DNA of 64,000 nucleotides from Hydrogenothermaceae bacterium (lineage in GTDB: Bacteria > Aquificota > Aquificia > Aquificales > Hydrogenothermaceae): positions 620,001 through 684,000 of the forward strand of contig JAOABH010000004.1 of the NCBI GenBank assembly GCA_026418455.1, in the 5' to 3' direction. The notes under the pieces were generated by a model. That model saw nothing but the letters and a program-made list of their open reading frames with translations, was not told the origin of the DNA and made no database searches. Below, in pieces: positions 1 through 64,000 of the stretch (position 1 is the first letter of the stretch; the number at the start of each line of letters is the position of its first letter). The translations under genes and the position numbers were made by a program.

Positions 1-82
1 CCCCAAACTTCTCTACTGCTCTTTTCTCAAACTCTTCTCTAAACTCTGGATTGATCGGAAATTTTGTAAAAACTACAACCAT
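1..82 (-). CDS. Partial CDS (5' part), antibiotic biosynthesis monooxygenase (ABM)-like protein, runs off left edge
   Basis: Reverse strand from ATG at 82: MVVVFTKFPINPEFREEFEKRAVEKFG..., typical N-terminus of small ABM-domain proteins. Confidence 0.55.
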   Translation of the reverse strand, partial: MVVVFTKFPINPEFREEFEKRAVEKFG

Positions 83-133
83 CTTAAACCTCCCTAATAT
101 AAAGTTAAATGTTTATTAACTAAGTTGTTAAGA

Positions 134-1069
134 TTATTTGATAATCATCTGATGTGCTTTACCTACCAACTTTGTAAAGTGATCATATCCTTTTTTCCGT
201 AGATGTTTTATAAGGCACTCTTTGATCTTTAAAGGTGAGTATGGATCGTAAAAATTAGCTGTTCCTACCTGTATCTGTATTGCTCCTGCTAAAAAATGCT
301 GTAAAGCATCCTGTATTGTTGTTATACCTCCAACACCTATTATAGGAACTTTACTTCCATATTTACTATAAACTTGCCATATCATTCTAACAGCTATAGG
401 AAGTATAGCTGGTCCTGATAATCCACCGGTAATCGTAGATAAAATAGGTTTTTCTCTCTCAACATCTATCGCAACACCAAGTAAAGTGTTTATAAGAACC
501 AATCCGTCAGCATTTGCAGAAACACATGCATCAGCAGTATCAAGGATATTTGTAACATTAGGACTCAACTTTACCAGTAAAGGTTTTTTTGTTACTTTCT
601 TTATTTTATAGACCAAATCGTATAAAACCTGAGGATCACTTCCAAAAGCTATACCACCTTTTTTAACATTTGGACAAGAGACATTAAGCTCTAAACCATG
701 GACTCCTTCTGCTTTATCTAATATTTCAGAAACTGCTATATACTCCTCTTCATTTTCACCAAACACATTGGCAATTATCTTAGTATCATACTTTCTCAGT
801 TTTGGTAGTATGTTCTCTATAAAGTACTCAACACCAGGATTTTGAAGTCCTATGGAGTTAAGCATACCAGCAGGAGTTTCAACTATCCTCTGTGGCATAT
901 TACCTTTTCTCGGTTTTAAAGAAAGTCCCTTAACAACCACAGCTCCAAGTTCTGACAGGTCGTAAAGCTCAGCAACTTCAAGACCATAACTAAAAGTCCC
1001 AGATGCTGTCCATATCGGATTCTTAAACTCCATACCAAAAAGCTCATAAGAGAGTAATTCTTTTTCCAT
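134..1069 (-). CDS. pyrD: Dihydroorotate dehydrogenase (class 1B type)
   Basis: [52 protein letters not shown] motifs. Confidence 0.95.
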
Positions 1070-1127
1070 TTACTACCTCTATCCTTGATGTTAGAATATT
1101 ATAACATCTACCCTTAAGGAGTAATTT

Positions 1128-2111
1128 ATGGTAAAAACTGTTTTGCTTACCGGAGTAGCAGGTTTCATAGGTTGGAAAACTACAGAAAAGTTACTTGATA
1201 TGGGAGTTGAAGTAGTAGGTTTAGATAACATGAATGACTATTATGACACACGATTAAAAGAGTATAGGCTTAATACATTGAAAAATAAGGAAAATTTTAA
1301 ATTTTTCAACATAGATATAGAGAATCTACAGGCATTAGATGTTGTATTTAGTTTATATAAATTTGATGCAGTGTTAAATTTGGCTGCAAGAGCCGGAGTA
1401 AGATACAGCATGATAAATCCCCACATCTATATGACTACAAACGCAATAGGAACATTGAATTTATTAGAGATGATGAAGAAATACAACATAAAAAAGATGG
1501 TTTTAGCTTCAACATCTTCCCTGTATGCTGGACAACCTATGCCTTTTAAGGAAGATCTCCCTGTTAATACACCAATATCTCCATATGCAGCTTCCAAAAA
1601 GGCGGCAGAAGTTACAGCTTACACATACCACTATCTCTATGGTATAGATATATCTGTTGTTAGATACTTTACTGTCTATGGTCCTGCAGGTAGACCTGAT
1701 ATGAGTATATTCAGATTTATAAAATGGATAGATGAAGGAAAGCCAATAATACTTTACGGAGACGGATCCCAATCAAGAGATTTTACATATGTTGATGATA
1801 TAGCAGATGGAACTATACTTGCCATGAAAGAAGTCGGTTACGAGATAATAAATTTAGGTGGTGGTAAAAATCCAATATCTTTAAATCAAGTTATAAGCAC
1901 CATAGAAAATTACCTTGGTAAAAAAGCTATTATAGAGTATAGACCTTTTCATAAGGCAGACTTAAAAGAAACTTGGGCTGATATTACAAAAGCAGAGCAG
2001 ATTTTAGGTTGGAAACCTAAGGTTAGTTTTGATGAAGGCATAAAGAGAACTGTAGAATGGTATATCCAAAATAGAGATTGGTTGAAGGATGTAGAAGTAG
2101 GAAATGAGTAA
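1128..2111 (+). CDS. NAD-dependent epimerase, UDP-glucuronate 4-epimerase-like
   Basis: GVAGFIGWKTTEKLL Rossmann motif, SPYAASKKAAE (YxxxK), RYFTVYGPAGRPDM. Confidence 0.85.
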   Translation: MVKTVLLTGVAGFIGWKTTEKLLDMGVEVVGLDNMNDYYDTRLKEYRLNTLKNKENFKFFNIDIENLQALDVVFSLYKFDAVLNLAARAGVRYSMINPHIYMTTNAIGTLNLLEMMKKYNIKKMVLASTSSLYAGQPMPFKEDLPVNTPISPYAASKKAAEVTAYTYHYLYGIDISVVRYFTVYGPAGRPDMSIFRFIKWIDEGKPIILYGDGSQSRDFTYVDDIADGTILAMKEVGYEIINLGGGKNPISLNQVISTIENYLGKKAIIEYRPFHKADLKETWADITKAEQILGWKPKVSFDEGIKRTVEWYIQNRDWLKDVEVGNE

Positions 2112-2112
2112 A

Positions 2113-2715
2113 TTAGGAAAGCCATCTGTTTAGATTTTCCATAAGCCTATTGTAAAGTTTTTCATAAAAGTATCTATCCAACTTTAAATTCTCTGCATCT
2201 TGTACCTTAGTTTTGAAAATGGTAGATAAAATTCTGAAACTCTCTCTGTCCCAGCTTATTTTTTTGGGGTCGTATATACCAAGGAGATAATTAAACTTTA
2301 CCAAAAAAGAGAGAAATATCTTATAACCATCTTTACTTTTTGATATATGGTAAAGACTTTTTTTTAAAAGATTATAGATATTTCCATCAGGATAAGGAGA
2401 GTATTTATAAATAAGGTCTAACATTCTATAACCGTTAGTAATATTGTTGTAATCTCTTGATAGAAAAAGACCCAATGTATAAACTTTGTCAATATCATTT
2501 ATATATATCTTATCGTTTCTAAACTTTATAAAAACTCCTTCAAAGTATGTAAATTTATCAAGATAAGTGTAAGGAAGATTCTTTATAAACTGTCCATTTT
2601 GTATAACAACACTTTCTATACCCATACTTTTTGTGTATATTGATAATGCAACATCGTTATTTCCTATAAATCTCCTTGATACAACAACTGCTTGATCTTT
2701 AAAGAATACCTCCAA
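2113..2715 (-). CDS. recO: DNA repair protein RecO-like
   Basis: N-terminal OB-like region (QAVVVSRRFIGNNDVALSIYTKSMG) and length; divergent. Confidence 0.55.
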   Translation of the reverse strand: MEVFFKDQAVVVSRRFIGNNDVALSIYTKSMGIESVVIQNGQFIKNLPYTYLDKFTYFEGVFIKFRNDKIYINDIDKVYTLGLFLSRDYNNITNGYRMLDLIYKYSPYPDGNIYNLLKKSLYHISKSKDGYKIFLSFLVKFNYLLGIYDPKKISWDRESFRILSTIFKTKVQDAENLKLDRYFYEKLYNRLMENLNRWLS

Positions 2716-2718
2716 ACA

Positions 2719-4518
2719 CTACTTCTCCCAAACATTACTGATATTTACTTCAAAGGCTACCGGAACTTTTTTTAATACCCTTTTTCCTGCTTTTTCCATA
2801 GCTTCTTTTAATATTTCCACATTTTTCTCTATACTGTCTTCCTGAGATTCTATAACTATCTCATCATGGACAAGATTAACGATTTTACTACTTTCATCTT
2901 TATTCTTATAGTATAAAACAACAGCCATCTTTAACAGATCACTTCCAGAACCTTGTATAGGATAGTTAACTGCATCAGTAAATCTATAAGCTAATAATTT
3001 TCTGCCAAGAAGTGTTGAAACTTCTATATTTCTATGTTTTTGAAGATAGCTTTTTACTGTGTTGTGCCACTGTCCAAAATTTTTATAATACTCAAAGAAA
3101 TTTTTATGGAACTCCTTTGCTTCATCAATAGATATTTCAACATCATAGTTAACTTTTGCATACTCCACAAGAGATTTTGGAGACATTCCATAAATAAGTC
3201 CAAAATTTATAGCTTTTGCAAGTTTTCTATCTTCTGAAGAAACATCTTCATATCTTCTTCCAGTAATTACAGAAGCTGTTAATCTATGTAGATCAAGTCC
3301 TTCTGAAAAAGCTTTTATCATATTTTCATCTCCCGTATATTCTGCAGCAAGTCTAAGTTCTATCTGAGAGTAATCAGCAATAATAAATTTATAACCTTTT
3401 TCTGTTTGAAAAACTTTTTTTAATGAAGCTGGAATATTTTGAAGATTTGGTCTCATAGATGCCATCCTTCCAGTAGATGCTCCTATCTGCCTAAACTCCC
3501 CATAAACTCTACCATCTTTAACAAAACCTTTTATTTCTCTTAATTTATCAATTATTTTTTTCACTGTCCTTATACTTATTAGTAATCTAACTTCTTCTAA
3601 ATCAATGTAATTTTTCAAAACAGAGTCTTGAGATGAGTATGATCCCTTTTCAGTTTTAGGAAGTTTTATATTTAATTTATTAACAAGATAATTTGCAACT
3701 TGTTGTGGAGAAAATGGGTCTATCTGATAATTTTTCTTAAACTCAAAGTATAAATTTTGAAATGTTTTTTCATTTTCTTCCAATAGAGAGTTTAAAACCT
3801 TAATATTTACCGACATACCAGCAAGTTCTATATCAACAAGAACAGGTAAAAAAGCCATCTCAAGAAGGGCAACAGGGTTATGGAGATTGAATATTTGAGA
3901 TATTTTTGAACTTTTCTGTAAAGTATATCCTTCATTTAATCTGTCTAACATACTTTTAAATATCTTTCTTAAAGCTTTTATATCTTCTGCTGCATAAATA
4001 AGTTGGTCTTTTGTTAAGGTAGATGAAGTCCAATCTGATTTTTGAAGTTTTTTATCTATATCTTCTCCTGCAAATCTATTAGAAACTGCTTTTAGAGAGT
4101 GTCTATCTGTCTCACTACCTTTAGACAGAATCTGAGAAGCTATCATTGTGTCAAAAACGGTATCTACAGACACATTATAGTTAGTTTTTAAAAATTTCAG
4201 ATCAAATTTAAGGTTGTGGCCTATAACACCTCTATCTCTGAATATATCTTTTAAAAAAGAGGTTACAATAGTCTGATTTAATTTAAATGCATCAATAACA
4301 AATATCTTCTCTTCATTACCAAGCTGAATAAGCCTTATTTTATCACTAAAAACATCTATATTATCAAGGTCTTTTGTTGCTACTTCTGTATCAAGATAGA
4401 TATATTTGTCTTTTTCTAACTCTTTAATTACAGATGGAATATCCTTCTCATCTGTTATATACTTAAAACCTTCATATACTATCTGCTCTTGAGGTAATGA
4501 ATCAAAAAGTGATTTCAT
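2719..4518 (-). CDS. polA: Family A DNA polymerase I with 3'-5' exonuclease but no 5'-3' exonuclease domain
   Basis: Exo motifs YLDTEVATK, GHNLKFDLKFL; pol motifs DYSQIELRLAA, KAINFGLIYGMS, LVHDEIVIES; only 599 aa. Confidence 0.95.
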   Translation of the reverse strand: MKSLFDSLPQEQIVYEGFKYITDEKDIPSVIKELEKDKYIYLDTEVATKDLDNIDVFSDKIRLIQLGNEEKIFVIDAFKLNQTIVTSFLKDIFRDRGVIGHNLKFDLKFLKTNYNVSVDTVFDTMIASQILSKGSETDRHSLKAVSNRFAGEDIDKKLQKSDWTSSTLTKDQLIYAAEDIKALRKIFKSMLDRLNEGYTLQKSSKISQIFNLHNPVALLEMAFLPVLVDIELAGMSVNIKVLNSLLEENEKTFQNLYFEFKKNYQIDPFSPQQVANYLVNKLNIKLPKTEKGSYSSQDSVLKNYIDLEEVRLLISIRTVKKIIDKLREIKGFVKDGRVYGEFRQIGASTGRMASMRPNLQNIPASLKKVFQTEKGYKFIIADYSQIELRLAAEYTGDENMIKAFSEGLDLHRLTASVITGRRYEDVSSEDRKLAKAINFGLIYGMSPKSLVEYAKVNYDVEISIDEAKEFHKNFFEYYKNFGQWHNTVKSYLQKHRNIEVSTLLGRKLLAYRFTDAVNYPIQGSGSDLLKMAVVLYYKNKDESSKIVNLVHDEIVIESQEDSIEKNVEILKEAMEKAGKRVLKKVPVAFEVNISNVWEK

Positions 4519-5083
4519 ATTTATTTATCAACACAGCACCTTCTTTCAATAGAGTATCAACAGCATTTTTTGAACTATCTTCAAACACTCCTTTAATAGA
4601 GTCTTCCAAAATAAAAACCTGAAAACCTAAATTTATACCACCTAACGCTGTATTTTTAACACAGAAATCTGTAGCTACACCGCAGATAAAAATCCTCTTT
4701 ATACCTCTCTCTCTTAACAAAGTATCAAGTATTGTTCCTTGAAACCCGGAGTATGCATCAAAATCCCTTGATGTCCCTTTAGATATTATAAATTTGTTAT
4801 CTTCTGGGATTTTTAAATCAGGGTGAAATTTTGAGCCTTCTGTATCAGCAATACAATGAGGTGGCCATATACCACCAAAACCCTTAAAAGATATATGATT
4901 TTCAGGATGCCAATCTCTCGTAAAAAACACAGGTTGCCCAGCTTTTGAGAATATATCCACATACCAATTTATAGTTGGAATTATCTTATCCGCATCTTTT
5001 ACAGGTAAAACCCCGTAAGGCATAAAATCATTCTGCATATCTACAACTATAAGTGCATCCTTATTTGTTAAGTTAACTTTCAT
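4502..5083 (-). CDS. pncA: Nicotinamidase / isochorismatase-family hydrolase
   Basis: ALIVVDMQNDFMPYG, FFTRDWHPENHISF, IFICGVATDFCVKNTA. Confidence 0.9.
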   Translation of the reverse strand: MKVNLTNKDALIVVDMQNDFMPYGVLPVKDADKIIPTINWYVDIFSKAGQPVFFTRDWHPENHISFKGFGGIWPPHCIADTEGSKFHPDLKIPEDNKFIISKGTSRDFDAYSGFQGTILDTLLRERGIKRIFICGVATDFCVKNTALGGINLGFQVFILEDSIKGVFEDSSKNAVDTLLKEGAVLINKYEITF

Positions 5084-5442
5084 TCCTCATCTTCCTCCTG
5101 TTTCTCTTTACATTCTATACATAAAGAGGCAACAGGTCTTGCAACTAATCTTTTAAAGGGTATTTCTACACCACAAGATTCACATATTCCATAGGTTCCA
5201 TACTCTATCTTCTGAAGAGTGTATTCTATTTTTTTTAAAAGTTTTCTATCTCTATCAAGAGTTCTGAGTGTAAGTATTCTCTCTGTTTCTGCTTCAGCTC
5301 TCTCTATTTCATCTGAGCCAGAAAAAGAAAGGTTCTCTCCAACATTTTCCCTTGTTTCCTGTATAAGCCTATCCCTCCACTCTAAAAGTATCCTCTTTAA
5401 CTCTTCTATCTCTTGAGGTTTTAAATGTTGCATATTCACCAC
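5080..5442 (-). CDS. TraR/DksA-family C4 zinc finger protein
   Basis: YGICESCGVEIPFKRLVARPVASLCIECKEKQE zinc finger. Confidence 0.9.
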   Translation of the reverse strand: MVNMQHLKPQEIEELKRILLEWRDRLIQETRENVGENLSFSGSDEIERAEAETERILTLRTLDRDRKLLKKIEYTLQKIEYGTYGICESCGVEIPFKRLVARPVASLCIECKEKQEEDEE

Positions 5443-5502
5443 CTTTTATAAGTTTAATCTTATCTATTTTAAACCTATTTACATATTTCAGTAAAGGTCG
5501 TT

Positions 5503-5508
5503 TATAAT
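5503..5508 (+). promoter_or_regulatory. Candidate -10 (TATAAT) upstream of the PBP1A gene; possible -35 TTTACA at 5478-5483 (19-nt spacer)
   Basis: Consensus hexamer in a divergent intergenic region. Confidence 0.4.
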
Positions 5509-5553
5509 ATTGTTTGTTAAAATTTTTATATTTCAATAGGAGTTAAGACTTTT

Positions 5554-7884
5554 TTGAAGAATAAAATAGCAATTTATACAGTGTTAACTTTATCGGTTTT
5601 ATCATTACTGTTTTTTGTGTATATTCTAATTATAACAAGAGACCTTCCTGATGTAAGACAACTTGAAAATTGGAAACCTCCAGAAGCCTCTGTTATATAT
5701 GATTACAAAGGTAGAGTTTACTCTGAACTTTATGTCCAAAAGAGGTACTACGTCAATATAGACAAAATTCCAGACTATGTTAAAAAGGCTTTTATAGCTA
5801 CAGAGGATAAAAGTTTTTATGACAACATAGGTATAGATTTTTTTGGTATTCTCAGGGCTTTTGTTAAAAATATTATCTCTGGTGGTATAGCAGAAGGTGG
5901 AAGCACAATATCACAACAGCTTGTAAAAAATCTTTTCTTAACCCCAGAAAGGAGTATAAACAGAAAAATCAAAGAGATGATTTTAGCTATAAAGTTAAAT
6001 AGATACTACTCTAAGGATAAAATATTAGAACTTTACTTGAACCAGATATACTTAGGGCAGGGAAGCTATGGAGTAGAAGCAGCTTCTTTAACTTACTTTG
6101 GTAAACATATATGGGAAGTAGATCTATGTGAAGCAGCAGTTTTAGCAGGTTTACCAAAAGCTCCCAGTAAATACAACCCTTATTCTAACTTGGAACTTGC
6201 AGAAAAGAGAAAGCTAACAGTTTTAGAAAGAATGTTAGATGAAGGATATATATCTGAAAGTGATCTTGAAAAGTGTAAAAATAAACCAATAAAACTTGCT
6301 GGAAAATCTAAAGTCTTAGATTTTGATTACTTTACAGAAACAATAAGACAGTTTGTGATAGATAAATATGGGGAAGAAGCAGTAATAACAGGTGGATTAA
6401 AAATATACACAACCATTGATAAAGACCTTCAGATTTATGCTCAGAAAAAACTTCAAGAGAAATTGGAAATATATCAGGGAACTTACGGCTTTCCTAAACC
6501 ATCTAAAGATGAAGAACAATATCTAAAAGAGAAATTTGAAAATCAAAATGTGGGTTCATTTATTGAGAACTACATATATATTGCAAAAGTTTTGGAAGTA
6601 AAAGGTAAAAGTTTAAAATTCCAGATATCAGATTTTGAGAAAAGTTTAATAGCTCCATACCAGATAAAAGGATTACAAGCTGGTGGTTATGTTTATGTTA
6701 GATATTTAGGTAATGATAACTTTAAAATAGTTCCATTCTTGGAAGGTGCTATCGTTTCCATAGACTCAAAATCCGGAGAAATTAGAGCTTTGGTAGGTGG
6801 TTATGATTTTCTAAAATCCCAATTTAACAGAATATTCCAGAGTAAAAGACAGCCCGGTTCTGCAATAAAACCTCTTATCTATGCATCGGCAATATTAAAT
6901 GGATATACTCAGATATCCATACTTAGAGATGAACCTATATCTTTCTTTGACTACAGTCAAGGTAAAGAATGGACTCCTAAAAATTATGATGGAAACTACT
7001 ACGGAAATGTAATACTAAGAACCGCTTTAGCAAAGAGTTTAAACGCAGCTACTGTGTATCTATTATCCGAAATAGGTTTTGACAATGTTATAAACCTTGG
7101 ATACAGATTAGGTATAAAACAGAAACTTCCACCATACTACTCCTTAGCCCTTGGATCCATAGAGTTAACTCCTATTGAAGTTGCAACAATGTATGCTACA
7201 TTTGGAAATCAGGGAACGAGATGTCAACCATTTTACATAAAGAAAGTTGTAAATCAGTTGGGAGATGTTCTGTATAGTCAGGAATCTTTTTGTGAAACCG
7301 TATATCCTGCAGCCGAAAATGCTGTTATGGTTGATTTACTTAGAGCTGTTGTAACAGAAGGAACGGCAGTTGCTGCATCATCACTACCTTTCCAAGTGGC
7401 AGGGAAAACTGGAACGACAAATGATTATGCAGATGCATGGTTTGCAGGGTTTGATCCTAATTTAACAACAGTTGTATGGGTAGGATACGATAAAAGAAGA
7501 ACTATAGGAAAAGGAGTAGCCGGAGCAACAGTAGCACTTCCTATATGGATAGATGTAATGGCTTATGCAAACAGAGGATCTCCTTACAAGGAGTTTCCAA
7601 GAGTTGAAGGAACTGTATATATACCGATAGATCCTATAACTTTAAAAATAGCAAACGATAACTGTCCAGGTAGATATCTACTTTTTGTAAATGGTACAAA
7701 TCCGACGGTAGATTGTGAAGGTAATCAGGTTGATATATCTATCTTCTTACCTAAACAAGAAACACCTTTACACGAAGGGGATCAAAATCAAACACCCCCG
7801 GCAGAAAATAACCCTAAACAGGAGAATAGTCCTAACGAAAGCCAAAAAATTATTGATATAATAGAGAAGAATAAACAACAGTAA
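5554..7884 (+). CDS. mrcA: Penicillin-binding protein 1A (transglycosylase/transpeptidase), TTG start
   Basis: EDKSFYDNIGIDFFGILRA, GGSTISQQLVKNLFL, RQPGSAIKPLIYASA, AGKTGTTNDYADAWF. Confidence 0.93.
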   Translation: MKNKIAIYTVLTLSVLSLLFFVYILIITRDLPDVRQLENWKPPEASVIYDYKGRVYSELYVQKRYYVNIDKIPDYVKKAFIATEDKSFYDNIGIDFFGILRAFVKNIISGGIAEGGSTISQQLVKNLFLTPERSINRKIKEMILAIKLNRYYSKDKILELYLNQIYLGQGSYGVEAASLTYFGKHIWEVDLCEAAVLAGLPKAPSKYNPYSNLELAEKRKLTVLERMLDEGYISESDLEKCKNKPIKLAGKSKVLDFDYFTETIRQFVIDKYGEEAVITGGLKIYTTIDKDLQIYAQKKLQEKLEIYQGTYGFPKPSKDEEQYLKEKFENQNVGSFIENYIYIAKVLEVKGKSLKFQISDFEKSLIAPYQIKGLQAGGYVYVRYLGNDNFKIVPFLEGAIVSIDSKSGEIRALVGGYDFLKSQFNRIFQSKRQPGSAIKPLIYASAILNGYTQISILRDEPISFFDYSQGKEWTPKNYDGNYYGNVILRTALAKSLNAATVYLLSEIGFDNVINLGYRLGIKQKLPPYYSLALGSIELTPIEVATMYATFGNQGTRCQPFYIKKVVNQLGDVLYSQESFCETVYPAAENAVMVDLLRAVVTEGTAVAASSLPFQVAGKTGTTNDYADAWFAGFDPNLTTVVWVGYDKRRTIGKGVAGATVALPIWIDVMAYANRGSPYKEFPRVEGTVYIPIDPITLKIANDNCPGRYLLFVNGTNPTVDCEGNQVDISIFLPKQETPLHEGDQNQTPPAENNPKQENSPNESQKIIDIIEKNKQQ

Positions 7885-7893
7885 GGAGTTATT

Positions 7894-9141
7894 ATGAAAG
7901 CTTACAACTTGCCTAATGAAAGAGGATATTTTGGAATATTCGGTGGTAAATACCTACCGGAAACTCTTATTCCGGCTTTACAGGAACTTGAGGAAAAATA
8001 CAATCAGATAAAAAAAGATGGTGATTTTCATAGGGAGCTAATTTACTATCTCAATGAATATGCTGGTAGACCTACAATACTTTACTATGCAAAAAGGTTA
8101 ACAGATGCAGTAGGTGGAGCAAAGATATACCTAAAGAGAGAGGATATGCTACATACAGGAGCTCACAAAATAAACAACACTCTCGGACAAGTCTTACTTA
8201 CAAAGAAGATAGGTAAAAGAAGGATAATTGCAGAAACAGGTGCAGGACAACACGGAGTTTCTACAGCAACAGCTGCTGCTCTATTCGGTCTTGAATGTAC
8301 CATATACATGGGTGAAGAAGATGCAGAGAGACAAGCTCTTAATGTTTTTAGAATGAAGCTATTAGGTGCAGAAGTTGAGATAGTGAGAAGTGGAAGTAGG
8401 ACATTAAAAGATGCAGTTAACGAAGCATTACGGGATTGGGTTACAAATGTAAGAACTACACATTACATAATAGGGTCTGCGTTAGGACCACATCCTTTCC
8501 CTATGATAGTTAGAGATTTTCAAAGTGTAATAGGAAATGAAACAAAAAACCAGATAGTTGAGATAGAAGGAAGACTTCCTGATGCCGTTGTTGCCTGTGT
8601 AGGTGGGGGTAGTAACGCAATAGGGATGTTCTATCCATTTGTAGAAGATACAGAAGTTAAACTTTATGGTGTAGAGGCAGCCGGATACGGTATTGAAACC
8701 GGAATGCATGCTGCAAGTTTAAACGGTGGATCCATAGGTGTTCTACACGGTATGAAATCATACTTCTTACAAGATGAATGGGGACAGATAGAACATACCC
8801 ACTCAATATCAGCAGGACTTGATTATCCAGGTGTAGGTCCGGAGCATGCTTACTTAAAAGAGTCAGGAAGAGCTAATTATATCACTGCAACAGATGAAGA
8901 AGCTATAGAGGGATTTTTCTTACTCTCAAGAACAGAGGGTATAATACCAGCTCTTGAAAGCTCTCATGCTGTAATAAAAGCTGTAGAAATAGCAAGAGAG
9001 CTTGGAAAAGGAAAAATCGTAGTTATCAATCTGTCAGGAAGAGGAGACAAAGATGTTCAACAACTCAAAAACTACCTTGATACAAATCCAGACGTAAGAG
9101 ATAGGATAATGTCAAGACTTAAAGAGGTCTACGGCATCTAA
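7894..9141 (+). CDS. trpB: Tryptophan synthase beta chain
   Basis: [18 protein letters not shown]-lysine motif, [25 protein letters not shown]. Confidence 0.96.
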
Positions 9142-10176
9142 ATGGAGATACTACTTCCAATAGCAAATATCTCTGTAAATCCTTTTGAGATTGTAATTAT
9201 AGGTTTTTGGGTGGGAATACTTTCTGGTATGCTGGGAATAGGTGGCGGAATAGTAGTTAATCCTATTCTCATAAAACTTGGAGTTCCTTCCGTTGTAGTC
9301 GTAGGAACATCTATAAGTCAGATGATTGGAGCTTCACTTTCCGGATTCTTAACTTATTTAAGGTCAAAACTTGTAGATATAAAGATGGGATTGTTTATTG
9401 TTGGTTTTGGGACAATAGGAGGAATCACGGGAATTTTTATAATAAACTACTTTAAACATCTTGGAAACGTTAGACAGTTTGTCCTCTCTGTGTATGTAGT
9501 CTATCTGCTTTTATTGGGAATTTTTATACTACTTGAAACTATAAAGAATAAAGGTAAAGAAGATAAAAAGGGAAAAATTAAAAAGTTCTGTGAGAGGTTA
9601 CCTTTAAAAACAGAGTTTAAAGTAGGTGAGAGGTCTATAATTATTCCTGCTTTTATAGGTATTCTATCCGGACTACTTTCTGCAATAATGGGAATAGGAG
9701 GAGGAAACCTTGTAATACCAGCACTTATGTATCTTGCTGGTTATTCCATACAGATGGCAGTCGCTGTAAGTGTATTTCAGATGATATTCATCGCCTCTTT
9801 TTTAGCTTTCCTCCACTCTCTTTTTAACCATGGAGTTGATATAGTTCTTGGAATTTTACTTTTAATAGGTTCTTCCTTTGGTGCTGTGTTTGGAGCATTG
9901 TTAGGTCAAAAGATGAAAAGAGATTATCTCAAACTTATATTAGTTTTTCTTATGATAACCGTTGCTATCTACAGTCTATTTCAACTTTTAGAAAGAAAAA
10001 GAGAAGTTTATAATCCTATTTTACCTGATAATATACTCTCCCACTTGCTTGTAGAATATCCTTACATATATTCAAGTTTGGTAGTCATTTTGAGTTTAGT
10101 AATGGGGTTTATAATCAGCAGTTTTGCCTTTAGGTTAAGAACATTTTTACTTGCCGTTTTTTCAAAAGGTGATTAA
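9142..10176 (+). CDS. TauE/SafE-family sulfite/organosulfonate exporter-like permease
   Basis: Two repeats of GMLGIGGGIVVNPIL / AIMGIGGGNLVIPAL in a multi-TM protein. Confidence 0.85.
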   Translation: MEILLPIANISVNPFEIVIIGFWVGILSGMLGIGGGIVVNPILIKLGVPSVVVVGTSISQMIGASLSGFLTYLRSKLVDIKMGLFIVGFGTIGGITGIFIINYFKHLGNVRQFVLSVYVVYLLLLGIFILLETIKNKGKEDKKGKIKKFCERLPLKTEFKVGERSIIIPAFIGILSGLLSAIMGIGGGNLVIPALMYLAGYSIQMAVAVSVFQMIFIASFLAFLHSLFNHGVDIVLGILLLIGSSFGAVFGALLGQKMKRDYLKLILVFLMITVAIYSLFQLLERKREVYNPILPDNILSHLLVEYPYIYSSLVVILSLVMGFIISSFAFRLRTFLLAVFSKGD

Positions 10177-10183
10177 AAGGTAG

Positions 10184-11782
10184 ATGCTAAAAGTAGGATT
10201 TATAGATTATAAAAATACTATACCTTTCTGTATAGAAAGTGTTAAAAATGTAGAGGTAATACGGGATTATCCCGCAAACCTAAATAAGATGTTATTTGAG
10301 GGAAATATAGATGTAGGTATAGTTTCTTCTGGAGAGTATATAGAACATTACTACAGATACTTTATATTTCCTGAACTGTCCATCTCTGGCTACAGAGATG
10401 TTAAGTCCGTTGCCATACTTTCAAACACACCTTTAGAAGATGTGAGTACTATCTATCTAACAAAAGAATCAAAAACTTCCGTATTACTTACAAAGGTTAT
10501 ATTTGAAAAATTTTTGAAAAAAAAACCAACCTACAGATATTTTGATTCTATAAAAAATAAAGAAACTGTCTTGGTTATAGGAGATAAAGCTCTTGATATT
10601 CAACAAAAGTTTAGATATTGTTATGATCTTTCAAAAATATGGTTTGATTACACTGGATTACCATTCACATTTGCTCTATGGTGTGTAAATAAAGAGAAGT
10701 TTTTTGAAAACAGAGAAGAAGTTTTACAGCTATACAATCAACTTAAAGAAAATAAAGAGGATTTCTTTAAATCTTTAGAAAATATTAAGTTAGATGGCTA
10801 CCTTAAAGCATATCTAAGAAATATTGATTACTCACTTACAGAGAAACATGTAGAATCTCTCTTAATTTTCTCAGAGTATCTATTTGAATTAGGATATATA
10901 AAATCAATTCCGGATTTTAAATTTATTGATGGAGTAGTTATTACAAGAGATAAAACAAAAACTATCTACAACTTTAATTATAAAGAAGCATACCACAGTA
11001 CAAAAGCGGGAGCATACACAGAGAGTTTTGAAAAGTTTGTTAAACCATCTAATATGAAAACTATTTTAGAAAAAGGACAGCCCATCACTATTTTAGATGT
11101 TGGATTTGGTCTTGGATACAATGTAGCAACAGCTATCAACTTTGCAAAAACTATATCAAAAAAGCCTATGTTAGAGATAATATCCATAGAGAAAGACATA
11201 AACTTTCTTGAAAATATAAGGAAAATCGATTATCCGGAAAACCTATCACAGGAGTATCAGTTTATACTTTCATTAAAACCGGTTACAGTCAATATCTCCG
11301 CTGAAGAGATAAAAGGTTTTCAAACAAGAGAAGAAAATATAACTCTAACAGTTTTAATAGATGAGGGAAGAAAGATAATAAACCTCTTAAAAAGAGAGGG
11401 AAAAAAGTTTGATACCATTTTTTACGACCCATTCTCTCCAAAAGTAAATACGGAGATGTGGACTTTAGATATATTTAGAGTTTTAGGTGAAATAATAAAA
11501 GATGATGGAATCTTATTAACATACTCAAACGCAATACCTGTAAAGGTAGGACTTTTAGAAGCGGGGTTTAAAATAGGATATATATCTCCGGTGGGAAGGA
11601 GAACTCCGTCTCTGGTAGCAACAAAATGTGGAGATATCTATCAGATATTAGAAGAAGAGATTAAAAAAATAAGAAGTTCAAAATTTGCAGTTCCTTACAG
11701 AGATTTAGACTTTTCTTTAACTGGAAAACAGATATGGGAAAATTGGGAAAAAGAGGTAGCCAAAGCCACCTCCGGAAAGTGA
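10184..11782 (+). CDS. Fusion protein: N-terminal MqnA-like chorismate dehydratase + C-terminal MnmC2 (DUF752)-like SAM methyltransferase
   Basis: N-term GFIDYKNTIPF, SSGEYIEHY, GDKALDIQ, WFDYTGLPFTFALW (MqnA family); C-term YKEAYHSTKAGAYTESFEKF, ILDVGFGLGYNVATAI, DTIFYDPFSPKVNTEMW (MnmC2 family). Confidence 0.82.
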   Translation: MLKVGFIDYKNTIPFCIESVKNVEVIRDYPANLNKMLFEGNIDVGIVSSGEYIEHYYRYFIFPELSISGYRDVKSVAILSNTPLEDVSTIYLTKESKTSVLLTKVIFEKFLKKKPTYRYFDSIKNKETVLVIGDKALDIQQKFRYCYDLSKIWFDYTGLPFTFALWCVNKEKFFENREEVLQLYNQLKENKEDFFKSLENIKLDGYLKAYLRNIDYSLTEKHVESLLIFSEYLFELGYIKSIPDFKFIDGVVITRDKTKTIYNFNYKEAYHSTKAGAYTESFEKFVKPSNMKTILEKGQPITILDVGFGLGYNVATAINFAKTISKKPMLEIISIEKDINFLENIRKIDYPENLSQEYQFILSLKPVTVNISAEEIKGFQTREENITLTVLIDEGRKIINLLKREGKKFDTIFYDPFSPKVNTEMWTLDIFRVLGEIIKDDGILLTYSNAIPVKVGLLEAGFKIGYISPVGRRTPSLVATKCGDIYQILEEEIKKIRSSKFAVPYRDLDFSLTGKQIWENWEKEVAKATSGK

Positions 11783-13555
11783 TTACTCTCCTTCTATAAA
11801 CGGTTTTAGATATTTAGCTCTGTGAGGATGTCTTAACTTTCTTAAAGCTTTTGCCTCTATCTGTCTTATTCTTTCTCTCGTTACTCCAAATCTCTTACCT
11901 ACCTGCTCAAGTGTATGCTCAGTATCATCTTCAAGACCAAATCTATACCTTAGCACCTGCTCCTCTCTCTCTGAGAGGGTAGATAAAACTTCATCAAGTT
12001 GAGCCCTTAGAGCATTTTTAAGGACGTGAGCTTCCGGAGATAAGACAGTCTTATCTTCAATAAAATCTCCAAGATGGGACTCTTCATCTGTTCCAATAGG
12101 TGTTTCAAGGGAGATAGGTTCTTGTGAAGTTCTGAGTATCTTTCTTACTTTATCAGCAGGCATACCTACCTTCTTAGCTATCTCTTCTGGGGTTGGCTCT
12201 CTTCCAAGTTCCTGAACTAAAGACCTTGATACTCTGATAAGTTTATTTATAGTTTCTATCATATGGACAGGTATTCTTATCGTTCTTGCTTGGTCTGCTA
12301 TAGCCCTTGTTATAGCCTGTCTTATCCACCATGTAGCATAAGTTGAGAACTTATACCCTCTCTTATAGTCATATTTATCAACAGCTTTCATAAGTCCTAT
12401 ATTACCTTCCTGTATTAAATCAAGAAACTGCAGACCTCTGTTTGTATACTTTTTGGCTATTGAGACCACAAGTCTTAAGTTTGCTTTAACCATAATCTGT
12501 TTAACATTGTTTATCTCATTTCTACCTTCCTGTATAAGGTCTATAACATGCTCAAACTCAGAAGGGACAGTGCCTATCTTCTCTTTAAGGCCCTCTATCT
12601 CGTTTTTAAGTCTGAGTGTTTCTGTTCTTAATATCTCAAATCTTCCAAAGGAAAACCCGTTTTTCTCTATCTTCTTTAGCAGTTCGGGATACTTTTCATA
12701 TGATCCATCTAATAACTTATCAATATCCGGACTTATCTTCTGAATGATTTTTATTCTTTTTTCATAATCTCTCTCATTTTTTCTTAACTTTGTATAAAGA
12801 TCTTTTAGTTCATCTGCAAACTTATCCAGTTTTGTAAATTTAATATTAAGTTGCTTTATAAATTTGTTTAACTTTGCATGTTGCCATACGAAATCTCTCT
12901 TTGCTTCTATACTTTTTTCTTCAAGATATCTCTTCTCTTTTTCTTTCAGATCTCTATATAAAATTGCAAGTTCCATACCTTTTTTAACAAAATCGGCTGT
13001 AGTTTTGTCAAAACCATCTGAATTCTCAATTTCGTAGTTGACATCTTCAGCTGCATCTTCCTTCTCTTCTTCCTGATCCAGTTCCTCTATACTTAAAATA
13101 TCCTGAACTTTGATCTTTCCATCTATAACTTTTGCCCATTCGTCTAATAATCTCTCCGTTAAAAATGATGTTCTGAGAAGCCCTCTGAAAACCTTTTTTC
13201 TTCCTCTCTCTATCTCTTTTGCATACCTAATCTCTTCATCTCTCGTTAAAAGTGGTATCTTACCCATCTCTCTCAGATACAACTTTACAGGGTCATCAGC
13301 CTTAGACCAAACATCACTATCAAGATCTATTCCAAGGTATTCTGAGATATCATCTTCTGATGTAACATTTTGCTCATCTCTCACATCAATATTTAGTTCA
13401 TTTAGATACTCAATAAGCAGTTCAAGTTTTTCATCTGAAGTAAAAAATTCTTCATCTACATACTTTGTTATCTCGGAATGAGTAACGTAACCCTTCTCTC
13501 TCGCAAGATTTATAAGGGTTTTCACATCATCTCTCTCATAGAGATTCAATATCAT
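11783..13555 (-). CDS. rpoD: RNA polymerase primary sigma factor (sigma-70)
   Basis: [62 protein letters not shown]-term [20 protein letters not shown]. Confidence 0.97.
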
Positions 13556-15216
13556 CTGTAAACCTCCTTCTTAAGTTTTCTCTCTTGAATAAATTTAAAT
13601 AAAAACTTCTCTTTCTCTTCCTCTGGAAGGACAGAGTAGATCAATCTTTCTTCTTCTTGAATACTCTTTTGATGAAGATTCTGTAATTCTTCATAGAACT
13701 GGTCTTCTGGAATAGAAACAGGTATGTTATCAATTTCCGGTTTTAACTCTTCGTATTCTTCTGGTGTAGCATTTTTTATAAAATCAAAGTAATACATCAA
13801 GATTTTCGAAATATTTATTTTATCACAAAAATCGCAATTTTTCAATAATAAAGGATTAAGATATGCTGTTTTAAGAAGAGCTTTTTCATTTGGTGAAAGT
13901 TTTGATATTTTTGATTCATCTCTCTCTTTAAACTCCTTTTTATAGGTCTTTAATGTACCTATATCTGTTTCAAGCTTTGAAGTAGGAATATCAAGTTCTT
14001 GAGATATTAACGATATATATGAATATTTCAGATGAGTATCTCTTATACTTCTTAAAATTTCTATAACTATCTCATACAGTTTTTGGTAACTTTTTAATCT
14101 CTCTTTTAAATCTTGGATATCTTTTGTTTGTTTTATTCTCTTTACCAGAAAAAGAATGAAATCTTCAGACTTTCCTAAAATCTCCTTTACAGTTTTAATT
14201 CCGGCTTTTGATAATTCATCAGGGTCTTTAAATCCTTGGTAAGATACATACATAGGAGTTATTCCTTCTGAAAGAAGAACTTTTGCCACTGTGATAGATG
14301 CTTTTTTTCCAGCCTCATCACTGTCAAACATAATGTAAGCTTTACCCACAAATCTTTTAAGAAGATTTACATGTCCTTCTGTAAAAGCTGTTCCCAATGT
14401 TGCCACCACATTTTTAATACCTATCTGCCAGAGAGAAAGTAAATCCATATATCCTTCTACTATGATAACCTCTCTACTTTCTTTAATAAACTCAAGATTT
14501 TCAAACAGTCCGTATAAAACTTTACTTTTGTTGTATATTTTACTTTCAGGAGAGTTAAGATACTTAGGCAAAACTCCACTCTGTATTGTCCTACCACCAA
14601 AAGCCACAATATTACCTTTTATATCCTTTATAGGAAATATCAATCTTCCTCTAAATTTATCTACAACCTTCCCTTCAGTTAATAGACCAATCTCTTTTAA
14701 AAGATTAACATCTATACCATTTTCCTTACAGAAGTTTTCAAACTTTTCCTCTTCCTTAGGAGAGTAACCTAAGCTAAAATGTTTAACGGTAGAAGGTGAT
14801 ATATCTCTCCGTTTAATGTAATTTTTAGCATCTTCGTTATTGTATAAATTTTCCTGATAAAATTGAGTAATTTTTGACATAACCTCGTATATAGGCCTGT
14901 TTTCAGCTTCTACATCTTTACCGGTATATTTAACCTTTATACCATATCTGTTCGCTACCTTTACTATAGCCTCGGAAAAAGAGATTTTCTCATACTCCAT
15001 AACAAATTTAACAGCATCTCCACTTATACCACAGCCAAAACATTTGAATATATTTTTTGTAGGTGATACAACAAAAGATGGTGTTTTTTCGTTATGAAAA
15101 GGACAAAGTGTTATATAATTTACTCCGCTTTTTTTAAGAGGTATATAATCTGATATAATATCATAAACATTAGCGACAGCCTGAACTTCTTCAACTGTCT
15201 GAGGAGATATAGCCAT
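13552..15216 (-). CDS. dnaG: DNA primase
   Basis: [26 protein letters not shown] zinc finger; [30 protein letters not shown]. Confidence 0.96.
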
Positions 15217-15292
15217 TAAATCACCTTAATTGATTATTTAACTTTCTAAGAAGCAGTTATAAAATTTAGTAAGTTAAAAAATTTTTTCAAGT

Positions 15293-15955
15293 TTAAAAAA
15301 TCTTAGTCAACATAACTTGAAAAATACCTATAATAAAACCTATAAATCCACCTAAATTTGTTATGTAGTTAAGCTGTCTTTTTGAAAAACCCAATATAAT
15401 CTCTTCAAGAGTCTGTATATCCACTTCCATAAGTGTATTGTATATAAGATTTTCCAAGTCTAACTTTGATAAAACAGTTATAAAGTCTTCTTTTAGATAA
15501 TCCTCTATTCCGGATTCTATATGGGAGGATAACTTCTCTGTAATTTTCGGCTTTATTTTTTCTTTTATCTTTTCTGAAAGGTTACCTATCATTCCCTGAA
15601 TAAATCCTATACTAATCTCTTCAGACAGTGATTTTTTCAAACTTTCAATAAGATCTTCAAAAGACCTATCCACAATCTTATTTACAGTCTGATGGAGGCT
15701 GTTTTTAAAATCTTCACTATCAAATAAAGTGTGAAGTTTCTCAGCAGTTAAGAGATGAGAGACTATAGTTTTTGCAATTTTTCTTGATATCTCTTCTTTA
15801 CTTTTTGGTATAAGTCCCGGTGTAAAGGGAACTCTTACTCCAAATATATACTTAGGTTCAAAAGGTCTAAATATCATTTTAATAGCCAACCAGTTTGTAG
15901 AATAACCGATAAAAGCTCCTAACACCGGAGGAAGAATTATATCTATATCTATCAA
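15293..15955 (-). CDS. DUF445-family membrane protein
   Basis: GAFIGYSTNWLAIKMIFRPFEPKYIFGVRVPFTPGLIPKSKEEISRKI signature. Confidence 0.85.
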   Translation of the reverse strand: MIDIDIILPPVLGAFIGYSTNWLAIKMIFRPFEPKYIFGVRVPFTPGLIPKSKEEISRKIAKTIVSHLLTAEKLHTLFDSEDFKNSLHQTVNKIVDRSFEDLIESLKKSLSEEISIGFIQGMIGNLSEKIKEKIKPKITEKLSSHIESGIEDYLKEDFITVLSKLDLENLIYNTLMEVDIQTLEEIILGFSKRQLNYITNLGGFIGFIIGIFQVMLTKIF

Positions 15956-16806
15956 TTGCTTATCCTCTTAATAAAACCTGGTATGTTATTCTGTGCTCTA
16001 TACTCTCTTGCCTCTTTATCTGATTTAAACTTTCCAACCAATACTTTATAAAGACCATTTTCTTCTATTACAAAGGCATCCTTGTATTTAGATTTCTCCA
16101 CTAAGGCTTTCTCTTTAGTACTAAAAGCTCCTGTCTGTATTGAGAAATATCCAGATGTAATAAGAGACAATACCTCATTTTTAGACTCTGTCTGTTTTTG
16201 AGTTTTTTCTTTGGTATGTTCTGTTTTTTTGGTCATTTCTGTAGATTCTGTAACTTTTGCAACATTCTTATCTCTATGGATTTCCTCTTTCTTTATCTGA
16301 GTTTTCTCTTCTTTTACTGTAGTTGGCTTAGATTCGGGTTTTTGTTTTATAGTTTCCTCTTTTTTAGGTTGAGATTCTACAGAAGAAGTATCATTTTGAA
16401 TGTGATTCGTTGGAGTTTGCTCTTTATCTGAAGTTTGAACCTGCTGAGGTTTGTTAAGATTCTGTGTTGGTTGAGTTGTCTGTATAGGCTTTTGGTCTTC
16501 TTTTTGGCTATCAGGTTGATTTACAGCTTGAGGCTGATTTTCTTGCTGAGGTATTTTTACTTCCTGTAATGTCTCTTCCTTTGGAATTTGAGGTGGAGCA
16601 GAAGGTTGATTTATATCTTTTACTATCTTTATATCCGGCTCTGATACTTGATTTTTATCTGTTCCAGAGAAGAAATTAAGACCTATTGCAATAGACACAA
16701 GAGTAAGTAAAATACCGGACATATATATTAAAAGTCTCTCTATTTTTTCCTTCTTCTTCTTTTCCTTTACTGTTTTAAATACATCTTTTAAATCTCTATT
16801 TTCCAT
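15952..16806 (-). CDS. SPOR-domain, single-TM protein with long P/Q/K linker
   Basis: TM near N-terminus; low-complexity linker; C-term YFSIQTGAFSTKEKALVEKSKYKDAFVIEENGLYKVLVGKF (SPOR). Confidence 0.8.
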   Translation of the reverse strand: MENRDLKDVFKTVKEKKKKEKIERLLIYMSGILLTLVSIAIGLNFFSGTDKNQVSEPDIKIVKDINQPSAPPQIPKEETLQEVKIPQQENQPQAVNQPDSQKEDQKPIQTTQPTQNLNKPQQVQTSDKEQTPTNHIQNDTSSVESQPKKEETIKQKPESKPTTVKEEKTQIKKEEIHRDKNVAKVTESTEMTKKTEHTKEKTQKQTESKNEVLSLITSGYFSIQTGAFSTKEKALVEKSKYKDAFVIEENGLYKVLVGKFKSDKEAREYRAQNNIPGFIKRISN

Positions 16807-16807
16807 A

Positions 16808-18469
16808 TCACATCCTCTCTACCGGAGTAATCCCCATAATTTTAAATAATGTTCTCAACACATTTTTAACTGCTTTTAAAAGATAAAGTCTTGCCATCAT
16901 AAGTTCTTTATCATCTTCTATCAAAAATTTATGGGTATTGTAATATTTATGAAACCTTGAAGCAAGTTCATAAGTAATCCCTGTTATTTTGTGGGGCTGA
17001 TTCTTTAAAGCCGCTTCATTTATCAAATCTGGGATTGCCGCTATATACTTCATAATAGATTTTTCGGCATCTTCTTTTAAAAGCTGTAATTGTGAAGTAA
17101 AATCTGTTTCTAAGTCTATTCCAAATCTCTCCTTAGCTTCCCTAAACACACTTGATATTCTTGCATGGGCATACTGAACATAGAAGACAGGATTTTCAGA
17201 ACTTTTTTCCAAGGCAATATCTATATCAAAGTTAAGATGAGTATCACTATCTTTTGATGCAAAAAAGTATATAACAGGGTCTTTTCCTACTTCCTCAACA
17301 AGTTCTCTTAATGTTATAAAATCTCCGGACCTCTTTGACATTTTAACTTCCTGTCCGTTTTTGAATAGTTTTACAAGTTGAATAAACAAAACCTTTATCC
17401 AATCTTCAGGCACTCCAAAACTCATTACAGCAGCCTTTAATCTTGGAAAATATCCATGATGGTCAGATCCCCAGATGTTTATTATAAAGTCATAACCTCT
17501 CCTGTATTTGTCAAAATGATAAGCTATATCTCCGGCAAAGTATGTATAACTACCATCAGACTTTCTTATAACTCTATCTTTATCATCTCCGTAAATGGTA
17601 GTTTTTAACCATAAGGCTCCATCTTTTTCATAAATCATATCTTTTTCTTTTAAAAACTTTATAGCTTCCTCTACTTTACCATGTTCATACAGATGTTTTT
17701 CACTATACCATATATCAAATTCTACATCTATAAGCTTTAAATCCTCTTTTATCTTATCAAGAAGATAATTTTTCCCATAATTTGCACAAAACTCAACAGC
17801 ATCATCTTCAGAAAGCATAGATAGAATTTTTTCTCTTTCAAGAAGATAGAGTTCCTTTGCTATATCTTTTATATAATCTCCGTGATATCCATCTTCTGGA
17901 AAAGGATAATCAGGCTCTTCTATCTGTCTAAATCTTGCATATATAGACTCTCCAAGTTTTCTTATCTGGTTTCCAGCATCGTTGATATAAAACTCCCTTT
18001 CAACTTTATAACCTGTATAAGAATAAATTTCGGATAGTATCTTTCCTACAACTGCACCTCTTCCATGTCCAAGGTGAAGTGGACCAGTTGGATTTGCACT
18101 TACAAACTCTATATTTATCTTCCCTTTATTTTTTTCTCTCTGCTCCCCAAATCTATCACCTTCATTTACAGCCTTATGTAGAATTGAGTGATAAAAGTTA
18201 TCTGATAAAAAGAAGTTTAAAAATCCCGCTCCGGCAACCTCTACCTTTGAAAAAGTAGGAAGATTTTCTAAAATATCTTTAATCTGTCCTGCTATCTGAA
18301 CTGGAGGTTTCTTAATTATTTTTGTAAGTAAGAAAGCTATGTTAGTTGAAAAATCCCCCAGCTTCTCATCTTTTGGTATCTCTATTACTATCTTGTCTTC
18401 TATCTGTGAAACTTCTGGTATATGTTTTTTCAAAACATCTAAAATCTGATTTTTTATCTCACTCTTCAA
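16808..18469 (-). CDS. argS: Arginyl-tRNA synthetase
   Basis: SANPTGPLHLGHGRGAVVG, KMSKRSGDFITLRELVEEVGKD. Confidence 0.97.
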   Translation of the reverse strand: MKSEIKNQILDVLKKHIPEVSQIEDKIVIEIPKDEKLGDFSTNIAFLLTKIIKKPPVQIAGQIKDILENLPTFSKVEVAGAGFLNFFLSDNFYHSILHKAVNEGDRFGEQREKNKGKINIEFVSANPTGPLHLGHGRGAVVGKILSEIYSYTGYKVEREFYINDAGNQIRKLGESIYARFRQIEEPDYPFPEDGYHGDYIKDIAKELYLLEREKILSMLSEDDAVEFCANYGKNYLLDKIKEDLKLIDVEFDIWYSEKHLYEHGKVEEAIKFLKEKDMIYEKDGALWLKTTIYGDDKDRVIRKSDGSYTYFAGDIAYHFDKYRRGYDFIINIWGSDHHGYFPRLKAAVMSFGVPEDWIKVLFIQLVKLFKNGQEVKMSKRSGDFITLRELVEEVGKDPVIYFFASKDSDTHLNFDIDIALEKSSENPVFYVQYAHARISSVFREAKERFGIDLETDFTSQLQLLKEDAEKSIMKYIAAIPDLINEAALKNQPHKITGITYELASRFHKYYNTHKFLIEDDKELMMARLYLLKAVKNVLRTLFKIMGITPVERM

Positions 18470-18782
18470 CTTCTCTCCTCTTTAGTTTATTACAGATTGT
18501 AAAAATCAAAAAAACAGCGTAAAGAAAAATTATAGATAATGTTATTATATCAAACTTCAGCACTAATACAGGAAAGAATACTATTAACGAATAAAGTATT
18601 AATTGAATTTGACAATTCCTGGAGTAAGATACATTAAAAAATGGCAAAAATAAAAGTAACCCTGTTAGTCCAATATGAGAAAGTCCACCATACTCCTCTA
18701 ATTTATAGTAATCAAATATGTAAAAAATAGTTGATATAACTATACTTAGAGAGAGAAGTCTTATAAACCATTTTAGTTGCAT
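18459..18782 (-). CDS. Small hypothetical membrane protein
   Basis: Hydrophobic ORF in operon, overlaps argS start by 11 nt. Confidence 0.6.
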   Translation of the reverse strand: MQLKWFIRLLSLSIVISTIFYIFDYYKLEEYGGLSHIGLTGLLLFLPFFNVSYSRNCQIQLILYSLIVFFPVLVLKFDIITLSIIFLYAVFLIFTICNKLKRREVEE

Positions 18783-18788
18783 TAAACT

Positions 18789-20075
18789 CTATATTATCTC
18801 TCTTCTTATCTTTGCTCCAATATTGCTTAGTTTTTGGTCTATATGTTCATATCCTCTATCTAAGTGGTAAATATTATGTATCCTTGTTTCTCCTTCTGCT
18901 ATCAATCCTGCTATTACCATAGCTGCACTTGCCCTAAGGTCTGTTGCTTTTACATCTGTAGCTGAAAACTTCTCTACAGGTCTTATTATTGCGGTCTTAC
19001 CAACTATCTCTATATTTGCACCTAATCTATTTAACTCAGGAACATGCATAAATCTATTTTCAAATATATTTTCTGTAATCTCTGATACTCCATCTGCAAA
19101 ACATAGTAAAGTCATAAACTGTGCCTGCAAATCTGTTGGAAAAAGTGGATACTCTTTTGTTTGTATATTTACGGGTCTAAGTTTTTCCTCTCTTTTTATC
19201 ATCACTTTATTTTTATCTACCGGAATAACATATATACCTATATCTTCTAATACCTTATCAACATATTCCAAATATTCAAATGGATAATTCTCTATTATAA
19301 CTTTACCGTCAGTTAAAGCTGACAAAACAGCAAATGTACCTGCCTCTATTCTATCTGGTATAACTCTATGGGTAGTACCGTTTAACTGTTTAACTCCATT
19401 TATAACTATCCTATGAGTTCCCTCTCCCTGTATATCAGCTCCCATTTTCTTTAGCATAATAGCAAGGTCAACTACCTCTGGTTCTAACGCCGCATTTTCT
19501 ATTACAGTAGTACCTTCTGCTAAAACTGCTGCCATCATTATATTTTCTGTTCCAGTAACTGTTATTTTATCAAAGAATATATGAGAGCCTTTAAGTCTTC
19601 TTTGTGCATAAGCCTTTATATATCCATGTTCTATTTTTATCTGGGCTCCCATCTTTTCAAGAGCCTTTAAATGTAGATCTACAGGTCTTGCTCCAATAGA
19701 GCATCCTCCTGGAAGTGCTACCTCAGCATATCCAAATCTACTAAGCATAGGACCTAAAACAAGGATTGATGCTCTCATTTTACTTACAAGTTCATAATCT
19801 GCACTGAAAGATTTTGGATTTGATAATCTGTAAGAAAATATACCATTATCTATCTGATTTATCTCTGCTCCTATACTTTCAAGTAGCAAATTCATAGTTT
19901 TAATATCAAGTAAATCCGGAACATTCTCTAAAATAACCTCTTTCTCTGTTAAAATAGTTGCTGCTATGTTAGGTAATGCTGCATTCTTTGCTCCAGATAC
20001 TTTCAATACTCCTTCTAACCTATTACCACCTTCTATTATCAATGCCTCTCTCAACTCTACCTTTACCTCAAACAT
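18789..20075 (-). CDS. murA: UDP-N-acetylglucosamine 1-carboxyvinyltransferase
   Basis: [51 protein letters not shown]. Confidence 0.96.
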
Positions 20076-20085
20076 AGTTAGCCTC

Positions 20086-20928
20086 CTAATTATAACCTAT
20101 AATTACTCTATCTATACCTTGTAGATCCTTAATCAGATGGATATCTTTAAAACCTTCTGCTAAGAATAAATCTTTTACCTTTTTAGCCTGTCCTATTCCT
20201 AATTCAAAAGCAACAAAACCACCATCTTTAAGGTATCTCTTTGACCAGCTTAATATCTTTTCGTAAAATTCTGTCCCAACTTTACCGGAAATTAAAGCTT
20301 CCACAGGTTCTTTTTTAACTTCTCTCTGTAATGTCTCATACTCAGATTGAGATATATAAGGTGGATTTGAGACAACAAAATCCAGTTTGATATCTAACTT
20401 TGGTTCTTCAAATATAGACTGCTTTTTAAGTAGAAATCTGTCTGCTACTTTATGTATATTTGCATTTATGTTAGAAATCTCCAAAGCCTTTTCCGATATA
20501 TCTACACCTATCATATTTATATTTTTTCTCATCTTTAAAATAGTTATGGCTATACAGCCACTTCCAACCCCAACATCAATTCCAACTAATTCTTTACCTT
20601 CCGGTAATCTTTTAACAACCTCCTCAACTAATATCTCTGTCTCTGGACGTGGTATTAAAACTCCCTCTTCTATATAAAACTCTAAACCAAAAAACTCTTT
20701 TTTGTTTATTATATAGGCAACAGGAAAACCTTCTCCTCTCTTCTTAATTTCTTTAAGTATTCTTTCAACCTTATCCTCCGGTATATCCATATCTGGGTCT
20801 GTTATTATTTTCTCTTTTGGAATATTTAAAACTGTGGATATAATAATCATAGCATCAAGAGCTGGGTTTTCTACAGAGCTATCTTTTAAAATCTTGATAG
20901 ATTGATTATATATATCCCCTAATCTCAT
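20086..20928 (-). CDS. prmC: Release factor glutamine methyltransferase
   Basis: IPRPETEILVE, GIDVGVGSGCIAI, VVSNPPYI. Confidence 0.95.
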   Translation of the reverse strand: MRLGDIYNQSIKILKDSSVENPALDAMIIISTVLNIPKEKIITDPDMDIPEDKVERILKEIKKRGEGFPVAYIINKKEFFGLEFYIEEGVLIPRPETEILVEEVVKRLPEGKELVGIDVGVGSGCIAITILKMRKNINMIGVDISEKALEISNINANIHKVADRFLLKKQSIFEEPKLDIKLDFVVSNPPYISQSEYETLQREVKKEPVEALISGKVGTEFYEKILSWSKRYLKDGGFVAFELGIGQAKKVKDLFLAEGFKDIHLIKDLQGIDRVIIGYN

Positions 20929-22100
20929 CTAACTTTTTGTAAGATAAAACCTTTAAGATAAAGTGTAGAAGGGATATTAATTATATAAGGATGGTCTAAG
21001 TCTTGGGTAAGATATTCTATGTACTGTGTCTTTATTTTTGTATCTTTTAATGCATCTAAAGTTACATTTATAAGGTCCTCGTATGTTATATGATGAGAGC
21101 AGGAAAACACAGCTAAATAACCATTATCATTTAAAAGTTTTAAACTGTTTAAAATTAGATATTTAAATCCTCTTAAAGCTCCTTCTTTCTCATTTTTACT
21201 TTTTGCAAAAGGTGGTGGGTCTAAAACAATCATGTCATACTTTAACCCAGATTTTAACTCATCTTTGACAAAATCAAACACATCAGCTTTTTTGATTTCA
21301 TAACTTTCAATATTATTCAGTTTTAAGTTTTCGTTTATAAGTGAAACTGCATTTTCCGATATATCAACAAACTTAACAAAATCTGCACCTTTTAAGGCTG
21401 TATATATACCAAATCCACCTGTATTGGAAAACAGGTCTAAAACCTTAAAACCTCTCTTAACATACTTGGAAACTTTTTCTCTGTTTGCTCTTTGGTCTAA
21501 GTAGAATCCAGTTTTCTGTCCACTAATTAAATCTATTTTAAATTTAACACCGTTTTCTGTTATTGTAATGTTATCAGGAACATATCCGTATAAAACCTTT
21601 TCCTCTGTTTCTAAACCTTCTGCTAACCTTGATTTAGCATCTGATTTTTCTATAATAGCCTTTGGTTTTAAAACATCTATTATACTTTCCAAAATAATAT
21701 TTCTAAGATTTTCCATTCCAGCTGTGTTTATTTGTAGAGATATATAACCATCGTAGTAATCAGCTATAATTCCCGGAAGCTCATCTGCCTCTGAATGGAT
21801 GATTCTTACCCCATTTGAAATTTTAAAAATTCCCTCTCTTTTCTCTGTAGCTTTTTTTATTCTATTGACAAAAAACTGCTTATTAATTTCCTCTCTTTCA
21901 AAAGTTAGAACTCTAACTGTAATCTTACTTTTTGGATTTATATAACCTATCCCTAAAAATTCTCCCTTTGGAGAAGTTATCTCTATAATCTCTCCTGACT
22001 TTACATTCTTAGGAAATTCTTTTATCTCTCTATTGTATATCCAAGGATTATAAAGCTTTAACCTTTCTAAAACTTCCTTTTTAACGACCACCTTCTTCAT
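20925..22100 (-). CDS. PUA + class I SAM-dependent rRNA methyltransferase (RlmI-like)
   Basis: GQKTGFYLDQRANR, VLDLFSNTGGFGIYTA, DPPPFAKSKNEKEGALRG. Confidence 0.88.
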   Translation of the reverse strand: MKKVVVKKEVLERLKLYNPWIYNREIKEFPKNVKSGEIIEITSPKGEFLGIGYINPKSKITVRVLTFEREEINKQFFVNRIKKATEKREGIFKISNGVRIIHSEADELPGIIADYYDGYISLQINTAGMENLRNIILESIIDVLKPKAIIEKSDAKSRLAEGLETEEKVLYGYVPDNITITENGVKFKIDLISGQKTGFYLDQRANREKVSKYVKRGFKVLDLFSNTGGFGIYTALKGADFVKFVDISENAVSLINENLKLNNIESYEIKKADVFDFVKDELKSGLKYDMIVLDPPPFAKSKNEKEGALRGFKYLILNSLKLLNDNGYLAVFSCSHHITYEDLINVTLDALKDTKIKTQYIEYLTQDLDHPYIINIPSTLYLKGFILQKVR

Positions 22101-22777
22101 AAGGATAACTCTATAGCCTTTTTTATATCTTCAAAAAATGTATCTTTTACTGCTTGATTTCTTAATACATAAGATGGATGGAAAGTTATATATACCAGTT
22201 TATCTTGATAATTTAAAACTTTACCTCTCTCTTTGGTTATCTTTACTTCTTGTTTCATAACTCCACGGTAAGCTGTAGCTCCAAGGAGACATAAAACTTT
22301 TGGATTTATTATGTCTATCTGTCTTTGAAGATAAGGAAAGCAGGCTTCTTGCTCCTCTATCGTTGGTGTTCTATTACCAGGTGGTCTACATTTATTTATA
22401 TTTGCTATATAAAAATCTTCTCTTTTATATCCTGCATTTTCTATTGCTTTTGTAAGAAGTTGTCCAGCTCTGCCAACAAAAGGTCTTCCTTGAATATCTT
22501 CTTCTTCTCCGGGGGCTTCACCTATAAACATAACTTTTGCAAACAGATTACCTTCACCTAAAACAGCCTGTTTTCTATCCTTATGAAGTGGACATTTTGT
22601 ACAAACCTGTATCTCCCTGTTTATCTGTTCTAACTTCTCTAATCTTTCTTTTTTAACTCTACCAAAATCTTCACTTTCCAAAATCAACTCATCAAATCCT
22701 ATATCCCTAAGAATCTGTAAAATCTCTCTTACCATCTGAAAGATTATATCATATAAACTTACAGCATAAACTGTCAA
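22097..22777 (-). CDS. Family 4 uracil-DNA glycosylase (Fe-S); true start probably downstream of the first Met
   Basis: VCTKCPLHKDRKQAVLGEGN, IGEAPGEEEDIQGRPFVGRAGQLL, TFHPSYVLRN. Confidence 0.92.
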   Translation of the reverse strand: MTVYAVSLYDIIFQMVREILQILRDIGFDELILESEDFGRVKKERLEKLEQINREIQVCTKCPLHKDRKQAVLGEGNLFAKVMFIGEAPGEEEDIQGRPFVGRAGQLLTKAIENAGYKREDFYIANINKCRPPGNRTPTIEEQEACFPYLQRQIDIINPKVLCLLGATAYRGVMKQEVKITKERGKVLNYQDKLVYITFHPSYVLRNQAVKDTFFEDIKKAIELSL

Positions 22778-22840
22778 AAGCTTCTTTAACTTGATCTAAA
22801 TAATTTACAGATGGAGCATAAACACACCTAACTTATAGAT

Positions 22841-23227
22841 CTACTCAACAGTTTCCTCTTTTTTCAGAAATTTAATTATATCTTCTAAATTATCCTCATA
22901 CATAAAGTAAGGATAGAATCTGAATTTACTAAACAAAGTTCCCCCGGATAAACTTTTTGATTTATAACTATCAAAAATATATTTATCCTGAATTTTATAA
23001 GCACACGCTAAAATCATTAAATTTGAATCAGAATCATCTACAAGCTGAAATCTCTTTATAGCTTCCGTATAGTGATTTTCAAGTATATGTTTAACTCCCC
23101 TTAAAAACCATTTGTCTTTAACATCGGGAACAGAGTTTAAAAGGTTCTCCGCTTCCTTCAAAGAAAGTTTTTCACCATCTTCTTTAATAAAAGCAACTTT
23201 CAACTTTCTAAAGTCTCTAACCATCAT
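22841..23227 (-). CDS. Hypothetical protein
   Basis: ORF overlapping the gltX start by 4 nt. Confidence 0.6.
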   Translation of the reverse strand: MMVRDFRKLKVAFIKEDGEKLSLKEAENLLNSVPDVKDKWFLRGVKHILENHYTEAIKRFQLVDDSDSNLMILACAYKIQDKYIFDSYKSKSLSGGTLFSKFRFYPYFMYEDNLEDIIKFLKKEETVE

Positions 23228-24687
23228 CCAAAGTATTCAAGGAATCTTTTTAATCTAAACTTAACTCTCTCTATACCAATTACTTCTACTAATATATCCA
23301 AACCTACACCGGATGACTCTCCGGTTAATGCTATCCTTAAAGGATGGAATAACCCTTTACCTTTTACACCGAGTTCCTGTTGTATCTCCTTTGTTATAGT
23401 TTTAAAGTCTTCTTTTGATATACCACCTTTATCCTTTATCTTTTGATAAAAAGCCTCCACAACTTTATAAAACTTCTCATCTGACCTAACTTCTTTGACA
23501 ACATCTTCGCTAAAAATAATCTCATCAACAAAAAACACCTTGGCTCTTTCTTTTATATCTAACATAGTCTCTATACTATCCCTTACAGCTTCCATAACTT
23601 TTTTATAGTATTCAAAGTCAGCTTTGTATCCGAAACCTTCGAAAAATTCTACAGCTCTCTTGGTAACTTCCTCCAAAGGAAGAATTTCCCTTATATAAAC
23701 CCCGTTCATCCATCTCAACTTATTTCTGTCAAATATAGCCGGAGATTTATTCACATCTTCCAATCTAAACTGTTTAAATATCTCTTCTTTTGGAAGGATT
23801 TCCTTCTCATCTTTCGGATGCCAGCCAAGTAGTGAGAGAGCATTGAATACAGCTTCTGATAAATAACCTTCATCTTTCAGAGCTCTTACAGAAACAGCTC
23901 CATGCCTCTTTGACAGTTTTGTCCTATCTTCACCTAATATTATAGGGAGGTGAGCAAATGTTGGAATATTAAAACCAAGTGCTTCATATATGACTATCTG
24001 TTTTGGTGTATTTGATAGATGGTCTTCTCCTCTTATAACATGTGTTATTTCCATAAGAGCATCATCTATAACTACAACAAAGTTATAAACAGGCATTCCA
24101 TCAGCTCTAACTATAACAAAGTCTCCAAACTCTTTTGTGTCTATCTCTACAACTCCTCTTATCACATCTTCAAAAACAACAGTCTTTTCCGGAACTTTGA
24201 ATCTTATAACCGGTTTTATACCTTTTGCCTCATACTCAGACCTTTCCTCTTCTGTAAGATTTCTACATTTTCCGGAGTATCTGTAAGGTCTTCCTTCAGC
24301 TATAGCTTTTTCTCTCTCTTTCTCTAATTCTTCCTCTGTACAATAGCAATAGTAAGCATCTCCTGATTTTAGCAATTTATCAACATATTTATGGTATATA
24401 TCAAGTCTCTCTGACTGTCTGTATGGTCCATATTTTCCACCTCTATCCGGACCTTCATCCCACTCTATTCCAAGCCATTTTAGATCTTCAATAAGCATCT
24501 CTTCATACTCTTTTTTTGACCTTTCTAAATCCGTATCCTCTATTCTAAGTATAAAGGTAGATCCTTCATGTTTTGCAAAAAGATAGTTAAACAACGCAGT
24601 TCTTGCATTTCCAAGATGCAGATATCCGGTTGGACTTGGTGCAAACCTAACTCTCTTCAACTTTTTCCTCCTAAAATCCATAATCAT
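23224..24687 (-). CDS. gltX: Glutamyl-tRNA synthetase
   Basis: RFAPSPTGYLHLGNARTALFNYLFA, DRTKLSKRHGAVSV. Confidence 0.96.
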   Translation of the reverse strand: MIMDFRRKKLKRVRFAPSPTGYLHLGNARTALFNYLFAKHEGSTFILRIEDTDLERSKKEYEEMLIEDLKWLGIEWDEGPDRGGKYGPYRQSERLDIYHKYVDKLLKSGDAYYCYCTEEELEKEREKAIAEGRPYRYSGKCRNLTEEERSEYEAKGIKPVIRFKVPEKTVVFEDVIRGVVEIDTKEFGDFVIVRADGMPVYNFVVVIDDALMEITHVIRGEDHLSNTPKQIVIYEALGFNIPTFAHLPIILGEDRTKLSKRHGAVSVRALKDEGYLSEAVFNALSLLGWHPKDEKEILPKEEIFKQFRLEDVNKSPAIFDRNKLRWMNGVYIREILPLEEVTKRAVEFFEGFGYKADFEYYKKVMEAVRDSIETMLDIKERAKVFFVDEIIFSEDVVKEVRSDEKFYKVVEAFYQKIKDKGGISKEDFKTITKEIQQELGVKGKGLFHPLRIALTGESSGVGLDILVEVIGIERVKFRLKRFLEYFG

Positions 24688-24721
24688 AATTCTCTTTTAA
24701 ATCTTCCTTTAAATAACAAAA

Positions 24722-26473
24722 TCATCTTTTTATTATACTAAATTTAGCTCTCTTTTCTTGCTTAAATCTCTCTATCTCTTCCCAGCTGTATGTGTTGAGT
24801 ATGTCCTCTCTTTTTGCCCACCCTCTACGGGCAAGAGATACCCCTATCTCCATATATCCGAAGTTTGACAAACTGTGGCTATCTGTTGATATCACAAGTT
24901 TGACTCCAATCTCTACAGCTTTTTTTATCCATATATCTGGCAGATCCATCCTCGTTGGCTGAGCGTTTATTTCGAGGGCTGTATTTGTCTCCTTTGCAAC
25001 CTTTAAAATCTCTTCCGAAAGCTGATAGCCTTCCCGTGATCCAAATGTTCTACCAGTGGGGTGTCCTATGACACACACATAAGGATTTTCCATAGCTTTT
25101 ATTATTCTGTCTGTGTTATCCCTGTTAAACTGAGTATGTATAGATGCAACTACCCAATCAAGTTTTGATAAAATCTCATCAGGTAAGTCCAAACTACCAT
25201 CCGGTAAAATGTCAACCTCTACACCTTTCTTTATAAAGTTAATTCCAAGTTTCTTGTTAATCTTATCAATCTCCTCCATATACCTTAAAACATCCTCTTC
25301 ATTTAGTCCGTGTGCAACCCTTACAGCTTTTGAGTGGTCTGTTAATGCTATATACTCATACTTGTAATTTTTTAATACAAACTTTGCAATCTCTTCAATG
25401 GTGTTTATTCCGTCTGTCCAGGTTGAGTGTATATGTAAATCACCTTTTATATCTGAAAGCTCAACGAGTTTTGGCATCTTTCCTTCCAGAGCTAACTCTA
25501 TCTCTCCTCTATCTTCTCTCATCTCCGGAGGTATCCACTGCAAACCAACAGCTTTATAGACTTCCTCTTCAGTTTTTCCTGCTATCTTCTCTCCAGTCTT
25601 TACATCAAAAACTCCATACTCACTAACCTTTAAACCTTTTGACTTGGCTATATCTCTAAAATGGACATTATGTTCTTTTGAACCTGTGAAGTATTGAAGG
25701 CCACTTCCCCATTCATCAGGATTTAAAACCCTAAGATCAACCTGTCTATCTTTTTCGTATATCATAACACTGGCTTTAGTATCACCTTTTGCGATAACCT
25801 CTTTAACATCTTCAAGAGATGTGAAGTAATCCAGGACTTTCTGTCTGTCTTTCTCCTCACAGGCTACAAGTATATCTATATCTCCAACTGTCTCCTTTCT
25901 TCTTCTTAGACTTCCTGCAAGTTCTACGTTTTTTACTTCCTTTAAAACTTTAAGTTTTTCCAACAACATCTTTCCTATTTGAAGAGCTTCCCATAGAAGT
26001 AGCCTTTTTTGAGTTTTCTCATAAAGTTCAAGTCCTTTTAGCATATTTTGGACTTTTTTCTCTCCAAAACCTTTTAATGAAGCAACTCTTCCGTCCTTCA
26101 ATGCTTTTATAAGTTCTTCTTTTGTTGATATACCAAACTCCTGATGAATTCTCTTTAAAGTTTTAGGTCCAAAACCTGGAACTTCCATAAGTTCAAGGAA
26201 ATCCGGAGGTACAAGCTGTTTTAAATCTTCGTATTTCCTTATTTTTCCTGTTTTTATATACTCCTCAATCTTTTCCTCTATCCCGCTACCTATACCCCTG
26301 ATATGATGTATATCTCCACTCTGGATAAGATTTCTTATATCGTCAGGAAGGCTATCAACAATCTGAGCAGCCCTGTGGTAAGCTAAAGCCCTAAATTTAT
26401 CTTCCAAAAAGTCGTATATATTACCCATATTTTCAAAAATCTTCGCAAGCTCTTTATTGATGTTCTGATACAT
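24722..26473 (-). CDS. polX: PolX family DNA polymerase/3'-5' exonuclease with C-terminal PHP domain
   Basis: HhH repeats, LAGSLRRRKETVGDIDILVA, GDLHIHSTWTDG, TDHSKAVRVAHGL. Confidence 0.95.
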   Translation of the reverse strand: MYQNINKELAKIFENMGNIYDFLEDKFRALAYHRAAQIVDSLPDDIRNLIQSGDIHHIRGIGSGIEEKIEEYIKTGKIRKYEDLKQLVPPDFLELMEVPGFGPKTLKRIHQEFGISTKEELIKALKDGRVASLKGFGEKKVQNMLKGLELYEKTQKRLLLWEALQIGKMLLEKLKVLKEVKNVELAGSLRRRKETVGDIDILVACEEKDRQKVLDYFTSLEDVKEVIAKGDTKASVMIYEKDRQVDLRVLNPDEWGSGLQYFTGSKEHNVHFRDIAKSKGLKVSEYGVFDVKTGEKIAGKTEEEVYKAVGLQWIPPEMREDRGEIELALEGKMPKLVELSDIKGDLHIHSTWTDGINTIEEIAKFVLKNYKYEYIALTDHSKAVRVAHGLNEEDVLRYMEEIDKINKKLGINFIKKGVEVDILPDGSLDLPDEILSKLDWVVASIHTQFNRDNTDRIIKAMENPYVCVIGHPTGRTFGSREGYQLSEEILKVAKETNTALEINAQPTRMDLPDIWIKKAVEIGVKLVISTDSHSLSNFGYMEIGVSLARRGWAKREDILNTYSWEEIERFKQEKRAKFSIIKR

Positions 26474-26517
26474 ATCTAACCACCAACTTCAAGTTTCTGT
26501 ATAAAAACAGAACTCCA

Positions 26518-27294
26518 TTAAAGTAAAGATCTCAGCTTTTCTCCTATATTTGCCTCCCTCATAAGAGACTCACCTATTAAAAATGCATCAACTTGGTATT
26601 TTTTCAACTCCTCTATCTCTTCCTTTGAAGATATTCCACTTTCCGCAACAACAACTTCAACACCCATATCCTTTAATTTAGGAGCAAGTACTTTTGAGAG
26701 ATTTATATCTACTGTAAAGTTTTCAAGATTTCTGTTGTTTATTCCTATAATCTTGGCTCCAGCTTGTATAGATTTAAAGGCTTCTTCCTCTGAATGAATC
26801 TCAACCAAAGGCTCTAAATCCAATTCCCTTCCGACTTCAATCAAATCCTTTAACCTCTTTTCATCTAAAACTTTGGCTATAAGTAGATAACTATCTGCAC
26901 CGTAAGCGTAAGCTTCAAGTATCTGTCTCTCATCAACTATAAAATCTTTCCTTAAAACTGGCAGTTTCACCTCTTTTGCGATTTCAGCAAGATACTCTAT
27001 AGATCCTTGAAAATACTGTTTATCAGTTAAAACAGATATTGCCTTGGCCCCATTTTTTTCATACTCCTTTGCTATCTCAACAGGATTAAACACATGTCTT
27101 ATAATACCTTTAGAAGGAGATGCTTTTTTGACTTCAGCTATTATATTTGTTCCCCTGCCTTTCAACGCTTTTTTAAAATCTAAAACCTTCTTTTTTCTAT
27201 TAACAGCAAGGTCTTCTAAGACTTTGATATAAGCTGGAGTATAACTTTCCAACTCCTCATACTTCGTCTTTATTATCTTTTCCAAAATATTCAT
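26518..27294 (-). CDS. trpC: Indole-3-glycerol phosphate synthase
   Basis: IIAEVKKASPSKGII, LPVLRKDFIVDERQI, GINNRNLENFTVD. Confidence 0.95.
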   Translation of the reverse strand: MNILEKIIKTKYEELESYTPAYIKVLEDLAVNRKKKVLDFKKALKGRGTNIIAEVKKASPSKGIIRHVFNPVEIAKEYEKNGAKAISVLTDKQYFQGSIEYLAEIAKEVKLPVLRKDFIVDERQILEAYAYGADSYLLIAKVLDEKRLKDLIEVGRELDLEPLVEIHSEEEAFKSIQAGAKIIGINNRNLENFTVDINLSKVLAPKLKDMGVEVVVAESGISSKEEIEELKKYQVDAFLIGESLMREANIGEKLRSLL

Positions 27295-27298
27295 CTTC

Positions 27299-28063
27299 CT
27301 ACCTCAACACCACAAAGAAATATATCAATCCCAATACTATCCTATATATACCAAACGGTATAAAGTTATGAGTAGATATAAATTTAAGTAGTAATTTAAT
27401 AGCTATAACTGCAAAGATAAACGCAGTTATAAAACCTATAACTAAGTTACTCCAATCTGACACGTTGAAGTTAGAGTGGTTTTTATATATGTCGTAAAAT
27501 GTAGCCATAAACATAGTGGGAACTGCCAGTAAAAATGAAAACTCTGCAGCTGTTTTTCTATCAAGGTCTAAAATTAATCCTCCAATTATCGTAGCTCCTG
27601 ACCTTGAAGTTCCTGGAATCATTGCAAGAGATTGGAAAACACCTATGGTGAAAGCTTTTTTATAATTAACATCGTATATACTTTTTACCCCATATTCCCT
27701 GTTTTTATGGATATACTCAATACCAATAAGAATAAAACCTCCTAATACAAGCATAAAGACAACTGTGTAAGGATTAAAGAAGGATTTTATCAGCTTATAA
27801 AGTAAGAATCCAAGAACTCCCGTAGGTATAAAAGCTACGATCAACCTCTTTAAAATCTCTAACTCCAAAAATTTCTTCCAATAGAGGAAAACAACAGCCA
27901 TAATTGAACCAAGCTGTATAGAAACCTCAAAAGCTTTATGGGTGTCTGTCTGCTGAACACCCATTAAGTTAGAAACCAATATGAGATGCCCTGTAGAGGA
28001 TATCGGTAAAAACTCTGTCAGTCCTTCAACGACTCCAAGGATAAATGCTTCAATACCACTCAA
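27299..28063 (-). CDS. uppP: Undecaprenyl-diphosphatase
   Basis: GVVEGLTEFLPISSTGHLILV, MIPGTSRSGATIIGGL. Confidence 0.96.
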   Translation of the reverse strand: MSGIEAFILGVVEGLTEFLPISSTGHLILVSNLMGVQQTDTHKAFEVSIQLGSIMAVVFLYWKKFLELEILKRLIVAFIPTGVLGFLLYKLIKSFFNPYTVVFMLVLGGFILIGIEYIHKNREYGVKSIYDVNYKKAFTIGVFQSLAMIPGTSRSGATIIGGLILDLDRKTAAEFSFLLAVPTMFMATFYDIYKNHSNFNVSDWSNLVIGFITAFIFAVIAIKLLLKFISTHNFIPFGIYRIVLGLIYFFVVLR

Positions 28064-28066
28064 AAT

Positions 28067-28519
28067 TTACTCCTTCTCTATCTCTTTTATCTTTTCCTGA
28101 AAATCTCTTATGTCTTTAAAATCTTCATACACAGATAAAAATCTTAAGTATGCAACTTTATCAAGCTGCTTCAACCTTTCTTTTACCATCTCACCGATTT
28201 CATAACTTGTTGTAGTAAGTTTTCCTTCGTCTATTAAGAATCTTTCTATACTGTCTGCAATTTCTACAATCTGTGTCTCAGATATTGGTCTTCCTTTTGA
28301 TGCCAGTTTTATACCCCTTATAATTTTTTCCTTGTTAAATGGTTCCACCTTTCCATCTTTTTTAATTACCTTGATATTTTCTTCTTCTATTCTTTCATAA
28401 GTGGTAAATCTGTATCCACACTCAAGACATTCCCGTCTTCTTTTTATAACAGACCCATCTTTTGACTGTCTGGTTTCCAATACTTTATCACTTAAACTTC
28501 CACATTTTGGACATCTCAT
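28067..28519 (-). CDS. nrdR: Transcriptional repressor NrdR
   Basis: [45 protein letters not shown]. Confidence 0.96.
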   Translation of the reverse strand: MRCPKCGSLSDKVLETRQSKDGSVIKRRRECLECGYRFTTYERIEEENIKVIKKDGKVEPFNKEKIIRGIKLASKGRPISETQIVEIADSIERFLIDEGKLTTTSYEIGEMVKERLKQLDKVAYLRFLSVYEDFKDIRDFQEKIKEIEKE

Positions 28520-29808
28520 TATAACTTCCTTAAAACCTTTTCCATTTTTTCTAAAGTTATCTCTAAATCACTGTTAGAGTGAGCTGTACTTAGGAAAAAT
28601 GCCTCAAACTGTGAAGCTGGTAAATATACACCCTCTTCAATAAGTCCTCTGAAAAACTTTGCAAATAACTGAGTGTCAGAGGTTTTTGCTGTTTGAAAAT
28701 CTAAAACTTCCTTGTCTGTAAAGAATGCCGTTATCATTGATCCAACCCTATTTACCGTTATAGGCTTTCCGGTTAACTTTGATATCTCTTTTATACCGTC
28801 TTCCAAAACTTTACCTTTTTTATCAAGTTCCTGATATGGATTTAACTCTTTTAAAAGTTTAAGTTGTGCAAGTCCTGCAGCCATAGCAAGTGGATTTCCG
28901 GAAAGTGTCCCTGCTTGATAGACCGGTCCTACTGGTGCCACGTACTCCATAATCTCCCTTTTTCCACCGTATGCTCCAACTGGAAGACCACCTCCTATCA
29001 CTTTTCCGAAAGTTGTTATATCTGGATCTATATTGTAAAGTTCCTGAGCTCCCCCGTAAGCCAATCTAAACCCTGTCATAACTTCATCAAATATAAGTAA
29101 AGCTCCGTAATCTCTTGTTATCTGTCTTAATTTTTGGTGATACTCTTTTGAAGGAGCTACAACTCCCATATTTCCGGCAACAGGCTCAATTATCACACAG
29201 GCTATATCTTCACCGTACTTTTTAAATGTTTCTTCCACAGCTTCAATATTGTTGTAAGGTAAAACTATGGTTAATTTAGCTAACTCTTCCGGAATCCCAG
29301 GAGTCCCAGGAATACCTAAGGTTGCAACCCCAGATCCAGCAGACACCAAGAGACTATCTCCATGTCCGTGGTAACATCCATCAAATTTAACTATATGCTT
29401 CCTCTTTGTATAGCCTCTTGCAAGTCTTATGGCACTCATCGTTGCTTCTGTTCCGGAGTTAACAAACCTGACCATCTCAACAGATTTAACAGCATCTACA
29501 ACCTCTTTTGCCATATCCACTTCTATCTTCGTAGGAGCACCAAAACTTGTCCCAAAGTTAGCTATCTGTTTTATGGCATTTAGTATCTGGTCATGGGCGT
29601 GACCAAGTATGAGAGGTCCCCAAGATAAAACATAGTCTATATACTCATTTCCATCTTCATCCCATATCCTTGAGCCTTTCCCTCTATTTATAAATAGAGG
29701 TTCTGATCCAACAGATTTAAAGGCTCTAACCGGAGAGTTGACTCCACCAACTAAATACTTTTGTGCTTCTTTAAAAAGCTCTCTTGATCTTTCCATAAAG
29801 TCCTCCAT
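28519..29808 (-). CDS. hemL: Glutamate-1-semialdehyde 2,1-aminomutase
   Basis: [62 protein letters not shown]. Confidence 0.96.
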
Positions 29809-29847
29809 TCATCAGCTTCTTCTTTAAAATATTCTATCATAAGGATT

Positions 29848-31008
29848 TTACAGAGCTGGCTTTTGAGGTTTAACCAAAAATTTGGAAATCTTTGGAGCAT
29901 ATTGAGCAAACAGTATACCCGTTATTGCCATAATTAGTATATACACACCAAAGAAAGGCGAAAAATTAGCGGGTGATAGCTTAGATATAACTATGGAAAA
30001 CTCTCCTCTGTTGATAATAGAAAATCCGGCCGTCATAGATGCTCTCTTTGATAGTCCGTAAAACTTTCCTCCTATATATCCAGTTAAAAACTTTCCAATC
30101 ATAGATAGAACAACAATTACAAAAATCATAACAATGGACTTAATATCCAGAAGGGATTTATCTATAACTATATTGGCGCCGAATAAGAAGAAAAATATTG
30201 CAACTGCAAGCTCTTTTATAGAGAACATACTCTTTTCCACATCATGTGATTTTCCCGTTTCTGATATAATCATACCCATTAAAAAAGCCCCGATAGCTTC
30301 CGATAAACCAATAGCCTGTGTAAATCCGGCAAAAACTATAAGCCCTCCGAATGCAAAGAGAATAAATAGGTCTTCGTTTATAAATTTATCAATAAAGTTA
30401 GATAACTTATCACGAAACAGCATAACTATAAGATAAACCATAGAGAATACAGCAATTATCTTGAAAGCCATAATACCAAACATAACGGGAGTTAACTCTC
30501 CTCCTGTCATGATACCAGCAAGAACAGCAAGCATAATAGGAGCCACAATATCTTCAAACACCATAAGTCCTAATATCATCTCTGTTTCAGGATTTGCAAT
30601 CCTCTTATTATCTGCAATAACCTTTGTTGTGATAGCGGAAGAGGAAGCATAGGCAACAGCTCCACCTAAAAAAGATATAAGCCAGCTAAAACCCATCAAT
30701 TTAAGAACCGCAAAGATAACAAAAAAGTTAAAAAAGATGTCCAGTAATCCAACAGTCCAGATTCTCTTGGCAGTGGAAACGGCTCTAACTATATTAAATT
30801 CAAGTCCAAGGTAGAAGAATAGTAAAACAATACCAAGCTCACTAAATCTCTCTATCGTTTCATCTTCATGTATAAATTTACCTAGTAAAATACCTATTAT
30901 TATGTAGAATATAGCTGTAGGAAGTTTAAAAACCTTTCCGATATATCCAGCTGTAAAAAGAGCAAGATTAAGCAGCCCAAACTCAAGAAGAAAAGGTATA
31001 TCTATCAT
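29848..31008 (-). CDS. Cation:proton antiporter (CPA2, KhtU/KefB-like)
   Basis: Multi-TM; LLFFYLGLEFN, ASSSAITTKVIAD, FAFGGLIVFAGFTQAIGLSEAIGAFLMGM. Confidence 0.85.
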   Translation of the reverse strand: MIDIPFLLEFGLLNLALFTAGYIGKVFKLPTAIFYIIIGILLGKFIHEDETIERFSELGIVLLFFYLGLEFNIVRAVSTAKRIWTVGLLDIFFNFFVIFAVLKLMGFSWLISFLGGAVAYASSSAITTKVIADNKRIANPETEMILGLMVFEDIVAPIMLAVLAGIMTGGELTPVMFGIMAFKIIAVFSMVYLIVMLFRDKLSNFIDKFINEDLFILFAFGGLIVFAGFTQAIGLSEAIGAFLMGMIISETGKSHDVEKSMFSIKELAVAIFFFLFGANIVIDKSLLDIKSIVMIFVIVVLSMIGKFLTGYIGGKFYGLSKRASMTAGFSIINRGEFSIVISKLSPANFSPFFGVYILIMAITGILFAQYAPKISKFLVKPQKPAL

Positions 31009-31502
31009 CTTGGCTCACAAGCAGGGTAAAAAATCTGGAAAAACTTTTCTATCTGTTCCTTGTTTCCCACTATCACAAGTGTATCTCCCTCTTTTATAAC
31101 TTCCTCCGGTAGAGGATTCGTTATCGTTTGGTTTTCTCTCAATATAGAGACAACAGTAACTCCAGTCTTTTTTCTAATCTCAAGGTCTTTTATAGATCTG
31201 TTTACCAGTGGAGATGATTTATCCACATTAACCCACTCTATGACTAAGTTTTTCATAAACATCTCTTTTTCTTCCTGTCCTTCCGGTTTAAAGTAAGTTC
31301 CCATCAGAATAGAACCAAGTTGATTAGCTTCCTCCTCATTTAAAACAAAAGAGCAAACCGGCTCATCAAAATCATCTTTACTGAAAAAATATATCTCTCT
31401 TTTCCCGGAGATATGTATTATCACACTTATCTTCTCTTTATCTGCTGTAATAACCGAAAATTTTTTACCAATTCCCGGAAGGTCTGTCTCTTTAAACTTC
31501 AT
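31005..31502 (-). CDS. TrkA-C (RCK-C) regulatory subunit (KhtT-like)
   Basis: C-terminal RCK_C-like EIRKKTGVTVVSILRENQTITNPLPEEVIKEGDTLVIVG; 4-nt overlap with the antiporter gene. Confidence 0.8.
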   Translation of the reverse strand: MKFKETDLPGIGKKFSVITADKEKISVIIHISGKREIYFFSKDDFDEPVCSFVLNEEEANQLGSILMGTYFKPEGQEEKEMFMKNLVIEWVNVDKSSPLVNRSIKDLEIRKKTGVTVVSILRENQTITNPLPEEVIKEGDTLVIVGNKEQIEKFFQIFYPACEPR

Positions 31503-31587
31503 CTTTTATCACCTCAAAAATGAAAAATTTGTGATTAAATTATATAGAATTTTTGACGAATAAGAAAATAGTGCATTTAGGAGGAAA

Positions 31588-32877
31588 GTGAGGATGAAAG
31601 TTGCGATTATATCCTTTGATCTTAAGTATGTAGAAGATCTGAAGAAAAAATTAGAAAACATAGAGATTGTAACTTACGGTGATACAGTTTCTTTCTTAAA
31701 AGATATAGAGAACACTAAACCTGAATTGATAATCTACGACACTACATCCGGAATATTTGCGGAAGATGACCTCAAATATCTTTTAATGAAAGGTGTAATA
31801 GAAGATGGGAAAATATTCGGGCTAATATCCCCGGAAAATCCTATTGATATAGCCCAGTTCTTCGGGAAAGTTAAATTTTTCCATAAGTTTGATCAAATTA
31901 ACGATCTGATATTAGAACTAAACATGGTTAAACCGACAGAAGTAAGCCTGCCCGTAGAGGAGTTAATAAAGGAACCTACGAACTTAAACTTTGAAGAAAA
32001 AATTGAAGAGATATCACATTCTGAGGAGTTATCAGACTTAGAGTTTTTAACAAAAAATCCGGATATTCAGGAGGAACTCATCGAGTATAACGATATTGCA
32101 ACTCAAGATATAACAGTTGCAGAGACCCCTTTTGAGATTGAGTTTAACGAAATACCACAACAGGAGACAGCCGTAAATATTCCTTCCAGTTTAGAGCTTG
32201 AATTCAATGATTTATCACTGCAAAGTGAAGATTTAGGTTTAAAGATAGAGGAAGAAAAAGCTCAATCTACAGAAATTGTAGAATTCGAGCAGATTCCTGA
32301 AATGGAGAGTCTTACTCAGATGGAGTCTATAAATGAAATTGATATATCTCCAAGTTTAGAGGAAGATTTAAAATTAACTCAAGAACTTGAAGTTTTAGAG
32401 CAACTTGTAACTCCTACTATAAAACCAGTAGAAGAATCTATAGAGGAAACAAAAGAAAGTCCTTTAATAGAGGAGAGGAATACTACCACACTAAAAGATT
32501 TAATGTCTTCTAAAAAGGAAGAATTACCTTTAGAAAAACTTACAACAGGAGGAGAAAATATGATAGCGAACTTCAACATCCAGATCTCAGACGAGGAGAT
32601 AAAAAATCTGGCTCTACATATGGCAAGAGATTTTCTCGAAAAAGACCCTGCTATGGAGAAGATAGTTGACCATCTACAGATAGACTTCCAAGAAGAGACA
32701 AGAAAAGAGCTAGAAGATCTAAAATTGGAACTCAGAGAAAAACTAAGACAGGAAGCAGAAAAGTTGATGTCGGAAGAGATAGAGAGATTGATAAAAGAAG
32801 AACTAAAAGAATATGTGGCAGAGATCACAGCAAGGATAGTCAAAGAAAAGATGGATCAGATATTCAAAACCTCTTAG
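31588..32877 (+). CDS. Hypothetical: degenerate receiver-like N-domain, long acidic linker, C-terminal coiled coil
   Basis: N-term MKVAIISFDLKYVEDLKKKLENIEIVTYGDTVSFLKDIENTKPELIIYDT resembles a pseudo-receiver; linker with repeated [E][IL]xEF[N/E] peptides; helical C-term. Confidence 0.6.
   Translation: MRMKVAIISFDLKYVEDLKKKLENIEIVTYGDTVSFLKDIENTKPELIIYDTTSGIFAEDDLKYLLMKGVIEDGKIFGLISPENPIDIAQFFGKVKFFHKFDQINDLILELNMVKPTEVSLPVEELIKEPTNLNFEEKIEEISHSEELSDLEFLTKNPDIQEELIEYNDIATQDITVAETPFEIEFNEIPQQETAVNIPSSLELEFNDLSLQSEDLGLKIEEEKAQSTEIVEFEQIPEMESLTQMESINEIDISPSLEEDLKLTQELEVLEQLVTPTIKPVEESIEETKESPLIEERNTTTLKDLMSSKKEELPLEKLTTGGENMIANFNIQISDEEIKNLALHMARDFLEKDPAMEKIVDHLQIDFQEETRKELEDLKLELREKLRQEAEKLMSEEIERLIKEELKEYVAEITARIVKEKMDQIFKTS
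32560..32877 (+). CDS. Candidate internal in-frame translation product (105 aa coiled-coil domain)
   Basis: AGGAGGAG at 32547-32554 followed by ATG at 32560, in frame with the 31588 ORF. Confidence 0.45.
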   Translation: MIANFNIQISDEEIKNLALHMARDFLEKDPAMEKIVDHLQIDFQEETRKELEDLKLELREKLRQEAEKLMSEEIERLIKEELKEYVAEITARIVKEKMDQIFKTS

Positions 32878-33733
32878 TAAAGATATACGTTAAGAAAGCA
32901 AGAATAGAAGAGGAAAACAGTATAAATGTATGTGTATATAATGCGGAAAGGAGGGCAGTATCTCTACTAACACCTAAAACTAAAAGGGATCCTGCAAAAC
33001 CAGATTCATAAGTTCCTATTCCTGCTATACCGTGAATAGGTAGTACTGTGGTTAGATCTCCGGCAGAAAAAGCTAAGAAAGCTTGTGATATTGATAGTTC
33101 TATCTGTAATGGAAGAACAAAGTAGAATGCAGAAAATTTAAATAAAAGAGTTAACACAGACAGAATATATATATTAAGAAGATTTTTTACTTTCAATTTA
33201 CTATGGTAATCTACTATCTCCTGATGTTTAATTTTCTTTATCAAAAAAGAAAAAGGTACAAAAAGGAAAGGAGAGAGAAAAAAAACTAAAAACCCCAAAA
33301 GTATATTTCCCTTATACAGGAAATAAAACAGACCAAAGAACCCCAGCAGTGATAGCCCATCAAAAGCTCTTGTAGTTATAAAACTGACTGTTGTCTGAGT
33401 TAGACTTATCCCCTCTCTTTTCAACATATAGAAAAAGGATAACTCCCCAACCCTGAAAGGTAGTATTATATTAAAGAATGTGTTGAAAACAGTTATCTTA
33501 AATAACTTACCAAACTCCTTTATATCTAATGTTAAGCTCCAACGTATTGACCTAACTATATAACTGAAAGTGTATAGTACAAACCCTATTATCAAATGGA
33601 TTAAGCTTAAACTTTGAAAAAGTAATATAAATTTTTCAAAACCTACATATGTTTCAAATAGATACAGAAAAATCCCAGTTACAACTAAGGAGACAAAAAG
33701 CTGAAAAGCTTTCTTTTTATCAATCTTTACCAT
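32864..33733 (-). CDS. Lysylphosphatidylglycerol synthase TM region / UPF0104 (YbhN-like) flippase-like protein
   Basis: Multi-TM; FRVGELSFFYMLKREGISLTQTTVSFITTRAFDGLSLL; GIAGIGTYESGFAG. Confidence 0.85.
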   Translation of the reverse strand: MVKIDKKKAFQLFVSLVVTGIFLYLFETYVGFEKFILLFQSLSLIHLIIGFVLYTFSYIVRSIRWSLTLDIKEFGKLFKITVFNTFFNIILPFRVGELSFFYMLKREGISLTQTTVSFITTRAFDGLSLLGFFGLFYFLYKGNILLGFLVFFLSPFLFVPFSFLIKKIKHQEIVDYHSKLKVKNLLNIYILSVLTLLFKFSAFYFVLPLQIELSISQAFLAFSAGDLTTVLPIHGIAGIGTYESGFAGSLLVLGVSRDTALLSALYTHTFILFSSSILAFLTYIFTKRF

Positions 33734-34697
33734 TAACTATTTCTTTAATGATATAAGGTCTCTTACCCTGAGACTCATAGTATGTTCTTGTTATAAGCTC
33801 AGCTATTATACCTGTAGATATAAGTTGAATACCTGTTATAAATAGAAGCATACCAAAAGTAAGTAAAGGTCTATCTCCTATAGATACACCAAAACATAAC
33901 TTTTCACAGGAAAGATATAGCATTATTAAAAATCCCAAAAAAGACAGTAAAAACCCTATTCCACCGAAAACCCTAAGTGGTTTAGTCCTATAATCAAGTA
34001 AAAATTTTACCAATACAAGGTCTAATATAACTTTAAAAGTTCTTGATATACCATATTTTGATTTTCCATATATACGGGGATGATGTTTAACCGGAATCTC
34101 TATTACTTTAGCTCCCAGTGGTTTAGCAAGAGCTGGTAAAAATCTGTGCATCTCTCCATAGAAATCTAAATTTTTTGCGATCTCCGATCTGTAAGCTTTA
34201 AGAGAACATCCATAGTCGTGTAGATAAACTCCTGTTACTTTTGAAATTAACCAGTTAGCTATTCTGGAAGGTAAAGTCCTACTTATAAAAGCATCTTTTC
34301 TATCTTTTCTCCAACCACTAACTATATCGTAACCTTCTTCTATTTTCTGTAGTAGCTTAGGTATATCCTCAGGGTCATTCTGGAGATCTCCATCCATTGT
34401 GATGATAACATCTCCTTTAGCAACCTCAAAACCGGCAGACATTGCTGCTGTTTGGCCAAAATTTCTTCTAAAATTAACCCCTACAACAGCACTATCTTTT
34501 TCTGCCAACTCTTTTATTATCTCCCAAGATCTATCTTTACTACCATCATTGACAAAAACTATCTCATAACTTTTACCTTCCTTTTCTCTTAAATCTTCTA
34601 AAACAGATTTTAACTTTTGATAAAGTATAGGTAAATTTTCCTCTTCATTATATATAGGTATAACTACAGATATATCAACTTTCTCCGCCACTATCAA
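33720..34697 (-). CDS. GT2 family glycosyltransferase (DPMS/ArnC-like) with C-terminal TM helices
   Basis: VVIPIYNEEENLPILYQKL, VNDGSKDRSWEII, TMDGDLQNDPEDIPKL. Confidence 0.92.
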   Translation of the reverse strand: MIVAEKVDISVVIPIYNEEENLPILYQKLKSVLEDLREKEGKSYEIVFVNDGSKDRSWEIIKELAEKDSAVVGVNFRRNFGQTAAMSAGFEVAKGDVIITMDGDLQNDPEDIPKLLQKIEEGYDIVSGWRKDRKDAFISRTLPSRIANWLISKVTGVYLHDYGCSLKAYRSEIAKNLDFYGEMHRFLPALAKPLGAKVIEIPVKHHPRIYGKSKYGISRTFKVILDLVLVKFLLDYRTKPLRVFGGIGFLLSFLGFLIMLYLSCEKLCFGVSIGDRPLLTFGMLLFITGIQLISTGIIAELITRTYYESQGKRPYIIKEIVNGKD

Positions 34698-34701
34698 ACC
34701 T

Positions 34702-35577
34702 CTACTTTCTTAATAAATCTTTCAAAACATTTTCAGAGTTATCTCTCCTCTCTCTTAAACCTTCCGTTTTACCTTCCGCTATGTTTATAAGCAAATTCTT
34801 TATCTCATTTTTCATAGGGTCTTTATCACTTACAACTTTTAAAGCTTTTTCGAGATAGTATTTTGCTAACTCCTTTTCTCCCAAGATGATGTAAATTTTT
34901 CCTATTTTGTAATAAATTTCTCCGGAGTTATATCCTAAGTTTATGGCTTTGAGATAGTATAATAAGGCTGTTTTAAGAAATTCTCTGCTACCTGTCTGAC
35001 TGTACTTTTCATAATAGTGATCTCCTAATACAATATAGGCATCAACAAAGTTTGAGTTATACATAAGGGATTTGTTGATATTCTCTAAAAAGAGAGTTTC
35101 ATTACCGAGGTTTCTATATATCAAACCTAGATTATAGTATGCTCTGTCTTTTTTAGAGTATGTTGGATTTGATATTGCTTTTTCAAGGTAAGATATGGCT
35201 TCTTTTTCTCTTGAAGTCATTGCATACAAAACTCCCAGATTAGTAAGAAGCTCCGGATTATCTGGATATCTACTCAATCCTTCCTTAAATATCTCCTCTG
35301 CCTTTTTGTATTCTCCAGAAAATTGGTATGCAAGTGCAAGAGCATTGTAGCTTTCAGGAGTTTTATAACTTTTTATGGCTTCCAGAAGGTATGCTATAGC
35401 CTGGGCATTGTTTCCTGTATTTAAAGAAGAGATACCCATCTCATAGTAGAATTTTCCGTCCTGTTTTTCCTGTGTATCATAACTTGACTGTGGTGCACTA
35501 CAGGAATATAGAAGAGAGCTTATTAATATTGTAGAAAAAATTAACTTTTTCATAATCTTTATTATATCAGATTTCAT
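34702..35577 (-). CDS. TPR-repeat lipoprotein
   Basis: Lipobox-like LISSLLYSC; multiple TPR motifs. Confidence 0.8.
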   Translation of the reverse strand: MKSDIIKIMKKLIFSTILISSLLYSCSAPQSSYDTQEKQDGKFYYEMGISSLNTGNNAQAIAYLLEAIKSYKTPESYNALALAYQFSGEYKKAEEIFKEGLSRYPDNPELLTNLGVLYAMTSREKEAISYLEKAISNPTYSKKDRAYYNLGLIYRNLGNETLFLENINKSLMYNSNFVDAYIVLGDHYYEKYSQTGSREFLKTALLYYLKAINLGYNSGEIYYKIGKIYIILGEKELAKYYLEKALKVVSDKDPMKNEIKNLLINIAEGKTEGLRERRDNSENVLKDLLRK

Positions 35578-36958
35578 CTTCTTTAATTTCTATCTCTAAC
35601 TCTTTTATCTTCCGGGCTATTGTATTTCTATGGAGACCAAGTAATTTTGCAGCTTCCGAGATGTTCCCCTCTGTAAATTTTATTGCCTCTTTTATGAGGA
35701 TATATTCTGCCTCTTCTATAAGTTTTATGTATATATTTTTTCTCTTTCTGGTAAGGAATTTTTTAACTTCAATCTCAAATCCCTTTTTCCAGTCAAAACT
35801 TTTCTCCTCTTCTCCCTTTATATTTGCCGGAAGTAAATCTGGAGTTATAGGTCTATCTCTGTAAGTTGTTATAAGTTTAAAAACTAGATTTTTTAACTCC
35901 CTAACATTACCCGGATAAGAGTAGTTCATCAAAAATTTCATAGATTCTTGTGTAAATCCACCAGACTTTAATCCAAGCTGTGATAGAGCACGTTTAGTAA
36001 ATAGATTCACTAAATCTGGAATATCTTCTTTTCTTTCCTTTAAAGTAGGAAGATGGATTTCAAAGACAGATATACGATAAAATAGATCTTCTCTAAATTT
36101 TCCTTCAGCTATTAATTTTATAAGATCTTTATTTGTAGCAGCAACTATTCTGACATCTATCTTTAAAGGTTTTTTACTTCCTACTGGAACAATCTCCATC
36201 TCTTGGATTGCCCTAAGTAGTTTTCCCTGGACTTCTAAAGGCATCTCTCCTATCTCATCAAGGAAAAGTGTCCCACCGTTTGCTTGCAGAAACTTACCTT
36301 CCTTACTTTTATCTGCACCTGTAAAAGCTCCTTTCTCATAACCAAAAAGCTCACTTTCAACAAGTCCTATAGGTACAGCTGCCATATTTATAGCTATAAA
36401 AGGTTTATCTGATCTATTTGAAAAGTTATGTATAAGATTTGCTATTACTTCCTTACCAGTACCACTTTCTCCAGTTATAAGAACAGGCTCTTTTGAAGCG
36501 GCAGCTCTACCTACAAGTTTTAACACTTCTTTCATTGCAGGACTATTTGCTACCACTTCTTCTTTTGGTATGGAAGATATAACCTTCAGCCTTAAGCTCT
36601 GTTTTATCTCATTTACAACATTTTTTATTCTCTCTATATCAAAAGGTTTTGTTATATAGTCATATGCTCCAAGTTTCATAGCCTCTATTATGTATCTATG
36701 TTCTGTATGTCCTGACACAACTACCACATAAGGTCTAAAATCCAAACTGTTAATCTTTTTAAGTATATCAAGCCCATCTGCATTTTTAAGTCCTATATCT
36801 AAAAGTATAAAGTCTGGCTTCTCCTGTTGTATTATTTCAATCGGGTTTTCTGAACCATCAAAATCAAGGACATCTACAGACTCTTTCAAAAGAATTCTCT
36901 TAAGAACGGTTCTTACAGTTTTCTCATCTTCAAAAATGATAGCTTTCATAATATTCAC
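35567..36958 (-). CDS. NtrC-family sigma-54-dependent response regulator
   Basis: REC domain DFILLDIGLKNADGL; GESGTGKEVIANLIH; GAFTGADKSKEGKF; Fis-type HTH EAAKLLGLHRNTIARKIKEL. Confidence 0.95.
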   Translation of the reverse strand: MNIMKAIIFEDEKTVRTVLKRILLKESVDVLDFDGSENPIEIIQQEKPDFILLDIGLKNADGLDILKKINSLDFRPYVVVVSGHTEHRYIIEAMKLGAYDYITKPFDIERIKNVVNEIKQSLRLKVISSIPKEEVVANSPAMKEVLKLVGRAAASKEPVLITGESGTGKEVIANLIHNFSNRSDKPFIAINMAAVPIGLVESELFGYEKGAFTGADKSKEGKFLQANGGTLFLDEIGEMPLEVQGKLLRAIQEMEIVPVGSKKPLKIDVRIVAATNKDLIKLIAEGKFREDLFYRISVFEIHLPTLKERKEDIPDLVNLFTKRALSQLGLKSGGFTQESMKFLMNYSYPGNVRELKNLVFKLITTYRDRPITPDLLPANIKGEEEKSFDWKKGFEIEVKKFLTRKRKNIYIKLIEEAEYILIKEAIKFTEGNISEAAKLLGLHRNTIARKIKELEIEIKEDEI

Positions 36959-37926
36959 CTAATCGGAAGTAGTATTTCAAAAGTTGAGTTACCAATATAT
37001 CTCAATATTCCTCCGTGGGATTTAACTATATTAAAGGCGTTAGAAAGTCCAACTCCTGTTCCTCCTTCTTTTGTGGAGAAAAACGGTAAAAATATTTTAT
37101 CAATTATATCCTCTGGAACTCCTTTACCAGAATCTTTTATCCTTATATATATTTTATCTCTTCTGGGAGAATATATCATATCATCAGATATACCTGTTTC
37201 TATAATTATCTCTCCTTCTGAATTTATTGCATCTACACTATTTTGAATTAAATTTTCCAAAACTCTCAAAAAATAATCTTCATCTATCGGTATATCCGGA
37301 AGACTTGGATCGTATAATCTTTTTATCTTTACTGTAGGATAAATTGTTTCATATCTGATTACCGTTTTATCTATGATTTTATGTATATTTTCGTTTCTAA
37401 GAACAAGGTTAAGAGGTCTTGTCAAACTCGTAACCTCTTTTAAAAACCTCTCTATCCTACCTATATCATTTATAATATCATCTATCATCTCAATTTCAGA
37501 CGGATTTTCTTTAAAATATTGAGCGGCAGCTTTTATTCCCGATATAGGTCCTTTAAGGTCGTGGAATAGTTCTGCCAACAGTTTTGAGAAAATCTGTATC
37601 TTACCTTCTTTTTTTAAATCTTCTTCAAGTTTTATATACCTTGTTATATCTCTTATAACAACGATAATACTATCTCTGTATATATAACCATCAATCTCCA
37701 AATCTTTATCCTTAAATCTTCTGTACATACCTTTTATGTTAAAACCTTCAGATATGTATCTGCTTTTTAAAACATCTTTTAATAAGGCTTCTAGAGATTG
37801 GACACCACTTAAAGAAGCGAAATTTTTAGCTTCTTGATTTTCAAACAGAATTTTACCTTCTTTTGATATTATGACAACCGGATCTGTAATACTTTCTAAA
37901 ATTTCTTCACAGTTTAAAATGTTCAT
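36955..37926 (-). CDS. NtrB-like PAS sensor histidine kinase
   Basis: ELFHDLKGPISGIKAAAQYF (H-box), NLIQNSVDAI, IRIKDSGKGVP, FFSTKEGGTGVGLSNAFNIV. Confidence 0.92.
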   Translation of the reverse strand: MNILNCEEILESITDPVVIISKEGKILFENQEAKNFASLSGVQSLEALLKDVLKSRYISEGFNIKGMYRRFKDKDLEIDGYIYRDSIIVVIRDITRYIKLEEDLKKEGKIQIFSKLLAELFHDLKGPISGIKAAAQYFKENPSEIEMIDDIINDIGRIERFLKEVTSLTRPLNLVLRNENIHKIIDKTVIRYETIYPTVKIKRLYDPSLPDIPIDEDYFLRVLENLIQNSVDAINSEGEIIIETGISDDMIYSPRRDKIYIRIKDSGKGVPEDIIDKIFLPFFSTKEGGTGVGLSNAFNIVKSHGGILRYIGNSTFEILLPIR

Positions 37927-38816
37927 TCTATCAACTTTAAAGCTTTTTCTACAACTTCTTCTGGCTGTATAGATGTAAGACAGAGTAAATCTTTTCTCTT
38001 ACATTCACCTTTACCATGTATATCACACGGTTGACATTCTATATTTTTAACTATATAAGAACCTTCATCTTCCAAGGGTGCAAAGCCAAAAGCTGGATGA
38101 GTAGCTCCATACAACATCAAAACGGGAACTCCGGTAGCTCTTGACATATGGGCAACAGCAGAATCGTTACTTACTGTAATTAATCCTTTTGAAATCACAG
38201 CAATACTCTCCCGTAGAGATAACTTTCCTCTTAAATCAACAACATCAGTAGGATAGAGATTTTTATCCATCTCTTTATCCTCTTTTGAACCTATTAATAC
38301 AATATCATAACCTTTTTTTAAAAAGATATCTGCCACTTTGTTATAAAATGGATACATTTTGTTTCTATACCTTGCTCCTGTCCCTAAGGTTATAAATCTA
38401 TCAGGAAGAAAGGGGCTAACTTTTTCAACTTCTTCACTTTTTAACACTATCTTCGGTCTATAATTATCAACTTCCTTTATACCTAAATTGTTTAGAACTT
38501 TAAGGTAAGATTTAACAACATTAAAATTTTCATCTAAAATTTTCAATCTTCTCTTAATAGAATTCTTGTTATATCTATAAACTTTTCCTATTGTAAAACT
38601 ACTTATAATAAAACTTCTAAAATTTTTATGTAAATCTATAACATAATCGTATTCATCAAGGGATTTTGCAAATCTAACTAAATCCATTAGAGATTTAACA
38701 TCTTTTTTATCTAAGCCAATAACTTTATTAACTCTAAAATCTCCAACAAAAAGAGTATCAAAAGGCTTAAATGTTAGGAAATCTACCGTATAACCCCTTT
38801 CATAAAGTGGTTGCAA
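37923..38816 (-). CDS. GT9 heptosyltransferase-like protein; gene may extend upstream of the called Met
   Basis: VSNDSAVAHMSRATGVPVLMLYGATHPAFGFAPL; upstream in-frame sequence to about 38876 (KKVLVIRLSSLGDVILSSVVLQPLYERG) resembles the normal GT9 N-terminus. Confidence 0.85.
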   Translation of the reverse strand: MQPLYERGYTVDFLTFKPFDTLFVGDFRVNKVIGLDKKDVKSLMDLVRFAKSLDEYDYVIDLHKNFRSFIISSFTIGKVYRYNKNSIKRRLKILDENFNVVKSYLKVLNNLGIKEVDNYRPKIVLKSEEVEKVSPFLPDRFITLGTGARYRNKMYPFYNKVADIFLKKGYDIVLIGSKEDKEMDKNLYPTDVVDLRGKLSLRESIAVISKGLITVSNDSAVAHMSRATGVPVLMLYGATHPAFGFAPLEDEGSYIVKNIECQPCDIHGKGECKRKDLLCLTSIQPEEVVEKALKLIE

Positions 38817-38875
38817 AACTACAGACGAGAGTATAACATCTCCTAAGGAAGAAAGCCGAATAACAAGAACTTTCT

Positions 38876-39193
38876 TTAAAGCATCTGCTTTAATCTCTCT
38901 ATCTCCTCCTTAAACTCCTGTGCCATTGTAGGATGGTTAAACTTCAAAGCCTTCTCTATCCCTCTCTCATAAGACTCTATAGCATTTTCAATATCTCCTA
39001 AATTAAGATAACACTGAGCCAAAGTTCTGTATGCTGCTCCTTGGTCTTCATACAAATTTAGATACTTCTTAAACTCAACTATGGATTCCTCGTACTTTCC
39101 AGCTTTGTAAAGTTCTAAAGCGAGACCATATAAACCCAACGGATTATTAGGATTCTTCTCCAAAGCCTTCCTTAACTCTTCTATTCTATCCAA
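38876..39193 (-). CDS. Small TPR protein, probable TTG start at 39193
   Basis: TPR motifs; GGAGGA Shine-Dalgarno 5 nt before TTG; avoids the 65-nt overlap of the longest ORF (to 39259). Confidence 0.7.
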   Translation of the reverse strand: MDRIEELRKALEKNPNNPLGLYGLALELYKAGKYEESIVEFKKYLNLYEDQGAAYRTLAQCYLNLGDIENAIESYERGIEKALKFNHPTMAQEFKEEIERLKQML

Positions 39194-39194
39194 C

Positions 39195-39515
39195 TCAATC
39201 CTCCGTTTTAATGTAATCTTTAAATTTGTCAAAGTTAGGTAAAAATTTAAGCTCTTCAACAGATTTAAAATATCCTTTTTTGTTTCTCATTTCTATGATT
39301 AAATTCGCCGTTTTTTCTCCTATGTAAGGAACGTCCTGTAATCTGTTTATATCAGCTGTGTTTATATTTACTTTCAAGCTTGACGGTATAAACTTAGGAG
39401 TCAAAGTAGGTTTAAAAGTGATTAAAACAAGAAAAATAATCAGTATTACGGTTATTATCCTTACCTGTAATGTCAGAAGTTCTCCGTCCGTAAGTAGAAA
39501 ATCTGATACCCTCAT
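39195..39515 (-). CDS. ComEA-like helix-hairpin-helix protein
   Basis: TM then VNINTADINRLQDVPYIGEKTANLIIEMRNKKGYFKSVEEL. Confidence 0.88.
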   Translation of the reverse strand: MRVSDFLLTDGELLTLQVRIITVILIIFLVLITFKPTLTPKFIPSSLKVNINTADINRLQDVPYIGEKTANLIIEMRNKKGYFKSVEELKFLPNFDKFKDYIKTED

Positions 39516-40651
39516 AAAACCTCTCTGCCAGTTATTGCCCTTTCAAGTCCAAGTTCTCTGATTATAAAATCCATATCTTCCTGAGTTATTCTTACTTCGT
39601 TATCTACTTTTTTAAGTAAAAAGGGATATCCATCAAAAGATATAGAGTAAAGTTTATCTATTGTATCCTCTATATTTACAGAATCTCTCTCTGAGTGTTG
39701 ATAAAACTCTATTAAATTTATAAATCTCCTATCTGCATACTTTGAGTATGTAGAAAATATATTTAAATCGGAAAGATAGTTTGCAATATCGTTAGGTATA
39801 TTACCAAAAGATGATTTTAGCTTCTGAACATCTTGAACTACAACTTGGGAGTATCCGTATGTTTTTATATACTTTGAAAAAAGTTTTATATCCGGAACAG
39901 ATGCTTTAAATATATCCACGCCGGAGCTTGTTTTTGCAACACCGATAACATCACTATCCTTTATGTTAAAAATCTTATACAAAAGATACATAAACTCGTA
40001 ATAGGCAAGTTTTGACTGAATAGCTTCTATATAATCAAGTCTCTGTTTTGAGCTATCAAGACTTTGAATTATTAACTCTCTAACCTCACCGGAAAGTGAA
40101 TATATATCTTCGTAGTTTTCAACCGTTCTTTTATCTATACTATCAAATATATCTCTGGCAATATTGTTGGTATAATCCTCGGCTTCGTCAGATTTTATAA
40201 ACCACTCTGATCTTGGAAATGGAGTTATAAGCCTACTTGTCAGTGTTCCATCAAACACTATTAAATCAGGTTTTTTTAAAACATACAATCTGTATATACT
40301 TTTAACCTCTGCCAAAAACATCAGTAAAGATAAGTAAGACTTTGCCACTTCTGGTTTTTTTGCTACAGATATAGTTATATCCCCTGTGAAGAATTCATCT
40401 TTTTCTCTACTTACAACATCATAAAAATACCCATAACCACCAAAAACCATAAGGTAAAAACCTAAATACTGCCGAATATTTAAAGAACCATCACTTACCA
40501 AAACGGAAAAGTTATCTTTTCTCTTCGGATTATACTCTGTCCATTTGTCTAAAATCTCCTCTTCTCTTAAAGAGAAATCTATATGTTTGTCAAGTAAGTT
40601 TTTCAGAATCTCTTTCTTATTTTTAAGTTTTTCGTAAAGTTTAACCTGCAT
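39512..40651 (-). CDS. NurA-domain 5'-3' nuclease
   Basis: SVLVSDGSLNIR, LIVFDGTL, GVAKTSSG, RRFINLIEFYQ, SFDGYPFLLKKVDNEVRIT: order typical of the NurA domain. Confidence 0.72.
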   Translation of the reverse strand: MQVKLYEKLKNKKEILKNLLDKHIDFSLREEEILDKWTEYNPKRKDNFSVLVSDGSLNIRQYLGFYLMVFGGYGYFYDVVSREKDEFFTGDITISVAKKPEVAKSYLSLLMFLAEVKSIYRLYVLKKPDLIVFDGTLTSRLITPFPRSEWFIKSDEAEDYTNNIARDIFDSIDKRTVENYEDIYSLSGEVRELIIQSLDSSKQRLDYIEAIQSKLAYYEFMYLLYKIFNIKDSDVIGVAKTSSGVDIFKASVPDIKLFSKYIKTYGYSQVVVQDVQKLKSSFGNIPNDIANYLSDLNIFSTYSKYADRRFINLIEFYQHSERDSVNIEDTIDKLYSISFDGYPFLLKKVDNEVRITQEDMDFIIRELGLERAITGREVL

Positions 40652-40708
40652 AATTAAAATCCCTGTGTGTGGTAAAATGTATTATAACATAGCTGTGGAG
40701 GTAAAAAG

Positions 40709-41257
40709 TTGAACAAATTAGAGCAGATATTTGAAAGACTTATATGGGAAAGTAGGCTTATGGTTATATTGGCAGTTTTGGCATCTATATTTGCAGCCTT
40801 AGTATTAACAATAATGGGAAGTTACGATATATTGATGGTTTTTTTAGAGCTGTTTCATGCATTTTCAGATAAAGAAATTTACGAACAGTTTCATAAAGAT
40901 GCTGTTATACATATAATAAGTGCAATAGATGCTTACCTTATAGCAACTGTATTACTGATTTTTGGTATAGGATTATATGAACTTTTTGTAAGTAAAATAG
41001 ATCATGCAGAGAAAGACACAAAATCTTCAAGAGTTCTTATTATACACTCTTTAGATCAGTTAAAAGACAAGCTTGCAAAGGTTATAGTTATGGTTCTTAT
41101 TGTTACTTTTTTCAAGTATGCCGTTTCTTTCAAGTATGAGGATATTTTAAGCCTGTTTTATCTGTCTGTAGGTATAATACTTATAGCATTGGCTATATTT
41201 TTTCTTGCAAAATCTCACGAAAAGCATAAATTAGAGACTAACCACGAAGAACATTGA
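40709..41257 (+). CDS. YqhA/UPF0114 family membrane protein
   Basis: WESRLMVILAVLASIFAALVLTIMGSYD ... IDAYLIATVLLIFGIGLYELFVSKID. Confidence 0.88.
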   Translation: MNKLEQIFERLIWESRLMVILAVLASIFAALVLTIMGSYDILMVFLELFHAFSDKEIYEQFHKDAVIHIISAIDAYLIATVLLIFGIGLYELFVSKIDHAEKDTKSSRVLIIHSLDQLKDKLAKVIVMVLIVTFFKYAVSFKYEDILSLFYLSVGIILIALAIFFLAKSHEKHKLETNHEEH

Positions 41258-41263
41258 TAATAG

Positions 41264-41623
41264 GTGAATAGTATGAAAGGTGATATTTTAGTTTTAATAT
41301 CTTCTTTAAGTTTAATAGGTGGAATCTCTTGGTTTTTCTTTGGTGGAAAGAAAAAGGAATCGGAAGATGAAACATTTACAGGAGATCTGGAAACAGTAGA
41401 GTTTAATACAACAGGAATGCACTGTGCTGGATGTGCTGCTGGTATTGAAGCAACCGTAAAACTGCTTGATGGAGTTAAGACAGCATCTGTTAATTTTGGA
41501 ACTTCAAAAGGAATATTCACATTTGACCCATCAAAGGTAAAGAAGGAAGATATAATAAACAAAATAAGAGAGTTGGGATATGATGTCAGTTTAAACTTGG
41601 AGGATTTTGAAAAAAAAAGTTAG
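41264..41623 (+). CDS. N-terminal TM helix + heavy-metal-associated (HMA) domain; 5' part of a split copA-like gene
   Basis: GMHCAGCAAGIEATVKLLDGVKTASVNFGTSKGIFTFDPSKVKKEDIINKIRELGYDV; terminates at TAG 41621 immediately after an A9 run. Confidence 0.85.
   Translation: MNSMKGDILVLISSLSLIGGISWFFFGGKKKESEDETFTGDLETVEFNTTGMHCAGCAAGIEATVKLLDGVKTASVNFGTSKGIFTFDPSKVKKEDIINKIRELGYDVSLNLEDFEKKS
41610..41619 (+). promoter_or_regulatory. Candidate slippery site (A9 followed by G) for -1 recoding
   Basis: HMA frame GAA AAA AAA AGT TAG; -1 frame continues AAG TTA GAG GAG ATA GGT GAT into the ATPase. Confidence 0.6.
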
Positions 41624-41691
41624 AGGAGATAGGTGATCTTAAAAAGAGATTAACCGTATCCGTTGTTTGTTTAATCTTTCTCTTCTTTTCA

Positions 41692-43551
41692 ATGTTTCTA
41701 CCTGATCCTACCAATCACTATTTTCAGTTTGTTTTTGCATCTATCATTCAGTTTTATGCCGGAATGGAGTTTTTCAGGTCTTCTATTATAGCTTTAAAGA
41801 ACAGACTAGCTGATATGAATCTACTTGTATCTATAGGGACATTCTCCGCATATTTATACTCTGTATTTGTATTATTCTTTGGTAATTTGCTACCGGAAAA
41901 TGTGAGGCATATCTACTTTGAAGCAAGTGGGTCTGTAATAACTTTTGTTTTACTTGGAAGATTTCTTGAGGCAAAGGCAAAGTTTAAAGCTACAGACTTT
42001 ATGAAAAAACTTTTAAATCTAAAGCCAAAAAAAGCAACAGTCGTAGTTGATGGAAAAGAGTATGAGATAAACGCTGAGAACATAGTAAAAGGAGATATTG
42101 TAATTATTAAACCGGGAGATGTTATTCCGGTAGATGGTGTTGTTTTGGAAGGACAGTCAGAAGTTGATAAATCAAGTATAACCGGAGAGTCTAAACCAGA
42201 GTTTGTAAAAGTAGGAGATACAGTTATATCGGGAAGTGTGAACCAGATAGGTGTTTTAAAGATAAAAGCTTTAAAAAGTGCAAAAGAAAGTGTTATAAAC
42301 CAGATAATAGATTTGCTATTACAAGCTCAAAGTAGAAAGCCACAGATAGGAAGGTTTGCTGACAGAATAACTCAGTTTTTCGTCCCGATTGTTCTTATAG
42401 TTGCAATACTGACTTTTGACTTATGGTATGTATTTTTCAACTCTATTGAATATGCTTTTGTCAATATGGTTGCTGTATTGGTTATAGCCTGTCCCTGTGC
42501 ATTGGGACTTGCAACTCCCATTGCCATAGTGAATACTGTTGGAAGAGGTGCAAAAGAGGGTATTCTATTTAAAAATCCGGAAATTATAGAAAAGATAACA
42601 AAAATAGATATTGCCGTTTTTGATAAAACTGGGACATTAACAACAGGAAAGATGGAAGTTAAGGAAAGTTTGATAGTAGATGATAGGTTTTTACCCTATA
42701 TTTACTCCTTAGAAAAAGATATAAATCATCCAATATCTAAAGCCATAGTTAAATTTTTAGGGGATGTAAGAGAGGAAAAGTTAGAATCTAAAACAGTTAT
42801 AGCGGGAGAAGGTATAATCGGAAAAGCAGACGAAAATCTTATCATTGTGGGAAATTTGAAGATATTGGAAAGGTATAACATTAAGATGAGTAAAGATGTT
42901 GAAAGTTTTTATAACAGATACAAGGAAAAAGGAGATACTGTAGTATTTGCAGCTGTAGAAAAGGAGATTGTTGCAGTTTTCTCTATCTCCGACAATCTAA
43001 GGAAGGAAGCAAGAGAGGTTATAGAGTATTTAAAAAACAGAGGTGTAAAAACCGTTATGTTAACAGGAGATAATCAGACTGTAGCCAGAGAGATCGGATC
43101 CCAGCTAAATATAGATGAATACAGAGCAAATCTAACACCATTAGATAAATACAACGAAATTATAAAATTCAAAAATCAAGGTAAAAATGTTATGTTCGTA
43201 GGAGATGGGATAAATGATGCTCCGGCAATGTCAGCTTCTGATATAGGTATAGCAGTAGAAAGTTCAACAGATATAGCAAAGGAAAGCGGAGATATAATCC
43301 TGATGAACACAGATTTAAAAGGTGTGATTAAAGCTTTAAATCTATCTGTAATAGGTCTCAAAATAATAAAGCAAAATCTCTTTTGGGCCTACATATACAA
43401 CATCATAGGAATTCCTTTGGCAGTAGGTTTATTTTATCCTATATTCGGAGTTTTACTTAATCCAGTGTATGCCGGTATAGCAATGTCTCTAAGTTCAGTC
43501 AGTGTAGTTCTCAATAGTTTGAGGATAAGATTGGTTAAGATAGATAAATGA
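41692..43551 (+). CDS. copA: Copper-type P1B ATPase body; frame is open from 41611, first ATG is inside the first TM helix
   Basis: ACPCALGLATP, DKTGTLTTGK, GDGINDAPAMSASDIGIA, YN and MSLSS motifs of the Cu+-ATPase subgroup. Confidence 0.9.
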   Translation: MFLPDPTNHYFQFVFASIIQFYAGMEFFRSSIIALKNRLADMNLLVSIGTFSAYLYSVFVLFFGNLLPENVRHIYFEASGSVITFVLLGRFLEAKAKFKATDFMKKLLNLKPKKATVVVDGKEYEINAENIVKGDIVIIKPGDVIPVDGVVLEGQSEVDKSSITGESKPEFVKVGDTVISGSVNQIGVLKIKALKSAKESVINQIIDLLLQAQSRKPQIGRFADRITQFFVPIVLIVAILTFDLWYVFFNSIEYAFVNMVAVLVIACPCALGLATPIAIVNTVGRGAKEGILFKNPEIIEKITKIDIAVFDKTGTLTTGKMEVKESLIVDDRFLPYIYSLEKDINHPISKAIVKFLGDVREEKLESKTVIAGEGIIGKADENLIIVGNLKILERYNIKMSKDVESFYNRYKEKGDTVVFAAVEKEIVAVFSISDNLRKEAREVIEYLKNRGVKTVMLTGDNQTVAREIGSQLNIDEYRANLTPLDKYNEIIKFKNQGKNVMFVGDGINDAPAMSASDIGIAVESSTDIAKESGDIILMNTDLKGVIKALNLSVIGLKIIKQNLFWAYIYNIIGIPLAVGLFYPIFGVLLNPVYAGIAMSLSSVSVVLNSLRIRLVKIDK

Positions 43552-43618
43552 CAATCATCATTACATTTCAAAAAGGACATATATTAAAATCTATAAAAAA
43601 CATCTTAGAGGTGATCTT

Positions 43619-44851
43619 ATGAATAAACCTGAAATACTTGCACCTGTTGGACATTACGAAGGACTTGCTGCTGTTATAAAAGCAGGGGCAGATGCTATAT
43701 ATATGGGCTGTGGTAAATTAAACCAGAGAGCCTTAAAAAGTGAGTTTGATATAAAAGATGTGGCAGAGATAAGGAAAATCACACAGGATAAAGGTTTAAA
43801 ACAGTACATAGTATTAAACTCAATAGTATTTGAAGATGATATTCCTTGGTTAAACGAGACATTAGATCAGCTTAAAGAGATAGGAGTAGATGCTGTCATC
43901 GGTTGGGATATGGCTGTGTTATCTGGAGCAATACAGAGAGGTATCACTACTCACCTATCTACCATGGCTTCAGTTTCAAACTCACAGGCTGCACTGTTTT
44001 ATCAACAGCTTGGAGTAAAGAGAATTGTCCCAGCAAGAGAAGTGAAGCTTGAAGGACTTTTAGCTCTGAAAGAAAAAACCGACCTTGAGATAGAGATTTT
44101 TGTCCACGGTGCTATGTGTATGGCTGTGTCCGGAAGATGTTTTTTAAGCCATGATGTATTTGAGACTTCTGGTAATAGAGGAGAGTGTTATCAAGTTTGT
44201 AGACACGAGTTTGAAGTAAAGATAACATCAAAGAATACAGGAACGGACTTCATACTTGGCTCTGACTATATACTATCTGCAAGAGATTTGGTAACACTAA
44301 ACTTCATAGACAAACTTATGTGGGCTGATAGCTGGAAGATAGAGGGAAGAAATAAAAACCCAGATTATGCATACCTTGTAACATACGCATACAGAGAAGC
44401 AAGAGATAGAATACTAAATGGAGAGTGGAACACGAAAGGATACCAAGATCTATGGGATCTACTTGAGAGAGCATATCATAGAGAGTGGGATAGTGGATTT
44501 TACTTCGGACAAGGACTGTTTGGTTTAAATGCTTCCATAGCAAAGGAGAAAAAAGTTTATGTGGGAGAGGTTATAAAGTATTATCCTAAAATATCTGTTG
44601 CAGAAGTTAGGATAGTAAATAATCCAATGAAAATTGGAGATACAATCCATATAATAGGAAAAACTACCGGTGTTGTGAGGCAAAAAGTGGAATCTATGCA
44701 GATTGATAGACAGAATATAGAAGTTGCAGAGAGAGGAATGGTTGTAGGACTAAAAACAAATGAAAAAGTAAGAGTTGGAGATAAAGTTTACCTAATGCAA
44801 GAAGTAGATGTTTCTGAAATTTTAGAGAAGAAAAGTCCTGCTAATGTTTAG
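43619..44851 (+). CDS. Peptidase U32 family protein (tRNA hydroxylation TrhP/RlhA-like superfamily)
   Basis: EILAPVGHYEGLAAVIKAGADAIYMGCG, HGAMCMAVSGRCFLS, GNRGECYQVCRHEF. Confidence 0.92.
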   Translation: MNKPEILAPVGHYEGLAAVIKAGADAIYMGCGKLNQRALKSEFDIKDVAEIRKITQDKGLKQYIVLNSIVFEDDIPWLNETLDQLKEIGVDAVIGWDMAVLSGAIQRGITTHLSTMASVSNSQAALFYQQLGVKRIVPAREVKLEGLLALKEKTDLEIEIFVHGAMCMAVSGRCFLSHDVFETSGNRGECYQVCRHEFEVKITSKNTGTDFILGSDYILSARDLVTLNFIDKLMWADSWKIEGRNKNPDYAYLVTYAYREARDRILNGEWNTKGYQDLWDLLERAYHREWDSGFYFGQGLFGLNASIAKEKKVYVGEVIKYYPKISVAEVRIVNNPMKIGDTIHIIGKTTGVVRQKVESMQIDRQNIEVAERGMVVGLKTNEKVRVGDKVYLMQEVDVSEILEKKSPANV

Positions 44852-47361
44852 ATATCTTTAACAGGTTTTGAAAAATAAAAACCTTGTACATAATCTACAC
44901 CTACACTCTTTAGAGTTTCAAACTCTTGCTGAGTCTCAACCATCTCAGCAAGGGTCTTTATATTTTTGTGTTTTGCAATTTTAACTATACTCTCCACTAT
45001 TACCCTATCATCTACATCTTTATCTATATTAGATATTAAGGAGCCATCAATCTTGATTATATCAACATTAAAGTGTTTCAAATATATGAAGTTAGAATAT
45101 CCAGCACCAAAATCATCAATAGCAAATTTAAAACCTAAGTACTTTCCATATCTTATAAACTCTTTAACTTTGATAAGCTCAGTCATAGCCTCTTCCTCTG
45201 TAATTTCAAGGACAATATTTTCCGGCTTTAATCCATAAAATATAACCTTATTGTGTAAAGTATCTAAATTTTTAACGTCAGAAAGGTAAAGTTTACTTAG
45301 ATTGAAAAACAGCATTTTATCTTTCACACCTCTATTATCTAAATACTCAATAGCCTTTTCCTGAATTGCATTGTCTATCTTAAAACCAAGTCCAAACTTC
45401 AGAACATCATTGATGAATGCATACGCCGGCGTATAACCATTTTTCTCAGGGTCGTATATCCTGGCAAGAATCTCATAACCTACAACAGATTCTGACTCTA
45501 CATCAAAAATAGGCTGATAGAAAGGAACTATTCTATCCTCTTCTAAAGCTTTAGTTATAATATCCTTAGCTTCAAACTCCAACTTAACTACATTCTCTAT
45601 CTCTTCTTTTGGTAAAATAACAGCTCTATTTTTACCTTCTCTCTTTGCTTTATACAAGGCTATATCGGCAGCTTTCACAAGCTCATTAGGAGTTTCTCCA
45701 TGCTCGTAGAGAGTTGCTACACCAATACTGATAGTCAATTTTATATTATTGCCGTCTATTTGAAATTTATATATCTCTATAGAAGATCTTATCCTCTCAG
45801 CAACTTCTAAAGCTGCATCTTTATCAGAGTTTGGTAGTATAACAAGGAACTCCTCTCCTCCATATCTTCCGACTGTGTCTACTCCTCTTACACTCTCTCT
45901 TATAATATTTGCTATAGATTTCAAAACGACATCTCCCGCATCATGGCCGTATGTATCATTTATAACCTTAAAGTCATCTATATCCATCAGTAAAACGGAT
46001 AGAGGTTTGTTAAACCTTTTTGATAACTCTATAAACTTGTTTAGATCTGACATCAACTTCCTTCTGTTTGGAAGCTTTGTTAAGAAATCTTGAGTAGCCA
46101 GATTATTTATATTCACTATATAAACAAAGTCTGAAAGAATTATATCTATATACTTTCTATCTTCTTCGGAGAGAGTTTCTCTCAACACTCCTATAAAGAT
46201 AATGCCTATATTATCTTCTATACTTTTTCTCATAACTATATAACTTCTACCATCTATCTCAACAGATGTTTTTCCACTCTGTTTTAAAGTTTCAATAACA
46301 TTATCCTCAATTGATCTTCTTATTTTTATATATCTATCAGATTTTATATACTCCTCTGATCCATCCGTTGATTGCATTATAAGGATACTTCCATTTAAAT
46401 TCATTATCTTATCTATCTGATTGAGAACATAAAGGCCAAAGTTATGAATATTGTTGGTCATTGATATCATTTTATTAACAGTCTCAAATATAAGATCCAT
46501 CTTTTGACGATTTCTCACTAACAGTCTTCTAAAATCCTCCAACGTTTTAGATATTAGAGCCAATTCATCACTACCAAATTTATGTAAATTTATCCTTACT
46601 TTTTCTATTCCCTCTATGTTAAACTCGTTTAACTTCCTTATTATATACATAAGAGGAAAAAGTAATACTTTTCTTACAAATCCATAAATTACTAAAGATA
46701 CACCAATGAGAATAACTAAAAACAGAGATACATCTTTTAAAGAGGAGAAGATGGAGTTTTTAATAACAAATGACCTTTCTATACAACCTATTAAATAAAA
46801 ATCTGAATCTCTATACTTCTCTTTACTGCATATTTTACCTGCCTTATCTATACTCCCCACTTCAAAAATCGGATTAAATTTAGAGATAACTCCAGTTCTT
46901 GCCTGTATAATATCATATAAAAAATGTTTATCCAAAGATATCAGGTATCCATCGACATTTATAATGATTATCTCATCTCTTAAGCTATATCTATAACTAC
47001 TTTCTACTCTGTCTGTTTTTTGGATCTCTTTTATCCATCTTTCTTTCCTTAACTCTTCCACCATACCTGCTTCTATTAATTTTTGAATTTTATCTGTATA
47101 CACATCAAGTTTTTGCTGACTTAAATGTTGTCTTATCTTAGTTGCAAGAGATATATTACTCTGTGCTATGTTTAGATTTTCCTGGATTTTTAAAACACTA
47201 AAAACTACACCTGTCAAAATAGAAGAGAATACAAATATAGACAAAAACATAACTGTTATTTTTAAAGCAAACGATCTAATCCTTAGAACATTTTCTACGA
47301 AGAGATTTATCTTAAAACATATTCTATGTTCCTCTAACTTCTTAGCTATACATTTAGACAT
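44848..47361 (-). CDS. Membrane diguanylate cyclase/phosphodiesterase (GGDEF + EAL)
   Basis: RGVDTVGRYGGEEF (RxxD I-site and GGEEF); GYEILAR, DDFGAGYSN, KIDGSL, AEMVET, QGFYFSKP. Confidence 0.95.
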   Translation of the reverse strand: MSKCIAKKLEEHRICFKINLFVENVLRIRSFALKITVMFLSIFVFSSILTGVVFSVLKIQENLNIAQSNISLATKIRQHLSQQKLDVYTDKIQKLIEAGMVEELRKERWIKEIQKTDRVESSYRYSLRDEIIIINVDGYLISLDKHFLYDIIQARTGVISKFNPIFEVGSIDKAGKICSKEKYRDSDFYLIGCIERSFVIKNSIFSSLKDVSLFLVILIGVSLVIYGFVRKVLLFPLMYIIRKLNEFNIEGIEKVRINLHKFGSDELALISKTLEDFRRLLVRNRQKMDLIFETVNKMISMTNNIHNFGLYVLNQIDKIMNLNGSILIMQSTDGSEEYIKSDRYIKIRRSIEDNVIETLKQSGKTSVEIDGRSYIVMRKSIEDNIGIIFIGVLRETLSEEDRKYIDIILSDFVYIVNINNLATQDFLTKLPNRRKLMSDLNKFIELSKRFNKPLSVLLMDIDDFKVINDTYGHDAGDVVLKSIANIIRESVRGVDTVGRYGGEEFLVILPNSDKDAALEVAERIRSSIEIYKFQIDGNNIKLTISIGVATLYEHGETPNELVKAADIALYKAKREGKNRAVILPKEEIENVVKLEFEAKDIITKALEEDRIVPFYQPIFDVESESVVGYEILARIYDPEKNGYTPAYAFINDVLKFGLGFKIDNAIQEKAIEYLDNRGVKDKMLFFNLSKLYLSDVKNLDTLHNKVIFYGLKPENIVLEITEEEAMTELIKVKEFIRYGKYLGFKFAIDDFGAGYSNFIYLKHFNVDIIKIDGSLISNIDKDVDDRVIVESIVKIAKHKNIKTLAEMVETQQEFETLKSVGVDYVQGFYFSKPVKDI

Positions 47362-47428
47362 AAATTTCCTTTCATTTGGTCGGTGTTAAATACATTATCG
47401 GATTTTATAAGCAAAATTTAAGTATCCA

Positions 47429-48898
47429 CTACTTCTTTAGAAATTTTTCAACTTTTATATTTATCTGATTTTTCCCTGTTAGTTCAGGTGTAATTTTAAA
47501 GTCCTCTTCATTCATCTTCACAACTATGAGAAGATTTTTATCCTGGTCTTCATAGAATGAAATTTTACCAACTTTCTGATTGTTGATAGATATATCATTT
47601 TCAAATTTTTTAATCTCATAATCGGGATTTCTATTCTCAAACACTCCTTTTACTGTAAGAGATGTTGAGTCTTTACTTACTTGAATAAGTTTTGATAAAT
47701 AACCTATCTCCATTGGAAATCTTAATTTTACCGTCGTTTTTAAAGATTTTTGCTGAGATATCTCTTCTCTTTTAACTTCCTTTTTTGGTTCTTCTTGAAG
47801 TTTCTCTTTTACTTGGGGTTTCTCTTGAACTTTTTCCATTGTTTGAGGTTTTTGATCCTCTTTTGCAGGTTGTTTAACTTCATGAGAGGTTTGTATATGT
47901 ACTGTCTTGACTTCTTTATTATCAACTGTTATAACCTGAATATTTATAACCTCACTCTTGGTGTATACAACATCTATCTCTGCAATACCATCTTTAAACT
48001 GCTCTCTATTAACTATGTTTGGTATAAGCTGTCCTGTTCCTGAAGGTGTCAGTTTAACATCCTTTCCTACTTTATCGTAAACTTTTATAACTCTCCCATT
48101 TGTATCTACGGCTCTAATCTTAACTTTGAAAGGTTCTCCGGCTTGTGTTTCCGAAGGGAGTTCAACCTCAAACCTTCCTACATTCTGTATCTCAGGTTTT
48201 ACAGTTTTAACAGCAATTCTCCTTTGAGTGGCACCATCTACGACAGTTATACTAAAATCAGCAACTGTGTAAGGCTTTATAGTTAAATCATACTGGTATC
48301 CGTTTATATCCTTAACATTTATCTCTCTGTAGAAATTTTCAGCAGTAATTATCAGAGTTTGATTAAGATTTTCTTTCTGTATAACCGGATTCCCTTCTTT
48401 ATCGTAGAAGAACAACTTAATACTGTAATCGTATCCGGGTAAAAAGTAATCAGAAGAGGATATTACAGCATTATCAACTTTACTGTTTATAACCTTAAAC
48501 TTTAAAGAGTTTTGAATCTCATCTTTTATCTTAAACATAAGAGGTTTATCATTTAAAAATGCCTGAATTGAGTAGTCCCCTACTTTTGAAGGATACAGTT
48601 TCAAATAAAAAACTCCATCTATCATATCCTTTGAACTTATGACAGTTTTATCAATATTAACTCCGGAAGCCATAAATCTTATATTTCCGGCAGTTCCAAG
48701 ATTATCTGAAGGGTTACCAAATTTATCTGTGGCTTTCAATTTTAGAGTATATTCTTCTCCAGCTACTAATGTGTTGTTAAACTCAACCTCAAGATAGCTA
48801 ACTTCAGCAGGCTTTACCTTAATCTGAGCGTGTGAAAACGTAAAAATAGATAAAACTATCATAAAAACTATTCTAAAAATAACCATTTTTTCCTCCAC
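47429..48898 (-). CDS. Exported protein with Ig-like/invasin-type repeats and K/E/Q/P-rich linker
   Basis: Signal peptide; FNNTLVAGEEYTLKLKATDKFGNPSDNLG, LPSETQAGEPFKVKIRAVDTNGRVI. Confidence 0.65.
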   Translation of the reverse strand: MEEKMVIFRIVFMIVLSIFTFSHAQIKVKPAEVSYLEVEFNNTLVAGEEYTLKLKATDKFGNPSDNLGTAGNIRFMASGVNIDKTVISSKDMIDGVFYLKLYPSKVGDYSIQAFLNDKPLMFKIKDEIQNSLKFKVINSKVDNAVISSSDYFLPGYDYSIKLFFYDKEGNPVIQKENLNQTLIITAENFYREINVKDINGYQYDLTIKPYTVADFSITVVDGATQRRIAVKTVKPEIQNVGRFEVELPSETQAGEPFKVKIRAVDTNGRVIKVYDKVGKDVKLTPSGTGQLIPNIVNREQFKDGIAEIDVVYTKSEVINIQVITVDNKEVKTVHIQTSHEVKQPAKEDQKPQTMEKVQEKPQVKEKLQEEPKKEVKREEISQQKSLKTTVKLRFPMEIGYLSKLIQVSKDSTSLTVKGVFENRNPDYEIKKFENDISINNQKVGKISFYEDQDKNLLIVVKMNEEDFKITPELTGKNQINIKVEKFLKK

Positions 48899-48918
48899 GA
48901 TAAATCTAAACCCATAAA

Positions 48919-48927
48919 ATTATACCA
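48919..48927 (-). promoter_or_regulatory. Extended -10 (TGGTATAAT) for the 47429-48898 gene
   Basis: Reverse complement of ATTATACCA, just upstream of the ATG at 48898. Confidence 0.45.
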
Positions 48928-48957
48928 TTAAAATTATAAATGATACCGTCAGTATAG

Positions 48958-48963
48958 TATAAT
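48958..48963 (+). promoter_or_regulatory. Candidate -10 (TATAAT) for metG
   Basis: TATAGTATAAT 26 nt before the start of metG in the divergent intergenic region. Confidence 0.4.
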
Positions 48964-48970
48964 TTTTTAG

Positions 48971-50863
<1,893 letters not shown>

Positions 50864-50949
50864 ATTTATTGATACAAACAGAAGAAAGAACTCTCGCTAT
50901 GAAAGGTGATGAGATGGATATTTTAAATTACAGTGAGGTAAATAACTAA

Positions 50950-52674
50950 GTGAATAAGATAAGAGTAGCTCTTGCTCAGATAAATCCGGTAGTTGGAGAT
51001 TTTGAGTATAATTCAAAAAAAATTTTAGAATTTGTAGAAAAAGCCAAAGAAAAAGAAGCTGATATAGTAATTTTTCCGGAACTTGCTTTAACAGGTTATC
51101 CTCCGGAGGATCTACTTTTAAAACCAAGTTTTATCGAAAAAAATCATGAATATATCCGAAAGATAGCAGACAGTATAGAAAACATTATAGTTATAGTAGG
51201 GTCAATATGTAAAGAAGAAGACCTATACAACACAGCATATGTTATATATAAAAAAGAAATTATTGCCAAATACCATAAACAGCATCTTCCTAACTATGGT
51301 GTATTTGATGAAAACAGATATTTTCAAAGAGGTAAAAGTTTAACCATACTAAACATAGATGGTTATAAGTTCGGTTTATCCATCTGTGAGGATATATGGT
51401 ATCCAGAAAATCCGATAAACGATTACGCAATAGAAGGTTGTGAAGTAGTATTTAATCTCAACGCTTCACCCTACTCTATCCAAAAAGTAAAAAAGAGAGA
51501 GGAACTGATAAAAGTAAGGTCAAGAGATAATATGGTGGCTATTGCTTATGTTAATCTGGTTGGAGGACAAGATGAACTTGTGTTTGATGGAAACAGTTTT
51601 GTAGTAAATCCAAACGGAGAGATTATATCAAAGGGTAGTTCCTTTGAAGAAGATTTAGTAATTACTGATATAGACCTTGATGAAATTTTTAGATATCAGC
51701 TTAAAGACAACAGATTAAAAAATCTTAGGTATGAGTATGAGAGAAAAAGACATACCCAAGAGATACATTTAGACTACAATATTTCAGAAAAAACACAGCC
51801 TATAACCCAGAAAATAGTCCTTGACAAAACCGAAGATGAAGAGATTTATCAAGCACTTGTATTGGGATTAAGGGATTATATAGTAAAAAATGGCTTTAAA
51901 AAAGTGGTGATAGGTTTAAGTGGTGGAATAGATAGCTCACTTGTTGCCACTATTGCAACTGATGCACTTGGTAAAGATAATGTAAAAGGTGTTTTAATGC
52001 CTTCTCCTTATACATCAAAAGAGTCAATAGAAGATGCAATGGAGCTTGCTAAAAACCTCGGTATTGAGACTTTTACAATACCAATAAGTAATATCTTTGA
52101 AATTTATCTTAAAGAGTTAAATTCTATATTTAAAGGGTTAAATCCAGACACAACGGAAGAAAATCTCCAAGCCAGAATAAGAGGCAATATTCTTATGGCT
52201 TTATCTAACAAATTTGGCTGGATTGTTCTTGCTACCGGAAATAAAAGTGAGATGAGTGTGGGTTATTCTACACTTTACGGAGATATGGTTGGAGGATTTG
52301 CAGTTATAAAAGATATACTTAAAACAAAAGTTTATGACCTTTGCCGTTATAGAAACTCTATATCAAAAGTTATTCCAGATAGAGTGTTAATAAAACCACC
52401 TTCCGCAGAGTTGAGGCCTGGTCAAACAGATGAAGCTGAGCTGGCACCTTATCCAATCCTTGATGAGATTATAAAGATGTATGTAGAAGAAGATTACTCG
52501 GTAGAAGAAATAATAAATGCTGGATTTGATGAAAAGATAGTAAAAAAGATAGTCAGGCTTATAGATATAAACGAATACAAAAGAAGACAGTCTCCAATTG
52601 GAATAAAGATAACAGAAAGAGCTTTTGGAAAAGACAGAAGGATGCCTATTATAAATAAATTTATAGGATTTTGA
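50950..52674 (+). CDS. nadE: Glutamine-dependent NAD+ synthetase, GTG start
   Basis: Nitrilase domain FPELALTGYPPEDLL; VVIGLSGGIDSSLVATIA; ATGNKSEMSVGYSTLYGDM. Confidence 0.96.
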   Translation: MNKIRVALAQINPVVGDFEYNSKKILEFVEKAKEKEADIVIFPELALTGYPPEDLLLKPSFIEKNHEYIRKIADSIENIIVIVGSICKEEDLYNTAYVIYKKEIIAKYHKQHLPNYGVFDENRYFQRGKSLTILNIDGYKFGLSICEDIWYPENPINDYAIEGCEVVFNLNASPYSIQKVKKREELIKVRSRDNMVAIAYVNLVGGQDELVFDGNSFVVNPNGEIISKGSSFEEDLVITDIDLDEIFRYQLKDNRLKNLRYEYERKRHTQEIHLDYNISEKTQPITQKIVLDKTEDEEIYQALVLGLRDYIVKNGFKKVVIGLSGGIDSSLVATIATDALGKDNVKGVLMPSPYTSKESIEDAMELAKNLGIETFTIPISNIFEIYLKELNSIFKGLNPDTTEENLQARIRGNILMALSNKFGWIVLATGNKSEMSVGYSTLYGDMVGGFAVIKDILKTKVYDLCRYRNSISKVIPDRVLIKPPSAELRPGQTDEAELAPYPILDEIIKMYVEEDYSVEEIINAGFDEKIVKKIVRLIDINEYKRRQSPIGIKITERAFGKDRRMPIINKFIGF

Positions 52675-52677
52675 AAA

Positions 52678-53874
52678 ATGGATATACACTCACTTTTTCT
52701 ATATCTCGCTGTAATTATATTTGTTGGAAGAGTTTTTGGAGATCTGTTTAACAAATTCGGATTACCAGCAGTTTTAGGAGAGATATTAGCTGGGATAGTT
52801 TTAGGTGTCAGTGGTCTTGGTTTAATAGAGATAAATGAAGCTATAAAAGTCCTTGCGGAAATCGGCATAATACTTCTCTTATTCCAAGTTGGACTTGAAG
52901 CTGATATCCATCAACTTAAAAAGGTTGGAATTCCTGCTTTTATAGTGGCAACTGCCGGAGCATCTCTACCTATGTTCTTTGGATTTTTAGCAAGCTACTA
53001 TCTCTTTAACCTTCCCTTTGCAACATCCCTATTCATAGGTGGAACATTAACGGCTACCAGTATAGGAATAACGGTAAAAGTTTTAACAGACCTTGGAAAG
53101 ATGAATCATAGATTTGCCCAAATAGTTCTTGCAGCTGCTGTTTTAGATGATATATTTGGTGTGGTAGTATTGGCAGTTTTATACGAGTTTTCAAAGCAAG
53201 GAAATGTGGATATAAACCACGTAATTACACTTATACTATACATAACAACCTTCTTTATAATATCTCCTATATTAGCAAAACTATTGGCAAAGTTAATAAA
53301 CATATTCTCTATAAAACTTAAAAGTGAAGAATTTATTCCAGTTGCTATAATGTCCGTAATATTCTTGTTTGCCTACCTATCTCATCAGGTAGGTTCTCCG
53401 GAAATACTTGGAGCGTTTACAGTAGGTCTTGCTCTATCAAGAAGATTTGTTATCCCATTTGCAGCATTTTTAAGAATAGAAGAAAAAGAAAAGATGATAG
53501 ACAAAATAGAGCATTCAATACATCCCCTTGTTTATGTTTTAACTCCAATTTTCTTTGTATCCATCGGTTTGAGCTTAAATTTAAAAGAAATAGATTTTAG
53601 CTCTCCGGAATTTTGGAAGATATCAATAGTTCTACTTCTGATTGCAATTATAGGTAAAGTAGCATCTGGATTTTTCATAAAAGCAACTATAAAAGAGAAG
53701 CTTCTTATTGGTTTTTCCATGCTTCCCCGTGGGGAAGTAGGATTAATATTTGCAGAGATAGGAAAACAATCAAAACTGTTTGATGATTTACTCTATGCTG
53801 TAATTATATTTGTAGTGGCATTTACTACATTGATAGCACCGTTAATATTAAAGGCTTTGGCAGGAAAAGATTGA
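52678..53874 (+). CDS. Cation:proton antiporter (CPA2)
   Basis: EILAGIVLGVSGLGLIE, FQVGLEADI, GGTLTATSIGITVKVLTDLGK, MLPRGEVGLIFA. Confidence 0.9.
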   Translation: MDIHSLFLYLAVIIFVGRVFGDLFNKFGLPAVLGEILAGIVLGVSGLGLIEINEAIKVLAEIGIILLLFQVGLEADIHQLKKVGIPAFIVATAGASLPMFFGFLASYYLFNLPFATSLFIGGTLTATSIGITVKVLTDLGKMNHRFAQIVLAAAVLDDIFGVVVLAVLYEFSKQGNVDINHVITLILYITTFFIISPILAKLLAKLINIFSIKLKSEEFIPVAIMSVIFLFAYLSHQVGSPEILGAFTVGLALSRRFVIPFAAFLRIEEKEKMIDKIEHSIHPLVYVLTPIFFVSIGLSLNLKEIDFSSPEFWKISIVLLLIAIIGKVASGFFIKATIKEKLLIGFSMLPRGEVGLIFAEIGKQSKLFDDLLYAVIIFVVAFTTLIAPLILKALAGKD

Positions 53875-53967
53875 TTTTTGAAATATGATGAAATCACCCA
53901 ATTTATCATTGAGATTTAATCTCAAATATTATAAAGTACTCTCTATCGATAAAATAGAGGATTTCAA

Positions 53968-54678
53968 ATGAAGATTATAAGATTAGCCGTTGCTATTTTT
54001 GTATTTTTACAATCATATGCTTATGCTGGGAAAAAAGCTCTCATCTGGGATGATACAGAAACATTAGGAACTTCAAACTCTCAAAACGAAAACTACTTTT
54101 TCTATACAGATAATCTGGGAGAAAAGGAAGGTAGCTATATTTTTAATTTTACATACGGCTATAATGATTTAACTGACGTAGCCATAAATATTCCTGTTGG
54201 ATATTTAGAAAGCTATGAAAATACCTATTCTGATATGGCAGACCCATTCGTTGAAGTAAAATACAGATTCTTTGATAAAAATGGAGTTAAATTTGCAATC
54301 AAACCTTATTTGGGATATCCGATAAAAAAACATAGTGAATTCAGTGAGCATCATATAAGCTATGGTATAACCCTTATATCTCAGATTGATTTAGAACAAT
54401 TTAGAATGTACGCAAACAGCTCTTATATGGTCCATAAAGATAGACCTCTTGGAGAATATGAGATTTTTCAATCTCTATCCATAGAGTATAACTTTACCGA
54501 AAACTTTAGTGTAATATCTTCGCTCTACATAAGCTCTTACGGAGAGACAGAAAAAGGTGGATTAATAGGTATAGGTTATAGTAAAGGGAAAGTAGAGATA
54601 GGTTTAGGAATAGGAAAGATGTTTAATCTAGAAAACAATTACTCCATTTATAGTGGAATAACTTTCAGATTTTTCTAA
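53968..54678 (+). CDS. Exported hypothetical protein, probable outer-membrane beta-barrel
   Basis: Signal peptide ...LQSYAYA; alternating hydrophobic strands; C-terminal aromatic (TFRFF). Confidence 0.6.
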   Translation: MKIIRLAVAIFVFLQSYAYAGKKALIWDDTETLGTSNSQNENYFFYTDNLGEKEGSYIFNFTYGYNDLTDVAINIPVGYLESYENTYSDMADPFVEVKYRFFDKNGVKFAIKPYLGYPIKKHSEFSEHHISYGITLISQIDLEQFRMYANSSYMVHKDRPLGEYEIFQSLSIEYNFTENFSVISSLYISSYGETEKGGLIGIGYSKGKVEIGLGIGKMFNLENNYSIYSGITFRFF

Positions 54679-55267
54679 TCACAAATTCTTCATACTGAGC
54701 CGGAGTATTTATACTTTTATAGGTCAAAAGAGCATTATCTAACTGTTTTATTGCCTTTGTTTCAGGAACAAAGTAATTTAAATTTCTAATCCAGCTCATG
54801 AGAGATTTACTTTCTTTATAAACTTCCTTAGCTTTTTCCAAAGCTTTCTTAGTGTATAGAGTGTTTAAAGTCTGAAACTTTCCATCAATGATTGGAATAA
54901 CTCCATCATAGCTATCTATTATAGACAGATATAGATCTATAAGATTTTCATTTATAAAAGGTGTATCACAGGTAGCTATAAAAACATAATCATTTTTAAT
55001 ATATTCAGAAACAGATGAAACAGCATTTAAAGGTCCTTCAAATGGATTAATATCCTTAACAAAATCAAAATCTATTCCTTCAAGTTCTTTTCTGTATATG
55101 TATTCTTCTTTGTTGGCAGAAACTATAAGCTGAGAGCATTTTTTAGACAGTTTCTCTGCAATAACTCTAATAAAGGTTTTGCCGTAAAAATTAAGAAAAG
55201 CTTTATCCTGCCCCATTCTCTTACTCTGTCCACCGGCAAGAATAACACAAGAGAGATTTTCAATCAT
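54665..55267 (-). CDS. mobA: Molybdenum cofactor guanylyltransferase MobA
   Basis: CVILAGGQSKRMGQDKAFL; start placed at MIENLS (55267), since the longest ORF overlaps the cysteine synthase gene. Confidence 0.88.
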   Translation of the reverse strand: MIENLSCVILAGGQSKRMGQDKAFLNFYGKTFIRVIAEKLSKKCSQLIVSANKEEYIYRKELEGIDFDFVKDINPFEGPLNAVSSVSEYIKNDYVFIATCDTPFINENLIDLYLSIIDSYDGVIPIIDGKFQTLNTLYTKKALEKAKEVYKESKSLMSWIRNLNYFVPETKAIKQLDNALLTYKSINTPAQYEEFVIRKI

Positions 55268-55274
55268 ATGCAGA

Positions 55275-56222
55275 TTAATAGTCATACAAAGCTGTTGTAA
55301 GATACTTTTCTCCACCATCAGGACATACAAAAACAATAACACCTTCTTCAATTTCCCTTGCAATTCTTATTGCTGCTTCATAAGCAGCTCCTGATGACTG
55401 ACCTACAAACACACCTTCTAATCTTGACAACTCCCTTGCTCTCTGGTATGCAATATCAGTTCCTATAAACATTGTTCTATCAAGTCTGTTTTCATCAAAA
55501 ATCCCCGGCTTTATAGATGTCTCTATGTATTTTAATCCCTCTATTCCGTGAAAAGGACTGTCAGGTTGGACTCCTATAATCTGTATATCCGGATTGTATA
55601 TCTTCAACCTTCTTCCAGTTCCCATAACTGTCCCACCAGTTCCTATTCCGGCTACAAAGTGGGTAATTCTTCCCTCTGTCTGATTCCATATCTCAACAGC
55701 TGTTGATTCAAAATGAGCTTTCCAGTTTGAGTCGTTATTATACTGGTCTATATAAAAGTATCTATCCGGATTTTTCTCAACAAGTTTTCGTACATAAATT
55801 ATAGCTCCATCTGTGCTTTCAAGTGGATTTGTAAAGTGGATCTTAGCTCCAAAAGCCTTTATTATTCTTTTTCTCTCTTCACTAACATTAGAGGGCATAG
55901 CAAGTTCAACTTGATAGCCAAGGGCTGTTCCAACCATTGCAAGAGCTATACCTGTATTTCCGGAAGTTGCATCTATTATCACTTTATCTTTTGTAAGTTT
56001 TCCGGAATTTATTGCATCAACTATCATTCTTGTAGCAGGTCTATCCTTTACAGACCCTCCAGGATTATAACTTTCAAGTTTGGCATAAATCTCCACATTT
56101 TTTTTCTTTATATCTTCCGGGAGAGACCTATCAACCTTTATAAGCGGTGTATTTCCTACAAGTTCAAGTATAGATTTTCTCGTTTTCCTATACCCTTCAT
56201 CGTGTAAACCAAGTATCCACAT
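55275..56222 (-). CDS. Cysteine synthase (CysK/CysM family)
   Basis: ELVGNTPLIKVDR, YNPGGSVKDRPA, DATSGNTGIALAMV, GIGTGGTVMGTGR. Confidence 0.93.
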   Translation of the reverse strand: MWILGLHDEGYRKTRKSILELVGNTPLIKVDRSLPEDIKKKNVEIYAKLESYNPGGSVKDRPATRMIVDAINSGKLTKDKVIIDATSGNTGIALAMVGTALGYQVELAMPSNVSEERKRIIKAFGAKIHFTNPLESTDGAIIYVRKLVEKNPDRYFYIDQYNNDSNWKAHFESTAVEIWNQTEGRITHFVAGIGTGGTVMGTGRRLKIYNPDIQIIGVQPDSPFHGIEGLKYIETSIKPGIFDENRLDRTMFIGTDIAYQRARELSRLEGVFVGQSSGAAYEAAIRIAREIEEGVIVFVCPDGGEKYLTTALYDY

Positions 56223-56255
56223 TTAACACCATAACCTCTTGGCAAGTTTTTAAGT

Positions 56256-56264
56256 ATTATACCA
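56256..56264 (-). promoter_or_regulatory. Extended -10 (TGGTATAAT) for the cysteine synthase/mobA genes
   Basis: Reverse complement of ATTATACCA. Confidence 0.45.
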
Positions 56265-56298
56265 GTTTAAGTATAGGTTAGATATTGCTAACTAATGA

Positions 56299-57159
56299 TT
56301 ACTGAACAACAATTATAGGTTTTAAAACTCTGTTTTCAACTTTCCCTAAACCTACAAGATTTTCAGATTCATCTAAAACTTTTATAGTGTCTAAATCTTT
56401 TATATTAACTTCAATTTTTTGACCGTGTTTAAATCTTCTTACATATTCATTTCTCAAAACCAAACTTTCCATAAAGTAAAGAGCCTCTTTTATAGATATT
56501 AATCTTTTTTCAATATCTTCCTTCTTCATATTCAATAACTCATCTAAGGTCAATGAATCTTCAACTTTAAACTGTCCTACTTTTGTCCTTGTTAATTCAG
56601 TCATATAAGCTCCTGAACCTGTTTTATCCCCTATATCTTTTATAAGAGACCTTATATAAGTCCCACTTGAGCAGGATACTTTAATTATAAAATAAGGAAT
56701 ATCTATATTTAATATCTCTATGTTGTAGATGCTAACTTTTACAGGTTTAAGCTGTGGATCTATTCCTTTTTTTGCCAGTTGGTAAGCTCTTTTTCCTCCT
56801 ATTTTTTTAGCTGAATATGGTGGTGGAAATTGGTAATACTCTCCTACAAAGGATAATATAATCTCTTTTAAATTTTCTTTGCTTATATTTACAGGGTTTT
56901 CCTGTATAACCTTTCCCTGACTATCATATGTATCCGTTATCTCTCCAAGTTTTCCAGTAGCTATATACTCTTTATCTAATTTTTGTAGAAACTGTGTAAA
57001 TCTCGTAGCCTTTCCAAATGTTAAAACCATCAAACCTTGGGCTACATAATCAAGTGTTCCTGTATGTCCTACTTTTTCACCTGTATATTTTTTTATTTTT
57101 TGCACTAAATCATTTGATGTTATAAATTTTGGCTTATTTACTAACAGTATTCCATCCAT
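56299..57159 (-). CDS. truB: tRNA pseudouridine-55 synthase
   Basis: MDGILLVNKPKFITSNDLVQKIK, GHTGTLDYVAQGLMVLTFGKATR. Confidence 0.95.
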   Translation of the reverse strand: MDGILLVNKPKFITSNDLVQKIKKYTGEKVGHTGTLDYVAQGLMVLTFGKATRFTQFLQKLDKEYIATGKLGEITDTYDSQGKVIQENPVNISKENLKEIILSFVGEYYQFPPPYSAKKIGGKRAYQLAKKGIDPQLKPVKVSIYNIEILNIDIPYFIIKVSCSSGTYIRSLIKDIGDKTGSGAYMTELTRTKVGQFKVEDSLTLDELLNMKKEDIEKRLISIKEALYFMESLVLRNEYVRRFKHGQKIEVNIKDLDTIKVLDESENLVGLGKVENRVLKPIIVVQ

Positions 57160-58369
57160 TAAGAACCTCTCCTATCAGATATAAAGACCCAGTAATTAGT
57201 ATTATTTTATCTCCTTCAGAAACCGAAACTGCTTTTTGTATTGCAGTTTTAAAATCAGGTTCAAAGTTATACTCTCCCAAACTCTCAAAATCTTCCTTCC
57301 TCATACCTCTTGAAATATCTATCGTTGTTGCTAAGGTATAATCTGAATTTTCCTTAATTATATCAAACATAGATTTAATATCTTTATCTTTTAAAAATGA
57401 GTAGATGGTAAAAATCTTTTTTTCTGGAAATATAGATTTTAACTCTTTAAAAGTCCTTTCAAGACCTTCTGTATTATGGGCTCCATCTAAAATGATAACA
57501 GGCTCTTTTGAGATAATCTGCATTCTACCTTGCCAAACTGTATTTTTTAATGCTGTTTTAACAGAGACATAATCTACTTTTAAGTTTTTCCTATTCATAT
57601 ATACCAAAAAAGCTGTTAATCCAGTTGAAGCATTCTCTATCTGTCTTGTCCCTATCATTGATAACTCTATCTCATCTATAAAGAAGTCTCTAAAGGTATA
57701 GCTAAATCTATTAAAATCCTTCTCTAAAAATTTAAAATCAACCATAGATATATATCTTTCTTTAATATTTCTTTGATTTAACCAGTATATAATCTCTTCC
57801 TGATTTCTACCTACTATTACTGGTCTATCTTCTCTTGTTATTCCCGTTTTTTCAAAGGCTATCTCTTTTAGGGTGTTTCCAAGCATATGCATATGATCAA
57901 AAGATACATTTGTTATAACAGACACATCAGGATAGAGTGTATTAGTAGCGTCCCATCTACCACCAAGTCCAACTTCAACTACAGCAATATCTACTTTCTC
58001 ATCATAAAAATATTTAAAAGCCAGTAATGTTGAAGCTTCAAAGTATGTTAATTCAAATTTCTCTATTACAGGCTTTAAATCTTTTATGTAATTTTCAAGT
58101 TTTTTATCATCAATGCTTTCTCTATTAACCTGCCATCTTTCATTCTCTCTTATCAGATGTGGTGAAGTGAATAGTCCAGTTTTAAATCTATGATATCTAA
58201 ACAGACTTTCTATGTAAGCAGATGTTGAACCTTTACCATTTGTGCCTGCAACTAATACTGAGTTTAAATTTTGATGTGGATTTCCTATATATTCCAAAGC
58301 TTTATTAATTCTATCTAATCCAGGTTCTATCTTAAAAACTTTTTTGTTAAAGAGATTAAACAACTTCAT
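57134..58369 (-). CDS. folC: Folylpolyglutamate/dihydrofolate synthase
   Basis: VAGTNGKGSTSAYIES, GLGGRWDATN, DGAHNTEGL. Confidence 0.95.
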   Translation of the reverse strand: MKLFNLFNKKVFKIEPGLDRINKALEYIGNPHQNLNSVLVAGTNGKGSTSAYIESLFRYHRFKTGLFTSPHLIRENERWQVNRESIDDKKLENYIKDLKPVIEKFELTYFEASTLLAFKYFYDEKVDIAVVEVGLGGRWDATNTLYPDVSVITNVSFDHMHMLGNTLKEIAFEKTGITREDRPVIVGRNQEEIIYWLNQRNIKERYISMVDFKFLEKDFNRFSYTFRDFFIDEIELSMIGTRQIENASTGLTAFLVYMNRKNLKVDYVSVKTALKNTVWQGRMQIISKEPVIILDGAHNTEGLERTFKELKSIFPEKKIFTIYSFLKDKDIKSMFDIIKENSDYTLATTIDISRGMRKEDFESLGEYNFEPDFKTAIQKAVSVSEGDKIILITGSLYLIGEVLNGWNTVSK

Positions 58370-59160
58370 TAGGAAGATATCTGTTGTTTGTTATATCTAC
58401 TTTTAAGTATAAAGAAAGATGTTAAACCGAAAATCACCATACCTAAAGTTACAATCTGATTCCAAGTAAGTCCAAGTCCTGGAATAGGTGGTGTCACTCC
58501 TCTCCAAAATTCAAGTAAAAATCTCTCCAAACCATAAAGTACAAGATAAAGACTGAATATCTGTCCATCAAAAGATTTTTTTCTGTATATATAAAACAGT
58601 ATAAAAAATATGGTTAAATTACCGAGAGCTTCTACAGGTTGCGTAGGATAAAGCGGAACTCCGGCAGGTGCCTGACAGTGTGGATCATTTGGAAAGATTA
58701 TAGCTATATCTCTAAAAGGTGAATCCTCAGGAACAGGCTTTCCATGACAACATCCTGCAGAAGTACAACCAAGTCTTCCAAAAAAATGTCCGATAGGAAT
58801 AGCTATTCCGGCCACATCAGCAAATTTTAATAGAGATATCTTTTTATAACTTAAATATGCTAATGATCCAACCAAACCACCTATAAATCCACCAAACCAA
58901 TCTATGCCACCATTCCAAATAGCCACAAAATCAAAAACCGAGTTAAACTCCTCTTTATGCTCTATTATGTAAGCAATTCTTGCCCCAAATATTCCAGCAA
59001 AAACTGTAATCAAAAATGTGTTTTCATAATCTTTCTCAGTTATCCCTTCTTTCTTAGCAAAATAAAGTCCAACATAAAATCCAACCAGCAATCCTATTGC
59101 AACTAATACTCCATAAGTGTGGATAGTAAATCCACCTATTGTTATCAAATCAGGGAACAT
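58369..59160 (-). CDS. lgt: Prolipoprotein diacylglyceryl transferase
   Basis: IAIPIGHFFGRLGCTSAGCCHGKP; VPLYPTQPVEAL. Confidence 0.95.
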   Translation of the reverse strand: MFPDLITIGGFTIHTYGVLVAIGLLVGFYVGLYFAKKEGITEKDYENTFLITVFAGIFGARIAYIIEHKEEFNSVFDFVAIWNGGIDWFGGFIGGLVGSLAYLSYKKISLLKFADVAGIAIPIGHFFGRLGCTSAGCCHGKPVPEDSPFRDIAIIFPNDPHCQAPAGVPLYPTQPVEALGNLTIFFILFYIYRKKSFDGQIFSLYLVLYGLERFLLEFWRGVTPPIPGLGLTWNQIVTLGMVIFGLTSFFILKSRYNKQQISS

Positions 59161-59171
59161 TTACTCCTCCT

Positions 59172-59711
59172 TTAAGCTCTTTCAAGCTCTCTTTCTTTTA
59201 AAGATTTGAGATATTTATCTAAGACAAGTTTTCTCTTTAAAGGCGAAAGATAGTTTATAAAAGGAATGCCGTTTAGATGGTCTATCTCATGTTGTAAAAC
59301 GATTGCAAGAAACTCCTGACTTTCCACTACAACATCTTCTCCTTTTTCATTCTTTGCCACCACTTTTACTCTCTTAGCTCTTGGAATTGTTATCTGAACT
59401 CCTGGAAAACTTAAACAACCTTCTGTTGATTGTACTTCTCCCTCTTTTTCCACTATCTTTGGATTTACGAGCACCATCTTAACTGGATCTTCCTTCTCTT
59501 CCTCCCTTCTCTTTTCTCTGACAGTTGTATCAAGGACAAGTATCTGATAAGGTATCCCTATCTGATTTGCTGCAAGTCCCACTCCTTCCTCTTTATACAT
59601 AAACTCCCACATTTTATCTATATACTCTTTTAATCTTTCATCAAAAAAATCCACCTCTTTCGTAGGTTCTTTAAGTATCTTGTCAGGCCAAGTTCTTATT
59701 CTGTAATCCAT
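59172..59711 (-). CDS. def: Peptide deformylase
   Basis: EGVGLAANQIG, EGCLSFPGV, QHEIDHLNG. Confidence 0.96.
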   Translation of the reverse strand: MDYRIRTWPDKILKEPTKEVDFFDERLKEYIDKMWEFMYKEEGVGLAANQIGIPYQILVLDTTVREKRREEEKEDPVKMVLVNPKIVEKEGEVQSTEGCLSFPGVQITIPRAKRVKVVAKNEKGEDVVVESQEFLAIVLQHEIDHLNGIPFINYLSPLKRKLVLDKYLKSLKERELERA

Positions 59712-59723
59712 CTTAATCTCCTT

Positions 59724-60206
59724 TTAAAGTTTTCTTTCCATAGCTTCTTGGTATGTATATGGGCATTGAGCCGGGATATTAAAGTCTTCTGGATTGTAAT
59801 CATTTTCTATAAGCCAGTTCTTTAAGTATCCCTTTGCATAAATCCAAGCAGTGTTTAGCTCCTCCGGAAGTTTATTTTTCAGGCTTGGATAATGTTCTAA
59901 AATAGATAGTATATTATTCCTTGATGTTAATACACTTTTTCTCCATTTATTGCCTGCCAGCTCTCCTCCTGCAAGATGTTTAAAGTTATCAATCTTATAA
60001 AGATGTTCTAAAATAATAGCAAGATAACTTATACATGCTTTTAAATCAGATTTAGCCATATCTTCAATCTCCTCAAGTAGATTCTCCCAATCAACAAGTT
60101 CATAGGCTTTCTCTTTGAGAAGTTGTAGATTAATCTCAGCCCACAATGGAAAATCTTTATCGTATAACTGCTTTAACTCTTCTTTTGATATATCTTTGAC
60201 AAACAT
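59724..60206 (-). CDS. DUF29 family protein (ORF track start 60215 is GTG; ATG at 60206 has the better SD spacing)
   Basis: LYDKDFPLWAEINLQLLKEKAYELVDWENLLEEIEDMAKSDLKACISYLAIILEHLYKI and WRKSVLTSR: DUF29 signature. Confidence 0.85.
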   Translation of the reverse strand: MFVKDISKEELKQLYDKDFPLWAEINLQLLKEKAYELVDWENLLEEIEDMAKSDLKACISYLAIILEHLYKIDNFKHLAGGELAGNKWRKSVLTSRNNILSILEHYPSLKNKLPEELNTAWIYAKGYLKNWLIENDYNPEDFNIPAQCPYTYQEAMERKL

Positions 60207-60218
60207 TTTTATCACCTC

Positions 60219-60890
60219 TCATATGGCTACCTGCATCTTTTCTTTTAACTTTTTAACATTTTCTTTAATATTTCCTTTAAAAACTGCACTTCCAGCTACA
60301 AATATATTTACTCCAAGCATAGATAGATAGCCTATATTATCCTGCCCTACTCCACCATCTATCTCTATAAGTATATCCGTATTACCAGATTCTTCCATAA
60401 GACTAATCAGTTTTGTAACTTTTTGGGCTGTCTGTGGTATAAATTTCTGACCGCCAAATCCTGGGTTAACTGACATTATGAGAACATAATCTATATAATG
60501 TATAATCTCCTCTAATGTATTTACAGGTGTTGCTGGATTTAAGACTACACCAGCTTTAGCACCGTTACTTTTTATCTGATCTACAAGCCGATGAGAATGG
60601 ATTGTTGCATCCATATGGAAGGATATCATATCTACTCCAGCTTTTATAAAATCTAAAACATATTTCTCTGGATTAACTATCATAAGATGGGCATCAAAGG
60701 GAAGTTTTGTTATAGGTCTTATTGATTCTATAACCGGAATACCAAAAGTTATATTAGGGACATATACTCCATCCATTATATCAAGATGGATTATATCAGC
60801 TCCGGCTTCTTCTACTTCTTTTATCTGTTCTCCCAATATTGAGAAATCTGCAGACAGTATTGATGGGGCAAGTAATTTCATCTTTTTCAT
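60219..60890 (-). CDS. rpe: Ribulose-phosphate 3-epimerase (likely start at the second ATG, 60881)
   Basis: LLAPSILSADFSILGEQI, HLDIMDGVYVPNITFG, MSVNPGFGGQKFI. Confidence 0.95.
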   Translation of the reverse strand: MKKMKLLAPSILSADFSILGEQIKEVEEAGADIIHLDIMDGVYVPNITFGIPVIESIRPITKLPFDAHLMIVNPEKYVLDFIKAGVDMISFHMDATIHSHRLVDQIKSNGAKAGVVLNPATPVNTLEEIIHYIDYVLIMSVNPGFGGQKFIPQTAQKVTKLISLMEESGNTDILIEIDGGVGQDNIGYLSMLGVNIFVAGSAVFKGNIKENVKKLKEKMQVAI

Positions 60891-60896
60891 ACCTCT
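60874..60896. repeat. 23-bp direct repeat copy 1 (AATTTCATCTTTTTCATACCTCT)
   Basis: Identical to 61463-61485. Confidence 0.95.
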
Positions 60897-61282
60897 TTAA
60901 ATATTTTTAAATTTTCTATATATTGAAAATCTTTAAGGTTATAGGTCAGTAAAATCGCTTTTTTACAGATTGCTGTAGAAGCTATTAAAGCATCAGGAAT
61001 ATTGAGATTATGACTTTTAGAATATTTTTCTATTAATTCTATGGCTTTTTTAGATATCTCTTCATCAATGTGAAAAATATTAAATTCACTCAAAAATTTT
61101 TTTATTTTTATTAATTCTTTTTTATTAAAAGCTCCATAATATAACTCCATTTGTGTTATAACACTTACGGAAAAATTACTGTTTATATTGTTTAATAAAG
61201 CTTTTGTTTTTTCATTACCTTTTAGAAGTTCTATAATTATGTTCGTATCTAATAAAATTAGGTTTTCCAAAGTTCTCCCCAT
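60887..61282 (-). CDS. PIN-domain toxin (VapC-like)
   Basis: LILLDTNIIIELLKGN, SVITQMELYYGA, IPDALIASTAICKKAILLTYNLKDF. Confidence 0.92.
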   Translation of the reverse strand: MGRTLENLILLDTNIIIELLKGNEKTKALLNNINSNFSVSVITQMELYYGAFNKKELIKIKKFLSEFNIFHIDEEISKKAIELIEKYSKSHNLNIPDALIASTAICKKAILLTYNLKDFQYIENLKIFKEV

Positions 61283-61479
61283 GCCTTTTTTCTTAATCTA
61301 TCTAAATTTTCTTCTCTATTTTTCCATAAACCAAAGATTGATTCAAAATTAGGTTTCTTACCTTTTTCCTCTGAAATTACTTTTATATCTTTTACAAAGT
61401 CTAAACTGTTTAACAACACCATCAAACTTTTAGCTTTGGTTTCATCATTAATTTCTATTAAAAATTTCATCTTTTTCAT
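61258..61479 (-). CDS. VapB-like antitoxin
   Basis: Small ORF overlapping the PIN toxin; C-term FGLWKNREENLDRLRKKAWGELWKT resembles toxin-binding tails of VapB-type antitoxins. Confidence 0.75.
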   Translation of the reverse strand: MKKMKFLIEINDETKAKSLMVLLNSLDFVKDIKVISEEKGKKPNFESIFGLWKNREENLDRLRKKAWGELWKT

Positions 61480-61485
61480 ACCTCT
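61463..61485. repeat. 23-bp direct repeat copy 2
   Basis: Identical to 60874-60896. Confidence 0.95.
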
Positions 61486-62384
61486 ACTTTACTTTTTAAT
61501 TTTTGTTTTAAATTACATACAGAACATATCTCTCCGGTAGTTGGTTCTCCACAGATTTTACAGCTGTTTAAAGTAGGCTTTTCTTCTGTCTGTTTTAAAA
61601 TAGGATACATCTTTCTTAAAAACTCACTGTAAAATCTCAATTTAGTCCCGGGGCTTTTCTCTTCAAGGTTAGATAAAAATATTTTGTAATCTATAGATGT
61701 AGCTCCTTCAGAAAAAGGACATTCTTCCTCTATATACTCAATTCCTGATAATACAGCATACATAGCACTTTCTTTTTCTGATATTTTACATAATGGTTTA
61801 ACTTTTTTTATAAATCCATCTTCCTCTGGTAAAACCGGATACTGTCTTTTTAGATAATCTATACTCCAGTTAAGTGTGTTAGAAAATAAAACTGCTGACT
61901 CATCATCAAGATTATGCCCGGTTGCTATTATTCTATATCCATTATCTTTTGCAAATTTATTCATATAGTATCTCTTTAAAGTCCCACAGACAGAACAAGC
62001 AGGTCTGTTGTCGTATTTCTTTATATCTGGAATAGGCATAATCTCATCTTTGAGGGATATTGTATATAAAGTTTTACCTAATTTTTTTGAAAACTCAGTT
62101 GCTAAGATAAAAGATTGTTGAGAATATTCACCTATACCAAGGTTAATATAAAATCCATCTGCATCATATCCAAGCTTAACAAGAGATTGCCATAGGGATA
62201 GACTGTCTTTTCCTCCGGAAACTGCAACTAATACTTTATCTAATTTAGAAAACATCTTAAACTCTTTAATAGTTTTTTCTACTCTACCTTCAAACCATTC
62301 TATATAATGGTCTTTACACATTGCTAATCTATGTTGTGGTAAGTAAACCTGAGCTTTTTCTTTACATTTAAAACATCTTCTCAA
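61476..62384 (-). CDS. PP-loop tRNA sulfurtransferase, TtuA/Ncs6-like, TTG start
   Basis: N-term CFKCKEKA and C-term CKICGEPTTGEICSVC zinc motifs; VLVAVSGGKDSLSLW PP-loop; CSVCGTLKRYYMNKFA; GHNLDDE. Confidence 0.88.
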   Translation of the reverse strand: MRRCFKCKEKAQVYLPQHRLAMCKDHYIEWFEGRVEKTIKEFKMFSKLDKVLVAVSGGKDSLSLWQSLVKLGYDADGFYINLGIGEYSQQSFILATEFSKKLGKTLYTISLKDEIMPIPDIKKYDNRPACSVCGTLKRYYMNKFAKDNGYRIIATGHNLDDESAVLFSNTLNWSIDYLKRQYPVLPEEDGFIKKVKPLCKISEKESAMYAVLSGIEYIEEECPFSEGATSIDYKIFLSNLEEKSPGTKLRFYSEFLRKMYPILKQTEEKPTLNSCKICGEPTTGEICSVCNLKQKLKSKVEV

Positions 62385-62620
62385 AATATTCCTCCGGATA
62401 TAGCATTGACTACTCTTATCTCATCATTTTGGGTTATCTCTTCGTTTTCCTGAACTATCTCACCATTTCTAACCACAAAAGCAAAATCCTTAGAAAGATT
62501 TAAAGCTTTCAGTATATCACCTGCTTTAACTTTATCCTTATCAAACTCTAAAACCTTATTCTGTCCTCTATATTTAACAATTAATCTCAATTTAGCCTCA
62601 CAAACTAAAAATATTTCCAC
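62381..62620 (-). CDS. Ubiquitin-like sulfur carrier (ThiS/MoaD/TtuB family); likely TTG start at 62590
   Basis: RLIVKYRGQNKVLEF...VKAGDILKALNL...VVRNGEIVQENEEITQNDEIRVVNAISGGIF. Confidence 0.82.
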   Translation of the reverse strand: MEIFLVCEAKLRLIVKYRGQNKVLEFDKDKVKAGDILKALNLSKDFAFVVRNGEIVQENEEITQNDEIRVVNAISGGIF

Positions 62621-62624
62621 TTTT

Positions 62625-63362
62625 CTATTTTACCACTACTAAACTAACCAAAATAGAAGCTAAAGCATTTATAAAAACGATTGTATATCCCGTTGGAAGA
62701 TCAAAGTTGTAAGATAGCATAAGAGAGATAAGTATGAGAAATGTGCCGATGAGAGTTGAGTAGAGTAGATGGTTTTTAGAGAACAGTTTAAGGGATATTA
62801 ATGTTGGAGCTATCAGTATAGAAAACACTACAAAAACTCCGGCAAGTTTGACAGAACTTGTTAGGGTTATAGCAAAAAGTATAAAAAAGAGAAAATCTTT
62901 CGTAAATCCAGATAGCCTATTTACTACAAAATACAGTGTAATGCCGACAAATACATATAGAGTCATCACTCTAAATATCTCACTATATCCAGTAAAAAGA
63001 ATATCGTATGCAAGAAGATTATTTAACTCTTCAAGTCCATGAGGAGATTTAGACATTACAATAAAAACTCCAGATATCCCAAGAGCGTATAAAAGTCCAA
63101 TAAAAGCTTCCTGAGTTTCATCACTTCTGTATTGAATATAAGCTATAACAGAAGCTGTAAATACTGCAAAGATTAAGGAAAAAATATAACTGTAAGCTCC
63201 TTCAAATATATAAAGGGAGATGGCAACTCCCAAAGCTGCCATCTGTCCTACTGCTAAATCTGTAAATATGATATTTCTCTTTATTATCTGTAATCCAAAG
63301 TAGCTATGGATAACTAAAAGTACAAAAGAAAGTACTAAAGCTGGAAGTAGTAATTCTATCAC
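62625..63362 (-). CDS. Zinc/manganese ABC transporter permease (ZnuB-like)
   Basis: Multi-TM; HSYFGLQIIKRNIIFTDLAVGQMAALGVAISLYI; VLVVFSILIAPTL-like segment. Confidence 0.9.
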   Translation of the reverse strand: MIELLLPALVLSFVLLVIHSYFGLQIIKRNIIFTDLAVGQMAALGVAISLYIFEGAYSYIFSLIFAVFTASVIAYIQYRSDETQEAFIGLLYALGISGVFIVMSKSPHGLEELNNLLAYDILFTGYSEIFRVMTLYVFVGITLYFVVNRLSGFTKDFLFFILFAITLTSSVKLAGVFVVFSILIAPTLISLKLFSKNHLLYSTLIGTFLILISLMLSYNFDLPTGYTIVFINALASILVSLVVVK

Positions 63363-64000
63363 TGTGTTAATCTCCTAACTATCTCATCAAAAAGTCCGAA
63401 AATATCCTTCACTTCTGGGATAGATCCAACATCATGAGGTAGTATAATCATCCTCACACCAGTTTTTTCTGCTAAAAATTTAGCTGGTTTTTGGGAATGG
63501 TAAACATCTTGGAATATATAATCTAATCCTTGGGATTTAGCAATGTTTATGAGATTTTCAGTATGTTTGGCATTAGGAGGTATTCCAGGAAGAGGTTCTA
63601 ATGTTCCAATCAGATTTAAATTGTATCTCTCTATAAAGTAATCAAAAAGTTTATGGTATCCTACGACTTTTTTCCCTTTAAGTATAGACAGTTTTTCATT
63701 CCACTCTTTTAACTTCTTTTTCCATCTCTCTTTAAAGTCTGTGTTATTACTCTCGTAAAATTTACAGTTAGAAACATCTAACCTACAGAGTTTGTTTGTT
63801 ATAACATCAGCTATAACTGGAATGTTGTAAGGATCTAAATGGAAGTGTGGGTTTCCTTCGGGATGGACATCTCCCATAGATCTTGATACAGTTTCAGGTT
63901 TCTGTATGAGATTTACAAATTGAGATAGATCTAAGAATCCGGAGGAAGATGGATTAATTTTAGGATTACTTGCTTGATTTATAAGTGGTAGAAGCCAGCC
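63359..64000 (-). CDS. Zinc/manganese ABC transporter substrate-binding protein (ZnuA-like), 5' part beyond right edge
   Basis: Frame open to 64000 (GWLLPLINQASNPKINPSSSGFLDLSQFVNLIQKPETVSRSMGDVHPEGNPHFHLDPYN...VVGYHKLFDYF). Confidence 0.9.
   Translation of the reverse strand, partial: GWLLPLINQASNPKINPSSSGFLDLSQFVNLIQKPETVSRSMGDVHPEGNPHFHLDPYNIPVIADVITNKLCRLDVSNCKFYESNNTDFKERWKKKLKEWNEKLSILKGKKVVGYHKLFDYFIERYNLNLIGTLEPLPGIPPNAKHTENLINIAKSQGLDYIFQDVYHSQKPAKFLAEKTGVRMIILPHDVGSIPEVKDIFGLFDEIVRRLTQ

Follow-up and report, generated by a model that had tools for sequence, protein, structure and literature searches.

Architecture of the fusion gene

The open reading frame at positions 10184–11782 (+ strand) of the window, i.e. 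the 64,000 nucleotides analysed here (positions 620001–684000 of one contig of the genome G000, which comprises 1.54 Mb in 8 contigs), is confirmed to encode a complete MqnA (residues 1–247) and a complete MnmC2 (residues 248–532), joined without a linker into one chain of 532 amino acids. In our judgement, this mqnA::mnmC2 gene very probably arose by the loss of the stop and start codons between two operon neighbours and gives rise to one bifunctional polypeptide with two independent activities.

The assignment is based on the reading frame and on family matches. The frame is uninterrupted over 532 codons and its ATG start is preceded by an AAAAGG stretch. The Pfam family PF02621 (VitK2_biosynth) covers residues 2–234 (E = 8.5e-44; 150.3 bits vs. 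a cut-off of 26), the alignment spanning profile positions 1–251 of 252, and PF05430 (Methyltransf_30, DUF752) covers residues 373–481 (E = 1.7e-23; 83.3 bits vs. a cut-off of 22). With both families detected far above their gathering scores in the domain searches that the initial annotation had proposed, its claim of MqnA and MnmC2 fused in one frame is borne out; all motifs cited there are present in the ORF. The NCBIfam MnmC2 domain model NF033855 (equivalog-domain) matches residues 262–479 (E = 5.7e-30) but, at 104.8 bits, falls short of the cut-off of 136. So does, with 112.1 bits, the MnmC2 of Aquifex aeolicus, an enzyme characterised biochemically; the cut-off thus excludes genuine enzymes of this phylum and does not discriminate there.

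The ATG of the fusion gene follows 7 nt after the stop codon of tauE (9142–10176, +), which encodes a TauE/SafE-family membrane protein (PF01925, E = 2.2e-40) and is conserved within the family as the gene next to mqnA on its upstream side. The next gene upstream, at a distance of 0 nt from tauE, is trpB (7894–9141, +), with synteny in G078, G097 and G102. On the other side, the convergent gene of an rpoD-type sigma factor (11783–13555, −) directly abuts with its stop the stop of the fusion gene, and G078 has the same neighbour. A TauE/SafE-family permease gene is found ahead of mqnA in nearly every Hydrogenothermaceae genome examined; among those in which the region is readable, G079 and G098 are the exceptions.

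The MqnA and MnmC2 modules

The futalosine route to naphthoquinones begins with MqnA, which converts chorismate to 3-enolpyruvylbenzoate. The MqnA half of the fusion (10184–10924, +) reaches the normal C-terminus of the family. Its best matches by sequence among the solved structures are exclusively MqnA proteins (chorismate dehydratases), with sequence identities of ca. 20–27%. Superposition of the modelled residues 1–251 onto S. coelicolor MqnA (pdb-code: 7an9) gave a Z-score of 33.1 and a deviation of 1.8 Å over 250 residues; with Z = 33 to MqnA vs. 23 to MqnD (2czl), the N-terminal half is an MqnA and not an MqnD paralogue. An alignment of 18 MqnA sequences, comprising the nine fusions described below, S. 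coelicolor MqnA and eight further homologues, contains 17 invariant positions including N11, S96, G133, D148, W153 and T157. Asn11 (10214–10216, +) corresponds to the Asn with chain index 18 in S. coelicolor MqnA (7ahr), which is replaced by Ser in the variant entry 7an7. Within the TGLPFTFALW motif (residues 157–166; 10652–10681, +), T157, P160, F161, F163 and A164 are invariant. The suggested inspection of the MqnA catalytic residues therefore finds the active-site Asn and the other invariant residues kept.

MnmC2 catalyses the SAM-dependent methylation of nm5U34 in tRNA. The MnmC2 half (10925–11779, +) matches A. aeolicus MnmC2 (3VYW) with E = 2.4e-39 (phmmer), and the modelled residues 248–529 superimpose onto this structure with Z = 32.5 and 2.0 Å over 260 residues at 36% identity. 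Residues were compared in an alignment which took in a bifunctional Burkholderiaceae MnmC. In the SAM-binding loop LDVGFGLGYN (residues 304–313; 11093–11122, +), L304, F308–G311 and N313 are invariant. The equally invariant Glu336 (11189–11191, +) aligns with Glu101 of E. coli MnmC, and the invariant Asp415 in FYDPFSP (residues 413–419; 11420–11440, +) corresponds to Asp178 of E. coli MnmC. In the latter enzyme, Glu101 binds the ribose of SAM and Asp178 is the proposed base (PMC3648344). Three Sulfurihydrogenibium fusions that are closely related to one another, those of G099, G101 and G103 (L066, L067 and L069), stop ca. 30 residues early and lack the C-terminal AVPY... helix of MnmC2.

AlphaFold2 models were obtained for the window protein (mean pLDDT 95.0, pTM 0.89) and for the S. 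yellowstonense fusion (mean pLDDT 94.1, pTM 0.89), both with junction pLDDT values of ca. 92–95. The pTM of 0.89 suggests that the two domains are packed in a defined relative placement. Pairwise dN/dS ratios of ca. 0.06–0.20 in each half (NG86) indicate that selection keeps both of them.

The junction

The two modules meet at Ile248–Asp249 (ATT GAT; 10925–10930, +), the position of the ancestral Met1–Asp2 of MnmC2. The usual MqnA end (...PDFRF) is directly followed by Ile/Thr-Asp where the unfused MnmC2 has Met1–Asp2 (MDSRIVTADGTE vs. TDGTIITRDGTK), and Ile or Thr followed by Asp occupies the junction in 9/9 fusions. Because these residues fall exactly on the old Met1–Asp2, no linker has been added. 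Between residues 201 and 290 of the window fusion there is no in-frame ATG, GTG or TTG, in line with the earlier statement that MnmC2 is not preceded by an internal start; the first in-frame start after residue 290 is M291, and starting there would cost ca. 40 residues of MnmC2.

Partner enzymes encoded in the genome

PF02621 has two members in G000: the fusion itself and a gene with an MqnD-like sequence (HSPDSDDAF). PF05430 has a single one, the fusion. A search of G000 for a second, stand-alone mqnA, as the initial annotation had advised, or mnmC2 found none. The fusion is the only mqnA and the only mnmC2 of the genome, and the fused gene is consequently the only source of both predicted activities. 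The genome further encodes MqnC (512 bits vs. a cut-off of 428), MqnE (509 bits vs. a cut-off of 435) and MnmG (789.7 bits), a component of the MnmEG pathway that would supply nm5U34; mqnC, mqnD, mqnE and mnmG are located away from the fusion gene. Among the futalosine genes to be sought according to the earlier proposal, mqnC and mqnD are present, but no futalosine nucleosidase MqnB (TIGR03664) was found in the whole genome of G000, the only PNP_UDP_1 protein of which (L110:1438–2277, −) resembles MTA phosphorylase. The predicted futalosine pathway therefore has a gap at this one step.

No FAD-dependent MnmC1 domain follows MnmC2 on its C-terminal side, where the ORF comes to its end. In G000 the best MnmC1 match, a separate protein of 362 amino acids, reaches 80.7 bits vs. 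a cut-off of 174.2 and was rejected as MnmC1; it is a general FAD oxidoreductase. In the Aquifex arrangement MnmC2 works without MnmC1 (PMC6313347, PMC3648344), and the MnmC2 half fits this arrangement.

Distribution, gene order and phylogeny

The two Pfam families were each used to search 136 Aquificota genomes, and the whole protein served as the query against 41 Hydrogenothermaceae genomes. This survey, as recommended beforehand, detected the full-length fusion in nine genomes of three genera within one family: G000 and G078 (genus g1), G097, G098, G099 and G101–G103 (genus g9, Sulfurihydrogenibium) and G104 (genus g10). A further Sulfurihydrogenibium genome, G100, was left out of the count, as its locus ends at a contig edge. 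The fusion proteins of the relatives are 51–59% identical to the window protein, and two of the carriers are single-contig genomes. A contig scan with two short peptide patterns, in which distant groups are thinly covered, detected fusions in this family only. No fission is seen across the three genera. In most relatives of the phylum, mqnA and mnmC2 are separate and often unlinked. Two side observations concern gene content: in family f5 of the same class (G114–G135) nearly all genomes have only one PF02621 gene, such that either mqnA or mqnD may be absent or may have diverged strongly there, and G096, listed as 97% complete, has no PF02621 or PF05430 match although its relatives have both.

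The gene order within the family forms a graded series. Genus g2 has two separate pairs, tauE-mqnA and FAH-mnmC2. In the Persephonella type (g6/g7), the genes are arranged as tauE-mqnA-FAH-mnmC2, tightly packed on a single strand, with one or two additional small genes after mqnA in some g7 genomes. In genus g4, FAH is gone from between and tauE-mqnA-mnmC2 remains, with mqnA and mnmC2 separated by 5 nt or 2 nt or overlapping by 4 nt (ATGA). Finally, in g1, g9 and g10 mqnA and mnmC2 are one gene. Several Hydrogenothermaceae (L071:2699–3304, +; L072:1720–2331, +; L082; L083) show this close linkage of the FAH-family gene (PF01557) to mnmC2, and in Persephonella-type genomes, where it lies between mqnA and mnmC2, it overlaps the latter. 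Reading frames of 733–744 amino acids in g7 were considered as further mqnA-FAH-mnmC2 fusions and rejected; their direct translation contains many stops, and FAH lies in another frame, so that these long frames merely reflect how the search joined its matches.

The nine fusions group together as a single clade in the MnmC2 tree (99/96), the sister of which is the abutting-gene genus g4 (98/90). The MqnA-only tree does not resolve them as one clade, while their monophyly is not rejected (p-AU 0.27), and support for the fusion clade in the concatenated tree is only 80/94. An ancient fusion which later split was also considered, prompted by a phmmer alignment in which the N-terminal extension of the Aquifex protein was paired with helices at the C-terminus of MqnA; this reading was rejected, as profile-profile comparison yielded a probability of 8.7% over 23 columns.

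Probable origin and function of the fusion

The fusion most likely originated once, in an ancestor shared by Sulfurihydrogenibium and two neighbouring genera of the Hydrogenothermaceae. In the tightly packed operon of a streamlined genome, mqnA would have lost its stop codon and mnmC2, the gene immediately behind it, its start codon, and the gene-order series in the relatives provides a sufficient reason for the union without regulatory coupling. We infer that the N-terminal half dehydrates chorismate to 3-enolpyruvylbenzoate and that the C-terminal half acts as SAM-dependent methyltransferase from nm5(s2)U34 to mnm5(s2)U34 in tRNAs, presumably in the stand-alone mode of Aquifex MnmC2 without an MnmC1 oxidase. 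It is most likely that the two active sites operate independently of each other. By itself, the fusion ensures obligatory 1:1 synthesis and, judging from the models, a defined packing of the two domains. Its persistence across three genera leaves room for a benefit beyond shared expression.

Several other explanations have to be considered. That an assembly error or a frameshift joined two genes, a possibility raised in the initial annotation, is ruled out for practical purposes: the fusion recurs in nine assemblies, single-contig genomes among them, with 51–59% protein identity to the window protein, and hence is no assembly artefact. It also seems highly improbable that the polypeptide is cleaved, or that MnmC2 is made separately from an internal start, which would leave two ordinary enzymes. 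Each half is indeed complete, and ATT, the codon now found where MnmC2 once started, is used for initiation on rare occasions; however, the window fusion offers no in-frame ATG, GTG or TTG between residues 201 and 290, seven of the nine fusions (7/9) carry ACA at the old start, several of them have no start codon nearby, and the junction is predicted to be well ordered rather than a flexible linker. Comparably remote is the idea that the MqnA half has been recruited to another substrate, as had been suggested, or serves as a non-catalytic tRNA-binding or scaffold domain. The identity to solved MqnA structures, only ca. 20–27%, would be compatible with such a change, but 17 residues, Asn11 among them, are shared without exception with characterised and distant MqnA proteins, the structural similarity to chorismate dehydratase is high (Z = 33), and purifying selection on the MqnA half equals that on the MnmC2 half. 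Moreover, G000 has mqnC, mqnD and mqnE but no mqnA besides the fusion; the simplest reading is therefore that the MqnA half retains its usual role, and the suggested recruitment finds no support.

Another alternative is that the fusion couples quinone synthesis to wobble-uridine methylation, a possibility inferred in the initial annotation, and does so either by allostery or by a shared sensing of chorismate or SAM status. Its retention in three genera without fission and the apparently defined domain packing predicted in two models (pTM 0.89) are compatible with this proposal. Chorismate-derived prephenate feeds another U34 modification (CmoA/CmoB), a precedent by which a link between the two chemistries is not absurd. 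Nevertheless, we regard such a coupling as very unlikely, since the genes are apart and often unlinked in most relatives of the phylum, operon adjacency accounts for the union, neither a common substrate nor a regulatory domain is seen, and no paper in the literature searched treats MqnA and MnmC together. The coupling claim is thus not supported, the merger of operon neighbours being sufficient. The more specific notion that chorismate flux into quinones and wobble-uridine methylation influence each other via the domain interface in these thermophiles is, in our view, likewise very unlikely; if true, it would be, to our knowledge, the first known link of quinone synthesis with tRNA wobble modification.

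Relation to known enzymes

In our classification, the fusion combines two known enzymes in a new domain architecture, for which no prior description was found in the literature searched. Subscription journals lay mostly outside this search, in which no paper paired MqnA with MnmC or MnmC2 with futalosine; a survey of the futalosine pathway reported MqnA in 9/9 Aquificae and mentions no fusion (PMC3914697). A. aeolicus MnmC2 (3VYW), from the same phylum, shares the fold and the SAM and catalytic residues with the MnmC2 half, and MnmC1 is attached in neither of them. However, it is a stand-alone protein with its own N-terminal extension of ca. 45 residues, whereas the MnmC2 half of the fusion is attached at its N-terminus to an entire MqnA. 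Likewise, the MqnA proteins of S. coelicolor (7AHR/2NXO) and D. radiodurans (2I6E/6O9A) have the same fold (Z = 33) and the invariant positions including the Asn, but known MqnA enzymes are single-domain proteins of ca. 250–290 amino acids. The bifunctional MnmC (MnmC2-MnmC1) of E. coli and Y. pestis also contains MnmC2 within a two-enzyme polypeptide, with the active sites ca. 45 Å apart (PMC3648344). There, the partner belongs to the same tRNA pathway and is C-terminal, in contrast to the N-terminal, unrelated quinone enzyme found here.

As in other fusions derived from operon neighbours, a sister genus possesses the adjacent unfused orthologues in the same order and on the same strand; the difference is that the partners belong to unrelated pathways, which weakens the usual inference that fused proteins are functionally linked. 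These genes provide a clean natural series from unlinked via abutting genes to one protein, and the explanation of the fusion by merging neighbours is a warning against reading every fusion as a functional link. For annotation, the first futalosine enzyme and the mnm5U34 methyltransferase have to be corrected to a single gene in these genera, so that a knock-out or transfer of one carries the other along. So far as found, the fusion is confined to one small branch of hot-spring bacteria.

Follow-up and report, generated by a model that had tools for sequence, protein, structure and literature searches.

Few non-mobile chromosomal genes are known to undergo conserved recoding. In Escherichia coli, the zero frame of copA encodes the full pump, and a slippery site, a pseudoknot and the nascent chain are reported to give rise to the 70-aa chaperone CopA(Z) (Meydan 2017, Drees 2017; PMC5009743, PMC7558416, PMC9548414). 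Thermus thermophilus dnaX undergoes transcriptional slippage at a nine-base run, and about half of its product is full length (PMC5009743). In the "reverse" dnaX frameshift genes, it is the long product that needs recoding, at a poly-A run of mostly A10; no metal pump is named in the main text of that study (Antonov 2013, PMC3711429). Streptococci encode CupA, a membrane-anchored copper chaperone whose fold matches the N-terminal domain of its CopA (PMC7558416).

Here we describe a copA gene in a 64,000-nt stretch of DNA (hereafter the window) in which the copper-binding HMA domain and the pump lie in different frames of the + strand. The zero-frame open reading frame (41273-41623), hereafter the stub, encodes 116 aa comprising an N-terminal hydrophobic helix (ILVLISSLSLIGGISWFFF), a basic linker and one HMA domain (GMHCAGC), and ends in EKKS followed by a stop. 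Its 3′ end reads GAG GAT TTT GAA AAA AAA AGT TAG across a run of nine A (A9; 41610-41618) that includes the −1 heptamer A AAA AAA at 41611-41617, and the TAG at 41621-41623 closes the HMA frame. The pump frame, in −1, is shut upstream by a TGA at 41608-41610 that directly precedes the slip codons. It is open from 41611 to 43551 (646 aa plus stop) and encodes the membrane helices, A-domain, CPC, DKTGT and C-terminus of a P1B-1 Cu+-ATPase. From the opening of this frame at 41611, the window gene has no ATG, GTG or TTG upstream of the ATG at 41692-41694, which is codon 28 and falls within the first pump helix. The initial annotation had reported this split, with the HMA stop at 41621, a −1 continuation, a pump frame closed at 41608 and a first ATG inside the helix, and each of its sequence points checked out except the start of the HMA frame. 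The mechanical ORF list places that start at GTG 41264; ATG 41273 is the likelier start based on an AGGTG upstream of it and a Met aligned in relatives.

The stub matches the Pfam HMA domain PF00403 (61.4 bits, cut-off 24.8) and scores 57.6 bits against the CopZ model NF033794, below the cut-off of 95. The −1 frame matches the NCBIfam copper-translocating P-type ATPase TIGR01511 (577.1 bits, cut-off 397), and its translation contains the motifs CPC, DKTGT, YN and MSLSS, bearing out the earlier statement that the downstream catalytic motifs are intact. The HMA domain reaches the same polypeptide as this P1B-1 pump only given a slip at A9. When aligned to Archaeoglobus fulgidus CopA (723 aa, 3j09), residue 105 of the stub corresponds to residue 67 and residue 4 of the −1 frame to residue 78, a spacing of 12 residues in the slip-fused product against 11 in A. 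fulgidus CopA. By this alignment the −1 segment begins directly after the HMA domain and continues the canonical HMA-to-helix spacing, in agreement with the normal linker proposed initially. A structure model of the stub predicts a ferredoxin-like HMA fold, with pLDDT below 50 at the N-terminus; as the model supports the HMA fold only, the predicted membrane helix rests on hydropathy. In the stubs inspected from relatives, a basic stretch likewise comes after a hydrophobic helix, and the earlier proposal that the HMA product has an N-terminal membrane helix, unlike CopA(Z), holds by hydropathy in the relatives examined.

The stub carries the sole HMA domain in the window's genome, in which no second copper chaperone gene was found. 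Most of the family likewise has a single HMA, and a few g2 genomes carry extra HMA genes. The window's genome also encodes a paralogous P1B ATPase in a single frame (contig C8, 9375-11129), with a Cys-rich N-terminus (SCSCGPLSLSEEKNAECYQC..CCFGC) where an HMA domain would be expected and none recognized; it is possibly of the cuproenzyme-assembly type.

In comparison with E. coli copA, the frame change again follows an HMA domain, and one copA gene would give a Cu+ pump and an HMA-only product. The initial annotation cited this precedent, and the pairing of products from one gene stands, while the logic is reversed: here the zero frame is the stub, ending at 41621-41623, and the pump needs the slip. 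The site also differs in being an A9 run for which we found no conserved stimulator, and the stub in having an N-terminal hydrophobic helix. Thermus dnaX resembles the window gene in its nine-base homopolymer, thermophilic host and two products per gene (PMC5009743), but its long product is read from the unslipped frame and it belongs to another protein family. The "reverse" dnaX genes share the requirement for recoding at poly-A to make the long product, in a DNA polymerase gene. Like streptococcal CupA, the stub is a copper-binding domain matched to the N-terminal domain of its pump, with a membrane anchor that here is predicted. CupA, however, comes from a separate gene and has a cupredoxin fold, whereas the stub is a ferredoxin-like HMA encoded within the gene of the pump itself.

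We searched 41 genomes of the same family for orthologs. Nearly all family genomes that have the gene encode a pump frame of ~640-650 residues lacking the HMA domain; the copA gene is absent from two family genera. The HMA domain is retained in 34 genomes from 8 genera, and in all 34 it lies in a different frame from the pump. The junction is exactly G-A9-G in 33 of these, including genomes assembled into one or two contigs, and the HMA frame is 115-136 residues long, or 197-200 where it is open further upstream. Two of the split loci match records of a Sulfurihydrogenibium MAG and an Aquificota MAG. We take the family to be the Hydrogenothermaceae. In the remaining genome, a draft MAG (G003, contig C196) with 7% contamination, the copA junction has A8, seen in no other family member; its pump would need a +1 or −2 shift, or a transcript one A shorter. 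In another relative (G029, contig C37), the copA pump contains 16 internal stops while the A9 junction is kept, and this copy is either decayed or misassembled.

Outside the family, no split arrangement was seen when 136 genomes of the phylum were searched with the stub. The seven copA genes that we read from the order's sister family encode HMA and pump in one frame and lack both the N-terminal helix and an A9 at the junction. In the protein tree, the split genes group as a single clade (SH-aLRT 99) with a single change of state, and most full-length members share 47-60% identity with the window's pump, indicating that the clade is deep. The initial annotation had held that an uninterrupted frame without a slippery run in relatives would count against it; the comparison instead returned the same frame change at exactly A9 in 33 of 34, and no reversion to an in-frame fusion among the sampled family members.

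Gene neighborhoods are less constant. UPF0114 and U32 peptidase genes neighbor copA in the window's genus and in g9, whereas in g6 and g7 the neighbors are alanine racemase-like and phosphodiesterase-like genes (names read from sequence by eye). As the neighbors differ among genera, what is conserved is the two-frame unit rather than an operon. The U32 peptidase-family gene of the window (43619-44851) lies directly 3′ of the pump, as it does in a g9 relative, and its best model is TrhP-like, with a score below that model's cut-off.

The junction is constrained at the nucleotide level. All 33 aligned junctions read GAA AAA AAA followed by AG (zero frame) or AAG (−1 frame), while the flanking residues vary. 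Across 28 full-length conceptual fusions, the amino acid never changes at 14 Lys/Glu columns. Of these, only the four junction columns (GAA AAA AAA AAG) keep the same codon throughout, and all 10 others vary. The third junction Lys is always AAG even though AAA makes up 78% of Lys codons in these pumps, so that the run is fixed at nine on either side. In 28 of 33 species a single residue separates the second Lys codon from the zero-frame stop, and in the other five there are two or three. Where a Leu codon stands at this site, it is TTA or CTA in 27 of 29 cases, compared with 44% in the rest of these pumps. In every case the third frame meets a stop within 2-9 codons, so other slips end quickly. 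These junction counts are raw and ignore shared ancestry, in a clade that is deep. Taken at the sequence level, they indicate that selection acts on the junction nucleotides. The stub shares its sequence with the pump, and only the conservation of the stop and the absence of in-frame fusions allow selection on the stub itself to be separated.

Homopolymer runs were counted in 416 kb of coding DNA, made up of 388 ORFs that were 150 aa or longer, from 400 kb of genome stretches plus the window, with expectations taken from synonymous shuffles. We observed 2 A9 runs in coding DNA against 21.5 expected, 43 A8 runs against 72.6, and 1 T9 run against 8.7; exact A9 occurs just 14 times in 1.54 Mb. 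Nine is therefore a run length that the organism strongly avoids. Avoidance has been argued for slippage-prone runs (Baranov et al. 2005, PMC1088944), and it can also reflect mutational slippage. The genome's own dnaX is a single 491-aa frame with no run longer than 7 in the locus, and therefore offers no in-genome control for slippage. Besides the copA run, the window has a single exact A9 (10517-10525), which is in frame in a 532-aa ORF, where slippage would give a truncated product. Outside the window, a porin-like outer-membrane gene (contig C3, 302233-302243) is split by −1 at an A9 after 154 aa, with the rest in the −1 frame. It is intact in 14 relatives and the two closest have no A9 at the site (AAAAAAGAAAG), for which reasons this split looks like a private indel or error.

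From the sequence comparisons, we consider it very probable that copA in this family is expressed through recoding of one kind or the other, transcriptional or ribosomal. Our main reading, to which we assign a probability of roughly two-thirds, is that copA is a conserved obligatory recoding gene, with transcriptional slippage at A9 as its most likely mechanism, yielding the full pump and the HMA-only stub. Under this reading, standard decoding of A9 mRNA would produce the HMA protein of 116 residues, which is probably membrane-anchored. Slipping by one base within the run would join the HMA domain to the ATPase and give a full Cu+ pump of ~760 residues. Most likely RNA polymerase would insert an extra A and so produce A10 mRNA; removal of two A would likewise restore the frame. 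A single gene could in this way set the ratio of pump to a matched copper-binding stub. The initial annotation had interpreted the locus as one gene making an HMA-only product and a full pump, and the A9 and frame change kept in 33 of 34 genomes support that interpretation. It had left ribosomal frameshifting and transcriptional slippage side by side; both are retained here, with slippage now favored.

In the ribosomal alternative, programmed −1 frameshifting at A AAA AAA (41611-41617) would give the same two products from an unchanged mRNA. The heptamer fits X XXY YYZ in the zero frame in 33 of 34 genomes, and the only tRNA-Lys found in the window's genome is tRNA-Lys(UUU), as in E. coli, so a ribosomal slip at this site is not disfavored. 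In E. coli reporters, cassettes of A7-A11 yielded 10-63% frameshift product, although slipping by polymerase and ribosome was apparently not separated there (PMC3711429). Seven or eight A would suffice for ribosomal frameshifting, yet exactly nine are kept, and the linker, which otherwise varies, retains the Glu before the run and the Lys after it. Nor are the usual stimulators conserved: the window itself has a GGAGG ~8-12 nt upstream of the run, but across species a Shine-Dalgarno interaction of −5 kcal/mol or below is found in 15%, compared with 21% at control positions, and downstream folding (nested structures only) is no better than in control windows, with a mean z of ~−0.5 in 33 species against −0.4. 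We therefore regard transcriptional slippage as likelier, based on the lack of conserved stimulators and an exact A9 that exceeds the ribosomal need of seven by two A, and ribosomal frameshifting as possible but rather unlikely. A conserved run of at least nine A on the sense strand is what marks a transcriptional slippage gene, and exactly A9 is found in 33 of 34. A second route to two proteins would be a separate start for the pump, either on its own or through re-initiation coupled to the TAG, so that the ATPase would lack the HMA. For A. fulgidus CopA, a shorter chain without the N-terminal HMA has been solved (3j08), and the 20 nt 3′ of the run are often Shine-Dalgarno-like, though this stretch is Glu-rich. 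However, an ATG matching 41692 occurs in two genera (g1, g9) but is missing from most of the other relatives, ~10 species have no ATG, GTG or TTG within the first 60 pump-frame codons, and many lack any such codon before or within the first helix, leaving no consistent start codon. A separate start would also leave the invariant A9 unexplained, and the canonical HMA-to-helix spacing carried on by the −1 frame counts against it; we judge it improbable.

The remaining explanations place the change in the DNA itself. If the run were a phase-variable contingency tract, its length would vary between cells and switch the full pump on or off. An A9 is hypermutable in principle and G003, with its A8, could represent one such state, but phase tracts vary between isolates, and in this comparison across species the run is exactly 9 in 33 of 34, always in the "off" frame. 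With run length constant, we reject phase variation, which we hold to be very improbable. A homopolymer sequencing or assembly error, or a recent pseudogene, had been named initially as the main alternative. Homopolymers are error-prone, the porin-like gene, split at an A9 in the window's genome alone, indicates that such events exist, and G029 carries a decayed or misassembled pump copy. Against this, run length and frame are identical in 33 assemblies from 8 genera, the catalytic motifs are intact and the codon constraint is confined to the junction, and with this conservation we reject error or decay at this locus as scarcely credible.

As to function, the stub would probably serve as the missing CopZ-type chaperone. 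By analogy with streptococcal CupA, we infer a copper chaperone or sensor that is anchored in the membrane and paired with its own pump. We regard as evenly balanced the fuller proposal that synthesis of the full Cu+ pump depends on an RNA polymerase slip at the invariant A9, which would set at the level of transcription its ratio to a membrane-anchored HMA chaperone from the same gene, in effect reinventing, independently and in reverse, the CopA/CopA(Z) arrangement of E. coli. Frameshifting in E. coli copA, slippage at nine bases in dnaX and genes that depend on recoding for their long product are already known. As far as the literature examined shows, a copA whose reversed logic, A9 site and membrane-helix stub extend across a family is new, and it may possibly be listed as an unnamed GeneTack cluster.

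For annotation across the whole family, gene callers can be expected to list a truncated ATPase and a small HMA protein at this locus. The nine-base run, being invariant, provides a clean natural setting in which to test transcriptional against ribosomal slipping in thermophiles. A second, apparently independent copA case, with reversed logic and a different slip site, would suggest that evolution has twice found the solution of producing a pump and its metal-binding domain in a set ratio from a single gene.
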